DNA of 64,000 nt from Halosimplex pelagicum. Lineage in GTDB: Archaea > Halobacteriota > Halobacteria > Halobacteriales > Haloarculaceae. A program made the translations under genes and the position numbers. Positions within the stretch are counted from its first letter, which is position 1. Each line of letters starts with the position of its first letter. Below the pieces are notes generated by a model. That model did not search any database, was not told where the DNA came from, and saw only the letters and a list, made by a program, of their open reading frames with translations. The stretch covers positions 744,001 through 808,000 of the forward strand of contig NZ_CP058909.1 of assembly GCF_013415905.1 (NCBI RefSeq), given 5' to 3'. Shown one piece after another: positions 1 to 64,000 of the stretch.

Positions 1-382
1 AGGCACCGACGGTCGTGGCGTCCGGGGAAGCGCCCGCACCGCCGGACTCCGCCGGGGGACGGGCCTCCGTGGCGTCGCTGCCCGCCGAGCCGCCGACCAG
101 GTCCCGAACCGTCGCGGCGGCGTTGCCGACCGTCCGACTCACCGAGTCGCCCGGCCGGTCGGTCGGCTCGGGCGGCGACTCGGCCGGCGCGTCGACGGCT
201 CCGCCGTCGTCGGTGCCCGAATCGCCGGCGCCGCCGTCGGCCGGGCCGGACCCGCTCTCGGAGCCGTCGAACCCGTCGGGACGGAACTGGAACTTCGTGC
301 CGCCACACTCCGGACACCCCGACAGCATCTCCTTGGAGCCGTCGGCGAACGTCCGGTCGCAGCTCGTACACTGGTGGGGCAT
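1..382 (-). CDS. arvC: OapC/ArvC family zinc-ribbon protein (3' end outside window)
   Basis: The protein starts at the ATG at 382 and runs off the left edge, so only about 127 residues are visible. The N-terminus is a zinc ribbon: CTSC near residues 5-8 and CPEC near residues 23-26. A long, disordered Gly/Ser/Asp/Pro-rich acidic linker follows. This arrangement matches the haloarchaeal OapC/ArvC family. It is the third gene of a leftward operon, 6 bp after arvB. OapABC was named for its position beside replication origins; the partner GTPase is known to drive extracellular vesicle formation in Haloferax. The role of OapC itself is not established. The family call rests on the ribbon plus the exact gene neighbourhood. 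Confidence 0.85.
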   Translation of the reverse strand, partial: MPHQCTSCDRTFADGSKEMLSGCPECGGTKFQFRPDGFDGSESGSGPADGGAGDSGTDDGGAVDAPAESPPEPTDRPGDSVSRTVGNAAATVRDLVGGSAGSDATEARPPAESGGAGASPDATTVGA

Positions 383-388
383 ACCTGG

Positions 389-778
389 CTATTTCCGTGA
401 GACGAGCGCGCTGATGAGGGTTTCGTCCTTGTGAAGCGTCTCGATCTGGTTGGCCGGCCCGATGACGGTCAACTTCTTGGTCTCCTCTTTGCCCATCAGC
501 CGGCCGAGCAGGCTCGAGTCGTCGGCCTGCGATTTGGGGTAGGTCTCGATCTCGATGCCGTTGAACTCGTCGGGGCTGATCTCGGTCATCGTGACCTCGA
601 TGAGCCGCGACTCCTCGTCGGGCGTGAGGCCGGCTTCGAGGATGACGATGTTGTTGTCCCGGACGCCATCGAGGATCATCCGGATCTTCTCCATCGTCGT
701 CTTGCCGTCCATCCGCTCGGCGCTGATCAGGTCGATCTGCACTCCGTCTTCGTCTTCGGGGTGTCGTGCTTCAGCCAT
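389..778 (-). CDS. arvB: OapB/ArvB family protein (DUF2073)
   Basis: This 129-residue acidic protein is recognised as the DUF2073/OapB family by its length, composition and position between an Era-like GTPase and a zinc-ribbon protein. Its ATG lies 3 bp beyond the arvA stop codon, so the two are probably translationally coupled. No catalytic motif or membrane segment is visible. A cytoplasmic accessory role with the GTPase is inferred from the conserved operon. The biochemical function is unknown. Confidence 0.88.
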   Translation of the reverse strand: MAEARHPEDEDGVQIDLISAERMDGKTTMEKIRMILDGVRDNNIVILEAGLTPDEESRLIEVTMTEISPDEFNGIEIETYPKSQADDSSLLGRLMGKEETKKLTVIGPANQIETLHKDETLISALVSRK

Positions 779-781
779 GAT

Positions 782-1423
782 TCACCCGAAGTACTCCGCG
801 ATCTGGTCGTACACTTCGTCCATGTTGTCACCTTCGAGAGCCGACAGCTCCGTCGTCTCGTGCTGGGGGAACGCGTTGCGGATCCGCTGGACCGACGACT
901 CGTCCAGGTCGATCTTGTTCGCGAGGATCAGGACGGGGAGGTCCTGACTCTCGATGATCCCGATGAGCATCGTGTTGACCTGGGTGAACGGGTCCTCCGT
1001 CGAGTCGAGCACGTAGATGACCCCGTCGACGTCCTCGCGGAGCCAGTGCATCGCCTCGGCGACGCCCTCCGTCGCCTCCCGGGAGCGACGTACGGCGTCG
1101 TCTTTCTCCATGTCGTGTTCGAGAAACTCCGTGTAGTCAACCTTCGTCGTCACGCCCGGCGTGTCGACGATGTCGATGTTGACCGTCTTGCCGTCGCGCT
1201 CGATCTCGACGTCCTCCTTCCTGCGAGCCCGGCGCGTCTCGTGGGGGACGTGGCTCTCCGGGCCGACCGCGTCGCCGGTCCAGTCCCGGGCGATGCGGTT
1301 GGCGAGCGTCGTCTTCCCCGCGTTCGGCGGGCCGTAGATGCCGATACGTTTCGGATCCTCCTCGGAGAACAGCGTCGATGCTGCCCGCGAAATACTGTCT
1401 TTGAGTTCTGTGAACAGTCCCAT
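782..1423 (-). CDS. arvA: Era-like small GTPase OapA/ArvA
   Basis: A 213-residue Ras-superfamily GTPase. The G1 P-loop GPPNAGKT is at residues 31-38, G3 DTPG at 87-90 and G4 NKID at 169-172. The ATG at 1423 is preferred over an in-frame GTG at 1441, because a GGAGG Shine-Dalgarno (1430-1434) lies just upstream of the ATG and inside the longer frame. In Haloferax volcanii the orthologue (OapA, renamed ArvA) is required for extracellular vesicle formation; the older name reflects its place beside oriC. It heads the leftward arvABC operon, diverging from orc1 across the origin, with a candidate TATA box at 1495-1504. Family assignment is very secure; vesicle function is transferred by homology. 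Confidence 0.93.
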   Translation of the reverse strand: MGLFTELKDSISRAASTLFSEEDPKRIGIYGPPNAGKTTLANRIARDWTGDAVGPESHVPHETRRARRKEDVEIERDGKTVNIDIVDTPGVTTKVDYTEFLEHDMEKDDAVRRSREATEGVAEAMHWLREDVDGVIYVLDSTEDPFTQVNTMLIGIIESQDLPVLILANKIDLDESSVQRIRNAFPQHETTELSALEGDNMDEVYDQIAEYFG

Positions 1424-1494
1424 CCTATCCTCCTGCGCCACAGGGACGCATCTGAGCGAATAAGCCGCTCCGACTCACTTAAGCCTACGTCAGA

Positions 1495-1504
1495 CATATA
1501 TAAA
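1495..1504 (-). promoter_or_regulatory. TATA box of the arvABC operon
   Basis: Read leftward this is TTTATATATG, the best TATA-like sequence upstream of arvA. It would place initiation about 25 bp further left, giving a leader of roughly 50 nt that contains the GGAGG ribosome binding site before the ATG at 1423. Confidence 0.65.
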
Positions 1505-1820
1505 TATTTCGACATGATTGCCGGATTTCGGTCGACTCAGCCCCCGTCACCGCAGGTTACGAGCGGACCCGTGAGAACGGTCAGGGAAGGTGGAGGTCGT
1601 GCGGGGAGGAACAGGCGCCGTCCGCGCGATGGGCTGCGTGCGGTGGGCGAACGCGATGAGTCGTACGGCCGGCCGAACGCGATGGAGTCCGTCGGCTCGG
1701 AGACGGGTCGGTGAGTCGAGTCGGTTCTCCCGAAGCCCGACCGAATGTCCCTCGTTCACTCGACCCACCGACGGGAGTTCACTCATCCCCTGTTCACTCA
1801 CCCCCACCCGCCCAACCCCC

Positions 1821-1842
1821 ACCCCTTCGTTTCGAGTGGAAC
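1821..1842 (-). promoter_or_regulatory. Origin recognition box, left inverted copy
   Basis: On the minus strand it begins GTTCCACTCGAAACGAAGGG and continues into a G-string reaching to about 1801. It differs from the right-hand box at one position in 22. Orc1 is expected to bind it and approach the AT-rich region to its right. Confidence 0.92.
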
Positions 1843-1914
1843 GGCCGAGACCCGTAGGAGTGGTTCGAGCGGGCCCGAAACGTGTCCTCGGATCGGGGTC
1901 AGAAAGAAATGCCG

Positions 1915-2075
1915 CTCAGGCATTTCGACCTAGTCTAGAATTACTTGCGGTGATTTCGAGATAACTAGCGGACATAGATACTCTACAACTAGACACGAAA
2001 CTAGACGAAATATTGTTTTCTCTCTGGTGCGGATTTGGTTTTACGGTCTAGGTGGTAAATCTTTCTCTCTAGCGA
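1915..2075. other. AT-rich duplex unwinding element
   Basis: By far the most AT-rich stretch of the region, lying between the inverted ORBs, with A/T runs around 2005-2020 and 2050-2070. It contains seven CTAG tetranucleotides (starting 1930, 1935, 1965, 1989, 2001, 2048 and 2069), a word normally rare in haloarchaeal DNA. The role as the melting site is inferred from position and composition. Confidence 0.8.
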
Positions 2076-2117
2076 GGTCGTCCGTTCGTCGCTGACCCCC
2101 CACCTGTCCTTATGCTC

Positions 2118-2139
2118 GTTCCACCCGAAACGAAGGGGT
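2118..2139 (+). promoter_or_regulatory. Origin recognition box, right inverted copy
   Basis: Begins GTTCCACCCGAAACGAAGGG and is followed by a G-string to about 2150. It matches the left box at 21 of 22 positions in opposite orientation. Confidence 0.92.
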
Positions 2140-2321
2140 GGGGGAGGGGCGGCCGGAACGGTCGTATCGATGACATTCCTGGGGCCGTCCCGTGTCTCCT
2201 TCGAACGGGTCGCTCGACTGGGTTGCCGTCCGACATCGAGATAGCTCGCAGTACGCCCGTCTACGTCGGCGTATCGACGGGATCCGGTCGCTTTCACGGG
2301 GCCCCGCGCGATAGTCACCGA

Positions 2322-2332
2322 AATATTTAATA
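2322..2332 (+). promoter_or_regulatory. Candidate TATA element for orc1
   Basis: An A/T-only stretch, AATATTTAATA, lies right of ORB2 in orc1 orientation. It is about 165 bp before the assigned orc1 ATG, which would give a long leader containing the third ORB, so a closer promoter cannot be excluded. Confidence 0.4.
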
Positions 2333-2444
2333 TCGTATCAACCACGGGTTCTTGTGGTTCAACTGGACTCGCCGCTCTCGTCGGAATCGACGGAACGCGG
2401 TGATATCATCGGTATGAGTCGCGCTCCGCGGGTGCGCGACGGCA

Positions 2445-2466
2445 CTTCCAGACGAAACAGAGGGGT
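2445..2466 (+). promoter_or_regulatory. Third origin recognition box, next to orc1
   Basis: Matches the right-hand ORB at 17 of 22 positions, keeping the CGAAAC core and the AGGGGT end. It lies 30 bp before the orc1 start. Binding of Orc1 here could couple origin recognition with autoregulation of orc1. Confidence 0.7.
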
Positions 2467-2495
2467 TCGGTTACGCGGTACTCGAACGACTTACG

Positions 2496-4274
2496 ATGAA
2501 CGGGGACGACACAGACCAGGATACGACGCTCGATTCACAGCGGTTCGTGGATGGGGCGGACGGAGACGACGAACAGCTACCCTCGTCGGCAGGTGGTGAG
2601 GGAACGCGACCGGAACCCGACGCCGATGGGGAGTCGGCGGACCGGGAGGAATCGGCCGACGGAACCGAGGAGTCGACCGCCGGTGGCGAGGAGTCGACGG
2701 ACGACGAGTCGCCCGATCCCGAGACGACGGACGCCGTCGACACCGACTCGGCGTCGACCGTCCGGGACGGCGTCGATTCGTCGGGCGTCGACTTCGACTC
2801 CGCGAGCGGCGACGACGACGTCGACTCGTCGGTGCTCGACGACGTGATGCTCGACGATGTCGGGTCCGAGGACCCCGAGGAGGCCTCCCAGGGGCTGTTC
2901 GACGACCTGCTGGCCGGCGATCCGATCTTCGAGAACAAGGAGGTGTTGCGCCCCTCCTACACGCCGCGCAAGCTCCCCCATCGCGAGGAGCAGATCAACA
3001 ACATGGCGACCATCCTCGTGACCGCGCTGCGGGGGGACTCGCCGTCGAACATCCTCATCTACGGGAAGACGGGGACCGGCAAGACCGCCAGCGCGAAGTT
3101 CGTCAGCACGGAACTGGAGTCGACCTCCCAGAAGTACGAGGTCCCCTGCGAGGTCGAGTACATCAACTGCGAGGTCACCGACACGCAGTACCGCGTGCTC
3201 GCCCAGCTGGCCAACAAGTTCATCGAGAAGAACGAGGCGGTCATCGACGAGGAGCTCGACGACCTCGAAGAGTTGCGCGAGCGCGCGCACGAGGACCCGG
3301 CCGCCCTGGCGGAGACCGAGTACGACTCGGTCGCGGCCGTCGAGGACCGCATCGAGCAACTCGAGGACGACCGCGAGTCGTTCGAGCAGGTGCCGATGAC
3401 CGGCTGGCCGACCGACCGGGTGTACAGCACCTTCTTCGACGCCGTCGACTACCACGAGCGCGTGGTCGTCATCATGCTCGACGAGATCGACAAGCTCGTC
3501 GAGAAGTCGGGCGACGACACCCTCTACAACCTCTCGCGGATGAACTCCGAGCTGGAGCGCTCGCGGGTCTCGATCATGGGCATCTCCAACGACCTGAAGT
3601 TCACCGACTTTCTCGATCCCCGCGTCAAGTCCAGCCTCGGCGAGGAGGAGATCGTCTTCCCGCCGTACGACGCCAACCAGCTGCGGGACATCCTCGAACA
3701 CCGCGCCGAGGTCGCCTTCGAGGGCGACGCCCTGACCGACGACGTGATCCCCCTCTGTGCGGCCTTCGCCGCGCAGGAACACGGCGACGCCCGCCGCGCG
3801 CTCGACCTCCTGCGGACCGCCGGGGAACTCGCCGAGCGCGACCAGACCGACGACGTCGACGAGGACCACGTCCGCAAGGCTCAGGAGAAGATCGAACTCG
3901 ACCGCGTCGTCGAGGTCGTCCGCACCCTCCCCACCCAGTCGAAACTGGTCCTGTTCGCCATCATCATGCTGGAGAGCAACGGCGTCCACAACATCAACAC
4001 CGGCGAGGTGTACAACGTCTACCAGCGCCTGTGCGAGGAGATCGACGTCGACACCCTCACCCAGCGACGGGTCACCGACCTCATCTCCGAACTCGACATG
4101 CTCGGGATCGTCAACGCGGTCGTCGTCAGCAAGGGCCGCTACGGGCGCACCAAGGAGATCTCCCTGTCGGTGCCCATCGACGAGACCGAGGCCGTGCTCC
4201 TCTCGGACTCGCGGCTCTCGGACATCGAGGACACCCAGCCGTTCGTCCAGACCCGCTTCGACAACGAGAACTGA
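2496..4274 (+). CDS. orc1: Orc1/Cdc6 origin-binding initiator
   Basis: A 592-residue AAA+ initiator. Walker A GKTGTGKT is near residue 190, Walker B IMLDEID near 327, a sensor-1 region (ISNDL) near 364, and a C-terminal winged-helix domain occupies roughly 490-592. Residues 1 to about 130 form an acidic Asp/Glu/Ser/Thr/Gly tail with no recognisable fold; conserved sequence starts at about LFDDLLAGDPIFENKEVLRP. The gene lies directly beside the ORB cluster, so it is the cognate initiator of this origin. It should bind the ORBs through the winged helix and load MCM. The ATG at 2496 is the only sensible start in this frame, but a start inside the tail cannot be ruled out. Confidence 0.95.
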   Translation: MNGDDTDQDTTLDSQRFVDGADGDDEQLPSSAGGEGTRPEPDADGESADREESADGTEESTAGGEESTDDESPDPETTDAVDTDSASTVRDGVDSSGVDFDSASGDDDVDSSVLDDVMLDDVGSEDPEEASQGLFDDLLAGDPIFENKEVLRPSYTPRKLPHREEQINNMATILVTALRGDSPSNILIYGKTGTGKTASAKFVSTELESTSQKYEVPCEVEYINCEVTDTQYRVLAQLANKFIEKNEAVIDEELDDLEELRERAHEDPAALAETEYDSVAAVEDRIEQLEDDRESFEQVPMTGWPTDRVYSTFFDAVDYHERVVVIMLDEIDKLVEKSGDDTLYNLSRMNSELERSRVSIMGISNDLKFTDFLDPRVKSSLGEEEIVFPPYDANQLRDILEHRAEVAFEGDALTDDVIPLCAAFAAQEHGDARRALDLLRTAGELAERDQTDDVDEDHVRKAQEKIELDRVVEVVRTLPTQSKLVLFAIIMLESNGVHNINTGEVYNVYQRLCEEIDVDTLTQRRVTDLISELDMLGIVNAVVVSKGRYGRTKEISLSVPIDETEAVLLSDSRLSDIEDTQPFVQTRFDNEN

Positions 4275-4315
4275 GCGGTCGCGCTCGCCGTTTCTGCCGG
4301 CGTTTCGCCCCGGAC

Positions 4316-5485
4316 CTACGGAGCGACCGCACTCCGATTCACTGTACTCCGATTCACCGCGCTCCGAGTCGTCGCGTCGCCCGCGAGCGTCGCGCCGGTG
4401 ATCGCCGCGCGGCTGCCGCCGAGACACCGCTCGTTCCGCAGGCGGATACACCCGAGCTTCGGGACGCGGACTTCGGCGGTGCCGACGACCCACTCGGGTT
4501 TGACCGGTGCGCTCAGCGGGTCCGCCTGCGCCTGGTCGTACCCGCCGTTGTTGTCGCCTTTCGTGATGAACCCGGCGTGCGGCGCCGGGCAGTACGGCAG
4601 CGCCTCGTCCGGCGACTCCCCGCATTCGCTGAACCGGCCGAGCGACTGTCGATCGGCCTCCTCGTACCAGTTCTCGCCCTCCTGGACGTAGAACATCGCC
4701 CGGTGGATGATCGGCGTGGCCCCGTCGTTGCCGTCGGGCTTGTAGACGATCACGTCCCCCGGGCGCTGGAACATCGTGTAGCCGGACTCCCGACCCGAGT
4801 CCAGCGTGACGATACCGCTGCCGGCGACCGCGCCCTCACCGGGGAACCGCTGTTCCTCCATCACGAACACCAGGTCGCCGGTCTGCATGTGCGGCGCCAT
4901 GCTCGAACTCTCGATGGCGACCATCGGGGGCCACACCCCGCTGACCGCGAACAGCAGCGCGCCGACCAGCAACACAGCCAGCGCGCTCGACACCACGTCC
5001 ACCACGAAGGTCCGCGCTCCGCTGCGTTCGGCGGTCTCGCCCTCGTCGCCGTCGCGATGTCGGATCGGCGGCGCGTCCGCCGTCGGCTCGCCGCCGTTGA
5101 CGACGACGCCCGCCTCCGTTCCGCCGGCCGCGTTCCCGGTGAGGTCCGCCCCGCTCTCGCCCGTCTCCGGAACCCCGGTCCGATCCTCCGCCCCCCGTTC
5201 CCCGTCGGCCTCGGTGCCCCGACCCTCGTCGACTCCGATGTCTCGCTCTCCGGCGGCCTCGTCGCTCGAAGTTCCGTCGGTCTCGTCGTTCGAAGTCCCG
5301 TCGATTTCGGCGTCCCGACCCTCGTCGACCCCGGCGTCCTCCCGGTCGGACGATACGCCGCCCGGTCGCTCCGGATCCGTGTCCCCTTCGTCGGGAGCGC
5401 CGTCGTCGGCCTCGCCGGAGCCACTACCGCCGACGGGTCCGTCGGGGGACTCGGAGGGCGGCTCGTCGTCGCGGGGCGGACTCAT
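4316..5485 (-). CDS. sec11: Sec11-type signal peptidase I (S26 family)
   Basis: A 389-residue membrane peptidase, converging on orc1. The first 150 or so residues are an acidic, low-complexity cytoplasmic tail. A hydrophobic anchor follows (about 155-180), then the catalytic-serine box ESSSMAPHMQTGD with Ser near residue 195. A conserved His lies in IIHRAMF and Asp residues in GDNNGGYD, as expected for the archaeal/eukaryotic Ser-His-Asp type, not the bacterial Ser-Lys type. It would cleave Sec signal peptides on the outer membrane face. The C-terminus has a short repetitive Arg-Ser-Ala-Val-Asn tail. Adjacency to orc1 and polD small subunit is familiar in haloarchaea. Confidence 0.92.
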   Translation of the reverse strand: MSPPRDDEPPSESPDGPVGGSGSGEADDGAPDEGDTDPERPGGVSSDREDAGVDEGRDAEIDGTSNDETDGTSSDEAAGERDIGVDEGRGTEADGERGAEDRTGVPETGESGADLTGNAAGGTEAGVVVNGGEPTADAPPIRHRDGDEGETAERSGARTFVVDVVSSALAVLLVGALLFAVSGVWPPMVAIESSSMAPHMQTGDLVFVMEEQRFPGEGAVAGSGIVTLDSGRESGYTMFQRPGDVIVYKPDGNDGATPIIHRAMFYVQEGENWYEEADRQSLGRFSECGESPDEALPYCPAPHAGFITKGDNNGGYDQAQADPLSAPVKPEWVVGTAEVRVPKLGCIRLRNERCLGGSRAAITGATLAGDATTRSAVNRSTVNRSAVAP

Positions 5486-5642
5486 TGCCAGCCCGTTGGG
5501 TCAGTGGGCGTTTGAATGTTCTGACCCGCATCCGCCGGGTTCCGTCGGTCGATTCCCGCTCGCGGATCGGTTCGAGCGAGCGCCCCGCTCGGCCGGCCGA
5601 CGGGTTCGCTACGCTTTTGCGGACCGCCGCCGATCACCGACT

Positions 5643-7274
5643 GTGCCGCTCGAGACGCCGGTCCACGTCGCCAACGAACTCGCCAGACGGGGCTACAACG
5701 CCGAACCCGAGGCGGTCACCCTCCTCGCCTCGACTCCCGACCCCGCCGGCGCGCTCGACCGTACACTCGAAACGGTCCCCGACGACGCCGTCGTGCTCAC
5801 CGCCGACCACGTCAAGGAAGTCGTCGACACCCGGTCGAGGTCCGGCGGTTCGTCGGCTCGAACCGACCCGGAACCGACCGCGGACACCCCGGCGGAATCC
5901 CCCGACGAACCCGCCGGCGAAGACCCCCCTGTTTCGACTGGAACGTCCGCCCCCGAATCGTCGGACGACGGTGCGGGCGCTGCAGTCGAAACGGGGGGGT
6001 CTCGGTCGGGGGGAGGGGGCGGTGGAACGACCGATTCGGCGACCGGTGGCGGACGGACGCCGGCCGACCCCGCGAAGCAGTCGGTCGCCGTCGAGGGCGA
6101 CATCCAGAGCACGGGGACCGGCGAGTACTCCGACTTCGTCGCGGTGTTCCGCGACCGCTACGAGAAGCTCTCGAAGCAGTTGCGCGGGCGGGTCAACCAC
6201 CGGCCGACCGACGCCATCGAGTCGATGCCGGGCAACAGCGAGGCCGCCATGGTCGGGATGGTCTCGGACATCCGCTCGACCGCCAGCGGCCACTGGCTGG
6301 TCGAGCTGGAGGACACCAACGGCACGTTCCCGTGTCTGGTGATGAAAGACCGCGACATCGCCGCCCTCGTGCAGGAACTCCTGCTCGACGAGGTCATCGC
6401 CGTCGACGGCACGCTCGCCGACGACGGCGGCATCCTCTTCGTCGACTCGCTGTACTTCCCCGAGATCCCCCGCACCTACGAACCCTCGACGGCGGACCGG
6501 GAGGTCGAGGCGGCGCTCATCAGCGACGTCCACGTCGGCAGCCAGGAGTTCGAGGCCGACGCTTGGCACCGCTTTACCGACTGGCTCCACACCGCCGACG
6601 CCTCCGCCGTCGAGTACCTGCTCATCGCCGGCGACATGGTCGAGGGCGTCGGCGTCTACCCCGACCAGGACGAAGAACTCGACATCGTCGACATCTACGA
6701 GCAGTACGAGCGCTTCAGCGAGTACCTCAAGGAGGTGCCCGGCGACGTGGAGATAATCATGATCCCGGGTAACCACGACGCGGTCCGCCTCGCGGAACCA
6801 CAGCCGGCCTTCGACGAGGAACTCCGGGACATCATGAGCGCACACGACGCTCGTATCTCCGGCAACCCCTCGACGGTCACCGTCGAGGGCGTCGACGTGC
6901 TGATGTACCACGGCGTCTCGCTGGACGAGGTGATCGCCGAGCTACCCGACGACAAGGCCAGCTACGACGAGCCGCACAAGCCGATGTACCAGCTGCTGAA
7001 GAAGCGCCACGTCGCCCCGCAGTTCGGCGGCCAGACGCGGCTGGCCCCCGAGGAGGAGGACCACCTCGTCATGGAGTCGGTGCCCGACGTGTTCCACTCC
7101 GGCCACGTCCACAAGCTCGGCTACGGCAAGTACCACAACGTCCTCACCATCAACTCGGGCTGCTGGCAGGCCCAGACCGACTTCCAGAAGAGCGTCAACA
7201 TCGACCCCGACGTGGCCTTCGCGCCCATCGTCTCGCTGGACACGCTCGACCTGCGCATCCACGACTTCGAGTAG
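5643..7274 (+). CDS. polB: DNA polymerase D small subunit (DP1), 3'-5' exonuclease
   Basis: A 543-residue small subunit of family D polymerase. The GTG at 5643 is chosen because no ATG occurs before the conserved region, the N-terminus PLETPVHVANELARRGYNAE is typical, and a TATA-like element (about 5614-5620) lies 27 bp upstream. The N-terminal domain is followed by a Pro/Gly/Ser/Asp linker (about 75-150), an OB-fold (about 195-285) and a calcineurin-like phosphoesterase core: SDVHVG near 292, GDMVEG near 329, GNHD near 375, YHGVS near 422, GHVH near 487. All metal-binding motifs look intact, so proofreading activity is expected. Two ORB-like sequences lie inside the linker-coding DNA. Confidence 0.95.
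   Translation: MPLETPVHVANELARRGYNAEPEAVTLLASTPDPAGALDRTLETVPDDAVVLTADHVKEVVDTRSRSGGSSARTDPEPTADTPAESPDEPAGEDPPVSTGTSAPESSDDGAGAAVETGGSRSGGGGGGTTDSATGGGRTPADPAKQSVAVEGDIQSTGTGEYSDFVAVFRDRYEKLSKQLRGRVNHRPTDAIESMPGNSEAAMVGMVSDIRSTASGHWLVELEDTNGTFPCLVMKDRDIAALVQELLLDEVIAVDGTLADDGGILFVDSLYFPEIPRTYEPSTADREVEAALISDVHVGSQEFEADAWHRFTDWLHTADASAVEYLLIAGDMVEGVGVYPDQDEELDIVDIYEQYERFSEYLKEVPGDVEIIMIPGNHDAVRLAEPQPAFDEELRDIMSAHDARISGNPSTVTVEGVDVLMYHGVSLDEVIAELPDDKASYDEPHKPMYQLLKKRHVAPQFGGQTRLAPEEEDHLVMESVPDVFHSGHVHKLGYGKYHNVLTINSGCWQAQTDFQKSVNIDPDVAFAPIVSLDTLDLRIHDFE
5923..5944 (-). promoter_or_regulatory. ORB-like element inside polB, leftward
   Basis: On the minus strand it begins GTTCCAGTCGAAACAGGGGG, matching the oriC right-hand box at 17 of 22 positions. 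It lies in DNA coding for the low-complexity linker, where sequence is free to vary. Confidence 0.5.
5979..6000 (+). promoter_or_regulatory. ORB-like element inside polB, rightward
   Basis: Contains AGTCGAAACGGGGGGGT followed by a long G-rich string (to about 6025). It matches the ORB at 16 of 22 positions. Together with the leftward copy 34 bp away it repeats the inverted geometry of oriC, without an AT-rich spacer. Confidence 0.45.
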
Positions 7275-7281
7275 CGCGCGA

Positions 7282-7303
7282 ACCCCCTCGCTTCGGGTGG
7301 AAC
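7282..7303 (-). promoter_or_regulatory. ORB-like element after polB
   Basis: On the minus strand it begins GTTCCACCCGAAGCGAGGGG, matching the oriC right-hand ORB at 20 of 22 positions. It is in the short gap between polB and the next convergent gene, about 5.2 kb from the origin core. It has no visible AT-rich partner. Confidence 0.7.
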
Positions 7304-7321
7304 CGGTCGACCGACGGTCGA

Positions 7322-7618
7322 TCAGCCGAGCAGCGGCGTCTCCTCGCCGGCGACGACCAGCACCAGCCCGACCAGCAGGGCCACCGGATAGGCGGGGTGT
7401 GCGGCGGCGAACTCGACGAGCGCCGCCGCGGCGCCGAGATCGGCGACGACCGTCGCGGTGTTCGCCCCGGACTGGCTGGGCATCGAGAGCCCGTGGGCCG
7501 TGCCGACACTCGCGGCGGTGACGGCCGCCGAACAGGCGACCGTCACCAGCCCGGCGATCCGAAGGGTCTGTCCGTCGAGCACCGTTCCGGTTCCGGCTTC
7601 ACCACCGAGTCGCGCCAT
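7322..7618 (-). CDS. Small membrane protein, tandem paralogue A
   Basis: A 98-residue hydrophobic protein with a membrane segment near residues 20-40 and another near 72-92, and an Ala-rich stretch between. It ends in AHPAYPVALLVGLVLVVAGE plus a short tail. The next gene to the right encodes a paralogue of identical length: 28 of the last 34 residues are the same while the N-terminal halves have diverged. Both genes are leftward and separated by 73 bp. The conserved acidic Glu-Glu-Thr-Pro-Leu end is the most striking feature. I do not recognise a characterised family and no function can be assigned. Confidence 0.75.
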   Translation of the reverse strand: MARLGGEAGTGTVLDGQTLRIAGLVTVACSAAVTAASVGTAHGLSMPSQSGANTATVVADLGAAAALVEFAAAHPAYPVALLVGLVLVVAGEETPLLG

Positions 7619-7691
7619 CGACGGAGTAGAGGACGTATCCCCGTATAAAAGTGCGTCAGACTGTACACGCGATGACCCCGCAAGCGTTCGT

Positions 7692-7988
7692 TCAGCTCCC
7701 GATCAGCGGCGTCTCCTCGCCGGCGGCGACGAGGACGAGCCCGACCAGCATCGCCGCGGGGTAGGCGGGGTGGGTGCCGGCGAACTCGACGAGGGCGGCG
7801 ACCGCGCCCGCGTCGGCCGCGTAGGCGGCGGTCGCGCCGGTCGCGTTGGCACCGTCCAGTCCGAAGTCCGTGGAGACGCTGGCCGCGGCGATACCGAGCG
7901 ACAGGGCGATCATGAGCGAGCCGACGACCCGCAACACGTTCGCGCTGACGGCCGTCACCAGCCGCGACAGGATTCCCGAGGAACTCAT
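7692..7988 (-). CDS. Small membrane protein, tandem paralogue B
   Basis: A 98-residue protein with two predicted membrane segments (about 18-40 and 72-93). It is the tandem duplicate of the gene at 7322-7618, sharing the C-terminal VEFA..HPAYP..LVGLVLV.AGEETPL pattern. The N-terminal segment differs, so the C-terminal hairpin is probably the functionally constrained part. The start is the ATG at 7988. Function unknown. Confidence 0.77.
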   Translation of the reverse strand: MSSSGILSRLVTAVSANVLRVVGSLMIALSLGIAAASVSTDFGLDGANATGATAAYAADAGAVAALVEFAGTHPAYPAAMLVGLVLVAAGEETPLIGS

Positions 7989-8179
7989 TGCCAGATACCG
8001 ACGGCTTCCAGCGACTTAACTGCGTGTTTGACCGGACGGGCACGGGTCCCCGGACCGGCGGGGTATCGCTCCGGAGCGAACGGGTTCGGTCGACGCGAAA
8101 TCCTGCCGGGAGCGGCGACAGCGGGCGGGTCTCGCCGGGCCGAGGGGACTTATGTGGCCGGCGGGCGTCAGTCGATCCC

Positions 8180-9472
8180 ATGTCCGACGACTGGGATCCG
8201 GCGACGAAGGCACTGCACGTTGGCCAGGAGGAACCCGACGCGGCGACCGGCGCGCGCGCGCCGCCGATCTACCAGACCACGTCGTACGTCTTCGACGACG
8301 CCGACGACGCCGCTCAGCAGTTCGCCCTGGAGAAGCCGGGCCACATCTACTCGCGGCTGATGAACCCGACCAACGCGATGCTCGAGGAGCGCATCGCGTC
8401 GCTGGAGAACGGTGCCGCCGCCATCGCCACGTCTTCCGGGATGGCCGCGCTCAACCTCGCGACGTTCATGCTCGCGGACGTGGGCGACAATATCGTCACC
8501 GCGTCGTCGCTGTACGGCGGCACCTACACCTACTACACGCACACGGCGCCGCGGATGGGCGTCGAGGCGCGGTTCGTCGACACGCTCGACTACGAAGCGT
8601 ACGAAGAAGCCATCGACGACGACACCGCCTACGTCCACTTCGAGACGATCGGCAACCCCGCGCTGGTCACGCCCGACATCGAGCGCATCGCCGACATCGC
8701 TCACGACCACGGCGTCCCGCTGTTCGTCGACAACACGTTCGCGACGCCGCATCTCTGCCAGCCGCTCGACCACGGGGCAGACCTGGTGTGGAACTCGACG
8801 ACCAAGTGGATCCACGGCCACGGCACCACCGTCGGCGGCGTCCTCGTCGACGGCGGATCCTTCCCCTGGGACGAGCACGCCGACTCGTTCCCGGAGATCG
8901 CCGAACCGAATCCCGCGTATCACGGCGTCAACTTCCGCGAACGGTTCGGCGACGCCGCCTTCACCTACGCCGCGGTCGCCCGCGGCCTGCGCGACCTGGG
9001 CTGTCAGCAGTCGCCGTTCGACTCGTGGACGACGATGCAGGGCCTCGAATCGCTGCCGATGCGGATGGATCGGCACTGCGAGAACGCCATGGCCGTCGCC
9101 GAGCACCTCGCGGACCACCCCGAGGTCTCCTGGGTCACCTACCCCGGGCTCGACGACCACGAGACCCACGGCGAGGCGAGCGAGTACTTGGAGGGCGGCT
9201 ACGGCGGCATGATCACCTTCGGTCTGGAGGAGGGGTACGACGCCGCCCGAACCACGGTGGAGTCGACGGAGATCGCCTCCCTGCTCGCCAACGTCGGCGA
9301 CGCGAAGACGCTGATCATCCACCCCGCCTCGACGACCCACCAGCAGCTCTCCGACGAGGAGAAGGCCGCCGCCGGCGTCACCGACGACATGGTCCGCCTC
9401 TCCGTGGGCCTCGAATCCGTCGACGACATCGTCGGCGACCTCGACCAGGCCATCGACGCCGCGACGGAGTAA
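8180..9472 (+). CDS. metY: O-acetylhomoserine sulfhydrylase / Cys-Met metabolism PLP enzyme
   Basis: A 430-residue fold-type I PLP enzyme of the Cys/Met metabolism family. The cofactor lysine sits in [16 protein letters not shown] near residue 208. [11 protein letters not shown] and [15 protein letters not shown] are the phosphate- and cofactor-binding regions. Length and the GHGTTVGG context favour the MetY type (O-acetylhomoserine plus sulfide to homocysteine) over cystathionine gamma-synthase, though these are hard to tell apart from sequence alone. The ATG at 8180 follows directly on a GC-rich leader. The expected partner metX (homoserine acetyltransferase) is not beside it in this window. 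Confidence 0.9.
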
Positions 9473-9572
9473 CCGTGCCGCTGGCCCGCCGTCCGCGCCC
9501 CGGGCCCGTTCCCGTTCGCGTTTCCCCGCCACCCGACTCGTTGGGTTCTCCGGGACGGACGCCGCCACCCAC

Positions 9573-9608
9573 TATTAAATGATCTTCCGTCGAGAATTCG
9601 ATCGGAGG
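9573..9608 (+). promoter_or_regulatory. Promoter and ribosome binding site of the DoxX gene
   Basis: TATTAAAT (9573-9580) is a strong TATA box. A GGAGG (9604-9608) lies 8 bp before the ATG at 9617. The expected start site about 25 bp after the TATA box leaves a very short leader consisting almost only of the Shine-Dalgarno sequence. Confidence 0.75.
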
Positions 9609-9616
9609 ACGCGAAA

Positions 9617-10168
9617 ATGTCAACGCAACGGCGAACGCTGGAGGCGGAACTGTTCGGGCGGGAGACGACCTTCGAGTACTCGGAGGACTGGATCGGCTAC
9701 GCGCTGGTGGGGTTGCGGGTCGTCATGGCCTGGATCTTCCTGCAGGCCGGCCTGGACAAGCTGTTGGCCGGCGACTGGACGGCGGCGGGCTACCTGGAGA
9801 ACGCCATCCCGCCGGGCAACCCGTTCGGCTTCTGGGACGCGCTGGCGGCCGCGCCGCTGGTCGACCCGCTGGTGATCTGGGGGCAGATCCTGATCGGTCT
9901 CGCCCTGTTGGCGGGCGTCGCGGTCCGGTTCGCCGCGCTCTGCGGGGCGCTCCAGATGCTCCTCTTCTGGATGTCCCACCTCTCGGGCGGCGCGATGGCC
10001 GGGTTCCCCATCGAGCACGGCTGGGTCGTCTCCAGCCACATCGTCTACGCCCTGCTACTCTTCGGCCTCGGCGCCATCGGCGCCGGCCGGATCCTCGGCG
10101 TCGACAGCTACATCGAGTCGAGCGCGGTCGTCCAGTCGAACCCGTGGCTGCGGTACTTCCTCGGGTAA
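9617..10168 (+). CDS. DoxX family membrane protein
   Basis: A 183-residue protein with four predicted membrane helices (about 27-45, 85-105, 110-130 and 140-160). The region GLRVVMAWIFLQAGLDKLL is the signature DoxX start, and the loop PPGNPFGFWDALAAAPLVDP resembles the extracytoplasmic loop of DoxD/DoxX proteins. Members include the small subunit of thiosulfate:quinone oxidoreductase, but most haloarchaeal ones are uncharacterised. It is a single gene with its own TATA box and ribosome binding site. No partner subunit is adjacent, so a thiosulfate role is not supported here. Confidence 0.88.
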   Translation: MSTQRRTLEAELFGRETTFEYSEDWIGYALVGLRVVMAWIFLQAGLDKLLAGDWTAAGYLENAIPPGNPFGFWDALAAAPLVDPLVIWGQILIGLALLAGVAVRFAALCGALQMLLFWMSHLSGGAMAGFPIEHGWVVSSHIVYALLLFGLGAIGAGRILGVDSYIESSAVVQSNPWLRYFLG

Positions 10169-10249
10169 ATCGACCTCGGACCCGCGATTTTCGACTCCGA
10201 CTGCGGTTCTCGGCGACCGCGTAGCGACCGGTTCGAGGGGGCCGCCCGC

Positions 10250-10888
10250 TCAGTCCAGCACGTCCTCGCCTTCGAGGACCTCCTGCAGGTCGGCCATCGT
10301 CTCGACGATGGTGTCGCAGGCGGGGGCGACGGCCGGTTTCGGGTCGAAGCCGACGGCCAGCCCGGCGACCTGCAGCATCGGGAGGTCGTTGGCGCCGTCG
10401 CCGACGGCGATCGTGTCGGTCCGGTCGGCGCCGACGACCGCGGTCAGCACCTCCAGCGCGTCGTCTTTCGTCCCCTCGATGAGCGGCCCTTCGACCGTGC
10501 CCGTCAGTTTCCCCTCGGCGACGGGCAGTCGGTTGGCGACGATGGCGTCGACCTCGACGCCCTCTTTTTCGAGTGCGGCGGCGACCCCGCGCTCGAATCC
10601 GCCGGTGAGGATGGCGACGTAGACGCCGGCCTCCCGCAGCGCCGCTATCACGTCGGCGGCGCCCGGACGTAGCTCCACCTGGTCGAAGGCGGCCTGTGCC
10701 TCCTCGTCGGGCAGGTCCTCCAGCAGCGCGCAGCGCTGGCGGAGGCTCTCGGCGTACTCGATCTCGTCGTTCATCGCCCGCTCGGTGATCGCCGCCATGT
10801 CGTCGGCGGTCCCGTTCCGCTCGCCGAGCAGGACGGTCATCTCCGAGTCGGAGAGCGTGCCGTCGAAGTCGAACGCGACTACGGTCAT
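10250..10888 (-). CDS. serB: Phosphoserine phosphatase
   Basis: A 212-residue HAD-superfamily phosphatase. Motif I DFDGTLSD is at residues 6-13 (nucleophile Asp6, acid/base Asp8). Motif II is in ILTGGFERG, and motif III/IV is KDDALEVL followed by VGDGANDLPML. The spacing and the GDGANDLPML motif fit SerB, which dephosphorylates 3-phosphoserine in the last step of serine synthesis. The first enzyme of the pathway, SerA, is encoded at 28637-30226. A perfect inverted repeat of six G and six C (10907-10925) lies just upstream of the start and overlaps a weak ORB-like word. Confidence 0.92.
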   Translation of the reverse strand: MTVVAFDFDGTLSDSEMTVLLGERNGTADDMAAITERAMNDEIEYAESLRQRCALLEDLPDEEAQAAFDQVELRPGAADVIAALREAGVYVAILTGGFERGVAAALEKEGVEVDAIVANRLPVAEGKLTGTVEGPLIEGTKDDALEVLTAVVGADRTDTIAVGDGANDLPMLQVAGLAVGFDPKPAVAPACDTIVETMADLQEVLEGEDVLD

Positions 10889-10918
10889 CGCTCACCGGTT
10901 CGCCGCGGGGGGATTCAA

Positions 10919-10940
10919 ACCCCCCGATTTCGGGTGGACG
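10919..10940 (-). promoter_or_regulatory. Weak ORB-like word upstream of serB
   Basis: On the minus strand TCCACCCGAAA followed by a G run matches the ORB at 16 of 22 positions. It overlaps the GGGGGG-N7-CCCCCC inverted repeat in the serB promoter region, so it may simply be part of a local regulatory or structural element. Confidence 0.3.
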
Positions 10941-10968
10941 AGCGCCCTCGGGTACCGGAGCGACGGCG

Positions 10969-11439
10969 TCAGTACTCGTCGTCGTCGCGCACCGGGACGT
11001 AGATCTCGCGGTCGGCGGTGGTCGTCGGGTCGCGGTCGGAGTCGTAGCGCTCGAAGACGGGCGCGTGGACTTCGTCGCGGTCGCCGTCGAGTTCCTCCGT
11101 GTGGATCTCGCGGACCATCTCCTCGACGGACTCGTACTCCGGCTCGAGGACGGCGTAGGTCGCCTGCGGGATCTCGACGGCCGTCAGCTCCGCCGAGAGG
11201 TCGTCGGTGTCCTCGACCTCGCGGCCGGCGACGTAGGTGAACTCGCCGCTGTCGGCGTCCACGTCGAACATGACGGCGTAGCGGTCGGTGCCGATCGCGG
11301 CGTCGCCGAGGTCGTCGGCGTAGTCGTCGATCGAGTCCCACAGCGCGGCCTCGTCGACGTCGGTCCCGCGGTGAGCGACGCCGGCGACCGTGAAGTTGCC
11401 GTGTCGTTCCGTCTCGGGCTCCTCCGTGTCGAGAACCAT
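10969..11439 (-). CDS. GyrI-like / effector-binding domain protein
   Basis: A 156-residue acidic cytoplasmic protein. The ATG at 11439 is chosen because the upstream extension is basic and unlike the family. The pattern AALWDSIDDYADDLGDAAIG, a central FTYVAGREV, the IPQATYAV strand and the C-terminal EIYVPVRDD are typical of the GyrI-like small-molecule-binding (AraC effector-binding) fold. It lacks a DNA-binding domain, so it is a stand-alone binding domain. The ligand is unknown. Confidence 0.8.
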   Translation of the reverse strand: MVLDTEEPETERHGNFTVAGVAHRGTDVDEAALWDSIDDYADDLGDAAIGTDRYAVMFDVDADSGEFTYVAGREVEDTDDLSAELTAVEIPQATYAVLEPEYESVEEMVREIHTEELDGDRDEVHAPVFERYDSDRDPTTTADREIYVPVRDDDEY

Positions 11440-11609
11440 AGCGTGCCAGCGTTGGGGCGGGCCCGGCTTACGTACTCGGAATCGGGGGACTACTCGGCGA
11501 ACAGGTCGCGTCCAGACCGCGCCGACCCGCAACCTGCGCTTGCGAGTTCAGCCGCCCGAACGACACCGGTCGACCGGCGCCGTCGACGCGCGATCCCGGT
11601 AAGCGGGTC

Positions 11610-11651
11610 CTACGGCCGCGGCGGCTCGCCGTCGTAGCCGTCCACGTCCTG
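11610..11651 (-). repeat. Duplicated 3' end of the helicase gene
   Basis: Read leftward this stretch still encodes QDVDGYDGEPPRP followed by a stop, exactly the last residues of the helicase at 11766-14009. It uses different synonymous codons and a TAG stop instead of TGA. It lies 156 bp beyond the corresponding positions of the real gene, on the far side of the structured repeat at 11658-11760. It is not connected to any reading frame of its own and is best seen as a relic. Confidence 0.85.
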
Positions 11652-11657
11652 ATGAGA

Positions 11658-11760
11658 CCACCTTTTTCGCCTCGGGTATCCTCGGGCCTTCGGCCCTGCG
11701 GGTACCGCTCGCCGAAAAACGTGGGCGAAAAAGCCGGTCGCTCACTCCGTTCGCGACCGG
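11658..11760 (+). repeat. Structured intergenic repeat element, copy 1
   Basis: Begins CCACCTTTTTCGC (11658-11670), has a variable inner hairpin with GGGCC-TTC-GGCCC, then the core AAAAACGTGGGCGAAAAAG (11715-11733), and ends in an 8-bp hairpin CCGGTCGC/GCGACCGG (11734-11760). The left arm can pair either with CGAAAAACGTGG or with GGGCGAAAAAG, giving two mutually exclusive stems. The left arm and the 19-bp core are identical in the second copy after tRNA-Ser (55747-55836), while inner and terminal hairpins differ. It is flanked by the two copies of the helicase gene end. Confidence 0.82.
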
Positions 11761-11765
11761 TAGCG

Positions 11766-14009
11766 TCAGGGCCGAGGCGGTTCGCCGTCGTAGCCGTCCA
11801 CGTCCTGGTAGAAGTTCAGCAGCGCGAACTTCAACTTCCCGGGGTCGATGTCGACCATCTCGCGGCGCTCCTCGGGGGGGAAGGTCCCGCGGACGGAGTA
11901 GTCGGACATCTCGACCTCCGAGCGCTCGGTGTAGCGCCCGTCGAGCAAGATCCGGGCGCCGAAGTCCTCGGGCGAGCGGACGACCCGACCCAGCGCCTGA
12001 CGGGTCTTCCTGACAGTAGGGATCTCGACGGCGTAGCGCCAGCCCGCGCCCTCGTCGTCGTCCCGCCCGCCGCTCGACCCCGAGCCGCCGCGACCCGCGC
12101 CCTCGTCCTCGCCGAACTCGGCGTCGTAGGCCTCCTGGACGGCGTCCATGCGGTCGTCGAGGTGGGGGTAGGGGACCCCGACGACGACGACCGTCCGGGC
12201 GTCGTCGCCGTCGAAGCTCACCCCCTCGGCGAGGGTGCCCCACAGCGAAGTGAACAGGACGGCGTCGTCGTCGTCGGTGAACCGCTCGCGCAGCTCCCTG
12301 GCCGAGGTGCCCGGGCGGTCGAGGTAGGTCGCCCCGCCGGTGTCGACCCGCTGGTGGTACCGTTCGGCCTCGGCGTAGCTCGGGAAGAAGGCCAGGGTGT
12401 TGCCGGGCGTGAACCGCGCGGCGTCCTCCAGCGCGCCCGCGACCGTCGACTGGACCTGCATGTCGTCGCGCTTGCTGGCGAACAGGGCGGGGCCGTCGAC
12501 CGCGTAGGTCCGCCGGCGCTCCTCGGGGAACTGCGGGCCGTAGGCCAGCGTCTCCGGGTCGTCGAGCCCGAGCACGTCCTCGGTCACGTCGAAGGGGCGC
12601 AGCGTCGCGCTCATCAGCACGCCCGCGTGCAGGTCGCCGAACAGATCGGCGGTCACCTGACTCGGGATGCAGGTGTACAGCTCCGCGCGGCCGTAGATAT
12701 CGCCGGCCTCCCGCGGCCCGCCATCCTCGGCGCGACGGACGCTCACGACCGGGTACTGCCCCTCGGCGGCGGACTCGTCGAGCCAGGCCTCGACGAAGGT
12801 GGCGGCCTGCAGCGTCTGGCACTCCTGGCGCGTGGTCGTCTCCCCGTTCTTGTAGGCCTCCTCGTAGGACTGGTCGAGCTCCCGCGCCAGGTCCAGCGTC
12901 CGGTCGAGCTCCTCGCGGAACCCCGGCCCGGAGTAGTTCTGTAAAAAGGCGAGCGTCAGCTCGTCGCGGGCGTCCTCGTTGTCGATCGACAGGTCGTACC
13001 AGTCCTCCTCGACGCCCTCGCGCTCGCCGAAGCCGAGGGCCTCGTCGTAGGCGTCGACCAGCGCCCGCCGGAACGTGTCGAGGACGTTCAGCGCGCCCTC
13101 GGCGCGGGCGTCCTCGGCGGTCTCCAGCTCGTCGACCGCCTGGTCGAGCGTCGTCTCGGTGAGCGTGCGGCGGGCGTGGTCGCGGGCGGCGTCCTCGACG
13201 TTGTGGGCCTCGTCGAAGACGGCGATCACGTCTTCGGGGTCACGGCCGAGCCACCGGAAGAACTGCTCGCGGATCATCGAGTCGAGCAGGTGGTGGTAGT
13301 TGCAGACCACCAGGTCCACGCCCTCCATGCCCTCCTTGAGCAGTTCGTAGCCGCACATGCCCTCCCGTTCGGCGTAGCCGTACACGTCCTCGGGCGTGCG
13401 CACGTCGTCGTAGAGCCAGCCGTAGAAGGCGTCGGTGTCGGCGGTCAGGTTCCGGTAGTAGTGGTCGCAGACGTTGCGCTCCTCGCGCAGTTGCTCGATC
13501 TCCTCCTCGACCGACTCCAGTTCGTCCATCACCGCGCCGCGTGCGTCGGCCGCCTCGGCGCTGCCGTCCTGGCTCTCTTCGAGGAGGGCGCGCTGCTGGT
13601 CTTCGAGTTCTTCCCTGTTCTCCTCGGCGTCGACGAGTTCGCGGGTCGTATCCCGAAGCGCCTGGCACTCCTCGTAGCCAACGTCGATGTGACACATCGA
13701 CGCCTTCCCCTGGAAGACCACGGCGCGGATCGGCTCCTGGTCGGTGATCGCCGCGGCCTCGCGGACGAACTGGCGCATCTGCTGGTGGACGTTCGTCGTG
13801 ATGACGACCGTCTTGTTCGTCTCCCGGGCGTACTCCAGCGCGGGCGCGAGCGCCGAGAGGGTCTTGCCCGTCCCCGTCGCCCCCTCGAAGAGGACGTTTC
13901 GCTTCTCGTCGAGCGCGTCGTAGATGGTCCCCATCGCCTCGGTCTGGTGGTCGTACGGCTGGTCGTAGGGGAAGAATCGCAGATAGTCCGGGTCTGACGC
14001 GCTCGCCAC
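11766..14009 (-). CDS. XPD/Rad3-type (DinG-like) ATP-dependent DNA helicase
   Basis: A 747-residue superfamily 2 helicase. Walker A GATGTGKT is at residues 43-50 and the DEAH box at 266-269. Four cysteines (C106, C115, C181, C219) in the expected insertion define the iron-sulfur cluster domain of the XPD/Rad3/DinG family. Long charged helices at about 120-180 form the Arch region. Motifs ATLRPFD, ...WGTLAEGVSFDGD and RKTRQALGRVVRSPEDFGAR complete helicase domain 2. It should unwind DNA 5' to 3' in repair. A Gly/Ser/Asp-rich insert lies near residues 630-650. The last 13 codons are duplicated beyond the adjacent repeat element. Confidence 0.92.
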   Translation of the reverse strand: MASASDPDYLRFFPYDQPYDHQTEAMGTIYDALDEKRNVLFEGATGTGKTLSALAPALEYARETNKTVVITTNVHQQMRQFVREAAAITDQEPIRAVVFQGKASMCHIDVGYEECQALRDTTRELVDAEENREELEDQQRALLEESQDGSAEAADARGAVMDELESVEEEIEQLREERNVCDHYYRNLTADTDAFYGWLYDDVRTPEDVYGYAEREGMCGYELLKEGMEGVDLVVCNYHHLLDSMIREQFFRWLGRDPEDVIAVFDEAHNVEDAARDHARRTLTETTLDQAVDELETAEDARAEGALNVLDTFRRALVDAYDEALGFGEREGVEEDWYDLSIDNEDARDELTLAFLQNYSGPGFREELDRTLDLARELDQSYEEAYKNGETTTRQECQTLQAATFVEAWLDESAAEGQYPVVSVRRAEDGGPREAGDIYGRAELYTCIPSQVTADLFGDLHAGVLMSATLRPFDVTEDVLGLDDPETLAYGPQFPEERRRTYAVDGPALFASKRDDMQVQSTVAGALEDAARFTPGNTLAFFPSYAEAERYHQRVDTGGATYLDRPGTSARELRERFTDDDDAVLFTSLWGTLAEGVSFDGDDARTVVVVGVPYPHLDDRMDAVQEAYDAEFGEDEGAGRGGSGSSGGRDDDEGAGWRYAVEIPTVRKTRQALGRVVRSPEDFGARILLDGRYTERSEVEMSDYSVRGTFPPEERREMVDIDPGKLKFALLNFYQDVDGYDGEPPRP

Positions 14010-14103
14010 TGTGTTGGTGTGTTCGTGCGCCCGGATAAAAGCCCTAGCCCCACCGGAGCGGAAGTAGTCTCGCGCCCCTGGATCGCGCTCGTCAGTGTGG
14101 GTC

Positions 14104-14352
14104 GAACGCCCTCACCGCGCTCGCTCGCAGGAATTTCGACCGTACTCGACGGCAGGCGCTGAAAGCCCTCGACCCGCTCGCTAGCTGTCGTCTCGACCGC
14201 ACTCGACGGCAAGCGATGAAAGCCCTCGACCCGCTCGCTAGCTGTCGTCTCGACCGCACTCGACGGCAAGCGATGAAAGCCCTCGACCCGCTCGCTAGCT
14301 GTCGTCTCGACCGCACTCGACGGCAAGCGATGAAAGCCCTCGACCCGCTCGC
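14104..14352. repeat. 57-bp tandem repeat array
   Basis: Three units (14161-14217, 14218-14274, 14275-14331) are essentially identical. They are preceded by a degenerate unit of exactly the same length (14104-14160) and followed by a partial unit (14332-14352). Because 57 is a multiple of three, several frames on both strands stay open through the array, giving repetitive Arg-rich pseudo-peptides that do not look like proteins. The unit contains GCTAGC and two related CTCGACCGCACTCGACGG words. It lies upstream of both neighbouring genes (helicase leftward, DUF3267 protein rightward). Confidence 0.9.
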
Positions 14353-14706
14353 GGTCGCTGCGCGACATATCCGCGCTCTCGGCACCGCCCGCGCGGATAG
14401 GGGCCGCGCAGGCGACTGAACCGAGCGCGAGCGCGCCTCGCCCTTTCAGTCCACCAGGGACAGCAACTACACGGCACCGCGACCGCAACAGCAACCGCAA
14501 CTGCATAGCACCGCAGCCGGCCACGAGCCTCCCCAGCCGATTCGGTGCTCGTCGCAAGCTCCTGCGCGCCTCATCCCTCGCGCGATGCTGTCGCGACACG
14601 AGAGTCACGACAGCGCGCGCCACCGCACTCGATCGGGCCCGATCCGCCGCCGACTAACCCCTCCAGCCGACCCAGACTCAAGTGCGAGGGCCGCGACGGT
14701 CGCGGT
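14353..14706. other. Intergenic region without a recognisable gene
   Basis: GC-rich sequence between the tandem repeat array and the gene at 14707. It has short CAAC/CACC-rich runs around 14463-14515 and no convincing reading frame, RNA gene or strong TATA box. It probably contains the promoter of the downstream gene. Confidence 0.5.
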
Positions 14707-15393
14707 ATGAGCGACGGCGCCGCCGTGAGCGACGCGGAGACGGTCCCCGAGAGCGACTACGACCCGGGCGACGCGCTCGTGCCGGAGACCCCGGCGGGGT
14801 ACGACCCGCCGACGGACTTCCGCTACTCGATGGTCGTCCTGACGCTGGCGGCGCTGGTCGTCACGCCGGTCGCGATGGCGGCGTTCGGCGCGGTGCTCTG
14901 GCGGTTCCAGGGCCCGACCGTCTACGAGGCGCTCGCGACGGTCACCGAGACGGAGAGCGGGGTGACGTTCACCTTCGACGCGGGGCTGATCCTGGGCTCG
15001 TTCCTGCTAGCGGTGGTCGTGACGGTGGTCGTCAACGAGGCGATCCACGGGCTCGTCTTCCGGTACTACGGCTACGACGTGTCCTACGGCGCGGCGCCGC
15101 ACATGGGCGCGTTCTACGCGACGCCGTTCCATCAGTTCGTCTGCCGCGAACACGCCCCGCCGGTCGCACTCGCGCCGCTGGTCGTCATCTCGCTGGTCGG
15201 TCTGCCGCTGATCGCCCTCGCGCCGCCGCTGGTCGCCTTCTTCGTCTTCCAGGCCGTGGTGTTCAACGCGATCGGCGCCGTCGGCGACCTCTACGCGACG
15301 ATTCACGCGTTGCGGCTCCCGCCCGGGTCCCTCTATTACGACAGCGACATCCGCCACTCCTACGTGTTCAGGCCGTCGGAATCGGACGGATAG
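14707..15393 (+). CDS. DUF3267-type putative membrane metalloprotease
   Basis: A 228-residue membrane protein. An acidic N-terminus (1-40) is followed by hydrophobic segments at about 42-66, 98-118, 155-175 and 180-205. The second contains VVVNEAIHGLVFRYYGYD, an E-x-x-H motif in the NExxHG form typical of DUF3267 proteins, which are thought to be related to site-2-type membrane metallopeptidases. A third ligand could lie in the DLYATIHA segment near residue 200. Protease activity has not been shown for the family, so only the fold class is claimed. Confidence 0.82.
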   Translation: MSDGAAVSDAETVPESDYDPGDALVPETPAGYDPPTDFRYSMVVLTLAALVVTPVAMAAFGAVLWRFQGPTVYEALATVTETESGVTFTFDAGLILGSFLLAVVVTVVVNEAIHGLVFRYYGYDVSYGAAPHMGAFYATPFHQFVCREHAPPVALAPLVVISLVGLPLIALAPPLVAFFVFQAVVFNAIGAVGDLYATIHALRLPPGSLYYDSDIRHSYVFRPSESDG

Positions 15394-15417
15394 TGGGCAC
15401 GACCGAAGACGGCGTCG

Positions 15418-16383
15418 CTACACCTCCGGTTCGAGGTAGACGGTGCGGACGCTGGCGTTGGCGGCCTTCATCGCTTCTTCGATCTCGGTGATGGTCGCGT
15501 CGAGGTCGGTGCCGTCGAACCCGGGGTGGAACTCCACGTCGGCGGAGACGACGATGCGCTCGGGGCCGAAGTAGACGGTGCGGAAGTCGACGATGCGCTC
15601 GACTTCCTCGCGGTCCTCGACGACCGCGCGGAGCTTTTGCTCCTCGTCCGCCGGGAGGCTCTCGCCGAGGATGAGCCGCTTGTTCTCCCAGGCGAGCGCG
15701 ACGGCGAAGCCCATCAGCATGACCCCGATGAGCAGGGCGGCGACGGCGTCGTAGATCGGATCGCCGGTCTGCTGTTCGAGGAAGACGCCGACGAGCGCGA
15801 GCCCGAGCCCGAGGAGTGCGATGGTGTCCTCGGTCAGCGCGGTGAGCGTGGTCACGTCGCTGGTCTTGCGGAACGCCTCGCGCATGCCCGACCAGTCGTT
15901 CTCCTCGATCTGGGTCTTCATGCCGGCGTAGGCCTTCTTGAACGCCCAGCTCTCGAAGGCGATGCCCAGCAGGAGCACCGTGTAGTTGACCAGGATCGGG
16001 TCGAACCCGCCCGGCGGTTGGAACGAGAAGAAGAGGAACTCGACGGGGCCGCCCCCGCCGCCGTGGCCGCCCGCCCCCATCAGCGCGTTGAAGCCGTGTT
16101 TCGCGGACTCCCAGCCGGCGATGCCGAACAGGAAGACGGAGACGAGGAAGGCGTAGAAGAACTGCGCCTTGCCGTAGCCGAAGGGGTGGCGGCGGTCGGC
16201 CTCGCGGCCGCCGTAGCGGAGGCCGATGAGGAGGAACACCTGGTTGCCGGTGTCGGAGATGGAGTGGTACGTCTCCGAGAGCATCGCGGCGCTCCCGGTC
16301 AACAGGAAGCCGGCGAACTTCATGATCGCGATGGCCCCGTTGGCGATCAGCGCCGCCATCACGACCGACTTGCTCTCTGCCAT
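15418..16383 (-). CDS. Cation diffusion facilitator (CDF) transporter
   Basis: A 321-residue CDF family transporter starting at the ATG at 16383. The conserved ETYHSISDTGNQVFLLIGLR stretch is the CDF helix-2 motif, with RHPFGYGKAQFFYAF in the following loop and helix. Six membrane segments are predicted, and the C-terminal 85 residues form the cytoplasmic ferredoxin-like domain. The His/Asp pair is present as H-x-x-x-D (HSISD) in helix 2. A Gly/His-rich loop, GAGGHGGGGG, lies near residue 105 and could hold metal. The physiological metal (Zn, Mn, Fe) cannot be told from sequence. Confidence 0.9.
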   Translation of the reverse strand: MAESKSVVMAALIANGAIAIMKFAGFLLTGSAAMLSETYHSISDTGNQVFLLIGLRYGGREADRRHPFGYGKAQFFYAFLVSVFLFGIAGWESAKHGFNALMGAGGHGGGGGPVEFLFFSFQPPGGFDPILVNYTVLLLGIAFESWAFKKAYAGMKTQIEENDWSGMREAFRKTSDVTTLTALTEDTIALLGLGLALVGVFLEQQTGDPIYDAVAALLIGVMLMGFAVALAWENKRLILGESLPADEEQKLRAVVEDREEVERIVDFRTVYFGPERIVVSADVEFHPGFDGTDLDATITEIEEAMKAANASVRTVYLEPEV

Positions 16384-16527
16384 TGCCCGAGCCACTCCCG
16401 GACCCATCAAAATGCTTGGGTTTCCGCGGGTGGCGGCGGGGGCGGGGCGCGCGGGCGGGGACGGAAACCAGGGGCAGATGGAACGGAAGCCGAGGGGGTC
16501 TTTGGGCGCGGCCGCGAACCCGGCGAT

Positions 16528-17097
16528 ATGATCACGGTCGTCTCGGACACCCACGGCACCGACGGGCACCGACTCGAAGGGCGAACGCTGGAGGCCGTCC
16601 GCGAGGCGGAGTTGGTGATCCACGCCGGTGACTTCACGACGGAGGCGGTGCTCGACGCGTTCGAGGCGGAGGCCGGGAGCGAACACGGCGGCGAAAGCGA
16701 GCGGGCCGGACGCGAGGGGGACGGGGCGTTCGTCGCGGTGTACGGAAACAACGACGGCCCGGAGGTCCGGGGGCGGCTGACGGCGGAGCGGACCGTCGAG
16801 CACGGTGGAGTCCGGTTCGTCGTCGTTCACGGCCACGAACACGACGACACGTCGCTGTCGCTGCTGGGGCGCCAGGAGCGAGCGGACGTCGTCGTGGTCG
16901 GGCACTCCCACGAGCCAGGGCGGCGACGGGTAGGGGCGGTCACGGTCCTGAATCCGGGGAGTCACGCCGACCCGCGCTGGTCCCGTCCGGGCCACGCGGA
17001 GCTGGAGCCGACCGGGGAGGGCCCGACCGGTCGGCTGGTGGCGCCCGACGGGGAGGTCTTCGACGAGTTCGACCTCGCCGCCACGGAGCGGGAGTGA
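16528..17097 (+). CDS. YfcE/MJ0936-type metallophosphoesterase
   Basis: A 189-residue calcineurin-like phosphoesterase. Metal-binding motifs are complete: SDTHG near residues 6-10, HAGDFT near 32, YGNNDGPE near 72, VVHGHEH near 98 and VVGHSHEPG near 122, with the closing LNPGSHADPRW. This is the MJ0936/YfcE phosphodiesterase type, acting on small phosphodiester substrates in vitro. The biological substrate is unknown. The acidic insert between residues 47 and 66 is typical halophilic padding. Confidence 0.9.
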   Translation: MITVVSDTHGTDGHRLEGRTLEAVREAELVIHAGDFTTEAVLDAFEAEAGSEHGGESERAGREGDGAFVAVYGNNDGPEVRGRLTAERTVEHGGVRFVVVHGHEHDDTSLSLLGRQERADVVVVGHSHEPGRRRVGAVTVLNPGSHADPRWSRPGHAELEPTGEGPTGRLVAPDGEVFDEFDLAATERE

Positions 17098-17274
17098 CGG
17101 CGGACCGAAGCGGAGCGGGTCGAAGCGGAACGGCGGGGCGGCGCGCATTCGTCCTTTCGACGGGAACGGAAAAGTAGCCGGCGGAAAGTCAAACGGCTGT
17201 TTCAGTGTCTGAGGGCGCTCGAACCGTCGTCGGTCCGGGGCGGCGGCGTTCGCCCCCGGACGTGCCGGCGGTGC

Positions 17275-17907
17275 TCAGCCGCGGACGTACCAGACGGCGA
17301 AGGCGCCGACGAGTACGGCGGCGCCGCCGAGGAAGAAGAAGGCGCCCGGGCCGAGCCCTTCGACGAGGCCGGTGGAAGCGACCGCGCCGCCGGCTGGCGC
17401 CGGCGTGTGTGCGGCGGCGGCGGCGCCCTCGCCGGCCGCGTCGGAGCCGGCGCCCAGCGAGGGGAGGGCGTCGCCGCCGGTCAGCGCCGAGACGACGAGG
17501 CTGACGACGGCGAGCAGGCCGACGGCGCCGAGCAGCCGAGAGAGGGCGGTCCTGATGCTGGTCGACTTCTCCTGGTCGCCGGCGAAGATGACCAGCGGCT
17601 GGTCGGCCGGGGCGTAGACGTCCATCTCGCGGCCCTTCTGGGAGTAGGCCGTGTCGACGACTTCGACGGCGCCGGCGTCCTGCAGGTTCTCGAGGTGGTA
17701 CTGTGCGTTCTGCAACGAGGTGTCGACGCGCTCGGCGAGCTCCGCGGGCGGTGCGGGGGACTCGTGGAGTTCGCCGAGGAGGCGACGGGCGGTCTCCGAG
17801 GAGAGGGCAGAGAGGAGGTCGTCGGCGTCGTCGCTCTCGACGCCGACTACCCGCGGCTCCGCGTCCTCGGCCGCGGTGGTGTCGGGTTTGGAGGGCAGCA
17901 GCGACAT
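17275..17907 (-). CDS. Membrane-anchored winged-helix (ArsR-like) regulator
   Basis: A 210-residue protein with an N-terminal ArsR-like winged helix (about residues 25-100; recognition region VDTSLQNAQYHLENLQDAGA) followed by two membrane segments (about 120-142 and 185-207) separated by an Ala/Gly-rich loop. Such DNA-binding domains fused to membrane helices are common in haloarchaea and suggest regulation tied to a membrane signal. The ATG at 17907 is 25-30 bp from a TATA-like CTAATACTG, so the transcript is probably leaderless. A perfect 12-bp palindrome at 17944-17955 adjoins that promoter and may be its own operator. Target genes are unknown. Confidence 0.85.
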   Translation of the reverse strand: MSLLPSKPDTTAAEDAEPRVVGVESDDADDLLSALSSETARRLLGELHESPAPPAELAERVDTSLQNAQYHLENLQDAGAVEVVDTAYSQKGREMDVYAPADQPLVIFAGDQEKSTSIRTALSRLLGAVGLLAVVSLVVSALTGGDALPSLGAGSDAAGEGAAAAAHTPAPAGGAVASTGLVEGLGPGAFFFLGGAAVLVGAFAVWYVRG

Positions 17908-17943
17908 CTCACGTCGCGCTTTGCGCCCTTGCAGTATTAGTCT

Positions 17944-17955
17944 TGTCACGTGACA
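17944..17955. promoter_or_regulatory. Palindromic operator TGTCACGTGACA
   Basis: A perfect 12-bp inverted repeat immediately upstream of the TATA-like element of the winged-helix gene. Position next to the BRE/TATA region suggests that the regulator controls its own transcription here. Confidence 0.6.
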
Positions 17956-18107
17956 GGCGCGTTAGGTCCCGTTCGCGGCGGCTCGGCCGGCCGATCGGCG
18001 GTCGATCCCCACCGTCACCCGGTCGCTTCGGTCGCGGTCCCGTCGCCCCGCGGGTGGGGTGTGGCGGTGCCGAAACCTCTTTGACCGGTGGCGCGGTAGG
18101 CCGGCAC

Positions 18108-18260
18108 ATGCAGATCGGTGATCTGGTCTCGGGGTTCTTCGAGGACCCCGTCCTCGTGGCCATCGTCGCGATCCTCCTCGGGTTCGTCTTCCTCGTCTAC
18201 CTGTTCCTCCGCCGGACCGCACAGGGATTCAAACAGGGCATGGACCAGGGCCGGCAGTAG
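18108..18260 (+). CDS. Single-span small membrane protein
   Basis: A 50-residue protein, MQIGDLVSGFFEDPVLVAIV onward, with one membrane helix (about 14-34) followed by a basic RRTAQGFKQGMDQGRQ tail that should be cytoplasmic. Codon use and the compact start-helix-basic-tail plan suggest a real gene. Similar 50-residue proteins are annotated in haloarchaea without a known function. Confidence 0.7.
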   Translation: MQIGDLVSGFFEDPVLVAIVAILLGFVFLVYLFLRRTAQGFKQGMDQGRQ

Positions 18261-18292
18261 CGGCGTCGACACGTCGGTCCGCCCCCTATCGC

Positions 18293-19303
18293 TCACTCGA
18301 CCGCCCGCTCGACGCCCGACAGCGCCGCGTCGATGTCGTCGTCGTCCACGTCCCAGTGCGTACAGAAGCGCACGCGATACTCGCCGAAGGCCACGCAGCT
18401 GACCCCCTCGCGCTCGCAGGCGGCGACCACCTCGTCGGCGGGGTCGTCCGTCTCGGCGACGACGATGTTCGTCTCGGGTTCGGGCGCGTCGATCCCCGGG
18501 AGGGCGTCCAGCCCCGCAGCCAGCCGCCGGGCGCGCTCGTGGTCGGCGGCGAGCCGGTCGCGGTTCTCCAGCGCCCGGAGTCCGGGAGCGGCGAGGATGC
18601 CGGCCTGGCGCATCCCGCCGCCCATGAGCTTGCGGTGGCGGCGGGCGCGCTCGACGAACTCCTCGCTCCCCGCCAGCACGGAGCCGACGGGCGCGCCCAG
18701 GCCCTTCGAGAGACAGACCATCGCCGAGTCGACCTCGCGAGCGAGTCGCTCCGCGGGCGTGTCGAGCGCGGCGGCGGCGTTGAACAGCCGCGCCCCGTCG
18801 AGGTGGACCGGCACGTCGAGTTCGTGGGCGGCTGCGGCCGCGGCGTCGATGGTCTCGGAGGCGATGGCGGTGCCGCCCTTGCTATTGTGAGTGTTCTCCA
18901 GCGCGAGCAGGCCGGTGCCGGCGCGGTGGCCGTCCGCCGCGACGTGCGCCTCGCGGACCTGCTCGGGCGCGACCACGCCGCGGTCGTCGCCGTCGACGGG
19001 CCGGGCCTGGACGCCGGAGTGCTGGGCGACGCCGCCGAGTTCCCACTTGTAGACGTGGCTCTCGCGTTCGAGGATCGCCTCCTGGCCGCGCTCGGTGTGG
19101 GTGCGGACGGCGACCTGGTTGCCCATCGTGCCGGAGGGGACCAGCAGGGCGTCGCTGAAGCCCAGCACGTCGGCGACGCGGGCCTCCAGTTCGTTGACGG
19201 TCGGGTCCTCGCCGTACACGTCGTCGCCGACCTCGGCGTCGCGGGCGGCCTCGCGCATCGCGTCGTCGGGCTTCGTGACGGTGTCGCTGCGAAGGTCGAT
19301 CAT
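18293..19303 (-). CDS. ltaE: Low-specificity L-threonine aldolase
   Basis: A 336-residue fold-type I PLP enzyme. It begins MIDLRSDTVTKPDDAMREAA, the characteristic threonine-aldolase N-terminus. LENTHNSKGG, HLDGARLFNAA and CLSKGLGAPVGS (PLP lysine near residue 200) are all present. It should split threonine or allo-threonine to glycine and acetaldehyde. The family is well defined and the length normal. It stands alone between a small membrane-protein gene and a Tat-exported protein. Confidence 0.93.
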   Translation of the reverse strand: MIDLRSDTVTKPDDAMREAARDAEVGDDVYGEDPTVNELEARVADVLGFSDALLVPSGTMGNQVAVRTHTERGQEAILERESHVYKWELGGVAQHSGVQARPVDGDDRGVVAPEQVREAHVAADGHRAGTGLLALENTHNSKGGTAIASETIDAAAAAAHELDVPVHLDGARLFNAAAALDTPAERLAREVDSAMVCLSKGLGAPVGSVLAGSEEFVERARRHRKLMGGGMRQAGILAAPGLRALENRDRLAADHERARRLAAGLDALPGIDAPEPETNIVVAETDDPADEVVAACEREGVSCVAFGEYRVRFCTHWDVDDDDIDAALSGVERAVE

Positions 19304-19399
19304 GGCACCCCGTTGGCGCTCGCGGCGGAAATAGATGGCTCGGTCGGCTCGGAGGGCCGTCGGTCGGGCGGCGATCCCGTCGGACGCTCACCGTCGCCG

Positions 19400-20644
19400 T
19401 CAGTGCTGGGCGACCAGTTCCTCGGGCGTCCGCTCGCGGCCGTTGTAGTCGACGCGGAACGCCGCGTCGCCCCCGGTCCGGGCGAAGTCGGTCACGTCGC
19501 CGGTGACGGCGTAGGTGTCGCCGTAGCCGGTGTTGCCGGTGAACCCGCTGACGGTGACGGTGCCGTCGTCGTTCTCGACGACCTCGTCGTTGTCCGCCGC
19601 CGACCGCCTTGGCCCGGCGTTGGTGACCTTCCGAACGGTCCCGTCGACGGTGAACTCGTAGGCGACCTCGCCGGCCTCGGTCGCGACGACCGCGAGCAGG
19701 TCTGTCGCGGGCGCGGTGTCCTCGATGACCCGCCACTCGGACTCCCGGAGGAGGTAGTCGCCGTCCCCGCCGGTCTGGGTGAAGTCGGTGATCGCGCCAC
19801 CGACGGCGTACACGTCGCTGTAGCCCGGGTTCCCGGTCGTTCCCGTGACGGTCGTGGTGTCGCCGCCCGTCGAGATGTCGTCGTTGCCGCCGGGGGAGGC
19901 GCCGCGGCGGTCCGAGAGCGTGACCGCCCGGACCGGGCCGTCGACGGTGAACTCGTAGTCGACCGCGCCCTCGGACGCTCCCATCACCTCGACGAGTCGC
20001 TCCTGGGGGGTGGCCTTCCCGAGCAGGTACTGCTCGGCGGCGGGGTTTCGGATGTAGTGGCTCACGTAGCCGAGGTCGTGGAACATCTCGATGGCCTCGA
20101 CGACCTTGCCCGCGTGCTCGCCGGTGCCCCGGTAGACGCCGGTGATGCCGTCCGGCGTCTGCGGGTCCAGGTGGACCTTCTCCTGGCTCGTCCCGTCGAC
20201 GAAGTGCAGGTCGACCTGCGAGATCAGCTCCCCGGGATAGGTGTCGGTCTCCAGGAACTGCCCCGGCCGGACGGTCGCCCGCGAGTCGGTGAACGTGACC
20301 GACTTCCCGCCGGGGTCGCAGTCGGTCGCGTCGTTCGTCCTCGTCCACTCGTTGCCGTCGCCGTCGTGCAGCGTCACCGACTCGACGACGCGCCCGGGCG
20401 CGCCGAAGGTCTCGGGCGCCCCCTCGTCGATGTAGACGACGCTCCCGTCTTCGAAGACCACCCGCGCGCCGAAGGCGCTCCCCCAGTCGTCGACCCTGAC
20501 GGTCGAACACTCGATCGTCAGGGTCGGCTCGACGGTTTCGCCCGTTGCGGCCGCCGTTGCGCCCGTTGCAACCGCCGAGAGCGCCCCCAGCGCGCTCGAC
20601 GCGAGGAACGTCCGTCTCGTGTTCCGCAGTGGTCGGTCCGTCAT
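19400..20644 (-). CDS. Tat-exported protein with internal duplication
   Basis: A 414-residue protein with a twin-arginine signal (NTRRTFLASSALGALSAV, cleavage near residue 35) and no C-terminal anchor. The C-terminal third contains two copies of a module of about 85 residues, each starting YEFTVDG.VR.VT and ending GD.TDFA/TQTGGD, with a shared GNPGYSDVYAV / GNTGYGDTYAV core. The N-terminal 200 residues include an EDGSVVYIDEGAPETFG strand and a TYPGELISQVDLHFVDGT segment. No enzyme motif is recognised. A TATA-like AAATAG about 28 bp upstream suggests a leaderless transcript. Probably secreted in folded form and possibly carbohydrate- or surface-binding, but that is speculation. Confidence 0.85.
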   Translation of the reverse strand: MTDRPLRNTRRTFLASSALGALSAVATGATAAATGETVEPTLTIECSTVRVDDWGSAFGARVVFEDGSVVYIDEGAPETFGAPGRVVESVTLHDGDGNEWTRTNDATDCDPGGKSVTFTDSRATVRPGQFLETDTYPGELISQVDLHFVDGTSQEKVHLDPQTPDGITGVYRGTGEHAGKVVEAIEMFHDLGYVSHYIRNPAAEQYLLGKATPQERLVEVMGASEGAVDYEFTVDGPVRAVTLSDRRGASPGGNDDISTGGDTTTVTGTTGNPGYSDVYAVGGAITDFTQTGGDGDYLLRESEWRVIEDTAPATDLLAVVATEAGEVAYEFTVDGTVRKVTNAGPRRSAADNDEVVENDDGTVTVSGFTGNTGYGDTYAVTGDVTDFARTGGDAAFRVDYNGRERTPEELVAQH

Positions 20645-20830
20645 AGCACGCTCTCCGGTAGGGGGAACGCCCTATTTCGTTATAGACACCGAACTTCCGG
20701 TAAGCGCGGGCTATCGACCCCGCGCTTTCACCGGGTCGCGACGCTACCGTCCCGGCACGGCCGGGCGCCATATGTGCCTCGGTACCTTGTCACAAATTAG
20801 CATTTTACGCTTCGGCTATACGTTCCGAAC

Positions 20831-21895
20831 GTGACTTCGCTGCCCGACCACTACGAGACCGTCCGCGAACGCGACGACTACGAACCGATCGAGGGGGCCG
20901 TCGGTCCGGTCCCGGCCGCCGAGCGGCGGCGGTTCGTCGCCGTCGACGACGAGGGCGTCCTGACCCGAACGGACGAGCGGTCGACGCTCGTCGCGACCGG
21001 CGTCGGGATGACCGGCCCGCCCCACCTGGGGACGGTCGGCCAGTTCTTGACTGCGGTCGCGCTGCAGGAGGCGGGCCTGGACGTGCAGTTCGTGATCGCC
21101 GACCTGGAGCCGTATCACAGCGGCGCGTCGCTCGACCGGGTGCGGGCGCTCGCCGAGCGCTACCGCGCGTTCGCGCTCGACCTGGGCTTCGACCCCGAGC
21201 GGGGCCGTCTCCGCACCCAGCGCGAGGCGACCGACGTGATGCGGACCGCCCAGCTGCTGGCGCCGTACTACGACCCCGAAGCGTGGACTCCGGCGGACGG
21301 CAGCGGCGAGCGTCCGCCGACCGACTGGGAGCGGGCCGTCCGTGAAGCCTACGAGGCGGCCGACGGGGAACGCGGACCGGCGACCGCCGCGGTCGAGCGT
21401 TCGGGACCGACCTCCGACGCCGCCGATATCCACAGCGCCGTCCTCCACGGCGTCGACTTCCTCCACCCGCTGTACGCCGGCGACTACGAACGGCTGGTCC
21501 TCCAGTTCGGGGTCGACGAGCGCCACCTCGCCCGGATGGCGCGGCGGTTCCGCGACGCCGCACCCGTGGAGGGCGGCGTCGCGGGGCTGTACACCCGGAT
21601 GCTCCCCGGCTTCGACGGGACGCCGAAGATGGCGAAGTCGATCCCGGGATCGGGCGTCTCGCTCGCGATGGCTCCCGCCGAGATCCGCGAGCGGATCGCG
21701 GGCGATCCGGGCGGCGACCCCGCGACCTCGCCGGTGTTCCAGGCGATGTGTCTGGCCTCGCGCTACGACGCCGAGCGACTGGAGCGGCTGGAGCGCGCGT
21801 GCGAGACGGGCGGCGAGGAATGGGCGCGAGCGCGGGACGAGTACGCCGAGTTCGTCGTCGGGTTGGCCGAGCGGTGGCGGGCGACCGCCGACTGA
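20831..21895 (+). CDS. Class I aminoacyl-tRNA synthetase-like protein (TrpS/TyrS family)
   Basis: A 354-residue protein starting at GTG 20831; a TATA-like CATTTTAC sits about 26 bp upstream. The HIGH-equivalent GPPHLGTVGQF is near residues 61-71 and the KMSKS-equivalent GTPKMAKSIPGSG near 263-275, so the ATP site appears complete. The rest resembles tryptophanyl/tyrosyl-tRNA synthetases of class Ic, with QFGVDERHLARMARRF in the usual helix. It looks shorter than a canonical archaeal TrpRS, and a recognisable anticodon-binding extension is missing. It is therefore likely a paralogue with an altered or accessory role. Substrate identity is undetermined. Confidence 0.82.
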   Translation: MTSLPDHYETVRERDDYEPIEGAVGPVPAAERRRFVAVDDEGVLTRTDERSTLVATGVGMTGPPHLGTVGQFLTAVALQEAGLDVQFVIADLEPYHSGASLDRVRALAERYRAFALDLGFDPERGRLRTQREATDVMRTAQLLAPYYDPEAWTPADGSGERPPTDWERAVREAYEAADGERGPATAAVERSGPTSDAADIHSAVLHGVDFLHPLYAGDYERLVLQFGVDERHLARMARRFRDAAPVEGGVAGLYTRMLPGFDGTPKMAKSIPGSGVSLAMAPAEIRERIAGDPGGDPATSPVFQAMCLASRYDAERLERLERACETGGEEWARARDEYAEFVVGLAERWRATAD

Positions 21896-21905
21896 GACCG
21901 GCCGG

Positions 21906-22871
21906 TCAGCCCCCGAGGAGCGCGCGGAGGGCGACCGACTGGGCGGCGACGCCCGCGAGCGCGTACGCCCCGTACACGACCGCCGGACCGAGCAGCGACT
22001 CGGTGTCGGCGTAGACGTACGCCGCGACGCCGACGAGGACGACCCGGGTGGCCGCCGTCAGGCCCTCCCAGGGCAGGTCGACGCCCTGCCAGAACGCGAC
22101 GGTCGCGAGCGCGACCGCCGCCACGACCGGGGCGGCCGCCGCCGCGCGGACGCGCCGGTCGTCGACGCGCTCGGCGGCGTAGACGGCGAGGGCCAGCGCG
22201 GCGACGACGAGCACTGCGACCCCGGCGCGGGCGGCGGACACGTCCAGCCACGGCCCGCCGCGGACGGCGCCGAACGAGGGACCGAACCGCGGCGTCGCGA
22301 AGTACGCGCTCAGCAGCGTCGTCGCCGCGACCGCCCGCTCGCGGCCGACAGCCCGCCGGAGCAGTCCCTGGACGAGCCCGTGATACAGCACGGCCATCCC
22401 CGCGACGAACACCGCGAGGAAGACCAGCGTCCGACCGGCCAGCTGGCCGGGGAGTCCCGTCACCCCCGCCGCGACGTCCCCGCTCGCGATCCCGTAGCTG
22501 GCCGCGGCGGGGACGACCGGGAGCACCGCGAGGACGGCCGCCCCGAGCGTCGCGAGCCCGACGAGGCCCGCGGCGTCCCGCTCGGGGGTTGACAGGGGAA
22601 GCGGGAGGTCCCGCTCGGACGCGGCGACGGCGGCGAGAGCGCCCAGCCCGCCCAGCACGAGCAGGCCCTGCACGGCCGCACGGGCCAGGCGTGGGTCGAT
22701 GCCGGTCGACGCGCCGACCGCGTCCTCGACCGGCCGGACGACGGCGTCGGTCAGGTTCACGTACGCTTCGAGCGCGACGAGCGCCGCGACGACGACGGCC
22801 AGCTCGACGACGGCCGAACGCCGGTCGACGCCGCGGAGGCCGCGAACGGAGGGCGTCCGACTGCGACTCAT
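21906..22871 (-). CDS. Multi-span membrane protein, CPBP-like without catalytic glutamates
   Basis: A 321-residue protein with seven or eight hydrophobic segments, starting at ATG 22871. The stretch VLYHGLVQGLLRRAVG aligns by eye with the EExxFRGLLQ motif of CPBP (CAAX/bacteriocin-processing) intramembrane proteases, and ESLLGPAVVYGAYALAG with the last His-containing motif. The tandem glutamates and the histidine are absent. If the relation is real this is a non-catalytic member. Otherwise it is an uncharacterised membrane protein. It converges on the aaRS-like gene (stop codons 10 bp apart) and diverges from an aminopeptidase. Confidence 0.7.
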   Translation of the reverse strand: MSRSRTPSVRGLRGVDRRSAVVELAVVVAALVALEAYVNLTDAVVRPVEDAVGASTGIDPRLARAAVQGLLVLGGLGALAAVAASERDLPLPLSTPERDAAGLVGLATLGAAVLAVLPVVPAAASYGIASGDVAAGVTGLPGQLAGRTLVFLAVFVAGMAVLYHGLVQGLLRRAVGRERAVAATTLLSAYFATPRFGPSFGAVRGGPWLDVSAARAGVAVLVVAALALAVYAAERVDDRRVRAAAAAPVVAAVALATVAFWQGVDLPWEGLTAATRVVLVGVAAYVYADTESLLGPAVVYGAYALAGVAAQSVALRALLGG

Positions 22872-22959
22872 GGACACAGATGTAACCCAGGCTGTAATAA
22901 AACGTGTCCCGCGGCCGGACGACGAAACCGGTTTGGCGCGGGCGAGCGACGGCTTCCGC

Positions 22960-24054
22960 ATGGACGCACGCGTTCGCGAACACGCCGAGATAATCTGTGA
23001 CCACTCCGTCGACCTGACGGCGGGCGACCAGGTCGTCATCGACGCTCACCCCGAGGCCGAGGACCTCGTGACCGCCCTCCACGAGATAATCGCCGACCGC
23101 GGCGCCTACCCCCTCGTGATCCAGGACCGGATGGGCAAGCGCTTCCGGCGAGCCTTCCTGCGCAACCACGACGGCGACTTCGAGCTCCCGGACCACCAGA
23201 TGGCGCTGTACGAGGAGATGGACGTGTACATCGTCGTTCGGGGGAGCGACAACGTCACCCAGACCAGCGACGTGGACCCCGAGGTGTCGACCGCCTACGA
23301 GGCCGCGGTCCAGCCCCTGCTGGCCGAGCGGCTCTCGAAGCGCTGGTGTCTCACTCAGTACCCAGCGCCCGCCAACGCCCAGCTCGCCCAGCAGAGCACC
23401 GAGGGCTTCGAGAACTTCGTCTGGGACGCCATCCTGCGCGACTGGGACGAGCAACGCGAGTTCCAGGCCCAGATGGTCGAGATCATGGACGACGCCGAGG
23501 AGGTGCGGATCGTCTCCGGCGACTCGACGGACGTGACCATGAGCGTCGCGGGCAACCCCACGCTCAACGACTACGGCGAGCGCAACCTCCCCGGCGGCGA
23601 GGTGTTCACCGCCCCCGTCCCCGACTCCGTCGAGGGCGAGGTCTACTTCGACAAACCCCTCTACCACCAGGGCCGGGAGGTGACCGACGTGTACTGCAAG
23701 TTCGAGGACGGGAACGTGGTCGAACACGCCGCGGGGAAGAACGAGGACGTGCTGACGAACGTGCTGGAGACCGACGAGGGGTCGAACCGCCTCGGCGAAC
23801 TCGGGATCGGGATGAACCGCGCCATCGACGAGTTCACCTACAACATGCTGTTCGACGAGAAGATGGGCGACACCGTCCACATGGCGGTCGGGCGCGCCTA
23901 CGACGACACCGTCGGCGAGGGCAACGAGCAGAACGACTCGGCCGTCCACGTCGACATGATCGTCGACATGAGCGACGAGTCGTTCATCGAGGTCGACGGC
24001 GAGGTCGTCCAGCGCAACGGCACGTTCCGGTTCGAGGACGGCTTCGAGGGATAG
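22960..24054 (+). CDS. M29 family aminopeptidase
   Basis: A 364-residue metallo-aminopeptidase of the M29 (AmpS/thermophilic aminopeptidase) family, starting MDARVREHAEIICDHSVDLT. The C-terminal metal site is complete: GIGMN, then FDEKMGDTVHMAVG (Glu and His) and DSAVHVDMIVDMS (His and Asp). Upstream NYG.RNLPGGEVF and the KNED region are also family features. It should remove N-terminal residues from peptides with dinuclear cobalt or zinc. A clear paralogue is encoded at 49963-51039. The ATG at 22960 is chosen since the homologous start occurs in the paralogue (MDDRVRRHAEILVDH). Confidence 0.92.
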   Translation: MDARVREHAEIICDHSVDLTAGDQVVIDAHPEAEDLVTALHEIIADRGAYPLVIQDRMGKRFRRAFLRNHDGDFELPDHQMALYEEMDVYIVVRGSDNVTQTSDVDPEVSTAYEAAVQPLLAERLSKRWCLTQYPAPANAQLAQQSTEGFENFVWDAILRDWDEQREFQAQMVEIMDDAEEVRIVSGDSTDVTMSVAGNPTLNDYGERNLPGGEVFTAPVPDSVEGEVYFDKPLYHQGREVTDVYCKFEDGNVVEHAAGKNEDVLTNVLETDEGSNRLGELGIGMNRAIDEFTYNMLFDEKMGDTVHMAVGRAYDDTVGEGNEQNDSAVHVDMIVDMSDESFIEVDGEVVQRNGTFRFEDGFEG

Positions 24055-24092
24055 ACCCGGTCGGAACCCGTCGACGGTCGCGCGAGCGGCGG

Positions 24093-25130
24093 TCAGTCCC
24101 GCCGGCTCGCCGTGAGCAGCGCCGTCGCGAGCACCGCGAGGAGGCCGACGGCCACACCGAATCCGGGGCCGGACCCGGTCGTCGCCGACGGTTGCGTCCG
24201 CTCGGCGGTGCCGATCGTCTCGGTCGACGGGGACGGCGATTCGGTCGCCGCGGGCGCGTCCGCGGTCGTCGGCGTCGGGGACGGAGTCGGTGCTGGCGTC
24301 TGCGTCGCGACGGTATCGGTCGCTGGGGTTAGAGTCGGGGTCGGGGTCTGACCGGCGACGGTCGCCGCGTCGTAGATGGTCGATCCGTCCACCGGGATCG
24401 GTCTGTCGCGTTCCGGGGAGTCCCAGCGTTCGTCGCCGTCACTGTCGCGGTGTAGTACCGCGACCAGCGTCTCGTTTCCGCGGACCGGGCGGTCGAAGTC
24501 GACGGAGACGTTCTCGTGCGCTCCGGCGCGGAGGTAGTCGCTGGCGCCGAGGACCGACCCGTTCGCGCTCCCCTGGCGGACGGAGACGAACCCGCCGTCG
24601 GAGAGCACCACGCTGTCGACGACGACCGTCCGGCCGGGCGACTCGACCCGCTGGTCGGCGAACGTGACCGAACCCGGGTCGTAGGTGAGCATCATCCCGT
24701 CGTAGCGCGGACTGATCCGGGTCCCGTTCCGGGAGACCCAGGCGGTGAACCGGAGCCCGGACCCCTCGTCGGCGAACGCGTCCGTCGTCACCGCGAAGGT
24801 GCCGTCCTCCCGGACGCTCACGTCGAAGGCGACGTTCTCCGTATCCTTCCGGACGTGGACCGTCAGGTTCGTTCCGGGGGCCACGTTCGTCTCGCCGCCG
24901 ATGGTCTGTCGCGGGCCGTTCTTCAGGGTCACCTCTCCGCCGCGGTTCGTCTCCAGCGTCGCGTTGGCGCCGTCGGGGGTCGTCGCTTCCGGGGCTCCGT
25001 GGCTGTCGACAGCGTCTGCCGGAACTGAACCGGCGACCGCGACTGCGCCGGGGACCGCTGTCGCGGTCGCCAGCGCCGCGAACAGGAGCGCCGCGACGGC
25101 CGTCCCGAACGGATGGCTCACCGTTGTCAC
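24093..25130 (-). CDS. Secreted surface protein with PGF-CTERM-like anchor
   Basis: About 345 residues. No ATG fits, so a GTG at 25130 (or 25121) is proposed, just before a hydrophobic signal peptide (HPFGTAVAALLFAALATATA). The body is beta-rich with repeated (V/N)VDSVVLSDGGFVSV and VSVDFDRPVRGNETLVAVLH segments, as in the haloarchaeal DUF7282 type. Thr/Pro-rich linker TPTPTLTPATDTVATQTPAP follows. The end is GPGFGVAVGLLAVLATALLT plus a basic tail, the PGF-CTERM signal processed by archaeosortase A. The protein is thus expected on the cell surface, lipid-anchored and probably glycosylated in the Thr-rich linker. The start codon is uncertain. Confidence 0.82.
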   Translation of the reverse strand: MTTVSHPFGTAVAALLFAALATATAVPGAVAVAGSVPADAVDSHGAPEATTPDGANATLETNRGGEVTLKNGPRQTIGGETNVAPGTNLTVHVRKDTENVAFDVSVREDGTFAVTTDAFADEGSGLRFTAWVSRNGTRISPRYDGMMLTYDPGSVTFADQRVESPGRTVVVDSVVLSDGGFVSVRQGSANGSVLGASDYLRAGAHENVSVDFDRPVRGNETLVAVLHRDSDGDERWDSPERDRPIPVDGSTIYDAATVAGQTPTPTLTPATDTVATQTPAPTPSPTPTTADAPAATESPSPSTETIGTAERTQPSATTGSGPGFGVAVGLLAVLATALLTASRRD

Positions 25131-25503
25131 CCCCAGTCGGGTCGCCGAGTCGCTCGGCGACGACGCGGATTCGGGTCCGCTCCCGGACCCGGTCGGGGGC
25201 CCGTGGCCACCGCGCGAGACTGGCTGGTAGCGACGATACCGACCGTTCGGACCGAGCGCCCGCGGGCGCCCAGACGGCGCCGCGGAGGCACGAGCCTGGC
25301 GTGTGGGGACCGCACGACCGGACCGTGCTCTCCGCTCTCGTAAATGTCTTCTGTGTGATTGGATGGCTGGCGCGTGTGGAGTGGAACCGTTCGTGTTCGA
25401 GCACGGGTTCGAAGGGTAGCGATCCAGGGCGAATTGGCTCCGAGCGACCCTCCGTCTCCCCACGGAGTAAGACATAACAGGCTCGCCGACGGAATTACCG
25501 GTA
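25131..25503. other. Intergenic region between surface protein and toxin-antitoxin genes
   Basis: No convincing gene. The left part should carry the promoter and, if the start were further upstream, extra codons of the leftward surface-protein gene. The right end holds the toxin-antitoxin promoter, with CATAAC about 30 bp before the ATG and a palindrome overlapping the start codon. Confidence 0.55.
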
Positions 25504-25505
25504 AT
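25494..25505. promoter_or_regulatory. Palindrome ATTACCGGTAAT overlapping the antitoxin start
   Basis: A perfect 12-bp inverted repeat whose last two bases are the first two of the antitoxin ATG (25504). Placement over the expected start of transcription and translation makes it a good candidate for autorepression by the antitoxin or toxin-antitoxin complex. Confidence 0.6.
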
Positions 25506-25785
25506 GAGTTCCGAGGCCGAGGAACCACCGAGTACGAAGATCACTCTGACCTACGAAGGTGGCAACTGGGTCGCGCGGGACGACGATACCGGGATGACGC
25601 GCGAGGGAGGTTCCCGGAGCGAGGCGCTCGCAGCGCTCGATGCGGCCATCGAAGGTGCGGCCGGAGCGGTCGATCCCGACGATCCGTTCTGGGATGCAGA
25701 CCCGGTCGCCGTCGACGGTCCGTCGGACCTCTCCGCGAGCGTCGACGACTATCTCTACGGGCAGCGCGCCCCTGACGACGAATGA
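25504..25785 (+). CDS. HicB-like antitoxin
   Basis: A 93-residue acidic protein. The first 60 residues (KITLTYEGGNWVARDDDTGM then GGSRSEALAALDAAIEGA) form the HicB-type partial RNase H-like fold, with the usual strand-strand-helix order. No C-terminal DNA-binding domain is evident, only an acidic tail suited to masking a toxin. It overlaps the following PIN-domain gene by 4 bp (ATGA), typical of toxin-antitoxin operons. HicB normally pairs with HicA, but haloarchaeal HicB-like proteins are also found next to PIN toxins. Confidence 0.82.
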   Translation: MSSEAEEPPSTKITLTYEGGNWVARDDDTGMTREGGSRSEALAALDAAIEGAAGAVDPDDPFWDADPVAVDGPSDLSASVDDYLYGQRAPDDE

Positions 25786-26234
25786 GTACGCTCGGTGCGA
25801 AACCCATCTTCGTCGACACCGCCGCGTTTCTCGCACGTTTCTATCCGCCCGACCAGCATCACGACGAAGCGCTCGCCGTGTTCGACGGTATCCGGTCCGG
25901 CGAATACGTGTACCGCCCGCTGTACACGAGTCGGTACGTCCTCTCGGAACTCGTGACGCTGCTGAATCGTCGAGCGGGCCACGACGAAGCGGCGCGCGTG
26001 CTACGGACGATTCGCGATTCGTCGAGTTTCACTGTCCTCACGCTGGGCGAGCAGTTGTTCGACCGGACGTGCGACCGGTTCGAGACGTACGACGACCAGC
26101 AGATATCGTTCGTCGACCACACGTCCGCCGTGCTCGCCGACCATCACGACATCGACCACGTGTTCACCTTCGACTCGACCGATTTCTCGACGCTCGGATT
26201 CATCGTCGTCCCCCGGGAGACTGGAGAGGTCTGA
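25782..26234 (+). CDS. PIN-domain ribonuclease toxin
   Basis: A 150-residue PIN protein. Expected acidic residues are visible: Asp12 in IFVDTAAFLARF, Glu in VLSELVTLLNRR (about 50) and Asp in SFVDHTSAVLAD (about 110), with a final HVFTFDSTDFSTLGF. This matches VapC-like site-specific ribonucleases. It overlaps the HicB-like antitoxin gene by 4 bp. With all catalytic acids present the toxin is probably functional. The RNA target is unknown. Confidence 0.88.
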   Translation: MSTLGAKPIFVDTAAFLARFYPPDQHHDEALAVFDGIRSGEYVYRPLYTSRYVLSELVTLLNRRAGHDEAARVLRTIRDSSSFTVLTLGEQLFDRTCDRFETYDDQQISFVDHTSAVLADHHDIDHVFTFDSTDFSTLGFIVVPRETGEV

Positions 26235-26257
26235 TAGCTCGGGGCCAATTTCGCCGC

Positions 26258-26917
26258 TCACTCCACCAGCGCGCCGAAGACGGCCCGTTCGACCTTCTGG
26301 AGGTGTTCGCCGGCGGTGGCGGGCGAGCAGCCGACCTCCTCGGCCACGTCCTCGTGGGTCGCCTCGCGGGGGGCCTCGTAGTAGCCGACGGCGACCGCCG
26401 CTTCGAGCACCTCCCGCTGGCGGCTCGTCAGCGCGTCGAGCAGGCGACCGCCCTCGGGGTGGTACTGGCCGGTTTTCTCGATCGTGATCTCGTAGCCGGG
26501 GGGCTCGTCGAACTCGGCGGCGCGGGCGAACGCCGCCTCGGTGCCGATCAGCGTCACCCGCTGGCCGCCCCGCTCGGTGAGTTCGATCGGCATGTCCCGG
26601 ACGAGTTCGAGCTCGCGGCCGCGTTCGAGCATGTACTCGACGAGGTCGTTCGTCTCGACGCGGGAGTAGGCCCAGCCGTGGCCCTCCTCGTCGACGGCGA
26701 CGGTGAACTCGCGGACCTCGGGCGTGTCGGTCATGATCGCCCGGTAGCGGTCCACGTCGCCCGATAGCTCGGTCAGCAGCGTCACCGTCCCGTCGCCCAG
26801 GTCGTTCATCCGGTGGATCGCCTCGCCCGTCACGTCGGGGTCGCGGGCGATCCGTTCGCCGACGGGGTGGAATCCCTGCCCCTCCGCCGGACTCACCAGT
26901 AGCGTCACGTACCGCAT
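26258..26917 (-). CDS. HTH-10 (Bat-type) transcriptional regulator
   Basis: A 219-residue regulator. The N-terminal 150 residues resemble the bacterioopsin-activator-type sensor domain (YVTLLVSPAEGQGFHPVGER, repeated beta strands). The C-terminal part contains LTSRQREVLEAAVAVGYYEA and EDVAEEVGCSPATAGEHLQK, the HTH_10 signature found in Bat/GvpE-like regulators of haloarchaea. It stands alone, with a small membrane-protein gene behind it. Its ligand and targets are not evident. Confidence 0.9.
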   Translation of the reverse strand: MRYVTLLVSPAEGQGFHPVGERIARDPDVTGEAIHRMNDLGDGTVTLLTELSGDVDRYRAIMTDTPEVREFTVAVDEEGHGWAYSRVETNDLVEYMLERGRELELVRDMPIELTERGGQRVTLIGTEAAFARAAEFDEPPGYEITIEKTGQYHPEGGRLLDALTSRQREVLEAAVAVGYYEAPREATHEDVAEEVGCSPATAGEHLQKVERAVFGALVE

Positions 26918-26996
26918 AGGCGGCTGTACGGCCGGCTCGGCAAAGATTCGTCGGTTGTCGGAGCGACGGTGACTGCTCCGGCCGGGACGACCGGCG

Positions 26997-27206
26997 TCAC
27001 ACGCCTGCGCTCTCGCGGCGCTGTCGACCTCTGATGAGCACGAACGAGAAACTCAGGCACGCGAGCACGAACAGTGCCACGCCCGCGATCCAGTAGCCGA
27101 ACAGGTCGGCGGCCGCGAGGTAGTTCGGCGGGACGAGCAGTGCGATGAGCAGGTACTGCCGGCGCTCGACAGCTCGGAGCCGGGCCTGGAGGGCGTCGTC
27201 GTCCAT
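26997..27206 (-). CDS. Small two-span membrane protein
   Basis: A 69-residue protein: charged N-terminus (MDDDALQARLRAVERRQ), two hydrophobic segments (about 18-36 and 40-60) and a basic end. Clean start and stop, normal codon use and a good hairpin topology support a real gene. No family recognised. Confidence 0.7.
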   Translation of the reverse strand: MDDDALQARLRAVERRQYLLIALLVPPNYLAAADLFGYWIAGVALFVLACLSFSFVLIRGRQRRESAGV

Positions 27207-27348
27207 GCGGGGCGATATGGCGTCGATCCGTCAAAACTCCACCGGCCGTCGCGTCGCTCTCGGGACGGTCGGGCGCCGGGCGGCGGACCGCCGGCGTGCG
27301 GGCCGCCGCGGCCCGACGAACTTTGTCGCTCGCTCCCGAAACCGGCGT

Positions 27349-28026
27349 ATGGAGGAACTTACCGAGGGCGTCTACGCCTTGACGGAGACGATCGAGACCG
27401 ACGACGGCGAGCGAGCGTTCCACCCGGCGGCGGTCGAGACCGAGCGCGGACTCCTGTTGCTGGACGCCGGTCTGCCGGGGCAGGCCGAGGCTCTGGGCGC
27501 GGAGATCGAAGCCGCCGGCTTCGAGTGGGCGGACGTGTGGGCGGTGCTGATAACCCACCACGACGGTGACCACGCGGGCGCGCTCGCGACCGTGTGCGAG
27601 AAGACCGACGCGGTCGTGTTCGCCCACGAGGCCTGCGCGCCGTACGTCGACGGTCGGGAGGAACCGATCAAGGGCGAGGGGGAGCGCTACCCGCCGGTCC
27701 CGGTCGACGTGGAACTCGTCGGCGAGGAGGTCTTCCGGACGACCGCCGGGCCGATGCGGGTGGTCTACACGCCGGGACACGCGCCGGGCCACGTCTCGCT
27801 GTACCTACCAGAGGAGGAACTGCTGCTGGCCGCGGACGCCCTGACGGCCGCCGACGGGGAACTGCAGGGTCCAAGCGAGCATTTCTCGCTCGACATGGCC
27901 GAGGCGGGCCAGTCGGTCGCTCGCCTCGCGAGCCTGGCCATCGACGGCGTCCTCTGCTATCACGGCGGGTTCGTCGCGGCCGACGACGACCGGATCGCCG
28001 AGATCGGACGGTCGATCGAGGGTTGA
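27349..28026 (+). CDS. MBL-fold metallohydrolase
   Basis: A 225-residue metallo-beta-lactamase-fold hydrolase. The dinuclear site motif THHDGDHAG is near residues 66-74, a further His is in TPGHAPGHVSLY near 145-150, an Asp in LLAADALTA near 165, and the last His in VLCYHGGF near 206. The set is complete. This glyoxalase-II-like group covers many thioesters and lactones, so the substrate cannot be named. The ATG at 27349 follows a GC-rich leader. Confidence 0.9.
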   Translation: MEELTEGVYALTETIETDDGERAFHPAAVETERGLLLLDAGLPGQAEALGAEIEAAGFEWADVWAVLITHHDGDHAGALATVCEKTDAVVFAHEACAPYVDGREEPIKGEGERYPPVPVDVELVGEEVFRTTAGPMRVVYTPGHAPGHVSLYLPEEELLLAADALTAADGELQGPSEHFSLDMAEAGQSVARLASLAIDGVLCYHGGFVAADDDRIAEIGRSIEG

Positions 28027-28166
28027 GCCCGTACTCGCTGCCGTCTCGTCACTCCGCGCGCACTGAAAAACCGCGGCAGTTTTTGCGAGCCCCGGCCCCG
28101 TGTCGTTCGGCCGTCTGACGCCCGTCTGACACCGGGTTTTCAATCCGTGAGAATCGTTCCGACAGG

Positions 28167-28172
28167 TATATA
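28167..28172 (+). promoter_or_regulatory. TATA box of a leaderless small gene
   Basis: TATATA is centred 27 bp before the ATG at 28197, which places the transcription start at or next to the start codon. It is one of the clearest TATA boxes in the window. Confidence 0.75.
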
Positions 28173-28196
28173 GGTGGTTGCTACATGTTGTCATGC

Positions 28197-28364
28197 ATGG
28201 CGCCGGATATGGTCGCTGAAGCCGAGGTGGAAACGAACGCCGAAGTCATGGCCTCCGTCGAGGAGGGCCCCACCGAGACGCTCGTAATCGCCGATATCAG
28301 CTGCGACGACGCCTATCTCACAGCCCCGCTCGCCGACGCCGCCACCCTCCCGGAGTGGCGGTGA
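28197..28364 (+). CDS. Small conserved acidic protein (DUF7556-like)
   Basis: A 55-residue protein, MAPDMVAEAEVETNAEVMAS onward, ending in SCDDAYLTAPLADAATLPEW and Arg. The TLVIADISCDDAYLT middle and the Leu-Pro-Glu-Trp-Arg end resemble a small protein conserved across haloarchaea (DUF7556-like, from memory). A strong TATA box 27 bp upstream supports expression. It is cytoplasmic and acidic; no function is known. The ATG at 28197 is preferred to the overlapping out-of-frame ATG at 28193. Confidence 0.78.
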   Translation: MAPDMVAEAEVETNAEVMASVEEGPTETLVIADISCDDAYLTAPLADAATLPEWR

Positions 28365-28636
28365 CGGCCGCCCCGTTCCGATTCGTCTCCACGCGCCCAC
28401 TGCCGAGTCCGTGACGACTCGCTCCGTCGGGCGGTCCGATTCTCACTGTCCGTGACTGCGGTCGCTCGTCTCGCCGCCGTGATTGCGGTCGCTCCGCTCG
28501 CCACCACGAGCGCGGTCGTTCCACCGCCACGACTGCGTCCGTCCATCTGTGTCGATTACGCCGACAGTGTCGAAGGTGTCCTCGGCGCCGTCCGGAGAAA
28601 ACAAGGGTTATACCCCGGCGAGCGGATCCCACCCGC

Positions 28637-30226
28637 ATGAAGGTACTCGTCACGGACCCGATCGCGGACGCGGGTCTGGACCGGCTGCGCGATGCGGGCC
28701 ACGAAGTCGAGACAGCCTACGATATCGACGGTGAAGCGCTGCTGGACGCCGTCGCGGACGCCGACGCGATGGTCGTCCGCTCGGGGACGGAGGTCACCGC
28801 CGAGGTGTTCGCCGCCGCGCCGAACCTCCAGATCGTCGGCCGCGCCGGCATCGGCGTCGACAACATCGACATCGAGGCCGCCACCGACCACGGCGTCATC
28901 GTCGCCAACGCACCGCAGGGCAACGTCCGCGCCGCCGCCGAGCACTCCGTCGCGATGGCCTTCGCCACCGCCCGTTCCATCCCGCAGGCCCACAACCGCC
29001 TGCGCGACGGCGAGTGGGCCAAGGGCGACTTCCTCGGCACCGAACTCAACGAGAAGACGCTGGGCGTCGTCGGCTTCGGCCGCGTCGGCCAGGAGGTCGC
29101 CCGCCGTCTCGACGCGCTGGGCATGGATCTCGTCACCTACGACCCCTACATCAGCCAGGAGCGCGCCGAGCGCTTCGGCGCCGAACTCGTCGACACCCTC
29201 GACGAGTGTCTCGAACGGGCGGACTTCATCACCATCCACACGCCGCTGACCGACGAGACCGAGAACATGATCGGCGAGGAGGAGCTCGCCCAGCTCGAGG
29301 GCGGCTACGTCGTCAACTGCGCCCGCGGCGGCATCATCGACGAGCCGGCCCTCGCCGAGGCCGTCGAAGACGGCCTGCTCAAGGGCGCTGCCATCGACGT
29401 GTTCGCCGACGAGCCGCTCGACCCCGACAACCCGCTGCTCGACGTGGACGACGTGGTCGTCACGCCCCATCTGGGCGCCTCCACCGAGGCCGCCCAGGAG
29501 CACGTCGCCACCTCCACCGCCGACCAGATCGTCGCCGCGTTCAACGGCGAGCCCGTCCTCAACGCGCTGAACGCTCCGTCGATGGACGAGAGCGCGTTCC
29601 CCGCCGTCGAGCCGTACCTCGAACTCGCCGATACCGCCGGCACCATCGCCGTCCAGCTGTTCGACGGCGGCGTCTCCGACGTGGAAGTCACCTACGCCGG
29701 CGACATCGCCGAGCACGACACGGAGATCGTCACCGCCACCGCGCTCAAGGGCGTCTTCGAGGACGTCGTCGAGACGCAGGTCAACGCCGTCAACGCCGAG
29801 CGCATCGCCGAGGAACGGGGCATCGACGTCACCGAGTCCAAGACCAGCTCCGCCGAGGACTTCCAGAGCCTCATCACCGTCACCGTCTCCGACGGAGAGG
29901 ACTCCATCAGCGTCTCCGGGACGCAGTTCGCCGGCGACGACGCCCGCATCGTCCGAATCGACGGCTACCGCGTCGACGCCGTCCCGCACGGCCACATGCT
30001 CGTCGCCCGCAACGAGGACGTGCCCGGCGTCATCGGCTTCATCGGCACGGTGCTGGGCGAGTCCGACGTGAACATCGCCGGCATGTTCAACGGCCGCGAG
30101 ACCATCGGCGGCGAGGCCCTCACGGTGTACAACCTCGACGACCCCGTCTCCGACGACACCGTCGCGCGGCTGCTCGACGACGAGCGCGTCATCGACATCA
30201 CGCAGATCTCGCTCAACGGCCAGTAG
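28637..30226 (+). CDS. serA: D-3-phosphoglycerate dehydrogenase
   Basis: A 529-residue long-form SerA. The substrate-binding region comes first, then the NAD-binding fold LGVVGFGRVGQEVARRL near residues 137-153, NCARGGIIDEPAL with the catalytic Arg near 232, and TPHLGASTEAAQEH with the catalytic His near 280. An intervening domain (about 320-450) and a C-terminal ACT domain (MLVARNEDVPGVIGFIGTVL) follow, the serine-feedback region in related enzymes. It oxidises 3-phosphoglycerate in the first step of serine synthesis. SerB is encoded 18 kb to the left. A GGTTATAC TATA-like element lies about 29 bp upstream. Confidence 0.95.
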   Translation: MKVLVTDPIADAGLDRLRDAGHEVETAYDIDGEALLDAVADADAMVVRSGTEVTAEVFAAAPNLQIVGRAGIGVDNIDIEAATDHGVIVANAPQGNVRAAAEHSVAMAFATARSIPQAHNRLRDGEWAKGDFLGTELNEKTLGVVGFGRVGQEVARRLDALGMDLVTYDPYISQERAERFGAELVDTLDECLERADFITIHTPLTDETENMIGEEELAQLEGGYVVNCARGGIIDEPALAEAVEDGLLKGAAIDVFADEPLDPDNPLLDVDDVVVTPHLGASTEAAQEHVATSTADQIVAAFNGEPVLNALNAPSMDESAFPAVEPYLELADTAGTIAVQLFDGGVSDVEVTYAGDIAEHDTEIVTATALKGVFEDVVETQVNAVNAERIAEERGIDVTESKTSSAEDFQSLITVTVSDGEDSISVSGTQFAGDDARIVRIDGYRVDAVPHGHMLVARNEDVPGVIGFIGTVLGESDVNIAGMFNGRETIGGEALTVYNLDDPVSDDTVARLLDDERVIDITQISLNGQ

Positions 30227-30313
30227 GGCAGTTATTCGGCGGCTCCCGCTTCGCTTCTCGACGTTTCTCCGCGTTTCCGAAAACGAAGGTTCCTCCCCAC
30301 GCGACGGCCGCGA

Positions 30314-30766
30314 CTATCGCAGCAGCGAGCGGAGCCGGTCGAGCGGGCCGGTCGAGCGCTCGCCGTCGCGCTCGGGGGCCCGGTCGTCTCCGGCGGTGCG
30401 GTCGGCGTCCGCGGGACGGCCGGCTTCGATGTCGAACTCGTCGGTCACGAGTGGTTCGTCGCGGCAGGCGTCGCGTCCCTGGAGGACGCGTTCGTAGCGG
30501 TTGACGACGTGCTGGAGGTCCGCTTCGCTCGATTCGAGGCGGCGTTCGAGCGTCGCGACTCTGGCTTCCAGCAGCGCGATCTTCGCCAGGTAGAGCGTTT
30601 CGGCTGTGTGGTCTACCGTGAGGTCGGTCCGGCCGGCGGCTCCGGCGTCGGTCCCGCCGGTCGCTCCGGCGTCGCTCGTCGAGTGGCCGCACGACTCGCC
30701 CGCCGACTGGCGGTCGGTGCATGGGTAGAGCTCCCCCTGTTCTGGTGGGTCGGCGTTCGCGGCCAT
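30314..30766 (-). CDS. Coiled-coil protein of unknown function
   Basis: About 150 residues, starting MAANADPPEQGELYPCTDRQ. A helical heptad segment (ETLYLAKIALLEARVATLER to NRYERVLQ, about 58-95) predicts a coiled coil. The N-terminus has a few cysteines (C16, C26) and the C-terminus is charged. Haloarchaeal proteins of this plan are annotated only as coiled-coil domain proteins. It converges on serA with 87 bp between stop codons. Confidence 0.72.
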   Translation of the reverse strand: MAANADPPEQGELYPCTDRQSAGESCGHSTSDAGATGGTDAGAAGRTDLTVDHTAETLYLAKIALLEARVATLERRLESSEADLQHVVNRYERVLQGRDACRDEPLVTDEFDIEAGRPADADRTAGDDRAPERDGERSTGPLDRLRSLLR

Positions 30767-31102
30767 GCTCTCTAACGAAGGTATCGCTCGGGGAAAAAGA
30801 CGAGGCAGACGGACACCCGACGCGCGTCTGACGCTCCAGTAGATCCGACCGCTATCCTGCGTTTTTCGCCGTGACCGCTTCGTGTCGACCTGGTCTCTCG
30901 GTAGAGGAGCGACCGCACGACGCCGCAGTAGCGAGCGCGACGGAGCGCGCTCGCGAGCGTGCCGCCACTCCTCCCCGGTCGCGCCGCGTCCGCGGCGCGA
31001 CACGCGTCCTGACCGCACGCGGTCGGTCGCCAGCGGTCGTCGGCGGTCGGCGCCGGTGGGTCTCCGGTGGTCGCGACGAAAGTGGCGCCACGTCCTCCCC
31101 GC
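30767..31102. other. Intergenic region without a recognisable gene
   Basis: GC-rich sequence with short inverted words such as GCGCGCTCGCGAGCGTGC near 30945-30962. I see no credible reading frame, RNA gene or TATA box apart from the expected promoter of the leftward coiled-coil gene at its left end. Confidence 0.5.
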
Positions 31103-31951
31103 TCAGACCTCGTCGAGGAACGACCGCAGTTCCCCGGTCGCGCTCTCGCGGCGGTCGCGGAAGACGCAGTGGCCGGCGTCGTCGACGTGGACCAGTCGAC
31201 CGTCCGGGAGCCGGTCGACGGCCGCGCGGTCGCGCTCGCGGGCTTCCTCGTCGACGTCGGCGCGGAGGACGAGCGTCGGCGCCTCGATCTCGGGGAAGGC
31301 CGCCCCGGGGTCGACCCACCCGCTCGCGAACACCTCGACGATGTCGGGGCTGACCCGCAGGCGGGCGTCCGCGAGCAGGCTCGCGAGCTCCTCGTCGCCG
31401 GCCGCGACGTGGCCGGCGAGTTCGTCGTCGGCGTCGAGGAGTTCGGCCTTGCTGTGGTCCTGCCACCACAGGATCCGCTGGCGGATCCCCTCGATCTCCG
31501 CGTCGTCCATGCGGTCGTCGCCGCGGTTCTCGGCGTTGTGGCCCAGCAGACAGGCCGGGTCGACCGCGACGACGGCCCGCGGGCGGTCGGGGTAGTCGGC
31601 GGCGGCCGCCAGCACGGTGTCGCCGCCCATCGAGTGGCCGAAAAAGATGGGGTCGTCGACGCCGAGCCCTTCGAGCAGGGCGATCAGGTCGGCGGCCCGC
31701 GCGTCGGCGTCGTAGCCCGACTCGGGGGCGTCGGAGTGGCCGTGGCCGCGGGCGTCGTAGACGATCACGTCGTAGTCGTCGGCGAGCTCGCGGGCGAGCG
31801 GGAGCCGACAGCGCCCGTCGTCGAAGACGCCGTGGGCGATGACGAGCGGCGGCCCGGCGCCCCCGCTGCGGTCGTAGTGCAGTCTGACACCGTCCGCTAC
31901 GTCAACGTAGCCCGATGTCCAGTCGGCCGGCGGCCGCGTTTCGACCGTCAT
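31103..31951 (-). CDS. Alpha/beta hydrolase
   Basis: A 282-residue hydrolase with ATG at 31951. Oxyanion region VIAHGVFDDGRC, nucleophile elbow FFGHSMGGDTVL (Ser near residue 107), acid in LVLRADVDEEA and final His in VDDAGHCVFRD form a full catalytic triad. A cap of about 80 residues lies between the nucleophile and acid. The family covers esterases, dehalogenases and C-C hydrolases; the substrate is not predictable. No operon partner is evident. Confidence 0.88.
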   Translation of the reverse strand: MTVETRPPADWTSGYVDVADGVRLHYDRSGGAGPPLVIAHGVFDDGRCRLPLARELADDYDVIVYDARGHGHSDAPESGYDADARAADLIALLEGLGVDDPIFFGHSMGGDTVLAAAADYPDRPRAVVAVDPACLLGHNAENRGDDRMDDAEIEGIRQRILWWQDHSKAELLDADDELAGHVAAGDEELASLLADARLRVSPDIVEVFASGWVDPGAAFPEIEAPTLVLRADVDEEARERDRAAVDRLPDGRLVHVDDAGHCVFRDRRESATGELRSFLDEV

Positions 31952-32067
31952 GTCCCCTCGTAGGCGGATCGGCGGCAAAAGCCTGCGGACACCGGAAGCG
32001 TTCGTTCTGTCGCCGCGCCGCCGACGCGAGGAAAAGGCACATGGGCCCTCGGTCCGGAGTGTCGGGT

Positions 32068-32676
32068 ATGTCAGAGCGGACGGACGAGCGGGTCGAGGAC
32101 CTCGACGGCGACCTCGGCGACCCCGAGGAGGGCGAGGTCGGCTTCAGCGACGACGAGCTCGGCGTCGACGTGGATTCGCTGACGGGCGGGCCGGACGGCG
32201 CGAACGGCGGCTCGACCGCGGCCGCCGCCGAGAGCGAGTCGGGCGCCGCGTCGAGTTCCGACTCGGGGACGAGTCTGCGCTCGCGGCTCACGCCCTCGAT
32301 CGGTCGCCCGAGCCTCGGGGTCAGCGTCCCGTCGCTGCGCTCGTTCCTGCTCGCCGCGGTCGTCGTGGTCGGCGGGATGTTCGCCGGGAGCGCCGTCCCC
32401 TTCATCGGGTCGGTCACGGGCCTGGTCGGCCTGTTCCTCGGCGCCTTCCTCCTGGGCGCGGCCAGCGGGCGTCGCCGGTACGTCCCGGTCGCGGTGGCGG
32501 GCGCGACCGCCGCCGTCGTCGCGACGATGATGCAGGGCGTGCTCACGCTGACGGCCGTCGAGAGCATCGGCCTGGCGCCGACCGCCGCGCTCGGCGCGAC
32601 CACGGGGGTCCTCGTCGCCGTCGTCGGCCACTACTTCGGTCGCGACCTGCGCGACGGGCTGACCCGCGAGGTCTGA
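32068..32676 (+). CDS. Acidic-tailed multi-span membrane protein
   Basis: A 202-residue protein. Residues 1-70 form an Asp/Glu/Gly/Ser-rich acidic tail. Four hydrophobic segments follow (about 92-112, 115-133, 140-160 and 170-190), the region resembling DUF456-like small membrane proteins with many Gly and Ala. No catalytic or transport motif is recognised. The stop codon is 4 bp from the stop of the convergent winged-helix gene. Confidence 0.75.
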   Translation: MSERTDERVEDLDGDLGDPEEGEVGFSDDELGVDVDSLTGGPDGANGGSTAAAAESESGAASSSDSGTSLRSRLTPSIGRPSLGVSVPSLRSFLLAAVVVVGGMFAGSAVPFIGSVTGLVGLFLGAFLLGAASGRRRYVPVAVAGATAAVVATMMQGVLTLTAVESIGLAPTAALGATTGVLVAVVGHYFGRDLRDGLTREV

Positions 32677-32680
32677 CCCG

Positions 32681-33328
32681 TCACTCCGGCAGCGACCACT
32701 CGTCGCCGTCGCGTTCGGCCACGCCCTCCTCGGCGAGCCGTTCGAGCGCCTCCTCGACGACCTCCGTGGGCGCCTCGACGCGGCGGCTCAGTTCCTCGAC
32801 GGTGCCCTCGCGGGTGGCGAGCGCCGAGACCACGTCGCCCAGCAGCCGGGCGTCCTCGCCCTCGAACTGGTCGGTCAGCTCGCCCATCACCTCGGCGAGG
32901 CGGCCGTGGACCCACCGCTGGGCCAGCGACAGCTCCCGGTCCAGGTCCTGCAGTCGGTCGAGCTCCGCGGCGAGTTCGCCGGTGTCCGAGTCCTCCTGCA
33001 CCTCGGCGTCGATGGAGACGTGCCGGCAGGTGGTCACGTCGATGGAACTGCCGGGGTAGGCGCTCTTGGTGCCGAACTTGTACGGCGAGACGGTCACTTC
33101 CAGCCGGAGGTTGCGCGCGATGCGGAAGTACTTGCGGCGCTGGTCGTCGACGCTGCTCTCGACGAGGCCGGCCTCGTCCAGCCGTTCGAGGTGGTCGATG
33201 ACCGCCTTCGGGCTCACGCCGATGTACTCGCTGATCTCCGTGACGTAACAGGGCTTGTGCGCGAGCAACCGGAGGATCCGCCGACGGTTGGCGTTGCCCA
33301 GCAGGTCGAGCAGTTCGGCGGAGTCCAT
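32681..33328 (-). CDS. ArsR-type winged-helix regulator
   Basis: A 215-residue soluble regulator. An N-terminal winged helix (residues 5-75: LLGNANRRRILRLLAHKPCY, then YIGVSPKAVIDHLERLDEAG and a basic wing) is followed by a middle domain with YKFGTKSAYPGSSIDVTTCR, and a C-terminal second helix-turn-helix-like part (EGTVEELSRRVEAPTEVVEE). A CTTATC TATA-like box lies about 28 bp upstream, so the message should be leaderless. The haloarchaeal family is widespread; effector and targets are unknown. Confidence 0.88.
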   Translation of the reverse strand: MDSAELLDLLGNANRRRILRLLAHKPCYVTEISEYIGVSPKAVIDHLERLDEAGLVESSVDDQRRKYFRIARNLRLEVTVSPYKFGTKSAYPGSSIDVTTCRHVSIDAEVQEDSDTGELAAELDRLQDLDRELSLAQRWVHGRLAEVMGELTDQFEGEDARLLGDVVSALATREGTVEELSRRVEAPTEVVEEALERLAEEGVAERDGDEWSLPE

Positions 33329-33450
33329 TCACCTGAGGTTCGCGGTCGAGACGGATAAGCGTGTCCCCGGCGTCCCGGCGCCGTCGTGCGGCCGTCGGGT
33401 CGCGCGGGGATCGCGAGGATCTGCGGGAGCGCCCGCCGGCGTCCGCTCGC

Positions 33451-34173
33451 TCACTCCGGCGTCGCGCCGTCGGGGCGCAGGCGCGGGAACGCGCGAGCGG
33501 CGAGGGCGACGGCGACGACCGAGGTGGCGACGCTCCCGGCGGCTAGGATGATCCCGGAGGACGTGAGTCCACCCGCCGAGAAGAGTGCCCCCGTCTCGTA
33601 GCGCAGCGGCGGGTGGAGGCCGAACCCGTAGTCGACGAGGTCGTTGCCGAGCGCGAGCGCCAGCGCGAGGCCGAGCGCGCCGGGGGTGGTCCGCCCGAAG
33701 TGCGGCAGGAGGTACGCTTCCGGGATAAACAGGAGGTGCGTGACCAGCACCCCGAAGTAGCGCCACACGTCGGGGTAGTACAGCCCGAAGTGGAGGTTCA
33801 GCGCGAGCGCGAGCCAGAGCCCCGTCTCGACCAGCCAGACGAACGATATCGTGTAGAGGTAGGCGAGCACGAGGTTGGCAGGCGCTGCGTCGAGTCGGCG
33901 ACCGAGGTTCGGCAGCAGCGTGGCGAGCGCCAGCGCCATCAACAGCGTCGCGACCGGCGAGTCCATGTACACCGGCCACGCCAGCGTGTCCACCTCGGGC
34001 AGCGTCTCCAGGTAGAAGAACACGCCGACGAACACCCCCGCGACGTTGGCGAACACGAGCCAGACGAGACTCGGGGCGTTCTCCAGGTAGTACCGGGCCC
34101 ACCGCCGCGGGACGACGGCGTGGCGGCCGGTCGCTCCCCCGTCCGCCCGCTCGTCGCCGACCGACTCGTCCAT
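33451..34173 (-). CDS. DUF1405 family membrane protein
   Basis: A 240-residue integral membrane protein with about six segments. WARYYLENAPSLVWLVFANV, FFYLETLPEVDTLAWPVYMD and HFGLYYPDVWRYFGVLVTHL are the family's conserved stretches. The ATG at 34173 is preferred, but an in-frame ATG at 34200 and another at 34293 are possible, the latter with an atypical Arg-rich N-terminus. Function of DUF1405 proteins is unknown. The gene diverges from a DUF5802 gene. Confidence 0.85.
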   Translation of the reverse strand: MDESVGDERADGGATGRHAVVPRRWARYYLENAPSLVWLVFANVAGVFVGVFFYLETLPEVDTLAWPVYMDSPVATLLMALALATLLPNLGRRLDAAPANLVLAYLYTISFVWLVETGLWLALALNLHFGLYYPDVWRYFGVLVTHLLFIPEAYLLPHFGRTTPGALGLALALALGNDLVDYGFGLHPPLRYETGALFSAGGLTSSGIILAAGSVATSVVAVALAARAFPRLRPDGATPE

Positions 34174-34348
34174 GGTCGACTCCGAGTCCCCCGACCACAT
34201 AGCCGTACCGAACCCGTGGGCGCGCGGCGAGTCGGACCCCACCGGAACCGCCTCGTCGCGGCCGCGTCGTGCGGTCTGAAAGCACGCCGTCATAAGGCTA
34301 CCGGGGAAGACTTATACGGTACCATGGTTGTGATCCACTCGCACAGCA

Positions 34349-34765
34349 ATGTTCGAACAGTTCTCCAGCGGCTACTACCTGGGGCGGCTCTACGTCGAAC
34401 CCAGAGAGAGCGACGCGGCGGCCATCGCGGCCGCCCAGCACGAGCAGGTCAACGAGCAGTTGTACGCCGGCGAGGGGGTCTCGCGGACGGACCTCCCGCT
34501 GGTCATGAAACTGGAGAACACACACTTCACGGTCTACGGCGACGAGCGCGTCCCGGCCGACACCATCGCGATCCCCGAATCGCTCGTCGAAGAGACGAAC
34601 GTCCGCAACCCGCCGTCGCTGCGGGAGGTGTTCCTCGCCAAGGCCGAGCGCGCCAAACAGCTCCTCTCGGTCGCTGCCGGCACCCCCACCAGCGAGGAGG
34701 CGATGGACGAGGCCGTCCCCGACCACCCCTTCGACGAGGGGTTCGGCGGGCCGACCGGGATCTGA
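34349..34765 (+). CDS. DUF5802 family protein
   Basis: A 138-residue soluble protein beginning MFEQFSSGYYLGRLYVEPRE, a characteristic start for the haloarchaea-specific DUF5802 family. It continues with MKLENTHFTVYGDERVPADT and a PPSLREVFLAKAERAKQLL helix. A TTATAC TATA-like element lies about 35 bp upstream (34311-34316). No known enzymatic or binding motif. Function unknown. Confidence 0.87.
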   Translation: MFEQFSSGYYLGRLYVEPRESDAAAIAAAQHEQVNEQLYAGEGVSRTDLPLVMKLENTHFTVYGDERVPADTIAIPESLVEETNVRNPPSLREVFLAKAERAKQLLSVAAGTPTSEEAMDEAVPDHPFDEGFGGPTGI

Positions 34766-34998
34766 GCGGTGACCGGCGGGACGCCGGTACCGCGGAGCGG
34801 GCCCGGCCCGATCCCCCGTCTCGCGGTCGCTCCGCCCGGTTCCGAGCGGCCTGATCGTGCAGGGTGGAGACTGATTGCTCGGACCCCCGAGGATCGGATC
34901 CGAGCGACGCCGCTCCGCCGCGTCGGTGGGGCGCGCGCCAGCGCACGGGACCCGCGCCGGGGAGCCGGTCTCGCGGCGCGCCGTGCGGGAGCACTTCC

Positions 34999-35787
34999 AT
35001 GGCCAGTCAACACGCGGACCGAGGCGAACGCGAGCGGCGGGAGACGGACCGAGCCGGCCGCTCCGCGAGTGGTACCGACAGCGACCGAAGAGGCCGCGCG
35101 ATGCAGGGACTCGCCGGCGCCGGGCTCGTCCTCTACGGGCTCGGAAAGCGGTCGATACGCGGCGTGGCCGCGACCGCCGCCGGCGGGTGGCTCCTGCTGC
35201 GGGCGCTCCGTGGTTCTCGCCAGCGCGGCGGCGCGGGCGGCTCCGGCAACTGGAGCGCCCCGCGGGAACGCGGGCGCGAACCGGAGGGCGCGCCGCCCGA
35301 GTCGCTCGACGTGCAGCGGTCGATCACCGTCGAGCGGCCCGCCGAGGAGCTGTACGAGCGCTGGCGCGACCCCGAGACACACGAGCAGATCTGGGCGCAC
35401 TTCGCCGACGTCCGGGAGGTCGGCGAGGACCACCAGCACTGGGCGGTCACCGGGCCGCGCGACGTGACCCTGGAGTGGGACGCCGAGGTGGTCGCGGCCG
35501 ACCCCGGTGAGTTCCTGCGCTGGAAGTCTCTGCCCGGGGCGCGTGTCCCCAACGAGGGGTCGGTGCGCTTCCGCTCGCGGGGCGACGCCGAGACGGAGGT
35601 GACGCTGCACGTTCGCTTCGACCCGCCGGGCGGTCGGATCAGCGCCGCACTCGCCGAGCGCTTCGACCTCGTCCCCGACGCCGCGGCCGGGACGGCCCTC
35701 CGGCGGTTCAAGAGCCTCGTCGAGACGGGCGAGGTGCCAACGCTCGAACGCAACCCTTCGGCCCGCGGGGCCGGTGATCTGGTGTGA
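34999..35787 (+). CDS. SRPBCC (polyketide cyclase/START-like) protein
   Basis: A 262-residue protein. A basic N-terminal stretch and a short hydrophobic region (GLAGAGLVLYGLGKRSIRGV, about 37-70) precede an SRPBCC lipid/hydrophobe-binding domain (about 103-245: VQRSITVERPAEELYERWRD, WAVTGPRDVTLEWDAEVVAA, SVRFRSRGDAETEVTLHV). The stop overlaps the start of the alcohol dehydrogenase gene by 4 bp (GTGA), so the two are translationally coupled. This pair (SRPBCC plus zinc dehydrogenase) recurs in bacteria and haloarchaea. The ligand is unknown. Confidence 0.86.
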   Translation: MASQHADRGERERRETDRAGRSASGTDSDRRGRAMQGLAGAGLVLYGLGKRSIRGVAATAAGGWLLLRALRGSRQRGGAGGSGNWSAPRERGREPEGAPPESLDVQRSITVERPAEELYERWRDPETHEQIWAHFADVREVGEDHQHWAVTGPRDVTLEWDAEVVAADPGEFLRWKSLPGARVPNEGSVRFRSRGDAETEVTLHVRFDPPGGRISAALAERFDLVPDAAAGTALRRFKSLVETGEVPTLERNPSARGAGDLV

Positions 35788-36998
35788 GCGACGCGACCAG
35801 CGGTACGGGCGTCGCGGGCACCGGCACGATGCGTGCGGTCTGCTGGCACGGCGAGAACGACCTCCGGGTCGACACCGTCCCGCGCCCGTCCCTCGTGAAC
35901 CCGAAGGACGCCGTCCTGGAGGTCCGCGCTTCGACGGCCTGCGGTTCCGACCTGCACATCGTCGACGGCCTGATCCCGACGATGCGCGAGGGGGACGTGC
36001 TCGGCCACGAGTTCGTGGCGGAGGTCGCCGAGGTCGGCGACGCCGTCGAGGAGGTGGAGGCCGGCCAGCGCGTGGTCGTCCCCTCCTTCGTCGGCTGTGG
36101 CGCCTGTTCGTACTGCGGCGACGACCTGTGGTCGCTCTGTGACAACACCAACCCCAACGCCGCGATGCAGGAGCCGGTGCTCGGCGACTCGACGGCGGGC
36201 ATCTACGGCTACACCCACGCCTTCGGCGGCTACGCCGGCTCCCACGCCGAGTACATCCGCGTCCCTCACGCCGACGTGAACTGCTTCGAGGTGCCCGACG
36301 AGCTCGACGACGAGCAGGCGCTGTTCGCCTCTGACGCCTGGCCGACCGGCTACATGGGCGCGGACTTCTGCGACATCGAAGACGGCGACACCGTCGCGGT
36401 GTGGGGCTGTGGCGGCGTCGGGCTCATGGCCCAGGAGAGCGCCGCGCTCATGGGCGCCGAGCAGGTGATCGGCATCGACCGGTTCCCCGAACGACTCGAC
36501 GCCGCCCGCGAACACGCCGGCGCGGAGACGGTCGACTACACCGAGGTCGACAGCGTCGTCGACCGCCTCGACGCGCTGACCGGCGGGCGCGGTCCCGACG
36601 CCTGCATCGACGCGGTCGGGATGGAGGCCCACGGCACCGGCCTCTCGGGCCGCTACGACCGCGCGAAACAGCAGTTCGGTCTCCACACCGACCGCGGCGA
36701 GGCGCTCCGCCAGGCCATCCGCGCCGTCCGCAAGGGCGGCACGCTCTCGGTGCTGGGCGTCTACGGCCTGATGGACAAGTTCCCGGTCGGGGTCCTGATG
36801 AACAAGGGGATCACCGTGAAGACCGCCCAGCAACACGGCCAGCGCTACGTCCCCGACCTGCTCGACCACGTCGTCGAGGGCCAGATGGACCCCTCGTATC
36901 TCGCGACCCACGAGTTCTCGCTGGAGGAGGGACCGGCCGCCTACCGGATGTTCAAGGAGAAAGAAGACGAGATGATCCGGCCGGTGTTCAAGCCCTGA
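35784..36998 (+). CDS. Zinc-dependent alcohol dehydrogenase
   Basis: A 404-residue medium-chain dehydrogenase with GTG start inside the stop of the SRPBCC gene. Catalytic zinc ligands are in STACGSDLH and GDVLGHEFV. Structural zinc cysteines are in FVGCGACSYCGDDLWSLCDN. The NAD(P)-binding motif VWGCGGVGLMAQESA is near residue 210. The sequence resembles the glutathione-independent formaldehyde dehydrogenase-like branch, including the long loop before PVGVLMNKGITVKTAQQHGQ. It probably oxidises a small aldehyde or alcohol; the real substrate is open. The overlap suggests cooperation with the upstream SRPBCC protein. Confidence 0.9.
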   Translation: MSDATSGTGVAGTGTMRAVCWHGENDLRVDTVPRPSLVNPKDAVLEVRASTACGSDLHIVDGLIPTMREGDVLGHEFVAEVAEVGDAVEEVEAGQRVVVPSFVGCGACSYCGDDLWSLCDNTNPNAAMQEPVLGDSTAGIYGYTHAFGGYAGSHAEYIRVPHADVNCFEVPDELDDEQALFASDAWPTGYMGADFCDIEDGDTVAVWGCGGVGLMAQESAALMGAEQVIGIDRFPERLDAAREHAGAETVDYTEVDSVVDRLDALTGGRGPDACIDAVGMEAHGTGLSGRYDRAKQQFGLHTDRGEALRQAIRAVRKGGTLSVLGVYGLMDKFPVGVLMNKGITVKTAQQHGQRYVPDLLDHVVEGQMDPSYLATHEFSLEEGPAAYRMFKEKEDEMIRPVFKP

Positions 36999-37000
36999 GC

Positions 37001-37019
37001 GGTCGCCGAGGGGGCGACC
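37001..37019. other. Perfect hairpin after the dehydrogenase gene
   Basis: GGTCGCC-GAGGG-GGCGACC is a 7-bp perfect inverted repeat immediately after the stop of the dehydrogenase gene. It is not followed by a T run, so it may stabilise the 3' end of the message and is a poor candidate for a terminator. Confidence 0.45.
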
Positions 37020-37074
37020 GGGACGACCGGGGCGAACGAGTGAATTGAAGTCGGCGGCGGCGGAACCGACTCCC

Positions 37075-38328
37075 ATGAACGCCGGAGACCGCGTCCGCGT
37101 CGACCGCGCGGACCAGAGCTACGAAGGGGTCCTCCTGCCCTCGACGACCGCCGAGCACCTGGTCGTCAAACTCGACGGGGGGTACAACGTCGGCGTCGAC
37201 CGCGACGAAGCCGACGTGGAGGTCCTCGAATCGGACGTGTACGACGTCGAATCGGCCCAGGCCGAGAGCGAGCGGTCGACCATCGAGTTCGACGACGACC
37301 TGCCCACCGTGTCGCTCATCTCGACCGGCGGGACCATCGCCTCGACGGTCGACTACCGCACCGGCGCCGTCACCGCGCAGTTCGACGCCGAGGACGTGCT
37401 CCGCGCGGTCCCCGACCTCGCCGGACGGGCCAACTACCGCGGGCGCGTCGTCGCGAACATCCTCTCGGAGAACATGACGCCCGAGGTGTGGGGGGACCTC
37501 GCCGAAGCGATCCACGAGGAGATCGAGGCCGGCGCAGACGGCGTCGTCGTCATGCACGGCACCGACACGATGCAGTTCAGCGCCTCGGCGATGGCCTTCA
37601 TGCTCGACACGCCCGTGCCCATCGTCTTCACCGGGAGCCAGCGCTCGGCGGATCGGCCCTCCTCGGACAACGTGATGAACGCCGTCTCCGCCGTCGAGGC
37701 GGCCAAGTCCGACTGCGCCGAGGTGCTCATCTGCATGCACGAGAACGAGTCCGACGACCGCTGTGCGCTCCACCGCGGCGTCCGCGCGCGGAAGAACCAC
37801 ACCTCCCGCCGGGACGCCTTCGAGACCGTCGGCGCGAAGCCCCTCGGCGTCGTCGACTACGACGTCGACGGGGAGACCGACGTGTCGTTCCGCCGCGACC
37901 ACCGCGAGCGCGGCGCGACGGAACTGGACATCGACCCCGACCTCGACACGGAGGTCGAACTCCTGAAGTTCACGCCCAGCACCGACCCCGCGTTCCTCGA
38001 TGCCCTCGAAGGCAAATCGGGCGTCGTGCTCGAAGGGACGGGGCTCGGCCACGTCCACACCGACTGGATCCCGCGGGTCGAGGCGCTGGTCGACGACGGG
38101 ACGACGGTCGTGATGACGAGCCAGTGTCTCGAAGGGCGGGTCTGCGACCGGGTGTACGACACCGGCCGCGACCTGCTGGAGGCCGGCGTCGTCGAGGGCG
38201 AGGACACGCTCCCGGGTACGGCGAAGGTCAAGCTCATGTGGGCGCTGGCGAACGTCGAGAGCGTCGAGGAGGCCATGTCCACGTCGCTGGCCGGCGAGAT
38301 CCAGAGCCGGTCGGTGCCGTGGACCTGA
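37075..38328 (+). CDS. gatD: Glu-tRNA(Gln) amidotransferase subunit D
   Basis: A 417-residue asparaginase-like subunit of archaeal GatDE. The N-terminal AnsA-like extension (1-75: GDRVRVDRADQSYEGVLLPS) is the GatD-specific domain. The active-site motifs SLISTGGTIAS (about 81-91) and VVMHGTDTMQFSA (about 157-168) hold the nucleophilic threonines, with a Lys in EAAKSDC. It releases ammonia from glutamine for GatE to amidate Glu-tRNA(Gln). gatE is not in this window, as is normal in haloarchaea where the two are unlinked. It is followed 13 bp later by an acetyltransferase gene. Confidence 0.95.
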   Translation: MNAGDRVRVDRADQSYEGVLLPSTTAEHLVVKLDGGYNVGVDRDEADVEVLESDVYDVESAQAESERSTIEFDDDLPTVSLISTGGTIASTVDYRTGAVTAQFDAEDVLRAVPDLAGRANYRGRVVANILSENMTPEVWGDLAEAIHEEIEAGADGVVVMHGTDTMQFSASAMAFMLDTPVPIVFTGSQRSADRPSSDNVMNAVSAVEAAKSDCAEVLICMHENESDDRCALHRGVRARKNHTSRRDAFETVGAKPLGVVDYDVDGETDVSFRRDHRERGATELDIDPDLDTEVELLKFTPSTDPAFLDALEGKSGVVLEGTGLGHVHTDWIPRVEALVDDGTTVVMTSQCLEGRVCDRVYDTGRDLLEAGVVEGEDTLPGTAKVKLMWALANVESVEEAMSTSLAGEIQSRSVPWT

Positions 38329-38341
38329 CGGGGGCGACCCG

Positions 38342-39301
38342 ATGACGATGGAGGTCCGACAGGCCCGCGCGGGCGACCACGAGGATATCGTCGCGTTCAC
38401 GAGCGACACGTGGAGCGACCGCTTCGACCGGGGGGACTACATCCCCGAGGTGTTCCCCGAGTGGGTCGAGCGCGACGGCCCCGACCAGCGCACCGTCGTC
38501 GCCGAGGCGGACGACGGCCGAGCGGTCGGCGTCTGCCAGGTCGTCGCGCTCTCGCCCCACGAGACGTGGGCCCAGGGGATGCGCGTGGCCGACGACGCCC
38601 GCGCGGAGGGGGTCGCCGAGGCGATGAACGACGCCTGCTTCGAGTGGGCTCGCGACCGCGGCGCGACCGTCTGCAGAAATATGGTCTTCTCGTGGAACGC
38701 GCCCGGCCTCGGCGCCGCCCGCGGCGTCGGCTACGACCCCGCCACCGAGTTCCGCTGGGCCCACCCCGACCCCGACACGGACGCCCGGGCGGACAGCAAC
38801 GGCGCGAGCGGGCTGGACGCGACCGCCGACCCCGACGCCGCCTGGAGCTACTGGCAGCGCAGCGACGCCGCCCGGGAACTCGCCGGGCTGACGCTCGACC
38901 CCGAGGAGTCGTGGGCGCTCTCGGAGTGTTCGAGGGAGCGGTTCCGCGCCGCCGCCGACGAGCGCCGCGCGTTCGCCGTCCGGGGCTCCGACGGGACCCA
39001 CGGCGCCGCCGTCCGGACGCGCGAGTACGAGCGCGAGAGCGGCGGAGAGGGCGACGGCGGGGAGGGCGAGGGCGCGACCGAGCAGTGGGTCGAGTACGGC
39101 GTCGGCGCCTGGGACGACGTGCCCGCCGCGCAGACGCTGTTCGCCGCCATCGCGCGGGACGCGGCCGACCTGGGAGCCGACCGGACGAGAGTCCTGATCC
39201 CGGAGACGCCACGGCACGTCTCCGACGCCGCCTACGCCGGCATCGCCGTCTCGGAGAACCCCGACTTCGTCATGGCCGCCGACCTGACGGGGTGGGACTG
39301 A
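38342..39301 (+). CDS. GNAT family N-acetyltransferase
   Basis: A 319-residue protein. The N-terminal half has the GNAT fold order: RQARAGDHEDIVAFTSDTWS, TVVAEADDGRAVGVCQVVAL, then MRVADDARAEGVAEAMNDAC and ARDRGATVCRNMVFSWN, where the acetyl-CoA-binding loop looks like an A/G-variant of RxxGxG/A. The C-terminal half is a second, diverged domain, interrupted by an acidic GEGDGGEGEGATE insert near residue 240. The acceptor is unknown. It lies 13 bp after gatD in the same direction, perhaps co-transcribed. Confidence 0.82.
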   Translation: MTMEVRQARAGDHEDIVAFTSDTWSDRFDRGDYIPEVFPEWVERDGPDQRTVVAEADDGRAVGVCQVVALSPHETWAQGMRVADDARAEGVAEAMNDACFEWARDRGATVCRNMVFSWNAPGLGAARGVGYDPATEFRWAHPDPDTDARADSNGASGLDATADPDAAWSYWQRSDAARELAGLTLDPEESWALSECSRERFRAAADERRAFAVRGSDGTHGAAVRTREYERESGGEGDGGEGEGATEQWVEYGVGAWDDVPAAQTLFAAIARDAADLGADRTRVLIPETPRHVSDAAYAGIAVSENPDFVMAADLTGWD

Positions 39302-39366
39302 CTGCGGTCCCGTCACTCTCCCGTCGGGCGAAGCCATTTGTACACGCGAGCGTAAAGCATCTGTAT

Positions 39367-39663
39367 ATGTCCGACGCGGATACGGGGAGCGGTGACGACG
39401 GGCCGGAGACGGTGCAGATCAACCTCCGGCTGAGCGAGGCCTTCCTCGAAGACATCGACGCGACGTGGCAGGAGGAGGGGTTCAGCTCCCGGAGCGAGTT
39501 CCTGCGTTACGCCGCTCGCGACGCCGTCAAGCACCCGGCGTTCTCCCGAGAGGGGTGGAAACAGATCGCCGCCAGCGAGCACGACCTGCGGGCAGGTGAC
39601 GCGGAACTGGTGTCGCGAGACGAGGTCGTCGAGATGATGGACCGAGACGAGGATGACGGGTGA
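39367..39663 (+). CDS. Ribbon-helix-helix antitoxin
   Basis: A 98-residue protein. QINLRLSEAFLEDIDATWQE followed by GFSSRSEFLRYAARDAV is a typical ribbon-helix-helix DNA-binding fold (residues 18-60). The C-terminal tail (HDLRAGDAELVSRDEVVEMM) is a toxin-binding candidate. It overlaps the downstream RelE-like gene by 11 bp. A TATA-like ATTTGTAC about 30 bp upstream suggests a leaderless transcript. It should repress its own operon as part of a toxin-antitoxin module. Confidence 0.88.
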   Translation: MSDADTGSGDDGPETVQINLRLSEAFLEDIDATWQEEGFSSRSEFLRYAARDAVKHPAFSREGWKQIAASEHDLRAGDAELVSRDEVVEMMDRDEDDG

Positions 39664-39937
39664 AGCGGACTGGGACTGGAAGTTCACCGCGCGCGCAGCG
39701 GACCAGTTCGGCGGATTGGACGGACACGTGCAGGATCGCGTCGTCTCGAAGCTCGACGAAGTCGTCGGCTCGGCGTGGCGAACGCCCGACGAGTTCCTCG
39801 AACCGCTGACGGGCGGGCCGTTTTCGAAACTTCGCGTCGGCCAGTACCGTCTCGCCTGCGTGCTCGACGACGAGACGGAGACGCTCGAAGTCCACCGGAT
39901 CGAACACCGCAGCGGCGCGTACACCGCCGACGACTGA
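39653..39937 (+). CDS. RelE/ParE-type toxin
   Basis: A 94-residue basic-cored protein. WDWKFTARAADQFGGLDGHV, RVVSKLDEVV and GGPFSKLRVGQYRLACVLDD give the RelE/ParE fold order. The PFSKLRVGQYR strand is the best-conserved part, and HRIEHRSGAY the C-terminal strand with basic residues expected for ribosome-dependent mRNA cleavage. It starts inside the antitoxin gene (11-bp overlap), which is strong operon evidence. Whether it is RNase (RelE) or gyrase-directed (ParE) cannot be told. Confidence 0.87.
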   Translation: MTGEADWDWKFTARAADQFGGLDGHVQDRVVSKLDEVVGSAWRTPDEFLEPLTGGPFSKLRVGQYRLACVLDDETETLEVHRIEHRSGAYTADD

Positions 39938-40008
39938 GTTCGGACCGTCCGGCGCGCGTCCGCACCCCCACCACGACACTTACCCGCACACCGCTCGAAA
40001 CCGAGCGC

Positions 40009-40404
40009 ATGGACGCCGAATCGTTCTTCGAGGAGATGCCCTTCGCCGACCTGCTCGGCATCGAACTCACCGAGATCGCCGACGGCCACGCCGAGGGGCG
40101 CCTGGCGATGCGCGAGGAACTGTCCTGGCACAGCGAGCGCGTGCTGGCTCACGGCGGCGTCACCTACACGCTGGCCGACACGGTTGGCGGCGCGGCGCTC
40201 GTCTCGCTCGTCGACCGACCTGTCCCGACCGTGGACATGCGGATGGACTACCTGGAGGCCGGAACGGGGGATCTGACCGCCGAGGCCGACGTGGTCCGCG
40301 AGGGCGGCGACGTCGGCGTCGTCGACGTGGACGTGTACGCCGACGAGGGGGACGCTCACCTCGCCAGCGGCCGCGGCGTCTACAAGACCGGCGAATCCGA
40401 GTGA
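40009..40404 (+). CDS. PaaI-type hotdog thioesterase
   Basis: A 131-residue hotdog-fold protein: FFEEMPFADLLGIELTEIAD, EELSWHSERVLAHGGVTYTL with the conserved HGG, then ADTVGGAALVSL and VDMRMDYLEAGTGDLTAEAD. This is the PaaI/YbgC-like acyl-CoA thioesterase pattern. The likely role is hydrolysis of an aryl- or acyl-CoA ester; the substrate is open. Confidence 0.88.
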   Translation: MDAESFFEEMPFADLLGIELTEIADGHAEGRLAMREELSWHSERVLAHGGVTYTLADTVGGAALVSLVDRPVPTVDMRMDYLEAGTGDLTAEADVVREGGDVGVVDVDVYADEGDAHLASGRGVYKTGESE

Positions 40405-40560
40405 GGCGACCGGCGCGCGCCGACCGCACTGCAACGGCTCTCGCCCGGCGTGCCGGCGCGGCCCAGCGCGGTCCGAGGCCGCGACCGCCGTTCGCGGGGA
40501 CCGTCCGGACGCCTCGCCGGCGACAAAAGACCTATTCGGCGGTCGGTCCCACTTGCGGGT

Positions 40561-40926
40561 ATGACCGACATCGACCTGGCGTTCGACGAGCACGAACGCC
40601 TCCCCGCGGTCGCCCAGGACGCCGACTCGGGGGAGGTACTCATGCTCGCGTACGTCACAAGCGAGGCCGTCGAGCGCACCCGCGAGACCGGCTTCGCCCA
40701 CTACTACTCGCGCAGTCGCGAGGAGCTCTGGAAGAAGGGCGGCTCCAGCGGCCACGTCCAGGCGATCGAGGAGATCCGCGTCGACTGCGACGGCGACGCG
40801 CTGCTGTACCTCGTCGACCAGGAGGGCGGCGCCTGCCACACCGGCTACGAGTCGTGTTTCTACCGCACCGTCGACGGCGAGACCGTCGGCGAGCAAGTCT
40901 TCGACCCCGACGAGGTCTACGAGTAG
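40561..40926 (+). CDS. hisI: Phosphoribosyl-AMP cyclohydrolase
   Basis: A 121-residue single-domain HisI. Signature stretches: [28 protein letters not shown]-like [40 protein letters not shown] and ESCFYR. The cysteines in the VDCDGDA and [11 protein letters not shown] motifs bind the catalytic zinc. It opens the purine ring of PR-AMP in histidine synthesis. There is no fused HisE domain. The gene is followed 4 bp later by a coiled-coil gene. Confidence 0.94.
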
Positions 40927-40930
40927 CCGG

Positions 40931-42106
40931 ATGAGCGACGCCGCCTTCGACCCCGCGACCGACGACCCCCGCGCCGTCGCCGACGACCTCGTCGCCGAAC
41001 TGCGCGAGGCCCGCGACGCCCTCCGGCGCGCCCGCGACCGCGTCGACGAGGTCGGCGAGCCCGAACTCCGGGCCGTCGCCGACGCCCACGACGACCTCAC
41101 GACGCTGTTCGACCGCTACGAGGAGGAGGTCACCGGCGACGGCGACTTCAAGACGTTCATCGAGTTCCAGAGCCAGATCGCCGCGATCACCGAGGACCTC
41201 TCCGAGGACGTGCGCCACCGCGAGGTGTTCGAGGAGGTCGACGACCTGCTCCAGCAGCGCCGGCTCACCGACTCGGACTGGACCAAGGTCCGCTCGGCGC
41301 TGGAGCCGGTCCGGGCGGACGTGTCCCGCCTCGACGACCGCGACGAGGCCCGCGAGCGCTACGAGGACGCCCGCTTCGCCGCCGAGCGCCGCATCGACGA
41401 CCTCGCCGACCGCATCGCCGACCTGGAGGACCTGCAGCGGCTGGGCGACGCCGACCTCGACGCCCCGACCGAGCGCCTGCGCGACCCCATCGAGACGTAC
41501 AACGACCGCGTCGCCGACGCCTTCGCCGACTTCCGCTCGTCGGCGAGCGCCCGCGACCTGCTGGCGTTCGTCGCCAAGGCCGACGCCTACCCCCTCGTCC
41601 CCTTCGAGTCGCCCCCCGACGACCTCCGGGAGTACGTCGAGACCCACGACGCCGGCGAGGAGTCGGTCGGGCAACTGCTGGAGTACGCCGAGTACTCGAA
41701 GTCGAAACTCGACCACTACGTCGGCGACCCCGACGCGCTCAAACGGAACGTCTCGACCCGGCGGACGTACCTCCGGCGGCTGGACGCCGAGCCGCTGACC
41801 GTCGACTGGCCCCCCGTCGAGGCCGAGACGCTCCGGTATCGGGCCCGGGAGCTGACCAGCGTCGTCGCCCGCTTCGCCGACGCCGTCGAGGACGGCGAGC
41901 CGGCGCTCGTGGCGCTGCGGGACGTGCGCGAGTTGCCCCGCGAGACCGACTACGAACGACTGCGGAACAGCGCACAGGCCCGCGCGCAGCTGGGTCCCGA
42001 GGAGCGCGAGCGACTGTCGAGCGGCGCGGTTGACGACGAACTGGCCGCCTGTCGCGACGCGAAGGAACGGCTGGAAGACGCGCTGGAGGAGTATCCCGCG
42101 CTGTAG
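40931..42106 (+). CDS. Acidic coiled-coil protein (DUF7118-like)
   Basis: A 391-residue, almost entirely helical protein with long heptad stretches (about 20-60, 110-160 and 350-390) and no membrane segments. The haloarchaea-specific coiled-coil family often sits after hisI. The middle contains SARDLLAFVAKADAYPLVPF and EYSKSKLDHYVGDP, the best-conserved looking parts. Possibly structural or chromosome-associated, but no specific function can be supported. The 4-bp spacing to hisI suggests co-transcription. Confidence 0.82.
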   Translation: MSDAAFDPATDDPRAVADDLVAELREARDALRRARDRVDEVGEPELRAVADAHDDLTTLFDRYEEEVTGDGDFKTFIEFQSQIAAITEDLSEDVRHREVFEEVDDLLQQRRLTDSDWTKVRSALEPVRADVSRLDDRDEARERYEDARFAAERRIDDLADRIADLEDLQRLGDADLDAPTERLRDPIETYNDRVADAFADFRSSASARDLLAFVAKADAYPLVPFESPPDDLREYVETHDAGEESVGQLLEYAEYSKSKLDHYVGDPDALKRNVSTRRTYLRRLDAEPLTVDWPPVEAETLRYRARELTSVVARFADAVEDGEPALVALRDVRELPRETDYERLRNSAQARAQLGPEERERLSSGAVDDELAACRDAKERLEDALEEYPAL

Positions 42107-42159
42107 TCGCCGTTTCTCATCTCCGCTTCCCGCGGTCTCGCTCGGTCTGAGCGCGACTC

Positions 42160-42570
42160 TCAGGGGCTGTTCCGTTCGTCAGAGACAGCGGTCAGGGCGG
42201 TCGTGCCCGCGGACACGAAGAACAGTGAACTCAGAATAGTCAAGTGGAATCCGTGCGCCGGGACGAACTCGACGGCGTGGTAGTTGATCGCGACCAGCAA
42301 CCGGATCACTGGCACCGTCAGTGCAGCGACGCCCGTCACCACCAGTAGACCCCCCTCTATCCGGATGCTACCGTCCCAGAGCCTGACGACGGCGAGTAGT
42401 ACCAGCGGCGCGAGCAACAGGAGCCGGTCCAGATAGATCCCCGAAGACTGGAGCGTCGTGAGCGGAGTACCGGTTCCGGCCAGTTCTTGCACCCAATCGA
42501 AATAGACGCCCCCGGCGAGCAGGACAGTCCCGGCCATCGTCCGGTAGGACGGTAGAGTCAGCTGTTTCAC
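42160..42570 (-). CDS. Four-span membrane protein
   Basis: A 136-residue protein with four predicted membrane segments (about 12-28, 48-65, 72-92 and 108-128). The only upstream in-frame start is GTG at 42570; an internal ATG (about 42537) would remove the first charged residues. No known family. Composition is less acidic and the flanking DNA is less GC-rich than average, so a recent acquisition is possible. Confidence 0.65.
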   Translation of the reverse strand: MKQLTLPSYRTMAGTVLLAGGVYFDWVQELAGTGTPLTTLQSSGIYLDRLLLLAPLVLLAVVRLWDGSIRIEGGLLVVTGVAALTVPVIRLLVAINYHAVEFVPAHGFHLTILSSLFFVSAGTTALTAVSDERNSP

Positions 42571-42648
42571 GGTAGGCTGTTCGTGTCGGCTGAACGTGAT
42601 ACTGTCTGTGTACTACCGGTGTCGAACCGATCGCGCGCCCCTCGGTCG

Positions 42649-42894
42649 CTACCCCTCGCGTTCCTCGGGCGTGTAGGTCTCCACTTCCAGCGCGTGGATG
42701 TCCGTCGTCATGTGCTCGTCCAGCGCGTCGTAGACCATCTGATGCCGGTCGACGAGCGACTCGTCGGCGAAGGCGGGCGAGACGACGGTGGCGGCGAGGT
42801 GGTCGTCGTCGTCGGCGCCGCGGGCGCGGGTGACCGTCGCCTCGGCGTCGGGGATCGACTCCTCGATGAGCGCCTCGATGTCGGTGAGATCCAT
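42649..42894 (-). CDS. BolA family protein
   Basis: An 81-residue BolA-like protein starting at ATG 42894 (MDLTDIEALIEESIPDAEAT). HLAATVVSPAFADESLVDRH and QMVYDALDEHMTTDIHALEV contain the conserved FxGxxxVxRHrxVY-like pattern in an archaeal form. BolA proteins pair with monothiol glutaredoxins in iron-sulfur cluster handling. A monothiol glutaredoxin is encoded at 54532-54873, so a partnership in this organism is plausible though not shown. Confidence 0.87.
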   Translation of the reverse strand: MDLTDIEALIEESIPDAEATVTRARGADDDDHLAATVVSPAFADESLVDRHQMVYDALDEHMTTDIHALEVETYTPEEREG

Positions 42895-43085
42895 GCCCGG
42901 AGCGAGGCGGGCGAGCGGAAAAACGCTTGTCACTGTGCCCCTTCGGGAGTTTCATACGCCGGCGCCCGCTCTCTCGACGTGGCGGCGATGACGAATGGTT
43001 ACCCCTCCGAGCCCCTTGTGACGACACGGGACTCCGAGCCGCCTCGATTCCGACGGTGAGCGACGGCGCCGCGGACTCCGCCCGC

Positions 43086-44297
43086 TCACACCAGCACGTC
43101 GACCTCGTAGCCCTCCGCGCGCAGCGCCGCCAGCAGTTCGTCGGCGTGGTCCGGCCCCTTCGTCTCCAGGTCCAGTTCCACCTCCGCGGCGTTCATGGCC
43201 ACGTCCTTGCCGGCGCGGTCGTGCTCGATGGCGTAGATGTTCGCCCGCTGCTCGCTGATGACCTCGACCAGTCGCTCCAGCTCCCCGGGACGGTCCTTGA
43301 GTATCGTGCGGACCCGCAGGTAGCGCCCGGTCTCGACGAGCCCGCGCATGATCACGGTGGTGAGGACGTTCAGGTCGATGTTGCCGCCGCAGAGACAGGG
43401 GACGATCACCTCGTCGTCGTCGTAGTCGAACTTCCCCTCCAGCAGGGCCGCCAGCGGCACCGCGCCGGCGCCCTCGACGAGGGTCTTGCCGCGTTCGAGC
43501 AGCGTCGTCAGCGCGACGGCGGTCTCGGCGTCGGAGACGGTGACGACCTCGTCGACGCGCTCGCGGATGACCTCGAAGGTCTGCGAGCCGACCTTCCGGG
43601 TGGCGATGCCGTCGGCGATGGTGTCGACGCTGTCCCGTTCGACGACCTCCCCTTTCTGTAGGGAGTCGGCGACGCTGGAGGCGCCCTCGGCCTGGACGCC
43701 GACGACGCGGGCGTCGGGGTTCTTCGCCTTCACGGCGGTCGCGATGCCACTGATGAGGCCGCCGCCGCCGATGGGGACCACGAGGGTCTCGACCTCGGGG
43801 AGGTCTTCGAGGACTTCGAGGCCGATGGTGCCCTGGCCGGCCATCACCATCGGGTCGTCGAAGGCGTGGACGTAGACACGGCCCTCCGCGCGCTCGATCT
43901 CGTGGGCCTTCTCGGCGGCCTCGTCGTAGTCGGCGCCGTGGAGGACGACCTCCGCGCCGTAGCTGCGGGTGGCCTCGACCTTCGAGACCGGGGCGTGCTC
44001 GGGCATGACGATCTTCGAGTCGACGCCGATGCGCGTCGCGGCGAGCGCGACGCCCTGGGCGTGGTTGCCGGCGGAGGCGGTGACGACCCCCGCCGCCTGC
44101 TCCTCGTCGGATAGGGTGGCGATCTTGTTGGTCGCGCCGCGGATCTTGAACGACCCCGTCCGCTGGAACGTCTCCAGTTTCAGGTGTACGTCGGCGCCGG
44201 TCATCGACGAGAAGGTGTGGGAGTAGTCCAGCGGTGTGTGCCGCGCCGTCGCGGCCACCCGCTCGCGCGCGTCGAGCACGTCCGCGAGTTCGATCAT
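43086..44297 (-). CDS. ilvA: Threonine ammonia-lyase with ACT domain
   Basis: A 403-residue PLP enzyme. The cofactor lysine is Lys51 in RTGSFKIRGATNKI. SAGNHAQGVALAA is the phosphate-binding Ser/Asn region, and VPIGGGGLISGIA the glycine loop. A C-terminal ACT domain (about 325-403: RVRTILKDRPGELERLVEVI) suggests allosteric control. It deaminates threonine to 2-oxobutanoate for isoleucine synthesis. The catabolic TdcB-like length plus ACT is usual in archaea. It stands as a single gene. Confidence 0.93.
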   Translation of the reverse strand: MIELADVLDARERVAATARHTPLDYSHTFSSMTGADVHLKLETFQRTGSFKIRGATNKIATLSDEEQAAGVVTASAGNHAQGVALAATRIGVDSKIVMPEHAPVSKVEATRSYGAEVVLHGADYDEAAEKAHEIERAEGRVYVHAFDDPMVMAGQGTIGLEVLEDLPEVETLVVPIGGGGLISGIATAVKAKNPDARVVGVQAEGASSVADSLQKGEVVERDSVDTIADGIATRKVGSQTFEVIRERVDEVVTVSDAETAVALTTLLERGKTLVEGAGAVPLAALLEGKFDYDDDEVIVPCLCGGNIDLNVLTTVIMRGLVETGRYLRVRTILKDRPGELERLVEVISEQRANIYAIEHDRAGKDVAMNAAEVELDLETKGPDHADELLAALRAEGYEVDVLV

Positions 44298-44456
44298 ATC
44301 ACAGCTACCGCTCGACGGGAGTTAGATGTAAGGGGAGAACGCGTGTGACACCCGCCACTGCTCGGGGCAGGCACTTGAAGGCGAGCCAGGCGGAGTGAAA
44401 GTGAAATCGGGGGATTGCGGAGGGGGAAGCGTCGATGCCCTCGATGCTCGCGGTGG

Positions 44457-44942
44457 CTACTCGACTCCCCACTCGTTGTGATCCGTCGACGCGCCGGTCG
44501 GCTCGTCCCCGTCGTACCCGTCGAACTCGGCGAACGTCCCGTCTCGCTGCCGGATCCGAACGTCCTCCGCACGGACGAACGACCGCACCCGCTCGGCGAA
44601 CGCGCCCTCGCCGGGCCACTCCGCGGGCGCGTCCAGCCGCTCTGGGTCGCCGACGTACGTCTCGACGGTCCGGTCGCGGTCGTCGTCGCCCGAGTCGGCA
44701 GCCAGCGGCACCGACACGCGGACGTACAACCCCGATTCGACCCCCTCGTAGCGATCGAGCGCGGCCGCGTCGCCCGTCCGGAGGATCCGACCCTCGACAG
44801 ATCCGCCGGGGACGAGCGTCGGGTACTCGCCGTCGACGCGGTGGAGTCCCTCCAGCACGGCCGGACCCGCGTACTCGAACTCGGCGAGGACCCCGCGGGC
44901 GCGCTCGGGGTCGGTGAGCGTCCCGTAGACGAAGGCGTCCAT
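44457..44942 (-). CDS. Gamma-glutamylcyclotransferase-like protein
   Basis: A 161-residue protein of the GGCT/AIG2-like fold. MDAFVYGTLTDPERARGVLA holds the YGTL motif that binds the substrate backbone. EYPTLVPGGSVEGRILRTGD and YEGVESGLYVRVSVPL are the second and third conserved blocks, the latter with the catalytic-type Glu. Archaeal members have unproven substrates. The start diverges from the MATE gene. Confidence 0.88.
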   Translation of the reverse strand: MDAFVYGTLTDPERARGVLAEFEYAGPAVLEGLHRVDGEYPTLVPGGSVEGRILRTGDAAALDRYEGVESGLYVRVSVPLAADSGDDDRDRTVETYVGDPERLDAPAEWPGEGAFAERVRSFVRAEDVRIRQRDGTFAEFDGYDGDEPTGASTDHNEWGVE

Positions 44943-45064
44943 CGTCGGCGATGTCGCCGCCGAGGGCCATCGGCGTTGCGGTGCCGCTCGGGGCCGCCGG
45001 ACGGCACCGCGACTCCCCTTCCGTCATCGACACCTTCAATCGGAGCGAGTCCCGAGGGCGGGCA

Positions 45065-46483
45065 ATGTCGACGGCGAGCGTGCGCGAGCGCGGGCTGTCG
45101 GTCTGGCGGCGAGTGCTCTCGCTGTCGTGGCCGATGATGATCCAGCACGTCTTCCGCACGCTCATGCGGACGACCGACGTGATCGTCACCGGGCTGTTCT
45201 CGCCGGCGGCCGTCGCCGCGGTCGGGCTGGCGGACCTGTACGCCCGCTTCCCGCTGCGGATCGGCCTCGGCCTCGGCAGCGGGGCCATCGCCCTGTCGAG
45301 CCAGGACACCGGCAGCGCGGCCGTCGAGAACCGCGACCAGGCGGTCACTCAGGCCGTGCTGCTTGGGCTGCTGTCCGGTATCCCGTTCGTCGCCTTCGGG
45401 TTCCTCTTCGGCGAGGCCGCGATCTCGCTGCTCGGCGCGCCCGCGGATGTCGCCTCGATGGGCGGCACCTACCTCGCCATCGTCTTCGCGAGCGCGCCCG
45501 CGAGACACGTCGCCCTCGTGGCGGCTCGCGCGCTCCAGGGCACCGGCGACACCCGGACGCCGATGTACGTCGACGTGACCTCCTCGCTCCTCAACATCGT
45601 CGGCTCGCTCGTGCTCGGGCTGGGTCTGTTCGGCGCGCCCCGACTCGCCATCGTCGGCGTCGGGATCGCGACGGCGGTCGGCAACACCGTCACCGCCGGC
45701 GCGCTCTCGCTCGCCATCTGGAGTTCGCGGACGGAGGCGTCGTTCGCCCGCCCGCGGGATCTGGTCATCGCCAAACAGCTGCTGGCGGTGAGCGCCCCCC
45801 GGATCGGCGAGGGGCTGGTGACGACGCTGGCGGAGTTCCCGTTCAACGCGCTCCTCCTCACGTTCGGGACGGACGTGAACGCCGCCTACCAGATCGGCCG
45901 GCGGATGTACCAGCAGGTCACCTCGCCGCTGGGGCGGGCCTACCACACGGCCGCCAGCGTCGTCGTCGGGCAGTCGCTGGGCGACGGCGACGTGGCCGCC
46001 GCCCGCTTCCAGGGGTGGGCGACGACCGCGCTGGCGGTCCTGACGATGGGCGCCATCGCCGTCGCGCTCTTCTTCGGCGCCGACTGGTTCGTCTCCCTGT
46101 TCACGAGCGACCCCTCGACCGCGGGCTACGCGGTCGGCTTCTGTCGCGCCTACGCGGTCGCCGCGCCCGCCATCGGCGCGTATCTCGCCATCTCGGGCTC
46201 GCTCCAGGGCGGCAGCGACACCCGCACGCCGTTCGTCGCGCGGACGACGGGGATGTTCGGCTTCCTGCTCGGGTTCGGCTACCTGACCAGCGTGCTCCTC
46301 GGCTGGGGCGTGATCGGCATCTACGCCGCTATCGCGCTCCAGCAGTTCTGGGCGCTCGCCGTCGTCGCCTGGGGGTTCGCCTACGGCGGCTGGGCGGAGA
46401 AGGCCGCGGCGATGATGGACGAGCGCGGGAGCGCGAGCGGCGCCGACGGGAGCGCCGAGACCGACGCGGGGGCGGGCGATTAA
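45065..46483 (+). CDS. MATE family efflux transporter
   Basis: A 472-residue transporter with twelve predicted helices. SLSWPMMIQHVFRTLMRTTD and LSSQDTGSAAVENRDQAVTQ are in the N-terminal lobe. The second lobe starts at SAPRIGEGLVTTLAEFPFNA. The lobes are related, as typical for MATE. It would export cationic compounds in exchange for Na+ or H+. ATG 45065 is chosen since the upstream extension is not hydrophobic or conserved. A Ser/Ala/Asp-rich cytoplasmic tail closes the protein. Confidence 0.92.
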   Translation: MSTASVRERGLSVWRRVLSLSWPMMIQHVFRTLMRTTDVIVTGLFSPAAVAAVGLADLYARFPLRIGLGLGSGAIALSSQDTGSAAVENRDQAVTQAVLLGLLSGIPFVAFGFLFGEAAISLLGAPADVASMGGTYLAIVFASAPARHVALVAARALQGTGDTRTPMYVDVTSSLLNIVGSLVLGLGLFGAPRLAIVGVGIATAVGNTVTAGALSLAIWSSRTEASFARPRDLVIAKQLLAVSAPRIGEGLVTTLAEFPFNALLLTFGTDVNAAYQIGRRMYQQVTSPLGRAYHTAASVVVGQSLGDGDVAAARFQGWATTALAVLTMGAIAVALFFGADWFVSLFTSDPSTAGYAVGFCRAYAVAAPAIGAYLAISGSLQGGSDTRTPFVARTTGMFGFLLGFGYLTSVLLGWGVIGIYAAIALQQFWALAVVAWGFAYGGWAEKAAAMMDERGSASGADGSAETDAGAGD

Positions 46484-46507
46484 GCCGATCCCGTCCCAAC
46501 TCGCGCT

Positions 46508-46993
46508 ATGGACCTGATATCGGTCGCCGCGGTCGCCGACAACGGCGTCATCGGGCGCGACGACGAAGTGCCCTGGGACCTCCCCGAGGACAAGCAGCAG
46601 TACCGCGAGCGGGTCGCCGGTCGTCCCACGGTCTTCGGGCGGCGCACCTACGAGATGTTCTCGGACCCGCCCGGCTCGGCGTACGTCGTCCTCAGCCGGA
46701 CGGAACGGGAGTACGAACGCGAGAACGCCTATCACGCCTCCTCGGTCGAGGAGGCCGTCGAGATCGTCGAATCGCTGGGCGCCGACCGCGCCTACGTCCT
46801 CGGCGGCGCCGGCATCTACGCGCTCTTCCAGCCCCATCTCGACGGGATGGTCCTGACGCGGGTGCCCGGCGAGTACGAGGGCGACACGTTCTATCCGGAG
46901 TGGAACGAGGACGACTGGCGGTTGGTCGAGCGCGAGGAGTACGAGGGTTTTACCGTCGAGACGTGGGAGCGGCGGGCAGAGCGCGAACGGTAG
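46508..46993 (+). CDS. folA: Dihydrofolate reductase
   Basis: A 161-residue type [25 protein letters not shown] carries the Met20-loop region and the WxL/P context, [20 protein letters not shown] the second conserved block, and [20 protein letters not shown] the NADPH-binding GG motif. It reduces dihydrofolate to tetrahydrofolate. Two DHFR types exist in haloarchaea, and this has the length and acidity of the HdrB-like form. It lies 24 bp after the MATE gene in the same direction. Confidence 0.93.
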
Positions 46994-47002
46994 CGGGCCG
47001 TC

Positions 47003-47959
47003 CTAAAACGAGTCCACGTCCGTCCCGACCGAACAGACGTACTCGCCGGTGGCGACCTGCGGGAGCCGTCGGGTGCGCCAGAAGACGCCCGAGGAGTCAG
47101 CGGTGACGGTCTCCTTGACGCCGCCGAAGGGGTCGGTGACCTCGAAGAGCGTGTCGCCTCGGGCGACGCGCTGGCCCAGGTCGGGCTTCAGCGAGACGAG
47201 GCCGCCGGCGGGGGCGCCGTACTGCTCGAAGCCGCTGGCGCGGGTCTGGGGGGCGGTGTCGACCGAGCCGTCGGCGAACCCGTAATAGGAGAGGACGTTG
47301 AACACGCCCTCGACGCCGGCCTGGATGGACTGTTCGTCCCAGCCGACACACCCCCCGAGTTCGGGGTCGATAGTGGGAATGCCCTCGTCGGGGGCGGCGC
47401 GGGCGAGCTGGCCGTCGGGGCCCTTCTGGTCGAGGACGTAGCCGCAGTCGAACACCTTCGCGAGCTCGAGGCAGGCGTCGTGGAGGCGGTGGCGTTTGCC
47501 GCAGCGGACGCGACACTCGTCGATCATGCGGGAGGTCGACCCCTGATGGAGGTCGAGGATCAGGTCGGCGCGCCGGGCGGCGCCGAACGTCGCGGCGGCG
47601 ATGCGTTCGGTGGAGGTGCCGGTCTCGTCGCCGGGGTAGGCGCGGTTGGTCTTCGTGTCGTCGATGGGGTTGCGGTGTTCGGCCACCTGGAAGGCGTGGT
47701 AGTTGACGATGCCGACGACGAGGATCGTCCCCGACAGCTCGGCGGGGTCGAGCTGCGGGACGACCCGCTGGAGGACGCCGACGCCGTTGAGTTCGTCGCC
47801 GTCGCTGGCCGCCTGCATGTAGAGGGTGTCGCCGTCGTCGGCGCCGTCGATGACCGCGACCGGGAGCCCCACCTCGGTCCCGTCGCGCGTCTCGCCGACC
47901 GACAGGCGCCCCGTGTCCATCTCGCCGGGGGCCGCCTGGGCCGTACCGAGCGTCGTCAT
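47003..47959 (-). CDS. Succinylglutamate desuccinylase/aspartoacylase family protein
   Basis: A 318-residue zinc carboxypeptidase-like protein with ATG at 47959 (another start 9 bp upstream is possible). NPIDDTKTNRAYPGDETGTS and LILDLHQGSTSRMI contain the expected Arg-Asn and His motifs. YEYVCS/GYVCSVGTD-like end strands form the beta-barrel domain (about 240-318). The family deacylates amino-acid derivatives, but haloarchaeal members lack proven substrates. It converges with folA with 9 bp between stops. Confidence 0.86.
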   Translation of the reverse strand: MTTLGTAQAAPGEMDTGRLSVGETRDGTEVGLPVAVIDGADDGDTLYMQAASDGDELNGVGVLQRVVPQLDPAELSGTILVVGIVNYHAFQVAEHRNPIDDTKTNRAYPGDETGTSTERIAAATFGAARRADLILDLHQGSTSRMIDECRVRCGKRHRLHDACLELAKVFDCGYVLDQKGPDGQLARAAPDEGIPTIDPELGGCVGWDEQSIQAGVEGVFNVLSYYGFADGSVDTAPQTRASGFEQYGAPAGGLVSLKPDLGQRVARGDTLFEVTDPFGGVKETVTADSSGVFWRTRRLPQVATGEYVCSVGTDVDSF

Positions 47960-48094
47960 TACCAACACTGCGGGACCGCCCGTTCTTTAGCGGTTCGGTG
48001 TCTCCCGGCCGTCGGGACCGGCGCGCCCCCGGTTCGCGCCGCGTCGACCGCTACCGATCGACGCCACTTTGCCGATCGTGGCCCTATCGCCGAT

Positions 48095-48406
48095 ATGGCC
48101 AGCGAGCGACCGGACGGTGGCGAGTCGGCCCCGCCAGTCGACGGCGTCGACGACGCCGACGACGCCGACAGCGGCAGAGCCGCCTTCGTCGCCGCGCTCC
48201 GCGTCCGCCGCAACGCCAAGTGGGGTCTCGCCGTCGGCCTCGCGCTCGCGCTCGCGGCGTTCGTCCTGTTCGTCCTGCTCCCGGGATCGCGGCGCTCGCC
48301 CGCGCTGTACGTCGGGCTCGGGTTCGTCCTCGCGCTGTCGACCGCCGGCCTCGTCGCCTTCTTCCTCACCCTCGGCCGGGCGGTCCGCCTCTCCCGACGG
48401 CTGTGA
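48095..48406 (+). CDS. Two-span membrane protein with acidic N-terminus
   Basis: A 103-residue protein: acidic first 30 residues, basic FVAALRVRRNAKWG, then membrane segments at about 44-62 and 70-95, and a basic RAVRLSRRL end. The pattern (acid tail, basic hinge, hairpin) occurs in several small haloarchaeal proteins of unknown function. Confidence 0.75.
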   Translation: MASERPDGGESAPPVDGVDDADDADSGRAAFVAALRVRRNAKWGLAVGLALALAAFVLFVLLPGSRRSPALYVGLGFVLALSTAGLVAFFLTLGRAVRLSRRL

Positions 48407-48763
48407 CCGCGCGCTTCTCCCGCGAAACGCTCCGCTCGTGCCCGCTACCGTCGAACAGCCGCCCGTGACCGCCTCCCGAACCGCTCTCGACTCCCGTCCG
48501 AACGGCCCGTCCGACACGGGACAGCGCCGTTCGCGAGAATCGAACATCTCCGGGACCGAACGATGCGAAGACGACGATCGACGAACTGTGTATCGACGAC
48601 TGGATCGCCGATACGTCGGGGGCTGCGGTGCGGAGGGCGACGATCCCGGGAGGGTGTCGCCGTCGGGTGTGTAGACGTTCGTCCAGAAAGGTGTTCGGTG
48701 ATTCCGTACGCGTCCACCGTCGAACGGCAACCCTTTTGGCCGGTCCAGGCGAACGAGTGGGGT
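48407..48763. other. Intergenic region upstream of citrate synthase
   Basis: No convincing gene. An ACCCTTTTGG element (about 48729-48738) lies 30 bp before the citrate synthase ATG and resembles the weak TATA-like word upstream of polB. The rest is GC-rich with no repeats or RNA features I can support. Confidence 0.5.
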
Positions 48764-49900
48764 ATGACCGACGAGCTACGGAAAGGCCTCGAGGGCGTGC
48801 TCGTCGCCGAGTCCGATCTCAGCCAGATCGACGGCGACGAGGGGCGACTCATCTACCGCGGCTACGCGATCGAGGACCTCGCCAGACACGCGAGCTACGA
48901 GGAAGTCATCCACCTGCTCTGGCACGGCGAGTTGCCCGACGCCGACCGGCTCGACGCCTTCACCGACTCGATGGTCGCCGAGCGGTCCGTCGACGAGGAC
49001 GTGCTGGAGACGGTCGGCCGGCTCGCCGCCGCCGACGAGAACCCCATGGCCGCCCTGCGAACGGCGGTCTCGATGTGCTCGGCGTACGACCCCGACGCCG
49101 ACGAGCCCGCCACCGACCGCGAGGCCACCTTCCGCAAGGGACGGCGCATCACCGCCAAGATCCCGACGATCCTCGCGGCGTTCACGCGGATGCGCGACGG
49201 CGACGACCCGGTCGAGCCCCGCGAGGACCTCTCTCACGCCGCGAACTTCCTCTACATGCTCAACGACGAGGAACCGGACGACGTGCTCGCCGAGACGTTC
49301 GACATGGCGCTCGTCCTGCACGCCGACCACGGGTTCAACGCCTCGACGTTCTCCGCCATCACCACCGCCTCGACGCTCTCGGACCTGCACAGCTCCGTCA
49401 CCTCCGCCATCGGCACGCTGAAGGGCCCGCTCCACGGCGGCGCCAACCAGGACGTGATGGAGATGCTCAAGGAGGTCGACGAGAGCGACCGCGACCCCGT
49501 CGGCTGGGCGGAGAAGGCCCTGGAGGAGGGTCGCCGCGTCTCCGGGTTCGGCCACCGCGTTTATAATGTCAAGGACCCCCGCGCGAAGATCCTCGGCGAG
49601 CGCTCCCAGGAGCTCGGCGAGGCCGCCGGGACCCTCAAGTGGTACGAGTACTCCACGAAGATCGAGCAGTTCATGGCCGACGAGAAGGGCCTGGCGCCGA
49701 ACGTCGACTTCTACTCGGCGTCGACGTACTACCAGATGGGCATCCCGATCGACATCTACACGCCCATCTTCGCGATGAGCCGCGCCGCAGGCTGGATCGC
49801 CCACGCCGCCGAGTACGTCGAGGACAACCGCCTGATCCGACCCCGTGCGCGGTACACCGGTCCCGAGGACCTGGAGTACCCCGCCCTCGACGAGCGGTAA
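48764..49900 (+). CDS. citZ: Citrate synthase
   Basis: A 378-residue type II-like citrate synthase. LIYRGYAIEDLARHASYEEV is the N-terminal signature. Catalytic His residues are in GPLHGGANQDVMEM (about 225) and SGFGHRVYN (about 264), Asp in APNVDFYSAS (about 315), and VLHADHGFNASTFS is the conserved oxaloacetate region. It condenses acetyl-CoA and oxaloacetate to start the citric acid cycle. The C-terminus RARYTGPEDLEYPALDER is followed, 58 bp away and out of frame, by a degenerate copy of its own coding DNA. Confidence 0.95.
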   Translation: MTDELRKGLEGVLVAESDLSQIDGDEGRLIYRGYAIEDLARHASYEEVIHLLWHGELPDADRLDAFTDSMVAERSVDEDVLETVGRLAAADENPMAALRTAVSMCSAYDPDADEPATDREATFRKGRRITAKIPTILAAFTRMRDGDDPVEPREDLSHAANFLYMLNDEEPDDVLAETFDMALVLHADHGFNASTFSAITTASTLSDLHSSVTSAIGTLKGPLHGGANQDVMEMLKEVDESDRDPVGWAEKALEEGRRVSGFGHRVYNVKDPRAKILGERSQELGEAAGTLKWYEYSTKIEQFMADEKGLAPNVDFYSASTYYQMGIPIDIYTPIFAMSRAAGWIAHAAEYVEDNRLIRPRARYTGPEDLEYPALDER

Positions 49901-49942
49901 GCCCTCTCGGCACACCGATCCCGAGGACTTGGCGTACCTCGA
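49850..49942 (+). repeat. Duplicated 3' end of the citrate synthase gene
   Basis: The 35 bases at 49850-49884, which encode the RYTGPEDLEYP end of citrate synthase, recur at 49908-49942 with 29 of 35 identities. The second copy lies after the stop codon and reads HTDPEDLAYLD in its own frame. The offset of 58 bp is not a multiple of three. The copy has no start codon and belongs to no gene. Confidence 0.8.
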
Positions 49943-49962
49943 CATCACGAGCGCCCGCCCGG

Positions 49963-51039
49963 TCACTCGAAGACGAACGTCCCGTTCTCCTGGACGACCT
50001 CGCTGTCCACCTCGATCCGCGAGCGTTCGCTCACGTCGACGAGCATGTCCGCGTGAACGGCGCTCTCGTTCAGTTCGCGGTCGTCGGGGACGCACTCGGC
50101 CATCGCGTCGCCCAGGGCGACGTGGACGGTGTCGCCCATCTTCTCGTCGAACAGGAGGTTGTCGGTGAACTCGTCGATACCGCGGTTCATCCCGATACCG
50201 AGCTCGCCGAGTCGACGAGCGCCGTCGTCGGTCTCCAGCAGGGCCGTCAGGACCGCCTCGTTGCGTTCGGCGGCGTGATCGACGACTTCGCCGTCCTCGA
50301 AGGTGAGTCGACCGCCGCGGATCTCCCGGCCGTTGCGGGTGACCGGGAGGTCGAAGGCGATCCGCCCCTCGGCGGAGTCGACGACCGGGACGGTCGCCAC
50401 TTCGCCGCCGGGCATGTTGTCCTCGCCGGCGTCGTTGAACGCGCCCATCCCGTCGACCGAGAGGCGGAGGTCGGTATCGTCGCCCGAGACGATCCGGACC
50501 GTCTCGGCGGGTTCGAGCACGTCGACGAGCCGCGACTGGAACCGCCGCTGGGCGTCCCAGTCGCGGTCGACGGCGTCGTAGACGAAGTCCTCCCACGCCC
50601 GCGTGGACAGCTCGGCCCGCTGGGCGTCGGCCGGCGTCGGGTGCTGGGTGATCACCCAGCGGGTGTCGAGGCGCTCCTCGAGGATCGGCCGCTTCGCGCG
50701 GCTCGCCGCGGCGCTCTTCTCGGGGTCGACGTCGCTCCCCTCGGCGGCGTTCTCGCCGCCCTTGATCAGGATGACGACGTCGGTCTCGGCCATCGCCGCG
50801 AGCCGGTGGTCGGCGGTCCGTACGTCCTCGGCGTCGAGCGCCCGGCGATAGGCCCGGGCGGCGCGGCGGTGGCGCCACTCGGTCGTCGGGCGGGCGCCGC
50901 GCTCGCCGAGGCGCTCGTACAGCGCCTCCACGAGGTCTGCGGCGGCGGTCGGGGCCCGAACGAGCACGTTGTCGTCGGCGGAGACGTCCGTGCAGTGGTC
51001 GACGAGGATCTCGGCGTGTCGTCTGACGCGGTCGTCCAT
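49963..51039 (-). CDS. M29 family aminopeptidase, second paralogue
   Basis: A 358-residue paralogue of the aminopeptidase at 22960-24054, starting MDDRVRRHAEILVDHCTDVS. The metal-binding end is preserved: GIGMN, FDEKMGDTVHVALG and ESAVHADMLVDVS. The N-terminal domain has diverged more (for example RAPTAAADLVEALYERLGER), and an EDNMPGGEVATVPVVDSAEG block is kept. Both should be active metallo-aminopeptidases, perhaps with different peptide preferences. It converges on citrate synthase, whose duplicated end sits in the 62-bp gap. Confidence 0.9.
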   Translation of the reverse strand: MDDRVRRHAEILVDHCTDVSADDNVLVRAPTAAADLVEALYERLGERGARPTTEWRHRRAARAYRRALDAEDVRTADHRLAAMAETDVVILIKGGENAAEGSDVDPEKSAAASRAKRPILEERLDTRWVITQHPTPADAQRAELSTRAWEDFVYDAVDRDWDAQRRFQSRLVDVLEPAETVRIVSGDDTDLRLSVDGMGAFNDAGEDNMPGGEVATVPVVDSAEGRIAFDLPVTRNGREIRGGRLTFEDGEVVDHAAERNEAVLTALLETDDGARRLGELGIGMNRGIDEFTDNLLFDEKMGDTVHVALGDAMAECVPDDRELNESAVHADMLVDVSERSRIEVDSEVVQENGTFVFE

Positions 51040-51192
51040 GTCGGCGGACCCACGGGCGGGCCCGTCATGAATCTCCGCCGGCCGGAGTGAAAGTGGACGA
51101 CCCGTCCCGTCGGGCCGACGAGCGGCCGCGTGGTCGAGGACGACGCCGGGCCGGACCGTCACCTACTGGTCGGGCCGGACCGAACGGTCGCT

Positions 51193-52278
51193 ATGCTCAC
51201 CTGCGGCGACTGCGGCCGCGAGTACGCCGACGGCCCCGACGCGCCCTGGCGCTGCGACTGCGGGGGCGCGCTCGACTACGCCGACCGGCCGCTACCCGAC
51301 GCGAGTGCTCCACCCGAACCGCTCGACCGCGACCGCGGTCTCTGGGCGTTCGAACCGTTTCTCGATACCGAACGTGCGGTCACGCTGGGCGAAGGCTGGA
51401 CGCCGGTCGTCGACGCCCCCGAGTGGGACGCGCGGTTCAAGCTCGAATCGATATTTCCGACGGGGAGTTTCAAGGACCGCGGCGCGGCGCTGACGATCTC
51501 GCGGGCGGCCGAGCTGGGCGTCGACCGCGTCCTCGAAGACTCCTCGGGCAACGCCGGTCTCGCGATCGCCACCTACGCCGCCCGCGCGGGCATCGACGCC
51601 GAGATCTACGTCCCAGCCGAGGCCAAACCCGGCAAGCTCCGGGCCATCGAGCGGACGGGCGCCGACGTGACTCGCGTCGAGGGCTCGCGGGGCGACGTGA
51701 CCGACGCCTGCGTCGAGGCGGTCGAGCGCGGCGAGGGCTGGTACGCGAGCCACGCCTGGAACCCCGCCTTCTTCCGCGGGACGGCGACGTTCGCGCTCGA
51801 ACTCGCCGCCCAGCGCGACTGGGACGTGCCGGACGCCGTCGTCACGCCGCTGGGCCACGGCACGCTGTTCCTCGGCGCCTACCGCGGCTTCCGGACGCTC
51901 CGGGCGGCCGGGTGGACCGACGGGATGCCGCGACTGCTCGGGGCCCAGGCCACCGGCGCCGCGCCGGTCGCGGACGAACTACACGGCACGGCGACCGCCG
52001 CTCCGCCGGCCAACACCGCCGCGGACGGCATCCAGATCCGCGATCCCGCCCGGTTCGACCAGATCCTCGACGCTATCGAGGCCACCGACGGCGACGCGGT
52101 CGCGGTCGGTCCGGAAGCCACCGAGCGCGAACACGGGCGCCTCGCTCGGGCGGGCTTCCACGTCGAACCGACCTGCGCGACGGCGACGGCGGCGCTCGCC
52201 GACTATCATGACCGGGGCGTCGTCGGCCCGGACGACGACGTGGTCGTCGCGCTCACGGGGACGGGGCTGAAGGGTTAA
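51193..52278 (+). CDS. Threonine-synthase-like PLP enzyme
   Basis: A 361-residue fold-type II PLP enzyme. A zinc ribbon opens the protein (C4, C7, C21, C23). The cofactor lysine is Lys94 in FPTGSFKDRGAAL, followed by EDSSGNAGLAIATYAA as phosphate-binding region. A TPLGHGTLFLGAYRGF loop replaces the usual GxGGN stretch. ATG 51193 is chosen because it begins the ribbon. It may make threonine from phosphohomoserine, but the altered glycine loop and known haloarchaeal paralogues leave the substrate open (diaminopropionate lyase-like is possible). Confidence 0.85.
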   Translation: MLTCGDCGREYADGPDAPWRCDCGGALDYADRPLPDASAPPEPLDRDRGLWAFEPFLDTERAVTLGEGWTPVVDAPEWDARFKLESIFPTGSFKDRGAALTISRAAELGVDRVLEDSSGNAGLAIATYAARAGIDAEIYVPAEAKPGKLRAIERTGADVTRVEGSRGDVTDACVEAVERGEGWYASHAWNPAFFRGTATFALELAAQRDWDVPDAVVTPLGHGTLFLGAYRGFRTLRAAGWTDGMPRLLGAQATGAAPVADELHGTATAAPPANTAADGIQIRDPARFDQILDAIEATDGDAVAVGPEATEREHGRLARAGFHVEPTCATATAALADYHDRGVVGPDDDVVVALTGTGLKG

Positions 52279-52293
52279 CCCGACCGAACGATT

Positions 52294-52317
52294 TTGTGTC
52301 TGTGTACACAAGCACAA
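52294..52317. promoter_or_regulatory. Nested palindromic operator of vapBC
   Basis: TTGTG-tc-TGTGTACACA-ag-CACAA: a perfect inner 10-bp palindrome inside perfect 5-bp outer arms. It ends 4 bp before the antitoxin ATG and lies between a TATA-like ATTTTG (52291-52296) and the expected start. It is a strong candidate for VapB(C) autorepression. A second palindrome, GGGTTAACCC, lies at 52272-52281. Confidence 0.72.
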
Positions 52318-52320
52318 TCT

Positions 52321-52620
52321 ATGGGGACGAAGACGATCGGGCTCGACGACGAGGCCTACGAGCGACTCAGTGCGGAAAAGCGTGAAGGGGAGAGTTTTAG
52401 CGACGTGGTCAAGCGAGTCACCGAGACGATCCGGACCGACTGGCGGCGGGGGTTCGGGAAGTACGAAGACGCCGACGGCGAGCGGCTGGAGCGGGTGGCC
52501 CGAGAAAGCCGGGAGCGCCGCGGAGCGGGGCTCGCGGGTAGGCAGTCCGAGGTACTCGACGCGCTGGCCGGTGACGAGGGCGACAGCCCGCGACGGGGCG
52601 ACGACGAGGGCGACGCGTGA
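52321..52620 (+). CDS. vapB: VapB family antitoxin
   Basis: A 99-residue protein starting MGTKTIGLDDEAYERLSAEK. The short beta strand plus EGESFSDVVKRVTETIRTDW helix pattern is the haloarchaeal VapB/RHH-type antitoxin domain. The C-terminal acidic, Arg-rich tail (ERVARESRERRGAGLAG onward) wraps the toxin. It overlaps vapC by 4 bp (GTGA). A nested palindrome precedes it. Confidence 0.9.
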   Translation: MGTKTIGLDDEAYERLSAEKREGESFSDVVKRVTETIRTDWRRGFGKYEDADGERLERVARESRERRGAGLAGRQSEVLDALAGDEGDSPRRGDDEGDA

Positions 52621-53021
52621 AGTTACTCGACACGACGTTTCTGGCGCACTACTACCGCGGCGACGATCGCGTCGAGTCGTTCCTCGAAGCTCACGGCGAC
52701 GAGGAGGACCTGGTCACCTCGGCGATCAACGTCGAGGAGATCGCGGTCGGCGTCCACACCGTCGAAGACGATCCGTCGCTGGAGTCGATCCTCGCCGACC
52801 TGGGCTGGCTCACCGTCCTCCCGTTCGGTCCGGACGACGCGTTCGCGGCCGCCGGGATCGAGGCGGAACTCCACGCGGACGATACCGTCGCACAGGACCG
52901 AATCAACGCGCTGGCGGGCGACGTGTTGATCGCCGGTGTCGCCGAGAACCGCGGCGCGACGGTCGTCACCGAGAACGTCGACGACTTCGAGGCGCTCGGG
53001 GTTCCCGTCGAGGCCTACTGA
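52617..53021 (+). CDS. vapC: VapC PIN-domain toxin
   Basis: A 134-residue PIN ribonuclease with GTG start (MKLLDTTFLAHYYRGDDRVE). Acidic residues are present: Asp5, Glu near 43 in SAINVEEIAVGVH, Asp near 100 in LAGDVLIAGVAEN, and the closing TENVDDFEALG. It starts inside vapB and its stop overlaps the next ATG by one base (TGATG), so a Nudix gene is translationally linked to this toxin-antitoxin operon. Expected to cleave tRNA or rRNA. Confidence 0.9.
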   Translation: MKLLDTTFLAHYYRGDDRVESFLEAHGDEEDLVTSAINVEEIAVGVHTVEDDPSLESILADLGWLTVLPFGPDDAFAAAGIEAELHADDTVAQDRINALAGDVLIAGVAENRGATVVTENVDDFEALGVPVEAY

Positions 53022-53617
53022 TGACAAAACGCAAAGCCGACTTCTGCCCGTACTGCGGGACCGCGCTGGAGACGGCGGTCTTCGAGGGGCGGGACCGACG
53101 GTACTGCCCCCACTGCGAGGAGATCGTCTTCCAGAACCCGTTCCCCGGCGCGCACGTAGCCGTCCTCGACAGCGGGGGTCAGAGTCCCTCTGGCAGTGCG
53201 GCGAAGCTGCACGACGGCGACTCCGTGCTCCTGATCGAACGCGCCATCGAGCCCGACCTGGGCGCGTGGGCGGTCCCCGGCGGGATCCTCGAAGTCGACG
53301 AGCCCGCTCGGGTCGGTGCCGCTCGCGAACTCGAGGAGGAGACCGGGCTGGCGGTCGACCCCGACGCGCTCACACTGGTCCGAACCGGTTTCGATATCGA
53401 CGACCCCGACGACGGCTCGTACCTCTCCATCTGTTTCGCGGTCGACCGCGACGAGACGACGGGCACGGTCGACCCCGGACCGGAGTGCGCCGACGCCCGC
53501 TGGTGGCCGGTCGTGGAGTTCTCGGCGACCGACGCCTGGATCCGGTCGGTCGACCGCCGACGGGTCGAGGCCGCCGTCGACCGACTGCGGGACGACTCGG
53601 TGGACTTCGGCGGCTGA
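53021..53617 (+). CDS. Zinc-ribbon Nudix hydrolase
   Basis: A 198-residue protein. An N-terminal zinc ribbon (C9, C12, C29, C32) precedes a Nudix domain with the full box GILEVDEPARVGAARELEEE then TGL (G-x5-E-x7-REUxEExGU). This plan recalls NudC-type NADH/NAD-cap pyrophosphatases and ADP-ribose hydrolases. A short linker near residues 52-65 separates the parts. Its ATG overlaps the vapC stop by one base. That coupling suggests either read-through co-expression or a functional link with RNA turnover by the toxin, which is an inference. Confidence 0.88.
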   Translation: MTKRKADFCPYCGTALETAVFEGRDRRYCPHCEEIVFQNPFPGAHVAVLDSGGQSPSGSAAKLHDGDSVLLIERAIEPDLGAWAVPGGILEVDEPARVGAARELEEETGLAVDPDALTLVRTGFDIDDPDDGSYLSICFAVDRDETTGTVDPGPECADARWWPVVEFSATDAWIRSVDRRRVEAAVDRLRDDSVDFGG

Positions 53618-53842
53618 TCAGCGCCACAGCTCCCGCTCGACGACGGCGTCGGTGTCGACCGACAGTCGCGTCTCGGCGACGCCGTCGTACTCCGGGGCGG
53701 CGGAGTAGCAGATGTATCGTTCGCTGTCGTCGCTCCGGGTCCGGACGACCGCCGGGAGCACGTCCTCCGGTGCAGCCGTCGGTGGCGGCGGCGGGCCGAC
53801 GACGACCCGCCCGTCGGGCGGCTCCGAGTGTTCCTCTCGCAT
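53618..53842 (-). CDS. Small protein of unknown function
   Basis: A 74-residue protein (MREEHSEPPDGRVVVGPPPP onward) with a Pro run, then a beta-like ERYICYSAAPEYDGVAETRL and a basic end. An in-frame ATG at 53869 would add nine residues and lies nearer a TTATAC box (53901-53906 read leftward), so the start is uncertain. The stop abuts the Nudix stop. No family is recognised. Confidence 0.62.
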   Translation of the reverse strand: MREEHSEPPDGRVVVGPPPPPTAAPEDVLPAVVRTRSDDSERYICYSAAPEYDGVAETRLSVDTDAVVERELWR

Positions 53843-54023
53843 GGCCGGGCCTACGCCGTCACCGATCATTGTTACGGGTCAGTTACCCGCGATCAGGGCC
53901 GTATAACCGCGGATTGGACGGTCCCTACCGATCCCGTGCGGTGGGTCATCTCGTGGAGACGACCCTCTCGACCGCCCGCTCCGGACCGACACCGTTTCGG
54001 CGCTGGCCCGCGCCCACTCGCCC

Positions 54024-54440
54024 ATGTCCGGAAGCGTCCACCACACCGGGACGACCGTCGCCGACCTGGATCGGGCCGTCGACTTTTACACCGAGGTCTT
54101 CGACCTGGAAGTCCTCGCGGAGTTCGAATCGTCGGGCGAGAACTTCTCCCGGGGCGTCGGCGTCGAGAACGCCACCGGCCGCTTCGCCCACCTCGACGGC
54201 GACGGCACCCGCGTCGAACTCGTCGAGTACGAGCCCGAGGGCGGCGAGGCGGTCGCCGAGTCCGTCAACGACCGCGGCGCCAAACACCTCGGCTTCGGCG
54301 TCGACGACGTGGAGGCCTTCTACGAGGGGCTGCCCGACGACGTGGAGACGGTCAGCGAACCCCAGACCTCCTCGACCGGCACGACCATCCTCTTTCTCCG
54401 CGACCCCGAGGGCAACCTGATCGAAGTCCTCGACGCGTAG
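54024..54440 (+). CDS. VOC (glyoxalase/dioxygenase superfamily) protein
   Basis: A 138-residue VOC protein. VHHTGTTVADLDRAVDFYTE carries the first metal His, RVELVEYEP the strand with Glu, KHLGFGVDDVEAFYEGL the second His, and FLRDPEGNLIEVLDA the terminal Glu. The metal-ligand set is complete. This is the single-domain fold that dimerises. Substrate (methylmalonyl-CoA, lactoylglutathione or other) is not predictable. Confidence 0.89.
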   Translation: MSGSVHHTGTTVADLDRAVDFYTEVFDLEVLAEFESSGENFSRGVGVENATGRFAHLDGDGTRVELVEYEPEGGEAVAESVNDRGAKHLGFGVDDVEAFYEGLPDDVETVSEPQTSSTGTTILFLRDPEGNLIEVLDA

Positions 54441-54531
54441 GGATTCGACCCGCGCTCGTGCCCCGCTCTCGCTGGCGACCGCGACCCGCGCCGTCGCAAG
54501 AGGTATCCACGAGGGGACCCAGACCACGGGT

Positions 54532-54873
54532 ATGACGTTCGAACCCAACGAGAGCCTCCCGCAGGAGGAGGTCGACGAGCGCGTCGACGAGGCCATCGAG
54601 GCCAACGAAGTGGTACTGTTCATGAAAGGCACGGAGATCATGCCCCAGTGCGGCTACTCCGACCGCGCGCTGACGCTGCTCAAGCAGTACCGCGAGGACG
54701 TGGAAGTCGTCGACACGCTGGAATCGCTCGACGAGTTCCGCGCCGCCCTCGAACGCCACAGCGACCGCGAGACCATCCCCCAGACGTTCGTCGACGGCGA
54801 GTTCGTCGGCGGCAGCGACATCCTCAAGCAGCTCGACGAACGGGGCGACCTCGAACCGAAACTGACCGCCTGA
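54532..54873 (+). CDS. Monothiol (Grx4-type) glutaredoxin
   Basis: A 113-residue protein. VVLFMKGTEIMPQCGYSDRA has the MKG(T)...P-x-CGYS active site with one cysteine (C40), here CGYS in place of CGFS. ETIPQTFVDGEFVGGSDIL is the glutathione and partner-binding region. Monothiol glutaredoxins of this group carry or deliver [2Fe-2S] clusters with BolA proteins, and one BolA is encoded at 42649-42894. Haloarchaea use gamma-glutamylcysteine in place of glutathione, so the natural ligand may differ. It heads a close group with RidA. Confidence 0.9.
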   Translation: MTFEPNESLPQEEVDERVDEAIEANEVVLFMKGTEIMPQCGYSDRALTLLKQYREDVEVVDTLESLDEFRAALERHSDRETIPQTFVDGEFVGGSDILKQLDERGDLEPKLTA

Positions 54874-54933
54874 GCCCGGTTCGGCCCGTCCGGCCGTCAC
54901 GGAGTTTAAGCCCGTCGCGGCCGCCCGTCCGAT

Positions 54934-55311
54934 ATGAAGCGCATCGTCAGCACCGACGCGGCACCCGAGGCAGTGGGCGCGTACAGCCAGGCGACCGAGA
55001 CCGACGATCTGGTCTTCACCGCCGGCCAGATCCCGCTGACCCCCGACGGCGAACTCCTCGACGACGCCGCCATCGACGAACAGACTCAGCAGGCCCTGGA
55101 GAACGTCCGTGCCGTCCTCGCCGAGGCCGGCGCCGAGATGACCGACGTGCTGAAAGTCACCGTCTACCTCGATGACATCGATGACTTCGACGCGATGAAC
55201 GACACCTACGAGACGTTCTTCGACGACGAACCGCCCGCCCGCAGCGCCGTCGGCGTCGAGGAACTCCCCAAGGGCGTCGGCGTCGAGGTCGAGGCCATCG
55301 CGGCGAAGTGA
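54934..55311 (+). CDS. ridA: RidA family enamine/imine deaminase
   Basis: A 125-residue Rid protein: APEAVGAYSQATETDDLVFT, AGQIPLTPDGELL, ALENVRAVLAEAGAEMTDVL, and ARSAVGVEELPKGVGVEVEA with the conserved Arg. The trimeric enzyme hydrolyses reactive enamines and imines made by PLP enzymes such as threonine ammonia-lyase (IlvA, 43086-44297). Its TGA overlaps the next gene's ATG by one base. Confidence 0.93.
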   Translation: MKRIVSTDAAPEAVGAYSQATETDDLVFTAGQIPLTPDGELLDDAAIDEQTQQALENVRAVLAEAGAEMTDVLKVTVYLDDIDDFDAMNDTYETFFDDEPPARSAVGVEELPKGVGVEVEAIAAK

Positions 55312-55598
55312 TGGCCGACGAGGCCGACTCGCCCGGCGACCGCACGACCGGGGGCGACCCGGACTCAGCAGCGACGGCTCCGCGGGAACCGCTGCTCGCC
55401 CCCGCGACGAAGGCGAGCCTGCTGTGGGGTGCCGTCGGCGGGCTGGCCTTCCTCGTCCTGGCCCAGGGCTACGAGCTGCTGGGCGATCTGGGTGTCGGCA
55501 TCGGGCCGAAGGTCGCCGTCGCGCTGGTCGTCGCCGCGGTCACGGCGCTCGCGACGCATCTGGCCCGGGGTCGGCTGCCGGCCGGCGGCGGTCGGTGA
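55311..55598 (+). CDS. Two-span membrane protein
   Basis: A 95-residue protein with an acidic N-terminus (1-30), membrane segments at about 35-55 and 62-82, and a short basic end. Its ATG overlaps the RidA stop by one base, so it is translationally coupled to ridA. No family or function recognised. Confidence 0.75.
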   Translation: MADEADSPGDRTTGGDPDSAATAPREPLLAPATKASLLWGAVGGLAFLVLAQGYELLGDLGVGIGPKVAVALVVAAVTALATHLARGRLPAGGGR

Positions 55599-55663
55599 CC
55601 GGCGGACGACCGCCGACCGAGAACGAAAGCCCTTAACCACCCGACCGCGGTATTTCCACCTGA

Positions 55664-55744
55664 GCCAGGATGGCCGAACGGTAAGGCGCACGCCTGGAAA
55701 GCGTGTTCCCTTTGGGATTCTGGGTTCAAATCCCAGTCCTGGCG
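55664..55744 (+). tRNA. tRNA-Ser (anticodon GGA)
   Basis: Acceptor arms GCCAGGA (55664) and TCCTGGC pair fully. The anticodon stem CACGC/GCGTG encloses CTGGAAA with anticodon GGA. A long variable arm TTCCCTTTGGGAT and the TpsiC arm CTGGG-TTCAAAT-CCCAG complete a class II tRNA. The discriminator base is G (55744), as expected for serine, and no CCA is encoded. No intron is present. A structured repeat starting CCACCTTTTT follows 2 bp after it, and its T run could end transcription. Confidence 0.96.
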
Positions 55745-55746
55745 TA

Positions 55747-55836
55747 CCACCTTTTTCGCGGAGGGGTGGGCAAACCGCGCCCACCCCTCCGCCAAAAACG
55801 TGGGCGAAAAAGGCCGAGCGCGCTCCGCGCGCTCGG
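55747..55836 (+). repeat. Structured intergenic repeat element, copy 2
   Basis: Starts CCACCTTTTTCGC, contains a perfect 11-bp inner stem GGAGGGGTGGG/CCCACCCCTCC, the core AAAAACGTGGGCGAAAAAG (55794-55812) and a perfect 10-bp terminal hairpin CCGAGCGCGC-TCC-GCGCGCTCGG. Left arm and core are identical to copy 1 at 11658-11760. The internal sequences differ but fold the same way, i.e. covariation. It sits 2 bp after tRNA-Ser in the same orientation. Confidence 0.85.
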
Positions 55837-55939
55837 TGGAAACCGCCCTCGCTTCGCTCGCGCGGTACGTTCCCCGCACCGCCCAGCCGCCGCGACCGCA
55901 CTTGACCGCCCAGCCGCCGCCACCGCGCTGCTCCTCGCT

Positions 55940-57130
55940 TTACTCCGCGAACGTCGCGGTCCGCCCGATGTCCAGCCGCAGGAAGACGGGCAGGGTCGCG
56001 GCGGCGACGAGGATCTCCAGGCCGCCGGCGACGAGGAACGCCTCGGGGTAGCCGTAGGCGCTCGCGACGCCGCCGCCGACGACGACGCCGGCCAGGAAGC
56101 CCAGGCTGCCGAAGATGTTGAACCCGGCCATCGCGACGCCGCGCTCGCGCTCGTCGGCCAGGTCGCTCACGAGCGCCATCGTCGCCGGCGACATCAGCGC
56201 CCCGAGGATCCCGACGGCGAGCATCCCGAGGCCGGCGAGTTCGACCGTCGGCGCGCGGCCGACGCCGATGACGACCAGGCCGTAACAGGCGGACCCGGCG
56301 ACGATGGGGGCGGTGCGCCCGACCCTGTCAGAGAGGATGCCCATCGGGTACTGCAGGAGCGCGAACGGCGCGAAAAAGAGGGCGAGCATCAGCCCGGTGG
56401 CGCCGGGGCCGAGTTCGAACGCCGACCGGAAGTACAGCGTGCCGACGAGCGCGAAGAAGCCGGCGGTGAGCCGGTCGAGGAAGCCGAAGGCGTAGGGGAC
56501 GGCGAGCGTCGGCGTCCCGCGGAGGTTCGCGACGGCGCGGGCGATCGAGTCGCGGTCGCCGGCGGGCGCGCGGTCGTCGACCGCCAGCGCGAGGACGGCG
56601 ACGGCCGCCAGCAGCGCACTCGCGAGGTAGAGGGGAACGAACGGGCCGACCTCGTACAGCTGGCCGCCCAGGGGAGCGCCCAGGGCCGTCCCGCCGCCGA
56701 TGGCGGCGCCGGCGGCGGCCATATTCCGGCCGTGACCGCCCTCGAGGTCCATCAGCATCGTCATCGCGAGCGAGAAGGCGCCGATCGTGGCGGCGCCCTG
56801 GGCCGCGCGGACGACGAGGACGCTCTCGAAGGAGAGCGCGGTGAACCCGGGCAAGAGGGCGAGCGCGAGATACCCCGCGCTCCCGCCCAGCGCGCCGGCG
56901 GCGATGAACGGCGTCCGCCGGCCGGCGCGGTCGCTGGCGGCGCCCCAGACGCCGGCGAAGGCGACGAACGCCGCGAACTCCGCCGCGAGGAACCACATGC
57001 TCGCGTCCAGATCCGTCGTCGCGCCGAGCGCGCCGACCAGCCGGTCGACGCCCGGATACAGCAGCACCTGTGCGAGCAGGACGGCGAACACCATCGCCGC
57101 CAGCCACGCCCGGTCCCGCGAGTCCGTCAT
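55940..57130 (-). CDS. MFS transporter
   Basis: A 396-residue major facilitator with twelve predicted helices. GVWGAASDRAGRRTPFIAAG is the loop 2-3 signature, and YPMGILSDRVGRTAPIVAGS its counterpart in the second half. VLVVRAAQGAATIGAFSLAM is helix 4. The sequence is of the drug:H+ antiporter-like group, but no substrate can be predicted. It is a stand-alone leftward gene behind tRNA-Ser. Confidence 0.9.
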   Translation of the reverse strand: MTDSRDRAWLAAMVFAVLLAQVLLYPGVDRLVGALGATTDLDASMWFLAAEFAAFVAFAGVWGAASDRAGRRTPFIAAGALGGSAGYLALALLPGFTALSFESVLVVRAAQGAATIGAFSLAMTMLMDLEGGHGRNMAAAGAAIGGGTALGAPLGGQLYEVGPFVPLYLASALLAAVAVLALAVDDRAPAGDRDSIARAVANLRGTPTLAVPYAFGFLDRLTAGFFALVGTLYFRSAFELGPGATGLMLALFFAPFALLQYPMGILSDRVGRTAPIVAGSACYGLVVIGVGRAPTVELAGLGMLAVGILGALMSPATMALVSDLADERERGVAMAGFNIFGSLGFLAGVVVGGGVASAYGYPEAFLVAGGLEILVAAATLPVFLRLDIGRTATFAE

Positions 57131-57205
57131 CTACCGGGTCTATGGATCCAGCGGGATATCCTACTGTCGGAAGCGCCCCGCTCCAGGGGAGCCGCCGCGC
57201 GCCGC

Positions 57206-57856
57206 TCAGAACGGCGCGCGCGACCCGTCACGGCCCGCCGACCCCGGAACGCCGTCGTCGTCGAACCCCTCTCCGGGAGCCCCGGCATCGCTCCCGTCGT
57301 CGGGTTCGGGCAACTCGCCGGTCTCGACGAGCGTCGTCTCGGCCTCGCGGAGCGCGGCGTTGATCTGGCTCGCGCGCTGGTGCATGGGCGCGACGCGGAC
57401 GCGCACGAGGTCGAACTCGTGGCGGTCGGCCAGGCCGTTCCACGCGCGTAGCGACCCACGCGTGAGCGTGTCGCTCTGCGGGCAGAAGGCGGTCGTCGGC
57501 GTGAACTCCGCACGGAGGACGCGGACTGCGTCGCCCTCGGTTCCGCGGTCCGACTTCTCGGGCGTCGGCAGGTCCTCGACCGCCTCGGGACGCTCGACGG
57601 CGTAGCGATAGCCCGCATCGGTGTGGCGCCGGTCGTTGTTGAGCCGCGCGAGGTTGTAGCCGAAGGTCATGTCGTACACCGCTCGCTCCTCGAACAGCTC
57701 GCGCGCCAGCCGATGCACCGCGAGATGCTCGCGACCGTCGAGCACGTCGTGACCGTCGAGGAAGTCGCCGGGCGCCGGCGCGTGTCCGGGGACGAACTCG
57801 TCGTAGGCGTCGAAGGTGTCGTCGCTCCCGCCGAACGGCGACGGAACGTTGACCAT
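57206..57856 (-). CDS. Haloarchaeal protein of unknown function
   Basis: A 216-residue soluble protein. The middle (HRLARELFEERAVYDMTFGY, NDRRHTDAGYRYAVE, and FCPQSDTLTRGSLRAWNGLA) looks well-ordered and the C-terminal 45 residues are disordered Gly/Asp-rich. Single Cys near residue 125. Haloarchaeal homologues are annotated only as hypothetical as far as I know; the motif FCPQSDTLT may mark the active or binding region. It is the third of three leftward genes here, after tiaS and the DUF2249 protein. Confidence 0.8.
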   Translation of the reverse strand: MVNVPSPFGGSDDTFDAYDEFVPGHAPAPGDFLDGHDVLDGREHLAVHRLARELFEERAVYDMTFGYNLARLNNDRRHTDAGYRYAVERPEAVEDLPTPEKSDRGTEGDAVRVLRAEFTPTTAFCPQSDTLTRGSLRAWNGLADRHEFDLVRVRVAPMHQRASQINAALREAETTLVETGELPEPDDGSDAGAPGEGFDDDGVPGSAGRDGSRAPF

Positions 57857-57933
57857 ACCTCAGTTTGGGCCGCCGTCCGGCTATGCGTCGTCCCGAACCC
57901 GTTCGGGTGCGTTCGGGGGTGCGACGGATGTCG

Positions 57934-58173
57934 CTACTCGGCGCGGCTGATGTAGACGCGGACCTCGTCGTCGGCGACGCGCTCGGTCTCGTGGGCGAAC
58001 CCCCGGTCGTCGAGCACGCCGTACAGCGGCTCGGGCTCGAAACTGTTGACGAGTTCGAGCGTGCCCTCCGCGGGGAGCTCCTCCAGCGCGGCCATGATAT
58101 CGCCGAACGGTTCGCCGTCGATCTCCCGGGCGTCGAGCGTCCGCGTCGAGTCGGTCGGTCCGTCGCTGGCCAT
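57934..58173 (-). CDS. DUF2249 family protein
   Basis: A 79-residue protein with ATG at 58173: RTLDAREIDGEPFGDIMAAL, then TLELVNSFEPEPLYGVLDDR and a final VRVYISRAE strand. LDAR.I.G and VNSFEP.PLY are the DUF2249 (SirA/TusA-like fold) hallmarks. The family has a TusA-like beta-alpha fold without the reactive cysteine. Function unknown, often linked to nitrogen oxide or metal metabolism genes. Confidence 0.88.
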   Translation of the reverse strand: MASDGPTDSTRTLDAREIDGEPFGDIMAALEELPAEGTLELVNSFEPEPLYGVLDDRGFAHETERVADDEVRVYISRAE

Positions 58174-58283
58174 ACCCGTACTTGCGGGGCCGCGGGCGAG
58201 CGCGTTGTGCCGAAGACGTTCGGGCGCCTCCGCCGAACCGGTGCGGCGTGACACTGACGGGGCTGGGACGTGTCGGGTCCCGT

Positions 58284-58697
58284 ATGCAGACGGTCACGGT
58301 CTCGCGACGGGTCGACGCCCCGCCCGAGCAGGTGCGCGCCGCGATGGACGACCTGGAGGCGTTCATGCTCGCCGCGGGGTTCACCGAGGTGACCGTCGAC
58401 GGCGAGGAGATGCATCTGGAGAACCAGGTCGGGCTCGCGACGGTGACGCTCGACCTCCGGATCGTCGAATCGGAGACGGACCTGGCCTACGAACAGGCCG
58501 ACGGCTTCTTCGAGACCATGGACACCGAGTACCGCGTCGAACCCGTCGACGGCGGGTCGGAGGTCACGGCGACCACCGACTTCGAACTGGACGTGGCGCT
58601 CGTCGGGCAGATCCTCGACGCCACCGTCATCAAACGACAGCGCCGCCACGAACTGGAGTCGCAGTTCGACTGGCTGGAATCGGAACTCGCGGGGTAG
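58284..58697 (+). CDS. SRPBCC family protein
   Basis: A 137-residue START/SRPBCC-like protein, MQTVTVSRRVDAPPEQVRAA onward, with the alternating strands HLENQVGLATVTLDLRIVES, TEYRVEPVDGGSEVTATTDF, and a long C-terminal helix (VIKRQRRHELESQFDWLESE). This single-domain form is common in haloarchaea. It probably binds a hydrophobic ligand. It diverges from the DUF2249 gene and converges on tiaS. Confidence 0.85.
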   Translation: MQTVTVSRRVDAPPEQVRAAMDDLEAFMLAAGFTEVTVDGEEMHLENQVGLATVTLDLRIVESETDLAYEQADGFFETMDTEYRVEPVDGGSEVTATTDFELDVALVGQILDATVIKRQRRHELESQFDWLESELAG

Positions 58698-58751
58698 GCC
58701 ACCCGGTCGCCGACACGCCGTGCCGCGGTGTCGGGGTGTCGCGGCTCGGAT

Positions 58752-60032
58752 CTACCGCTCGGGGTGGACGGTCCCGTCGAACCCGCCGCGGACGAGCGGC
58801 TTGGCGACGTGGCGGCGGGCGCAGGGCGGCACCTCGTACCAGCCGGATTCGATATCTCGCTCGACGGGTACCTCGACCTTCCCGTCGGCGCTGGTCCCGC
58901 AGTCCCGACACCGGTAGCCCTGGCCGGCGCCGGCCGACCCCATCGAGCGGCCGCAGTCGGGACAGTCGGGAGTGGCCGGCTCGGTCGTCACCAGTTTCCG
59001 GACCGCGAACTTCTCCAGTTTCAGCGTCCCGTCGCTCAGTTCGCCGCAGACGGTCAGCCGGTCGCCGGGCCGCAGCGCCCGCACCCGGTCGCGGAACCGC
59101 TTGGTCGGCTCGAAGGCGGCGATATCGGCGGTCTCGCCGTCGTCGCTCCGCAGGGCGGTGAACACGTGCCCGCCCTCGCGCGTCTCGGGCTCGGCGACGA
59201 CCTCGCCGTCGACCCGGTAGGCCCGGCCCTCGGAGGCGTCGCCGAACCCGTCGACGCGGCGGAGGTGGGCGTCGGTCCCCTGGTTGGTGACGAACAGCGC
59301 GCGACTCGCGACCGGTTCGCCGTCGATCGCTTCGGCGACCGACCGCACCGTCTCGGGGTCGTCGCCGCGGATCCCGTGGAGGATCGGGCAGGGCGTCCGC
59401 GGGACGCAGACGGGGTAGCCCTCGCCCCGATCCACGGTGTCCCAGGCGTCGGGGGAGGCCGCGTCGGCGGCGGCGAAGACGCTCTCGCGGTCGACCGTCC
59501 GGTCGGTCCCCCAGCGCTCGCGCTCGCGGTAGGAGATGCACTCGTAGGTCCAGTCGTCGAACGCGCGCCAGGCGCCGACGGCGGCGAGCGCGCCGATCCG
59601 TCCGCGGCCGTTGCCGGCGTGGGCGTGCTCGTAGCCCGCCCGGTCGGCCAGCGCGACGGCGTCGTCGATGTCGTGGTAGTCGCGGACGGCGGCGCGGGCG
59701 AACGCGGCGACGGCCTCGGGGACCCCCTCCGGGTCGCCCGGCGCGACGACGACGCCGGGGTTGGTCCGCGGGTCCGCCGTCTCGGCCAGGTCGAGGTGTT
59801 CGACGGCGAGTTCGCGCGCGCGCTCGGGGTCGAGGTCGGTGTGGACGGCCAGCGCGGCGTTGCCGCGGGTCTTGTGCTCGACGCCGGGGTTGAGCCGCAC
59901 GAGGACGCGCCGGTCGACGGTCGCCCCCGCCGCTTCGATGCGCTCGGCGAGCGTGGCGGCGACGAAGGTCGTACACATCCCGCGCTCGCGGGAATCCGTG
60001 TCGTCGAGCCCGATGACGGTCACAGGGGCCAT
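58752..60032 (-). CDS. tiaS: tRNA(Ile2) 2-agmatinylcytidine synthetase
   Basis: A 426-residue TiaS. The N-terminal TVIGLDDTDSRERGMCTTFV is the family-defining ATP-binding start. NAGNGRGRIGA-like AHAGNGRGRIGALAAVGAW follows, then an OB-fold (about 280-350: VCGELSDGTLKLEKFAVRKL) and a C-terminal zinc ribbon (CPDC and CRDC). It joins agmatine to C34 of tRNA-Ile(CAU), letting it read AUA, and is essential in archaea. It diverges from the COG1395 regulator, with an AT-rich patch (60055-60090) in the spacer that may hold its promoter. Confidence 0.94.
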   Translation of the reverse strand: MAPVTVIGLDDTDSRERGMCTTFVAATLAERIEAAGATVDRRVLVRLNPGVEHKTRGNAALAVHTDLDPERARELAVEHLDLAETADPRTNPGVVVAPGDPEGVPEAVAAFARAAVRDYHDIDDAVALADRAGYEHAHAGNGRGRIGALAAVGAWRAFDDWTYECISYRERERWGTDRTVDRESVFAAADAASPDAWDTVDRGEGYPVCVPRTPCPILHGIRGDDPETVRSVAEAIDGEPVASRALFVTNQGTDAHLRRVDGFGDASEGRAYRVDGEVVAEPETREGGHVFTALRSDDGETADIAAFEPTKRFRDRVRALRPGDRLTVCGELSDGTLKLEKFAVRKLVTTEPATPDCPDCGRSMGSAGAGQGYRCRDCGTSADGKVEVPVERDIESGWYEVPPCARRHVAKPLVRGGFDGTVHPER

Positions 60033-60132
60033 TACGCGACCGCGGGCAAACGGGTTTCGAACGAAAAATTCTATATCAATCTATCGGTCGGCGTGAAAAA
60101 ACGGGGCGCACGCGGATTCTACCGGGGCACAA

Positions 60133-60144
60133 CGCATATATGCG
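60133..60144. promoter_or_regulatory. Palindrome over the TATA box of the COG1395 regulator
   Basis: CGCATATATGCG, a perfect 12-bp inverted repeat containing the TATA box, is centred 27 bp before the ATG at 60166. A regulator bound here would block TBP, so autorepression is plausible. Confidence 0.6.
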
Positions 60145-60165
60145 AAGACCTACTTACCTCTCACC

Positions 60166-61134
60166 ATGTCACGGTCGGCACTGGTCGGCAACGTCACCGC
60201 GATGTTGGAGGACGCGGGCTTCGTGGTGAGCGAACGCTGTGCCATCCGGCCCAAGAGCTTCGACATCGCGGCCCGCCGCGGGGAGGAGGTCCTCCTCGTG
60301 AAGATCCTCGGCAACATCGACGCGTTCGACGGTCACACCGGCGCCGAGATGCGCCGGCTGGGCACGTACCTGGGCGCCACGCCCATGGTCATCGGCCTGC
60401 GAACCAGGGACGAGGAACTCAAACCGGGCGTCACCTATTTCCGCCACGGCGTCCCGGTGCTCTCGCCGGACACCGCCATGGATCTCTTCGTCGAGGAGGT
60501 CCCGCCGCTCATCTACGCGGCGCCCGGCGGCCTCTACGTCAACATCGACAGCGAGGTGCTCGCGGACGCCCGCGAGGACCGCGACTGGTCGCTCGGGCGG
60601 CTGGCGAACGAACTCGGCGTCTCCAGGCGGACGGTCTCGAAGTACGAGGACGGCATGGACGCCTCCGTCGAGGTCGCCAGCCAGCTGCAGGAACTGTTCG
60701 ACGAACCGCTCACCTCGCCCGTCGAGGTTCTCGAGGGCGCCGAGGAGGTCCGCGAGGACGAGGAGACGCCCGAGGACCCCGAGGTCGACCCCGAAGACGA
60801 GCCCATCGTCGCCGTCCTCACGCGGGTCGGCTTCGACGTCCATCCCACCGACAGGGCCCCGTTCAAGACGGTCAGCGAGAACGAGCGCCGCGAGGAAGAG
60901 ATGCTGACCGGCCACTCCGAGCTGACGAAGACCGCCGAGAAGCGCGCCCGTATCATGTCCTCGGTGGGCAGGGTCACCCGGACGCGGTCGGTGTACGTCG
61001 TCGAGCGCGCGACCAGGAAGTCCGTCGAGGGCACCGCCATCGTCGAGGAAAGCGAGATGGAGAACATCCAGGAGGCCGACGAGCTCCGGGACATCATCCG
61101 CGAACGGGCGGACATCGAAGGCAGTTCGGCGTAG
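60166..61134 (+). CDS. COG1395-type HTH regulator with nuclease-like N-terminus
   Basis: A 322-residue archaeal regulator. The N-terminal part ([36 protein letters not shown]) resembles restriction-endonuclease-like folds, with D...(E)xK-type residues. The middle contains an XRE helix-turn-helix ([20 protein letters not shown], about 145-165). The C-terminal domain ([20 protein letters not shown] onward) is conserved in COG1395. An acidic linker (about 195-215) separates them. Annotated elsewhere as putative HTH-type transcriptional regulatory protein; targets unknown. The palindrome over its TATA box supports autoregulation. Confidence 0.88.
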
Positions 61135-61220
61135 GCGGTCGTTCTCGACGCCGTCAGATACCGCACCGTCCAGCGCCGCCTCTAGCCCCGCCCCTCCAGC
61201 GCCGCTCGGTCCAGCGCCGC

Positions 61221-62324
61221 TCAGTCCGCGGGCTGGCGGGGTCCGCGGTGTCGCTCGTCGTCGTCGTTCGCTCGCCTGCTGGCGACGATCTGGCTGGCGA
61301 CGAACGGCGCGGCGACGATGGCGCCGGCCAGGCCCCACAGCGAGGTCTCGAAGAGGTCGATCCCCGCGCCGCCGCCGCTCGCCGCGGCGGGGTTGCCCAC
61401 CACGACGGCGCCTTTCATGCCCGCCATCCGGTGGGGCGCGCAGACGTACTTCACGACGCCCTCGCCGTCGAGTTCGAGCGCGTAGGTGTCGCCCTCCGAC
61501 CCCTGCATCGGGCTCTCGAAGTCGTGGCTCTCGCCGACGACGTTGTGCTGGCCGCCCTCGCCCGTCCACTCCCAGACGACCGTCGTCCCGGGGTCGACCC
61601 GCACCGCCGCGGGGCCGAACGCGAAGGGCCCGTCGTTGCCCTGGGCGCCCACCTCGATGGTCACCTCGTCCTGGCCGGTCATGTCGACCGTGCCGTCGTA
61701 GTTGCCGACGCCGTCGAACCACCCCTCGTAGTCCGGTTCGACGAAGTCGCCGCTCCCGCCGGACCCACCGCCGCCGGACCCGCTCCCGCTGGTCTCGTTG
61801 CCGGCGCCGCTCCCGCCGGCCGGCGTCGCCGTCGAACTCCCCGAGGGGACCGTCACGTCGGCGTCGCCGACGATCACCGCGCCCTTCATGCCCATCGCCC
61901 TGTGCGGGCCGCAGACGTACTTCGAGACGCCCTCGCTCTCGAAGGTGTGGGTGAACGTGGCGCCGGCATCGCTGATATACTCGCTCTCGTAGCTGCCGTC
62001 CTCGGCGACGACGTTGTGGGGCGTGCCCTCGCCCGTCCACTCCCAGACGACTTTCGTCCCGGGGTCGACCCGCACCGCCGCGGGGCCGAACCCGAAGGCG
62101 CCGCCGTTGCCCGAGACGCCGACCTCGACCGTGACCTCGCTCTCGCCCGTCTCGTCGACGACGCCGTCGACGTTGCCGACGTTCGAGAACCAGTCGGAGA
62201 GATCCGTCGACTGGGCGGCCGCCGGCCGCGCGCCCATCGCGGCCAGCCCGCCGGCCGTCGCCCCGATAGCGAGGGTCTTCATGGCGTCGCGACGCCCCTC
62301 GTCGATACCGTCGTCCGTGCTCAT
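61221..62324 (-). CDS. Two-domain halocyanin
   Basis: A 367-residue exported cupredoxin. A Tat signal (EGRRDAMKTLAIGATAGGLA) is followed by two related halocyanin domains (about 40-155 and 200-310) joined by a Gly/Ser linker. Each has the type 1 copper ligands: PHNVV or QHNVV (His), then YVCGPHRAMGMKG or YVCAPHRMAGMKG (Cys, His, Met). A membrane helix (GLAGAIVAAPFVASQIVASR, about 325-345) anchors the C-terminus. It should carry electrons on the outer membrane face, and its divergent neighbour is a copper nitrite reductase, a likely acceptor. Confidence 0.92.
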   Translation of the reverse strand: MSTDDGIDEGRRDAMKTLAIGATAGGLAAMGARPAAAQSTDLSDWFSNVGNVDGVVDETGESEVTVEVGVSGNGGAFGFGPAAVRVDPGTKVVWEWTGEGTPHNVVAEDGSYESEYISDAGATFTHTFESEGVSKYVCGPHRAMGMKGAVIVGDADVTVPSGSSTATPAGGSGAGNETSGSGSGGGGSGGSGDFVEPDYEGWFDGVGNYDGTVDMTGQDEVTIEVGAQGNDGPFAFGPAAVRVDPGTTVVWEWTGEGGQHNVVGESHDFESPMQGSEGDTYALELDGEGVVKYVCAPHRMAGMKGAVVVGNPAAASGGGAGIDLFETSLWGLAGAIVAAPFVASQIVASRRANDDDERHRGPRQPAD

Positions 62325-62487
62325 ACACGACCGTTGCCGCCTTCTCCAAATAACCCCCCTCGGGCGTTCCCAGGCTCCGGGAACGCCGCCGGGTGGCGGC
62401 GAACGTGTTCGGCCCGCTCCTCTCGGGGCGAGAACCCGCGTCGCCCCTTATCCGTGCGGTCCACTCACATCCGGGTGTGAACCGGCC

Positions 62488-63573
62488 ATGACTCCCAAAT
62501 CCACCCGTCGGACGTTCCTGAAGACCGGCGCCGCGGCGGGCGCCGCGGCCGTCGCCGGCTGTGCCGGCGAGATCCCCGACGACAGGGTCACCGTCACCGA
62601 GGTCGACAGCGCCCCGCGGTCGCTCGACGCCCCGAAGGAGCCGACGGTCGACCGGGTCGCCGCCGACCCGACGGCGATCCCCGACCCCGTCGACCGCGAG
62701 GAGTCCGCCACGGTCGAGGCCGAACTCACCACGCGGGAGGTGACCGCCGAGATCGAGGACGGCGTCACCTTCGAGTACATGACCTTCGACGGCCAGATCC
62801 CGGGGCCGATGATCCGCGCTCGCGTCGGCGACACGGTCGACCTGACGGTCCACAACGCCGAAGACAACCGGATGCCCCACAACGTCGACCTCCACGCGGT
62901 CCGTGGCCCGGGGGGCGGCGCCGAGGCCACGAACGTCGCCCCCGGCGAGACCGAGCGGGTCCGGTTCAAAGTGACCTACCCGGGCGCGTTCATCTACCAC
63001 TGCGCGGTCGCCAACATGGACTACCACATCTCCTCGGGGATGTTTGGCATCATCCTCGTCGAACCGGAAGGGGGCCTCCCCGAGGTCGACCGGGAGTTCT
63101 ACCTCGGCCAGCACGAGGTGTACACCGACGGCGAGACCGGCCAGGAGGGCCACCACACCTTCGACATGGGCGCGATGGCCCGCGAGGAGCCCACCTACGT
63201 GCTCGTCAACGGCGAGAAGTACGCCGTCACGCCGGACAACTACGGCGCGATGGCCGCCGAGACGGGCGAGACGGCGCGGGTGTACTACTGCGTCGGCGGC
63301 CCGAACCTCGCCAGCTCGTTCCACCCCATCGGGAGCGTCTGGGACGAGGTCTACCCCCAGGGCGGGCTGGGCGGCCGGCCACAGCGGAACATCCAGACGA
63401 CGCCGGTCCAGCCGGGCAGCACCGCCATCGCCACGATGCACTACCCCGTCCCCGGCCCGATCAAGCTCGTCGACCACGCCCTCTCCCGGGTCGCCCGCAA
63501 GGGCGCGATGGCCGTCGTCGGCGTCGAGGGCGAGGAGAATCCCGAAATCTTCGACCCGAACCCCGACGGCTGA
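62488..63573 (+). CDS. nirK: Copper-containing nitrite reductase
   Basis: A 361-residue NirK. The signal is Tat plus lipobox (STRRTFLKTGAAAGAAAVAG, Cys25), so it is a lipid-anchored extracytoplasmic enzyme. Copper ligands are present: PHNVDLHAV (type 1 His, catalytic Asp and type 2 His), FIYHCAVANMDYHISSGMFG (type 2 His, type 1 Cys, His, Met) and SSFHPIGSVWDE (type 2 His). It reduces nitrite to nitric oxide in denitrification. It diverges from a two-domain halocyanin gene with 163 bp between, which is the expected electron-donor pairing. A TCACA-N6-TGTGA inverted repeat (62465-62480) sits just before the start. Confidence 0.94.
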   Translation: MTPKSTRRTFLKTGAAAGAAAVAGCAGEIPDDRVTVTEVDSAPRSLDAPKEPTVDRVAADPTAIPDPVDREESATVEAELTTREVTAEIEDGVTFEYMTFDGQIPGPMIRARVGDTVDLTVHNAEDNRMPHNVDLHAVRGPGGGAEATNVAPGETERVRFKVTYPGAFIYHCAVANMDYHISSGMFGIILVEPEGGLPEVDREFYLGQHEVYTDGETGQEGHHTFDMGAMAREEPTYVLVNGEKYAVTPDNYGAMAAETGETARVYYCVGGPNLASSFHPIGSVWDEVYPQGGLGGRPQRNIQTTPVQPGSTAIATMHYPVPGPIKLVDHALSRVARKGAMAVVGVEGEENPEIFDPNPDG

Positions 63574-63679
63574 CCGACCGTCTCGGCGGTCGCCGTCGAG
63601 GACACGACCGCGGGCGACGGTCGCCGGTGATGCGGCCAGACATGTGAACACTCAAGCATCAGCCGGCGGGAGGGCGGGT

Positions 63680-64000
63680 ATGGACGCCGACCCGACGTTC
63701 TACGACGACCGGCTCGCCGCGGAGATGGACCGCGGCGAGTTCGTCCTCGCGGTCGTCACCGCGACCAAGCCCGACTTCTACAAGCAGGCGCCCGTCGTCG
63801 CCGCCGCCCGCGAGCGCGGCCTCCCCTGTTTCGTGGTCCACACCGGCCAGCACTACGACGACCTGCTCGGCCACGGCCTCGAAGAGTACGACCTCGAACC
63901 CGCGATCGCCGCCGATCTGGGCATCCGCGGCGACCTGAGCGAGAAGACCGCCCAGACGATGCTCGCGGTCAAGCAATTGGCCGACCGCCTCGACGAGTGG
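63680..64000 (+). CDS. wecB: UDP-N-acetylglucosamine 2-epimerase (3' end outside window)
   Basis: The first 107 residues are visible. FVLAVVTATKPDFYKQAPVV and PCFVVHTGQHYDDLLGHGLE are the start of the UDP-GlcNAc 2-epimerase fold, the TGQHYDDLL motif being diagnostic. The enzyme converts UDP-GlcNAc to UDP-ManNAc for surface glycans. The coding region continues beyond the right edge. Confidence 0.9.
   Translation, partial: MDADPTFYDDRLAAEMDRGEFVLAVVTATKPDFYKQAPVVAAARERGLPCFVVHTGQHYDDLLGHGLEEYDLEPAIAADLGIRGDLSEKTAQTMLAVKQLADRLDEW

Follow-up and report, generated by a model that had tools for sequence, protein, structure and literature searches.

The region between the arvA and orc1 genes of the haloarchaeon Halosimplex pelagicum raises the question of whether it is simply one more replication origin of its kind or whether it carries, besides the sites for its own initiator, elements which it shares with other origins. 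Origins are numerous in haloarchaea and each is served by an initiator and an ORB of its own; work by Norais in 2007 is said to have dealt with the oriC1-cdc6A family of these organisms. The genome of H. pelagicum is a single 5.2-Mb contig and the window analysed here, a stretch of 64,000 nucleotides, covers its positions 744001–808000; the arvA protein of the window is 100% identical to that of Halosimplex carlsbadense over residues 2–219. Positions 1442–2495 of the window almost certainly represent the oriC1 of the chromosome, the name given to this origin family by Wu 2012 (PMC3528665), and origin activity in H. pelagicum is predicted from the sequence, the GC skew of forty 20-kb genome samples showing no usable inversion. 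As an origin the locus is ordinary for the oriC1 family, and its interest rests on a core element located between the ORBs, not on the origin as such. The explanation that we consider best overall, with a probability of about 0.7, is an oriC1 that combines a directional core, shared with other origins, with sites for CTAG methylation.

The features of the locus and its neighbours are collected in Table 1. An earlier note on this DNA had described the gene order arvABC-oriC-orc1-sec11-polB and this was borne out by matches to family profiles, that of sec11 being marginally below the cut-off; the gene called polB in that note encodes a PolD-type small subunit (PF04042). The origin adjoins both orc1 and the arvA/oapA operon, and the role of ArvA is taken from PMC10927574. 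Upstream of orc1 there is an AACCAC-N8-GTGGTT inverted repeat, a possible operator of that gene, the inner eight bases of which are unchanged in four of the five same-genus loci checked; it does not occur in locus L344.

Table 1. Features of the H. pelagicum oriC1 locus and two further core matches. Positions refer to the window unless given as genome positions.
Feature	Position	Strand	Score or remark
arvC/oapC (runs past window start)	2–382	−	Pfam OapC PF09845, 47.4 bits
arvB/oapB	389–778	−	Pfam OapB PF09846, E 8.4e-42
arvA/oapA small GTPase, start adjoins origin	782–1441	−	390 of 391 Halobacteria have a match
Left ORB with outward G-string (20-mer 1822–1841)	1808–1843	−	36.5 bits, ORB matrix
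AT-rich region, 61% AT	1922–2071		highest-AT 150 bp of 70% GC window
CTAG cluster (starts 1930, 1935, 1965, 1989, 2001, 2048, 2069)	1930–2072		7 of 14 window CTAGs
Core element, oriC1	2022–2068	+	33.7 bits; 25.5 bits with model R1
Core box A TGCGGATTTGGTT	2028–2040	+	part of core element
Core box B TAAATCTTTC	2056–2065	+	part of core element
C-rich tract inside right ORB	2096–2104	+	sequence
Right ORB with outward G-string (20-mer 2119–2138)	2117–2152	+	36.3 bits, ORB matrix
AACCAC-N8-GTGGTT inverted repeat	2340–2359		sequence
Third ORB TTCCAGACGAAACAGAGGGG, before orc1	2446–2465	+	26.3 bits; 4 mismatches to 20-mer
orc1 initiator, ORC1-type	2496–4274	+	NF001625, 652 bits
Signal peptidase I (sec11)	4316–5485	−	TIGR02228 49.1 bits, just under cut-off 51.85
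PolD small subunit gene	5643–7274	+	PF04042, 51 bits
Inverted ORB pair inside PolD small subunit gene	5924–5943 and 5980–5999	− and +	24.3 and 18.6 bits; starts 56 bp apart
Single ORB just past PolD small subunit stop codon	7283–7302	−	23.0 bits
Second core match	genome 2168346–2168388		R1 21.7 bits; beside other orc gene
Third core match	genome 2533361–2533405		R1 20.9 bits; beside other orc gene

Two inverted ORBs, each ending in an outward-directed G-string, enclose the most AT-rich stretch of the window, in agreement with the earlier note, and over 36 nt they differ at three positions (9, 29 and 30). The AT-rich region is the probable site of unwinding, and a search for an unusual single-strand fold within it yielded none (z −0.21). 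A third ORB, which had also been claimed ahead of orc1, was recovered there as well; a match of equal quality occurred in two of 172 control stretches of the same length, both of which probably reflect the ORBs at 5924 and 7283. Scores were obtained with a matrix built from 308 sites of relatives, which resembles the Halobacteriaceae ORB of Ori-Finder 2 (PMC4164010). After the ORBs listed in Table 1, the next best position of the 64 kb is 10920 with 7.6 bits and all remaining positions score −6.2 bits or lower. The C-rich tract inside the right ORB appears by eye to be one half of the known G-rich repeat for which an enhancer role is described in PMC3936714, and CCCCCACC is present on either strand of the ORB-to-ORB interval in 44 of 68 genera. 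The earlier note did not include the CTAG cluster, the core element or the ORBs at 5924, 5980 and 7283.

That this layout is typical of a conserved haloarchaeal origin, a further claim of that note, holds across the class. A clean pair, defined as inverted ORBs 120–450 bp apart and upstream of arvA, was found in 147 of 190 genomes, and an inverted pair is also present in 73 of 80 loci from named-record contigs, many of which are genomes already in the first set. Together with the window, the 190 loci make 191 entries of which 180 have at least 700 bp on the origin side, 151 of these with a pair; once the length rule had been applied and the duplicate L026 taken out, 147 loci remained, 110 with the CTAG methyltransferase treated below and 37 without. 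The latter belong to 59 genomes lacking the enzyme, 58 of which were fetched (G314 had no arvA match). For five of 21 loci without a pair near arvA in genus g20, which we take for Halorubrum because of what is published on genera lacking the methyltransferase, the reason is that oriC1 and orc1 lie about 10–12 kb from arvA (L436, L438, L442, L451 and L453).

Comparison of the ORB-to-ORB intervals of the 147 genomes revealed conserved words in addition to the ORBs and the C/G-rich tract. Starting from a single seed, the matrix settled on box A, TRCGGnTnYKGTT, seven columns of which exceed 88%, and this is followed, after a fixed gap, by box B, TAAAnnYTYC. Box B lay outside the matrix used for anchoring on box A, and its TAAA occupies an identical offset in 92 of 112 loci, a different one in a single locus, with the exact word missing in 19. 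At a threshold of 8 bits the core was found between the ORBs in 136 of the 147 oriC1 loci and in 64 of 68 genera, and inside the ORB pair in all 73 named-record loci that have a pair; it is missing at 8 bits from the other 11 loci, including all five loci of genus g35 with an ORB pair. The 3' end of the core lies 37–174 bp (median 44) from the ORB at which it points, and 10 of the 136 loci carry it in the opposite orientation with respect to the genes. The runner-up in the window scores −2.9 bits and no match of at least 8 bits was found on either strand in 800 kb of the H. pelagicum genome, where the best chance score was 6.6 bits.

When each family in turn was left out of the model, cores of at least 8 bits were recovered in 37/37 (f1), 7/7 (f2), 23/25 (f3), 57/64 (f4), 3/3 (f6), 2/2 (f7), 4/5 (f8), 2/2 (f9), 1/1 (f10) and 0/1 (f11) loci, against 3 of 1470 shuffles, the box A anchoring in this test having used all families. 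A strict IUPAC pattern of the core, which matched oriC1 and one other place and missed both other core loci of the genome, was dropped in favour of the profile. Judged on sequence conservation, the core is very probably a functional element of the origin. No description of it was found in open-licence full texts and it is apparently unreported; it may be visible in the alignment of Norais 2007.

The core is also shared with origins other than oriC1. A sequence-only model, R1, was built from 64 oriC1 cores and, over the whole H. pelagicum genome, it gave three matches at E ≤ 1, all of which are beside orc genes and sit between inverted arms of three different sequences. Nine orc/cdc6 genes of this genome exceed the family cut-off; the core lies near four of them (L004, L005, L007 and L008) and was not found in the 1.5-kb flanks of the other five (L001, L002, L003, L006 and L009). 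At E ≤ 0.05, R1 matches occurred in 361 of 391 Halobacteria genomes and, at E ≤ 0.01, in 71 of 81 Halobacteria against 2 of 311 other genomes of the phylum, the latter being about the chance level. Sixty further matches were fetched, 40 strong ones (E up to 2.7e-5) hand-picked among the matches listed that do not adjoin arvA, and 20 of lower score (E 8.7e-4 to 6.1e-3) which are the best 20 of 26 Halobacteria matches away from arvA with E 8.7e-4 to 0.01, the H. pelagicum genome not counted. An orc/cdc6 homologue occurs within 3 kb of every one of the 60. Inverted arms scoring at least 16 surround the core in 40 of the 40 strong matches compared with 38 of 800 random placements, and in 18 of the 20 weaker ones, counted without such a control, the remaining two scoring 15 and 10. 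The arms are mostly of other sequence than the oriC1 ORBs, eight being oriC1-type (L323, L329, L335 and five g20 genomes). Since 58 of the 60 cores sit between inverted arms, mostly of other sequence, the core is common to origins with different initiators, yet it is not universal.

Plasmids illustrate both sides. The region upstream of the orc gene of pHH400, which we take as the oriP that is indispensable according to Wu 2014, has inverted arms and seven CTAGs but a degraded core (−2.9 bits); the core match is absent from four of eight haloarchaeal plasmid records and did not turn up in the surroundings of an orc gene on a plasmid of Haloferax larsenii or of one on a plasmid of Halorubrum salinarum. 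A methanogen plasmid shows a weak match (E 0.014). On pNRC200 of Halobacterium salinarum NRC-1 (L434) a core of 28.6 bits at 210230–210276 follows the 3' end of an orc gene at a distance of about 310 bp. On the Halopenitus plasmid pCBA1233 a core at 81446–81493 (L435, about 2447–2494) lies near a gene for a type B DNA polymerase, and the 5 kb shown contain no annotated orc gene; one of the six weaker matches left out above, G017:C2:81446, shares its coordinates. In the H. pelagicum genome there are three other origin-like loci. One of them, at about 3.371 Mb (L001, 2718–3520), is an array of a 24-nt repeat, with seven direct copies and one inverted, upstream of an orc/cdc6 gene; it has no evident G-strings, four CTAGs between its arms and no core that we could find, and is perhaps a different kind of origin.

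Seven of the 14 CTAGs in the window are packed into 143 bp between the ORBs of oriC1. Dinucleotide shuffles of the 275-bp interval contained 1.4 on average and none of 5000 reached seven. Over 63 genera with the methyltransferase the genus-weighted count is 258.6 against 86.4 expected (z 21.8), and of the 4-base palindromes in the interval CTAG alone is strongly over-represented, the next being ATAT (z 4.0); nine genera without the enzyme show no excess (3.2 against 5.9 expected). At least three CTAGs occur in 76 of 110 loci with the methyltransferase and in 0 of 37 without. A PGLS regression on the arvA tree gave t 3.5 for all 147 loci and t 1.8 when confined to family f4, a partly positive outcome in which the link is supported overall and not within f4. 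At E ≤ 1e-40, 332 of 391 genomes contain a homologue of the methyltransferase; H. pelagicum carries the cognate orphan homologue (L021), with a putative CTAG specificity. The genomes lacking it include two Halopenitus and one Haloquadratum, genera also listed without the HVO_0794 family by Ouellette 2018, who saw no growth defect in the absence of the enzyme and was sceptical of a role in H. volcanii.

In H. pelagicum there are also four CTAGs between the repeat arms of each of two other orc-linked loci. A scan of the whole genome for CTAG triplets, with gaps up to 30, yielded five clusters, of which oriC1 and 3371332–3371354, upstream of the L001 orc gene, are orc-linked. The remaining three, without a known orc neighbour, are at 1248572–1248662 (by eye, between transposase-like and glycosyltransferase-like ORFs), 1778588–1778641 and 3188978–3188998. 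An apparent helical phasing of the CTAGs, with a 10.5-bp period over 45 genera, was rejected as a general feature because it is driven by f3 alone, where positions are shared (f3 0.504, f1 −0.124, others 0.064). Nor was CTAG replaced by GATC in genomes lacking the methyltransferase, where no GATC excess was seen.

The CTAG cluster might still be a by-product of base composition, if coding sequences avoid the motif and AT-rich intergenic DNA simply tolerates it. It is indeed rare in H. pelagicum (0.29 per kb in 800 kb of samples) and commoner in the lower-GC stretches of the genome. Nevertheless, the cluster exceeds the dinucleotide shuffles, both here and over the 63 genera, origins of similar composition in genomes without the methyltransferase show no excess, and in family f3 six single CTAGs hold their position over 23 genera, with columns of 0.78–1.0 and a mean of 0.89 against 0.62 for the rest (one inverted locus was left out), so that we regard a compositional origin as very unlikely. 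The core, for its part, could be a promoter: on the reverse strand box B would provide BRE and TATA elements, with box A near the start of a leftward transcript that served as an RNA primer or as regulatory transcription through the origin. Box B reversed approximates to GRARnnTTTAW, at a fixed distance from box A, and its likeness to BRE and TATA follows the general haloarchaeal promoter consensus. Against this, the conservation of seven columns of box A is more than would be expected of a start region, the CTAG zone beyond box A differs, by eye, between families, and the core keeps its distance to the ORB and in some loci is turned round relative to the genes. A promoter is, in our estimate, unlikely.

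A different doubt concerns not the elements but the use of the locus, which could be a complete but dormant origin with replication proceeding mainly from other orc-linked origins. The number of orc genes and the presence of two other loci with core and ORB arms speak for this, as do dormant origins reported in Haloferax mediterranei (PMC4595724). On the other hand, ORBs, G-strings, core and CTAGs are all intact and recur in the same genus, and we consider dormancy rather improbable.

ORBs also extend beyond the origin. Among 49 testable relatives, 11 carry a pair in the PolD small-subunit gene (nine at exactly 56 bp), 28 a single ORB within the stretch scanned and 10 none, so that 39 of 49 have a pair or a single copy. 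At the ORB pairs the rare codons ACT (4% of Thr) and GTT (2% of Val) are kept in 10/10 and 9/10 cases, respectively, and GAA (21% of Glu) in 10/10; this comparison covers 10 of 12 pairs, including that of the window, L194 and L218 with other spacings being left out, and codon rarity was judged from four genes of the window. We argue from the retention of rare codons that selection acts on the DNA, and our guess is that the pair is a titration or regulatory site for Orc1. No description of these ORBs was found in open-licence full texts.

Binding of Orc1 to ORBs, with the AAA+ domain on the G-strings, is established for the family. In an oriC1 with a shared core and CTAG sites, Orc1 from the adjacent gene would bind the inverted ORBs in this way and put MCM over the AT-rich middle, and the directional core would mark the site at which the helicase, or an unwinding step, is set up. 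The reader of the core may be one factor that serves several Orc1/Cdc6 paralogues, for example a UBP-like DNA-binding protein or MCM/TBP-type machinery. We propose a common reader since other origins contain this element between ORBs of a different sequence, and we put the odds of such a non-initiator factor, its identity being conjectural, at about even. The CTAG sites around the core would be substrates of the orphan CTAG methyltransferase and would probably report the replication state of the origin, like GATC in E. coli. To our knowledge no reader protein for CTAG methylation is known; the chances of a regulatory role are evenly balanced, and any effect of methylation on the origin is suggested by analogy. 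Equally poised is the fuller proposal, also drawn by analogy, of an initiator-independent, ucm-like core through which a common factor might orient helicase loading or exit, with the CTAGs coupling this to methylation state. A bipartite element confined to one class, which by itself points to orc-linked origins, offers a handle on a common initiation step, and CTAG methylation at archaeal origins becomes testable at known bases.

The locus resembles the oriC1-cdc6A family (Wu 2012, 2014) in ORB sequence, G-strings, AT-rich centre, gene neighbourhood and inner C/G-rich tract, and it differs in that, by eye, one half only of the G-rich enhancer repeat is present. We found no mention of the core, of where the CTAGs lie or of an ORB pair within the PolD gene in those portions of the Wu 2012 and 2014 papers that we consulted, and Wu 2014 presumes that common cis elements coordinate the origins, naming the G-string. 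CTAG clusters upstream of orc genes, correlated with the orphan methyltransferase, are already known from Blow 2016 (PMC4752239), which agrees with our results in motif and correlation, its figure legend giving CTAG and its text, in places, CATG. The present analysis adds to that work the position of the sites, which lie between the ORBs, a comparison of their number with shuffled sequence, their conservation and a phylogenetic test on a tree. The E. coli GATC/Dam/SeqA system at oriC is similar in having a methylated palindrome packed into the origin, but the motif and the methylated base differ. A further likeness is to the ucm of Sulfolobus (PMC12141716), a short element located between inverted ORBs, with UBP as its binding protein, and common to origins with different initiators. 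In H. pelagicum such an element is found at three loci, and five of the nine orc genes are without one nearby. The two are likened by layout and sharing, not by sequence, and the core suggests that elements of the ucm kind also occur outside the Crenarchaeota.
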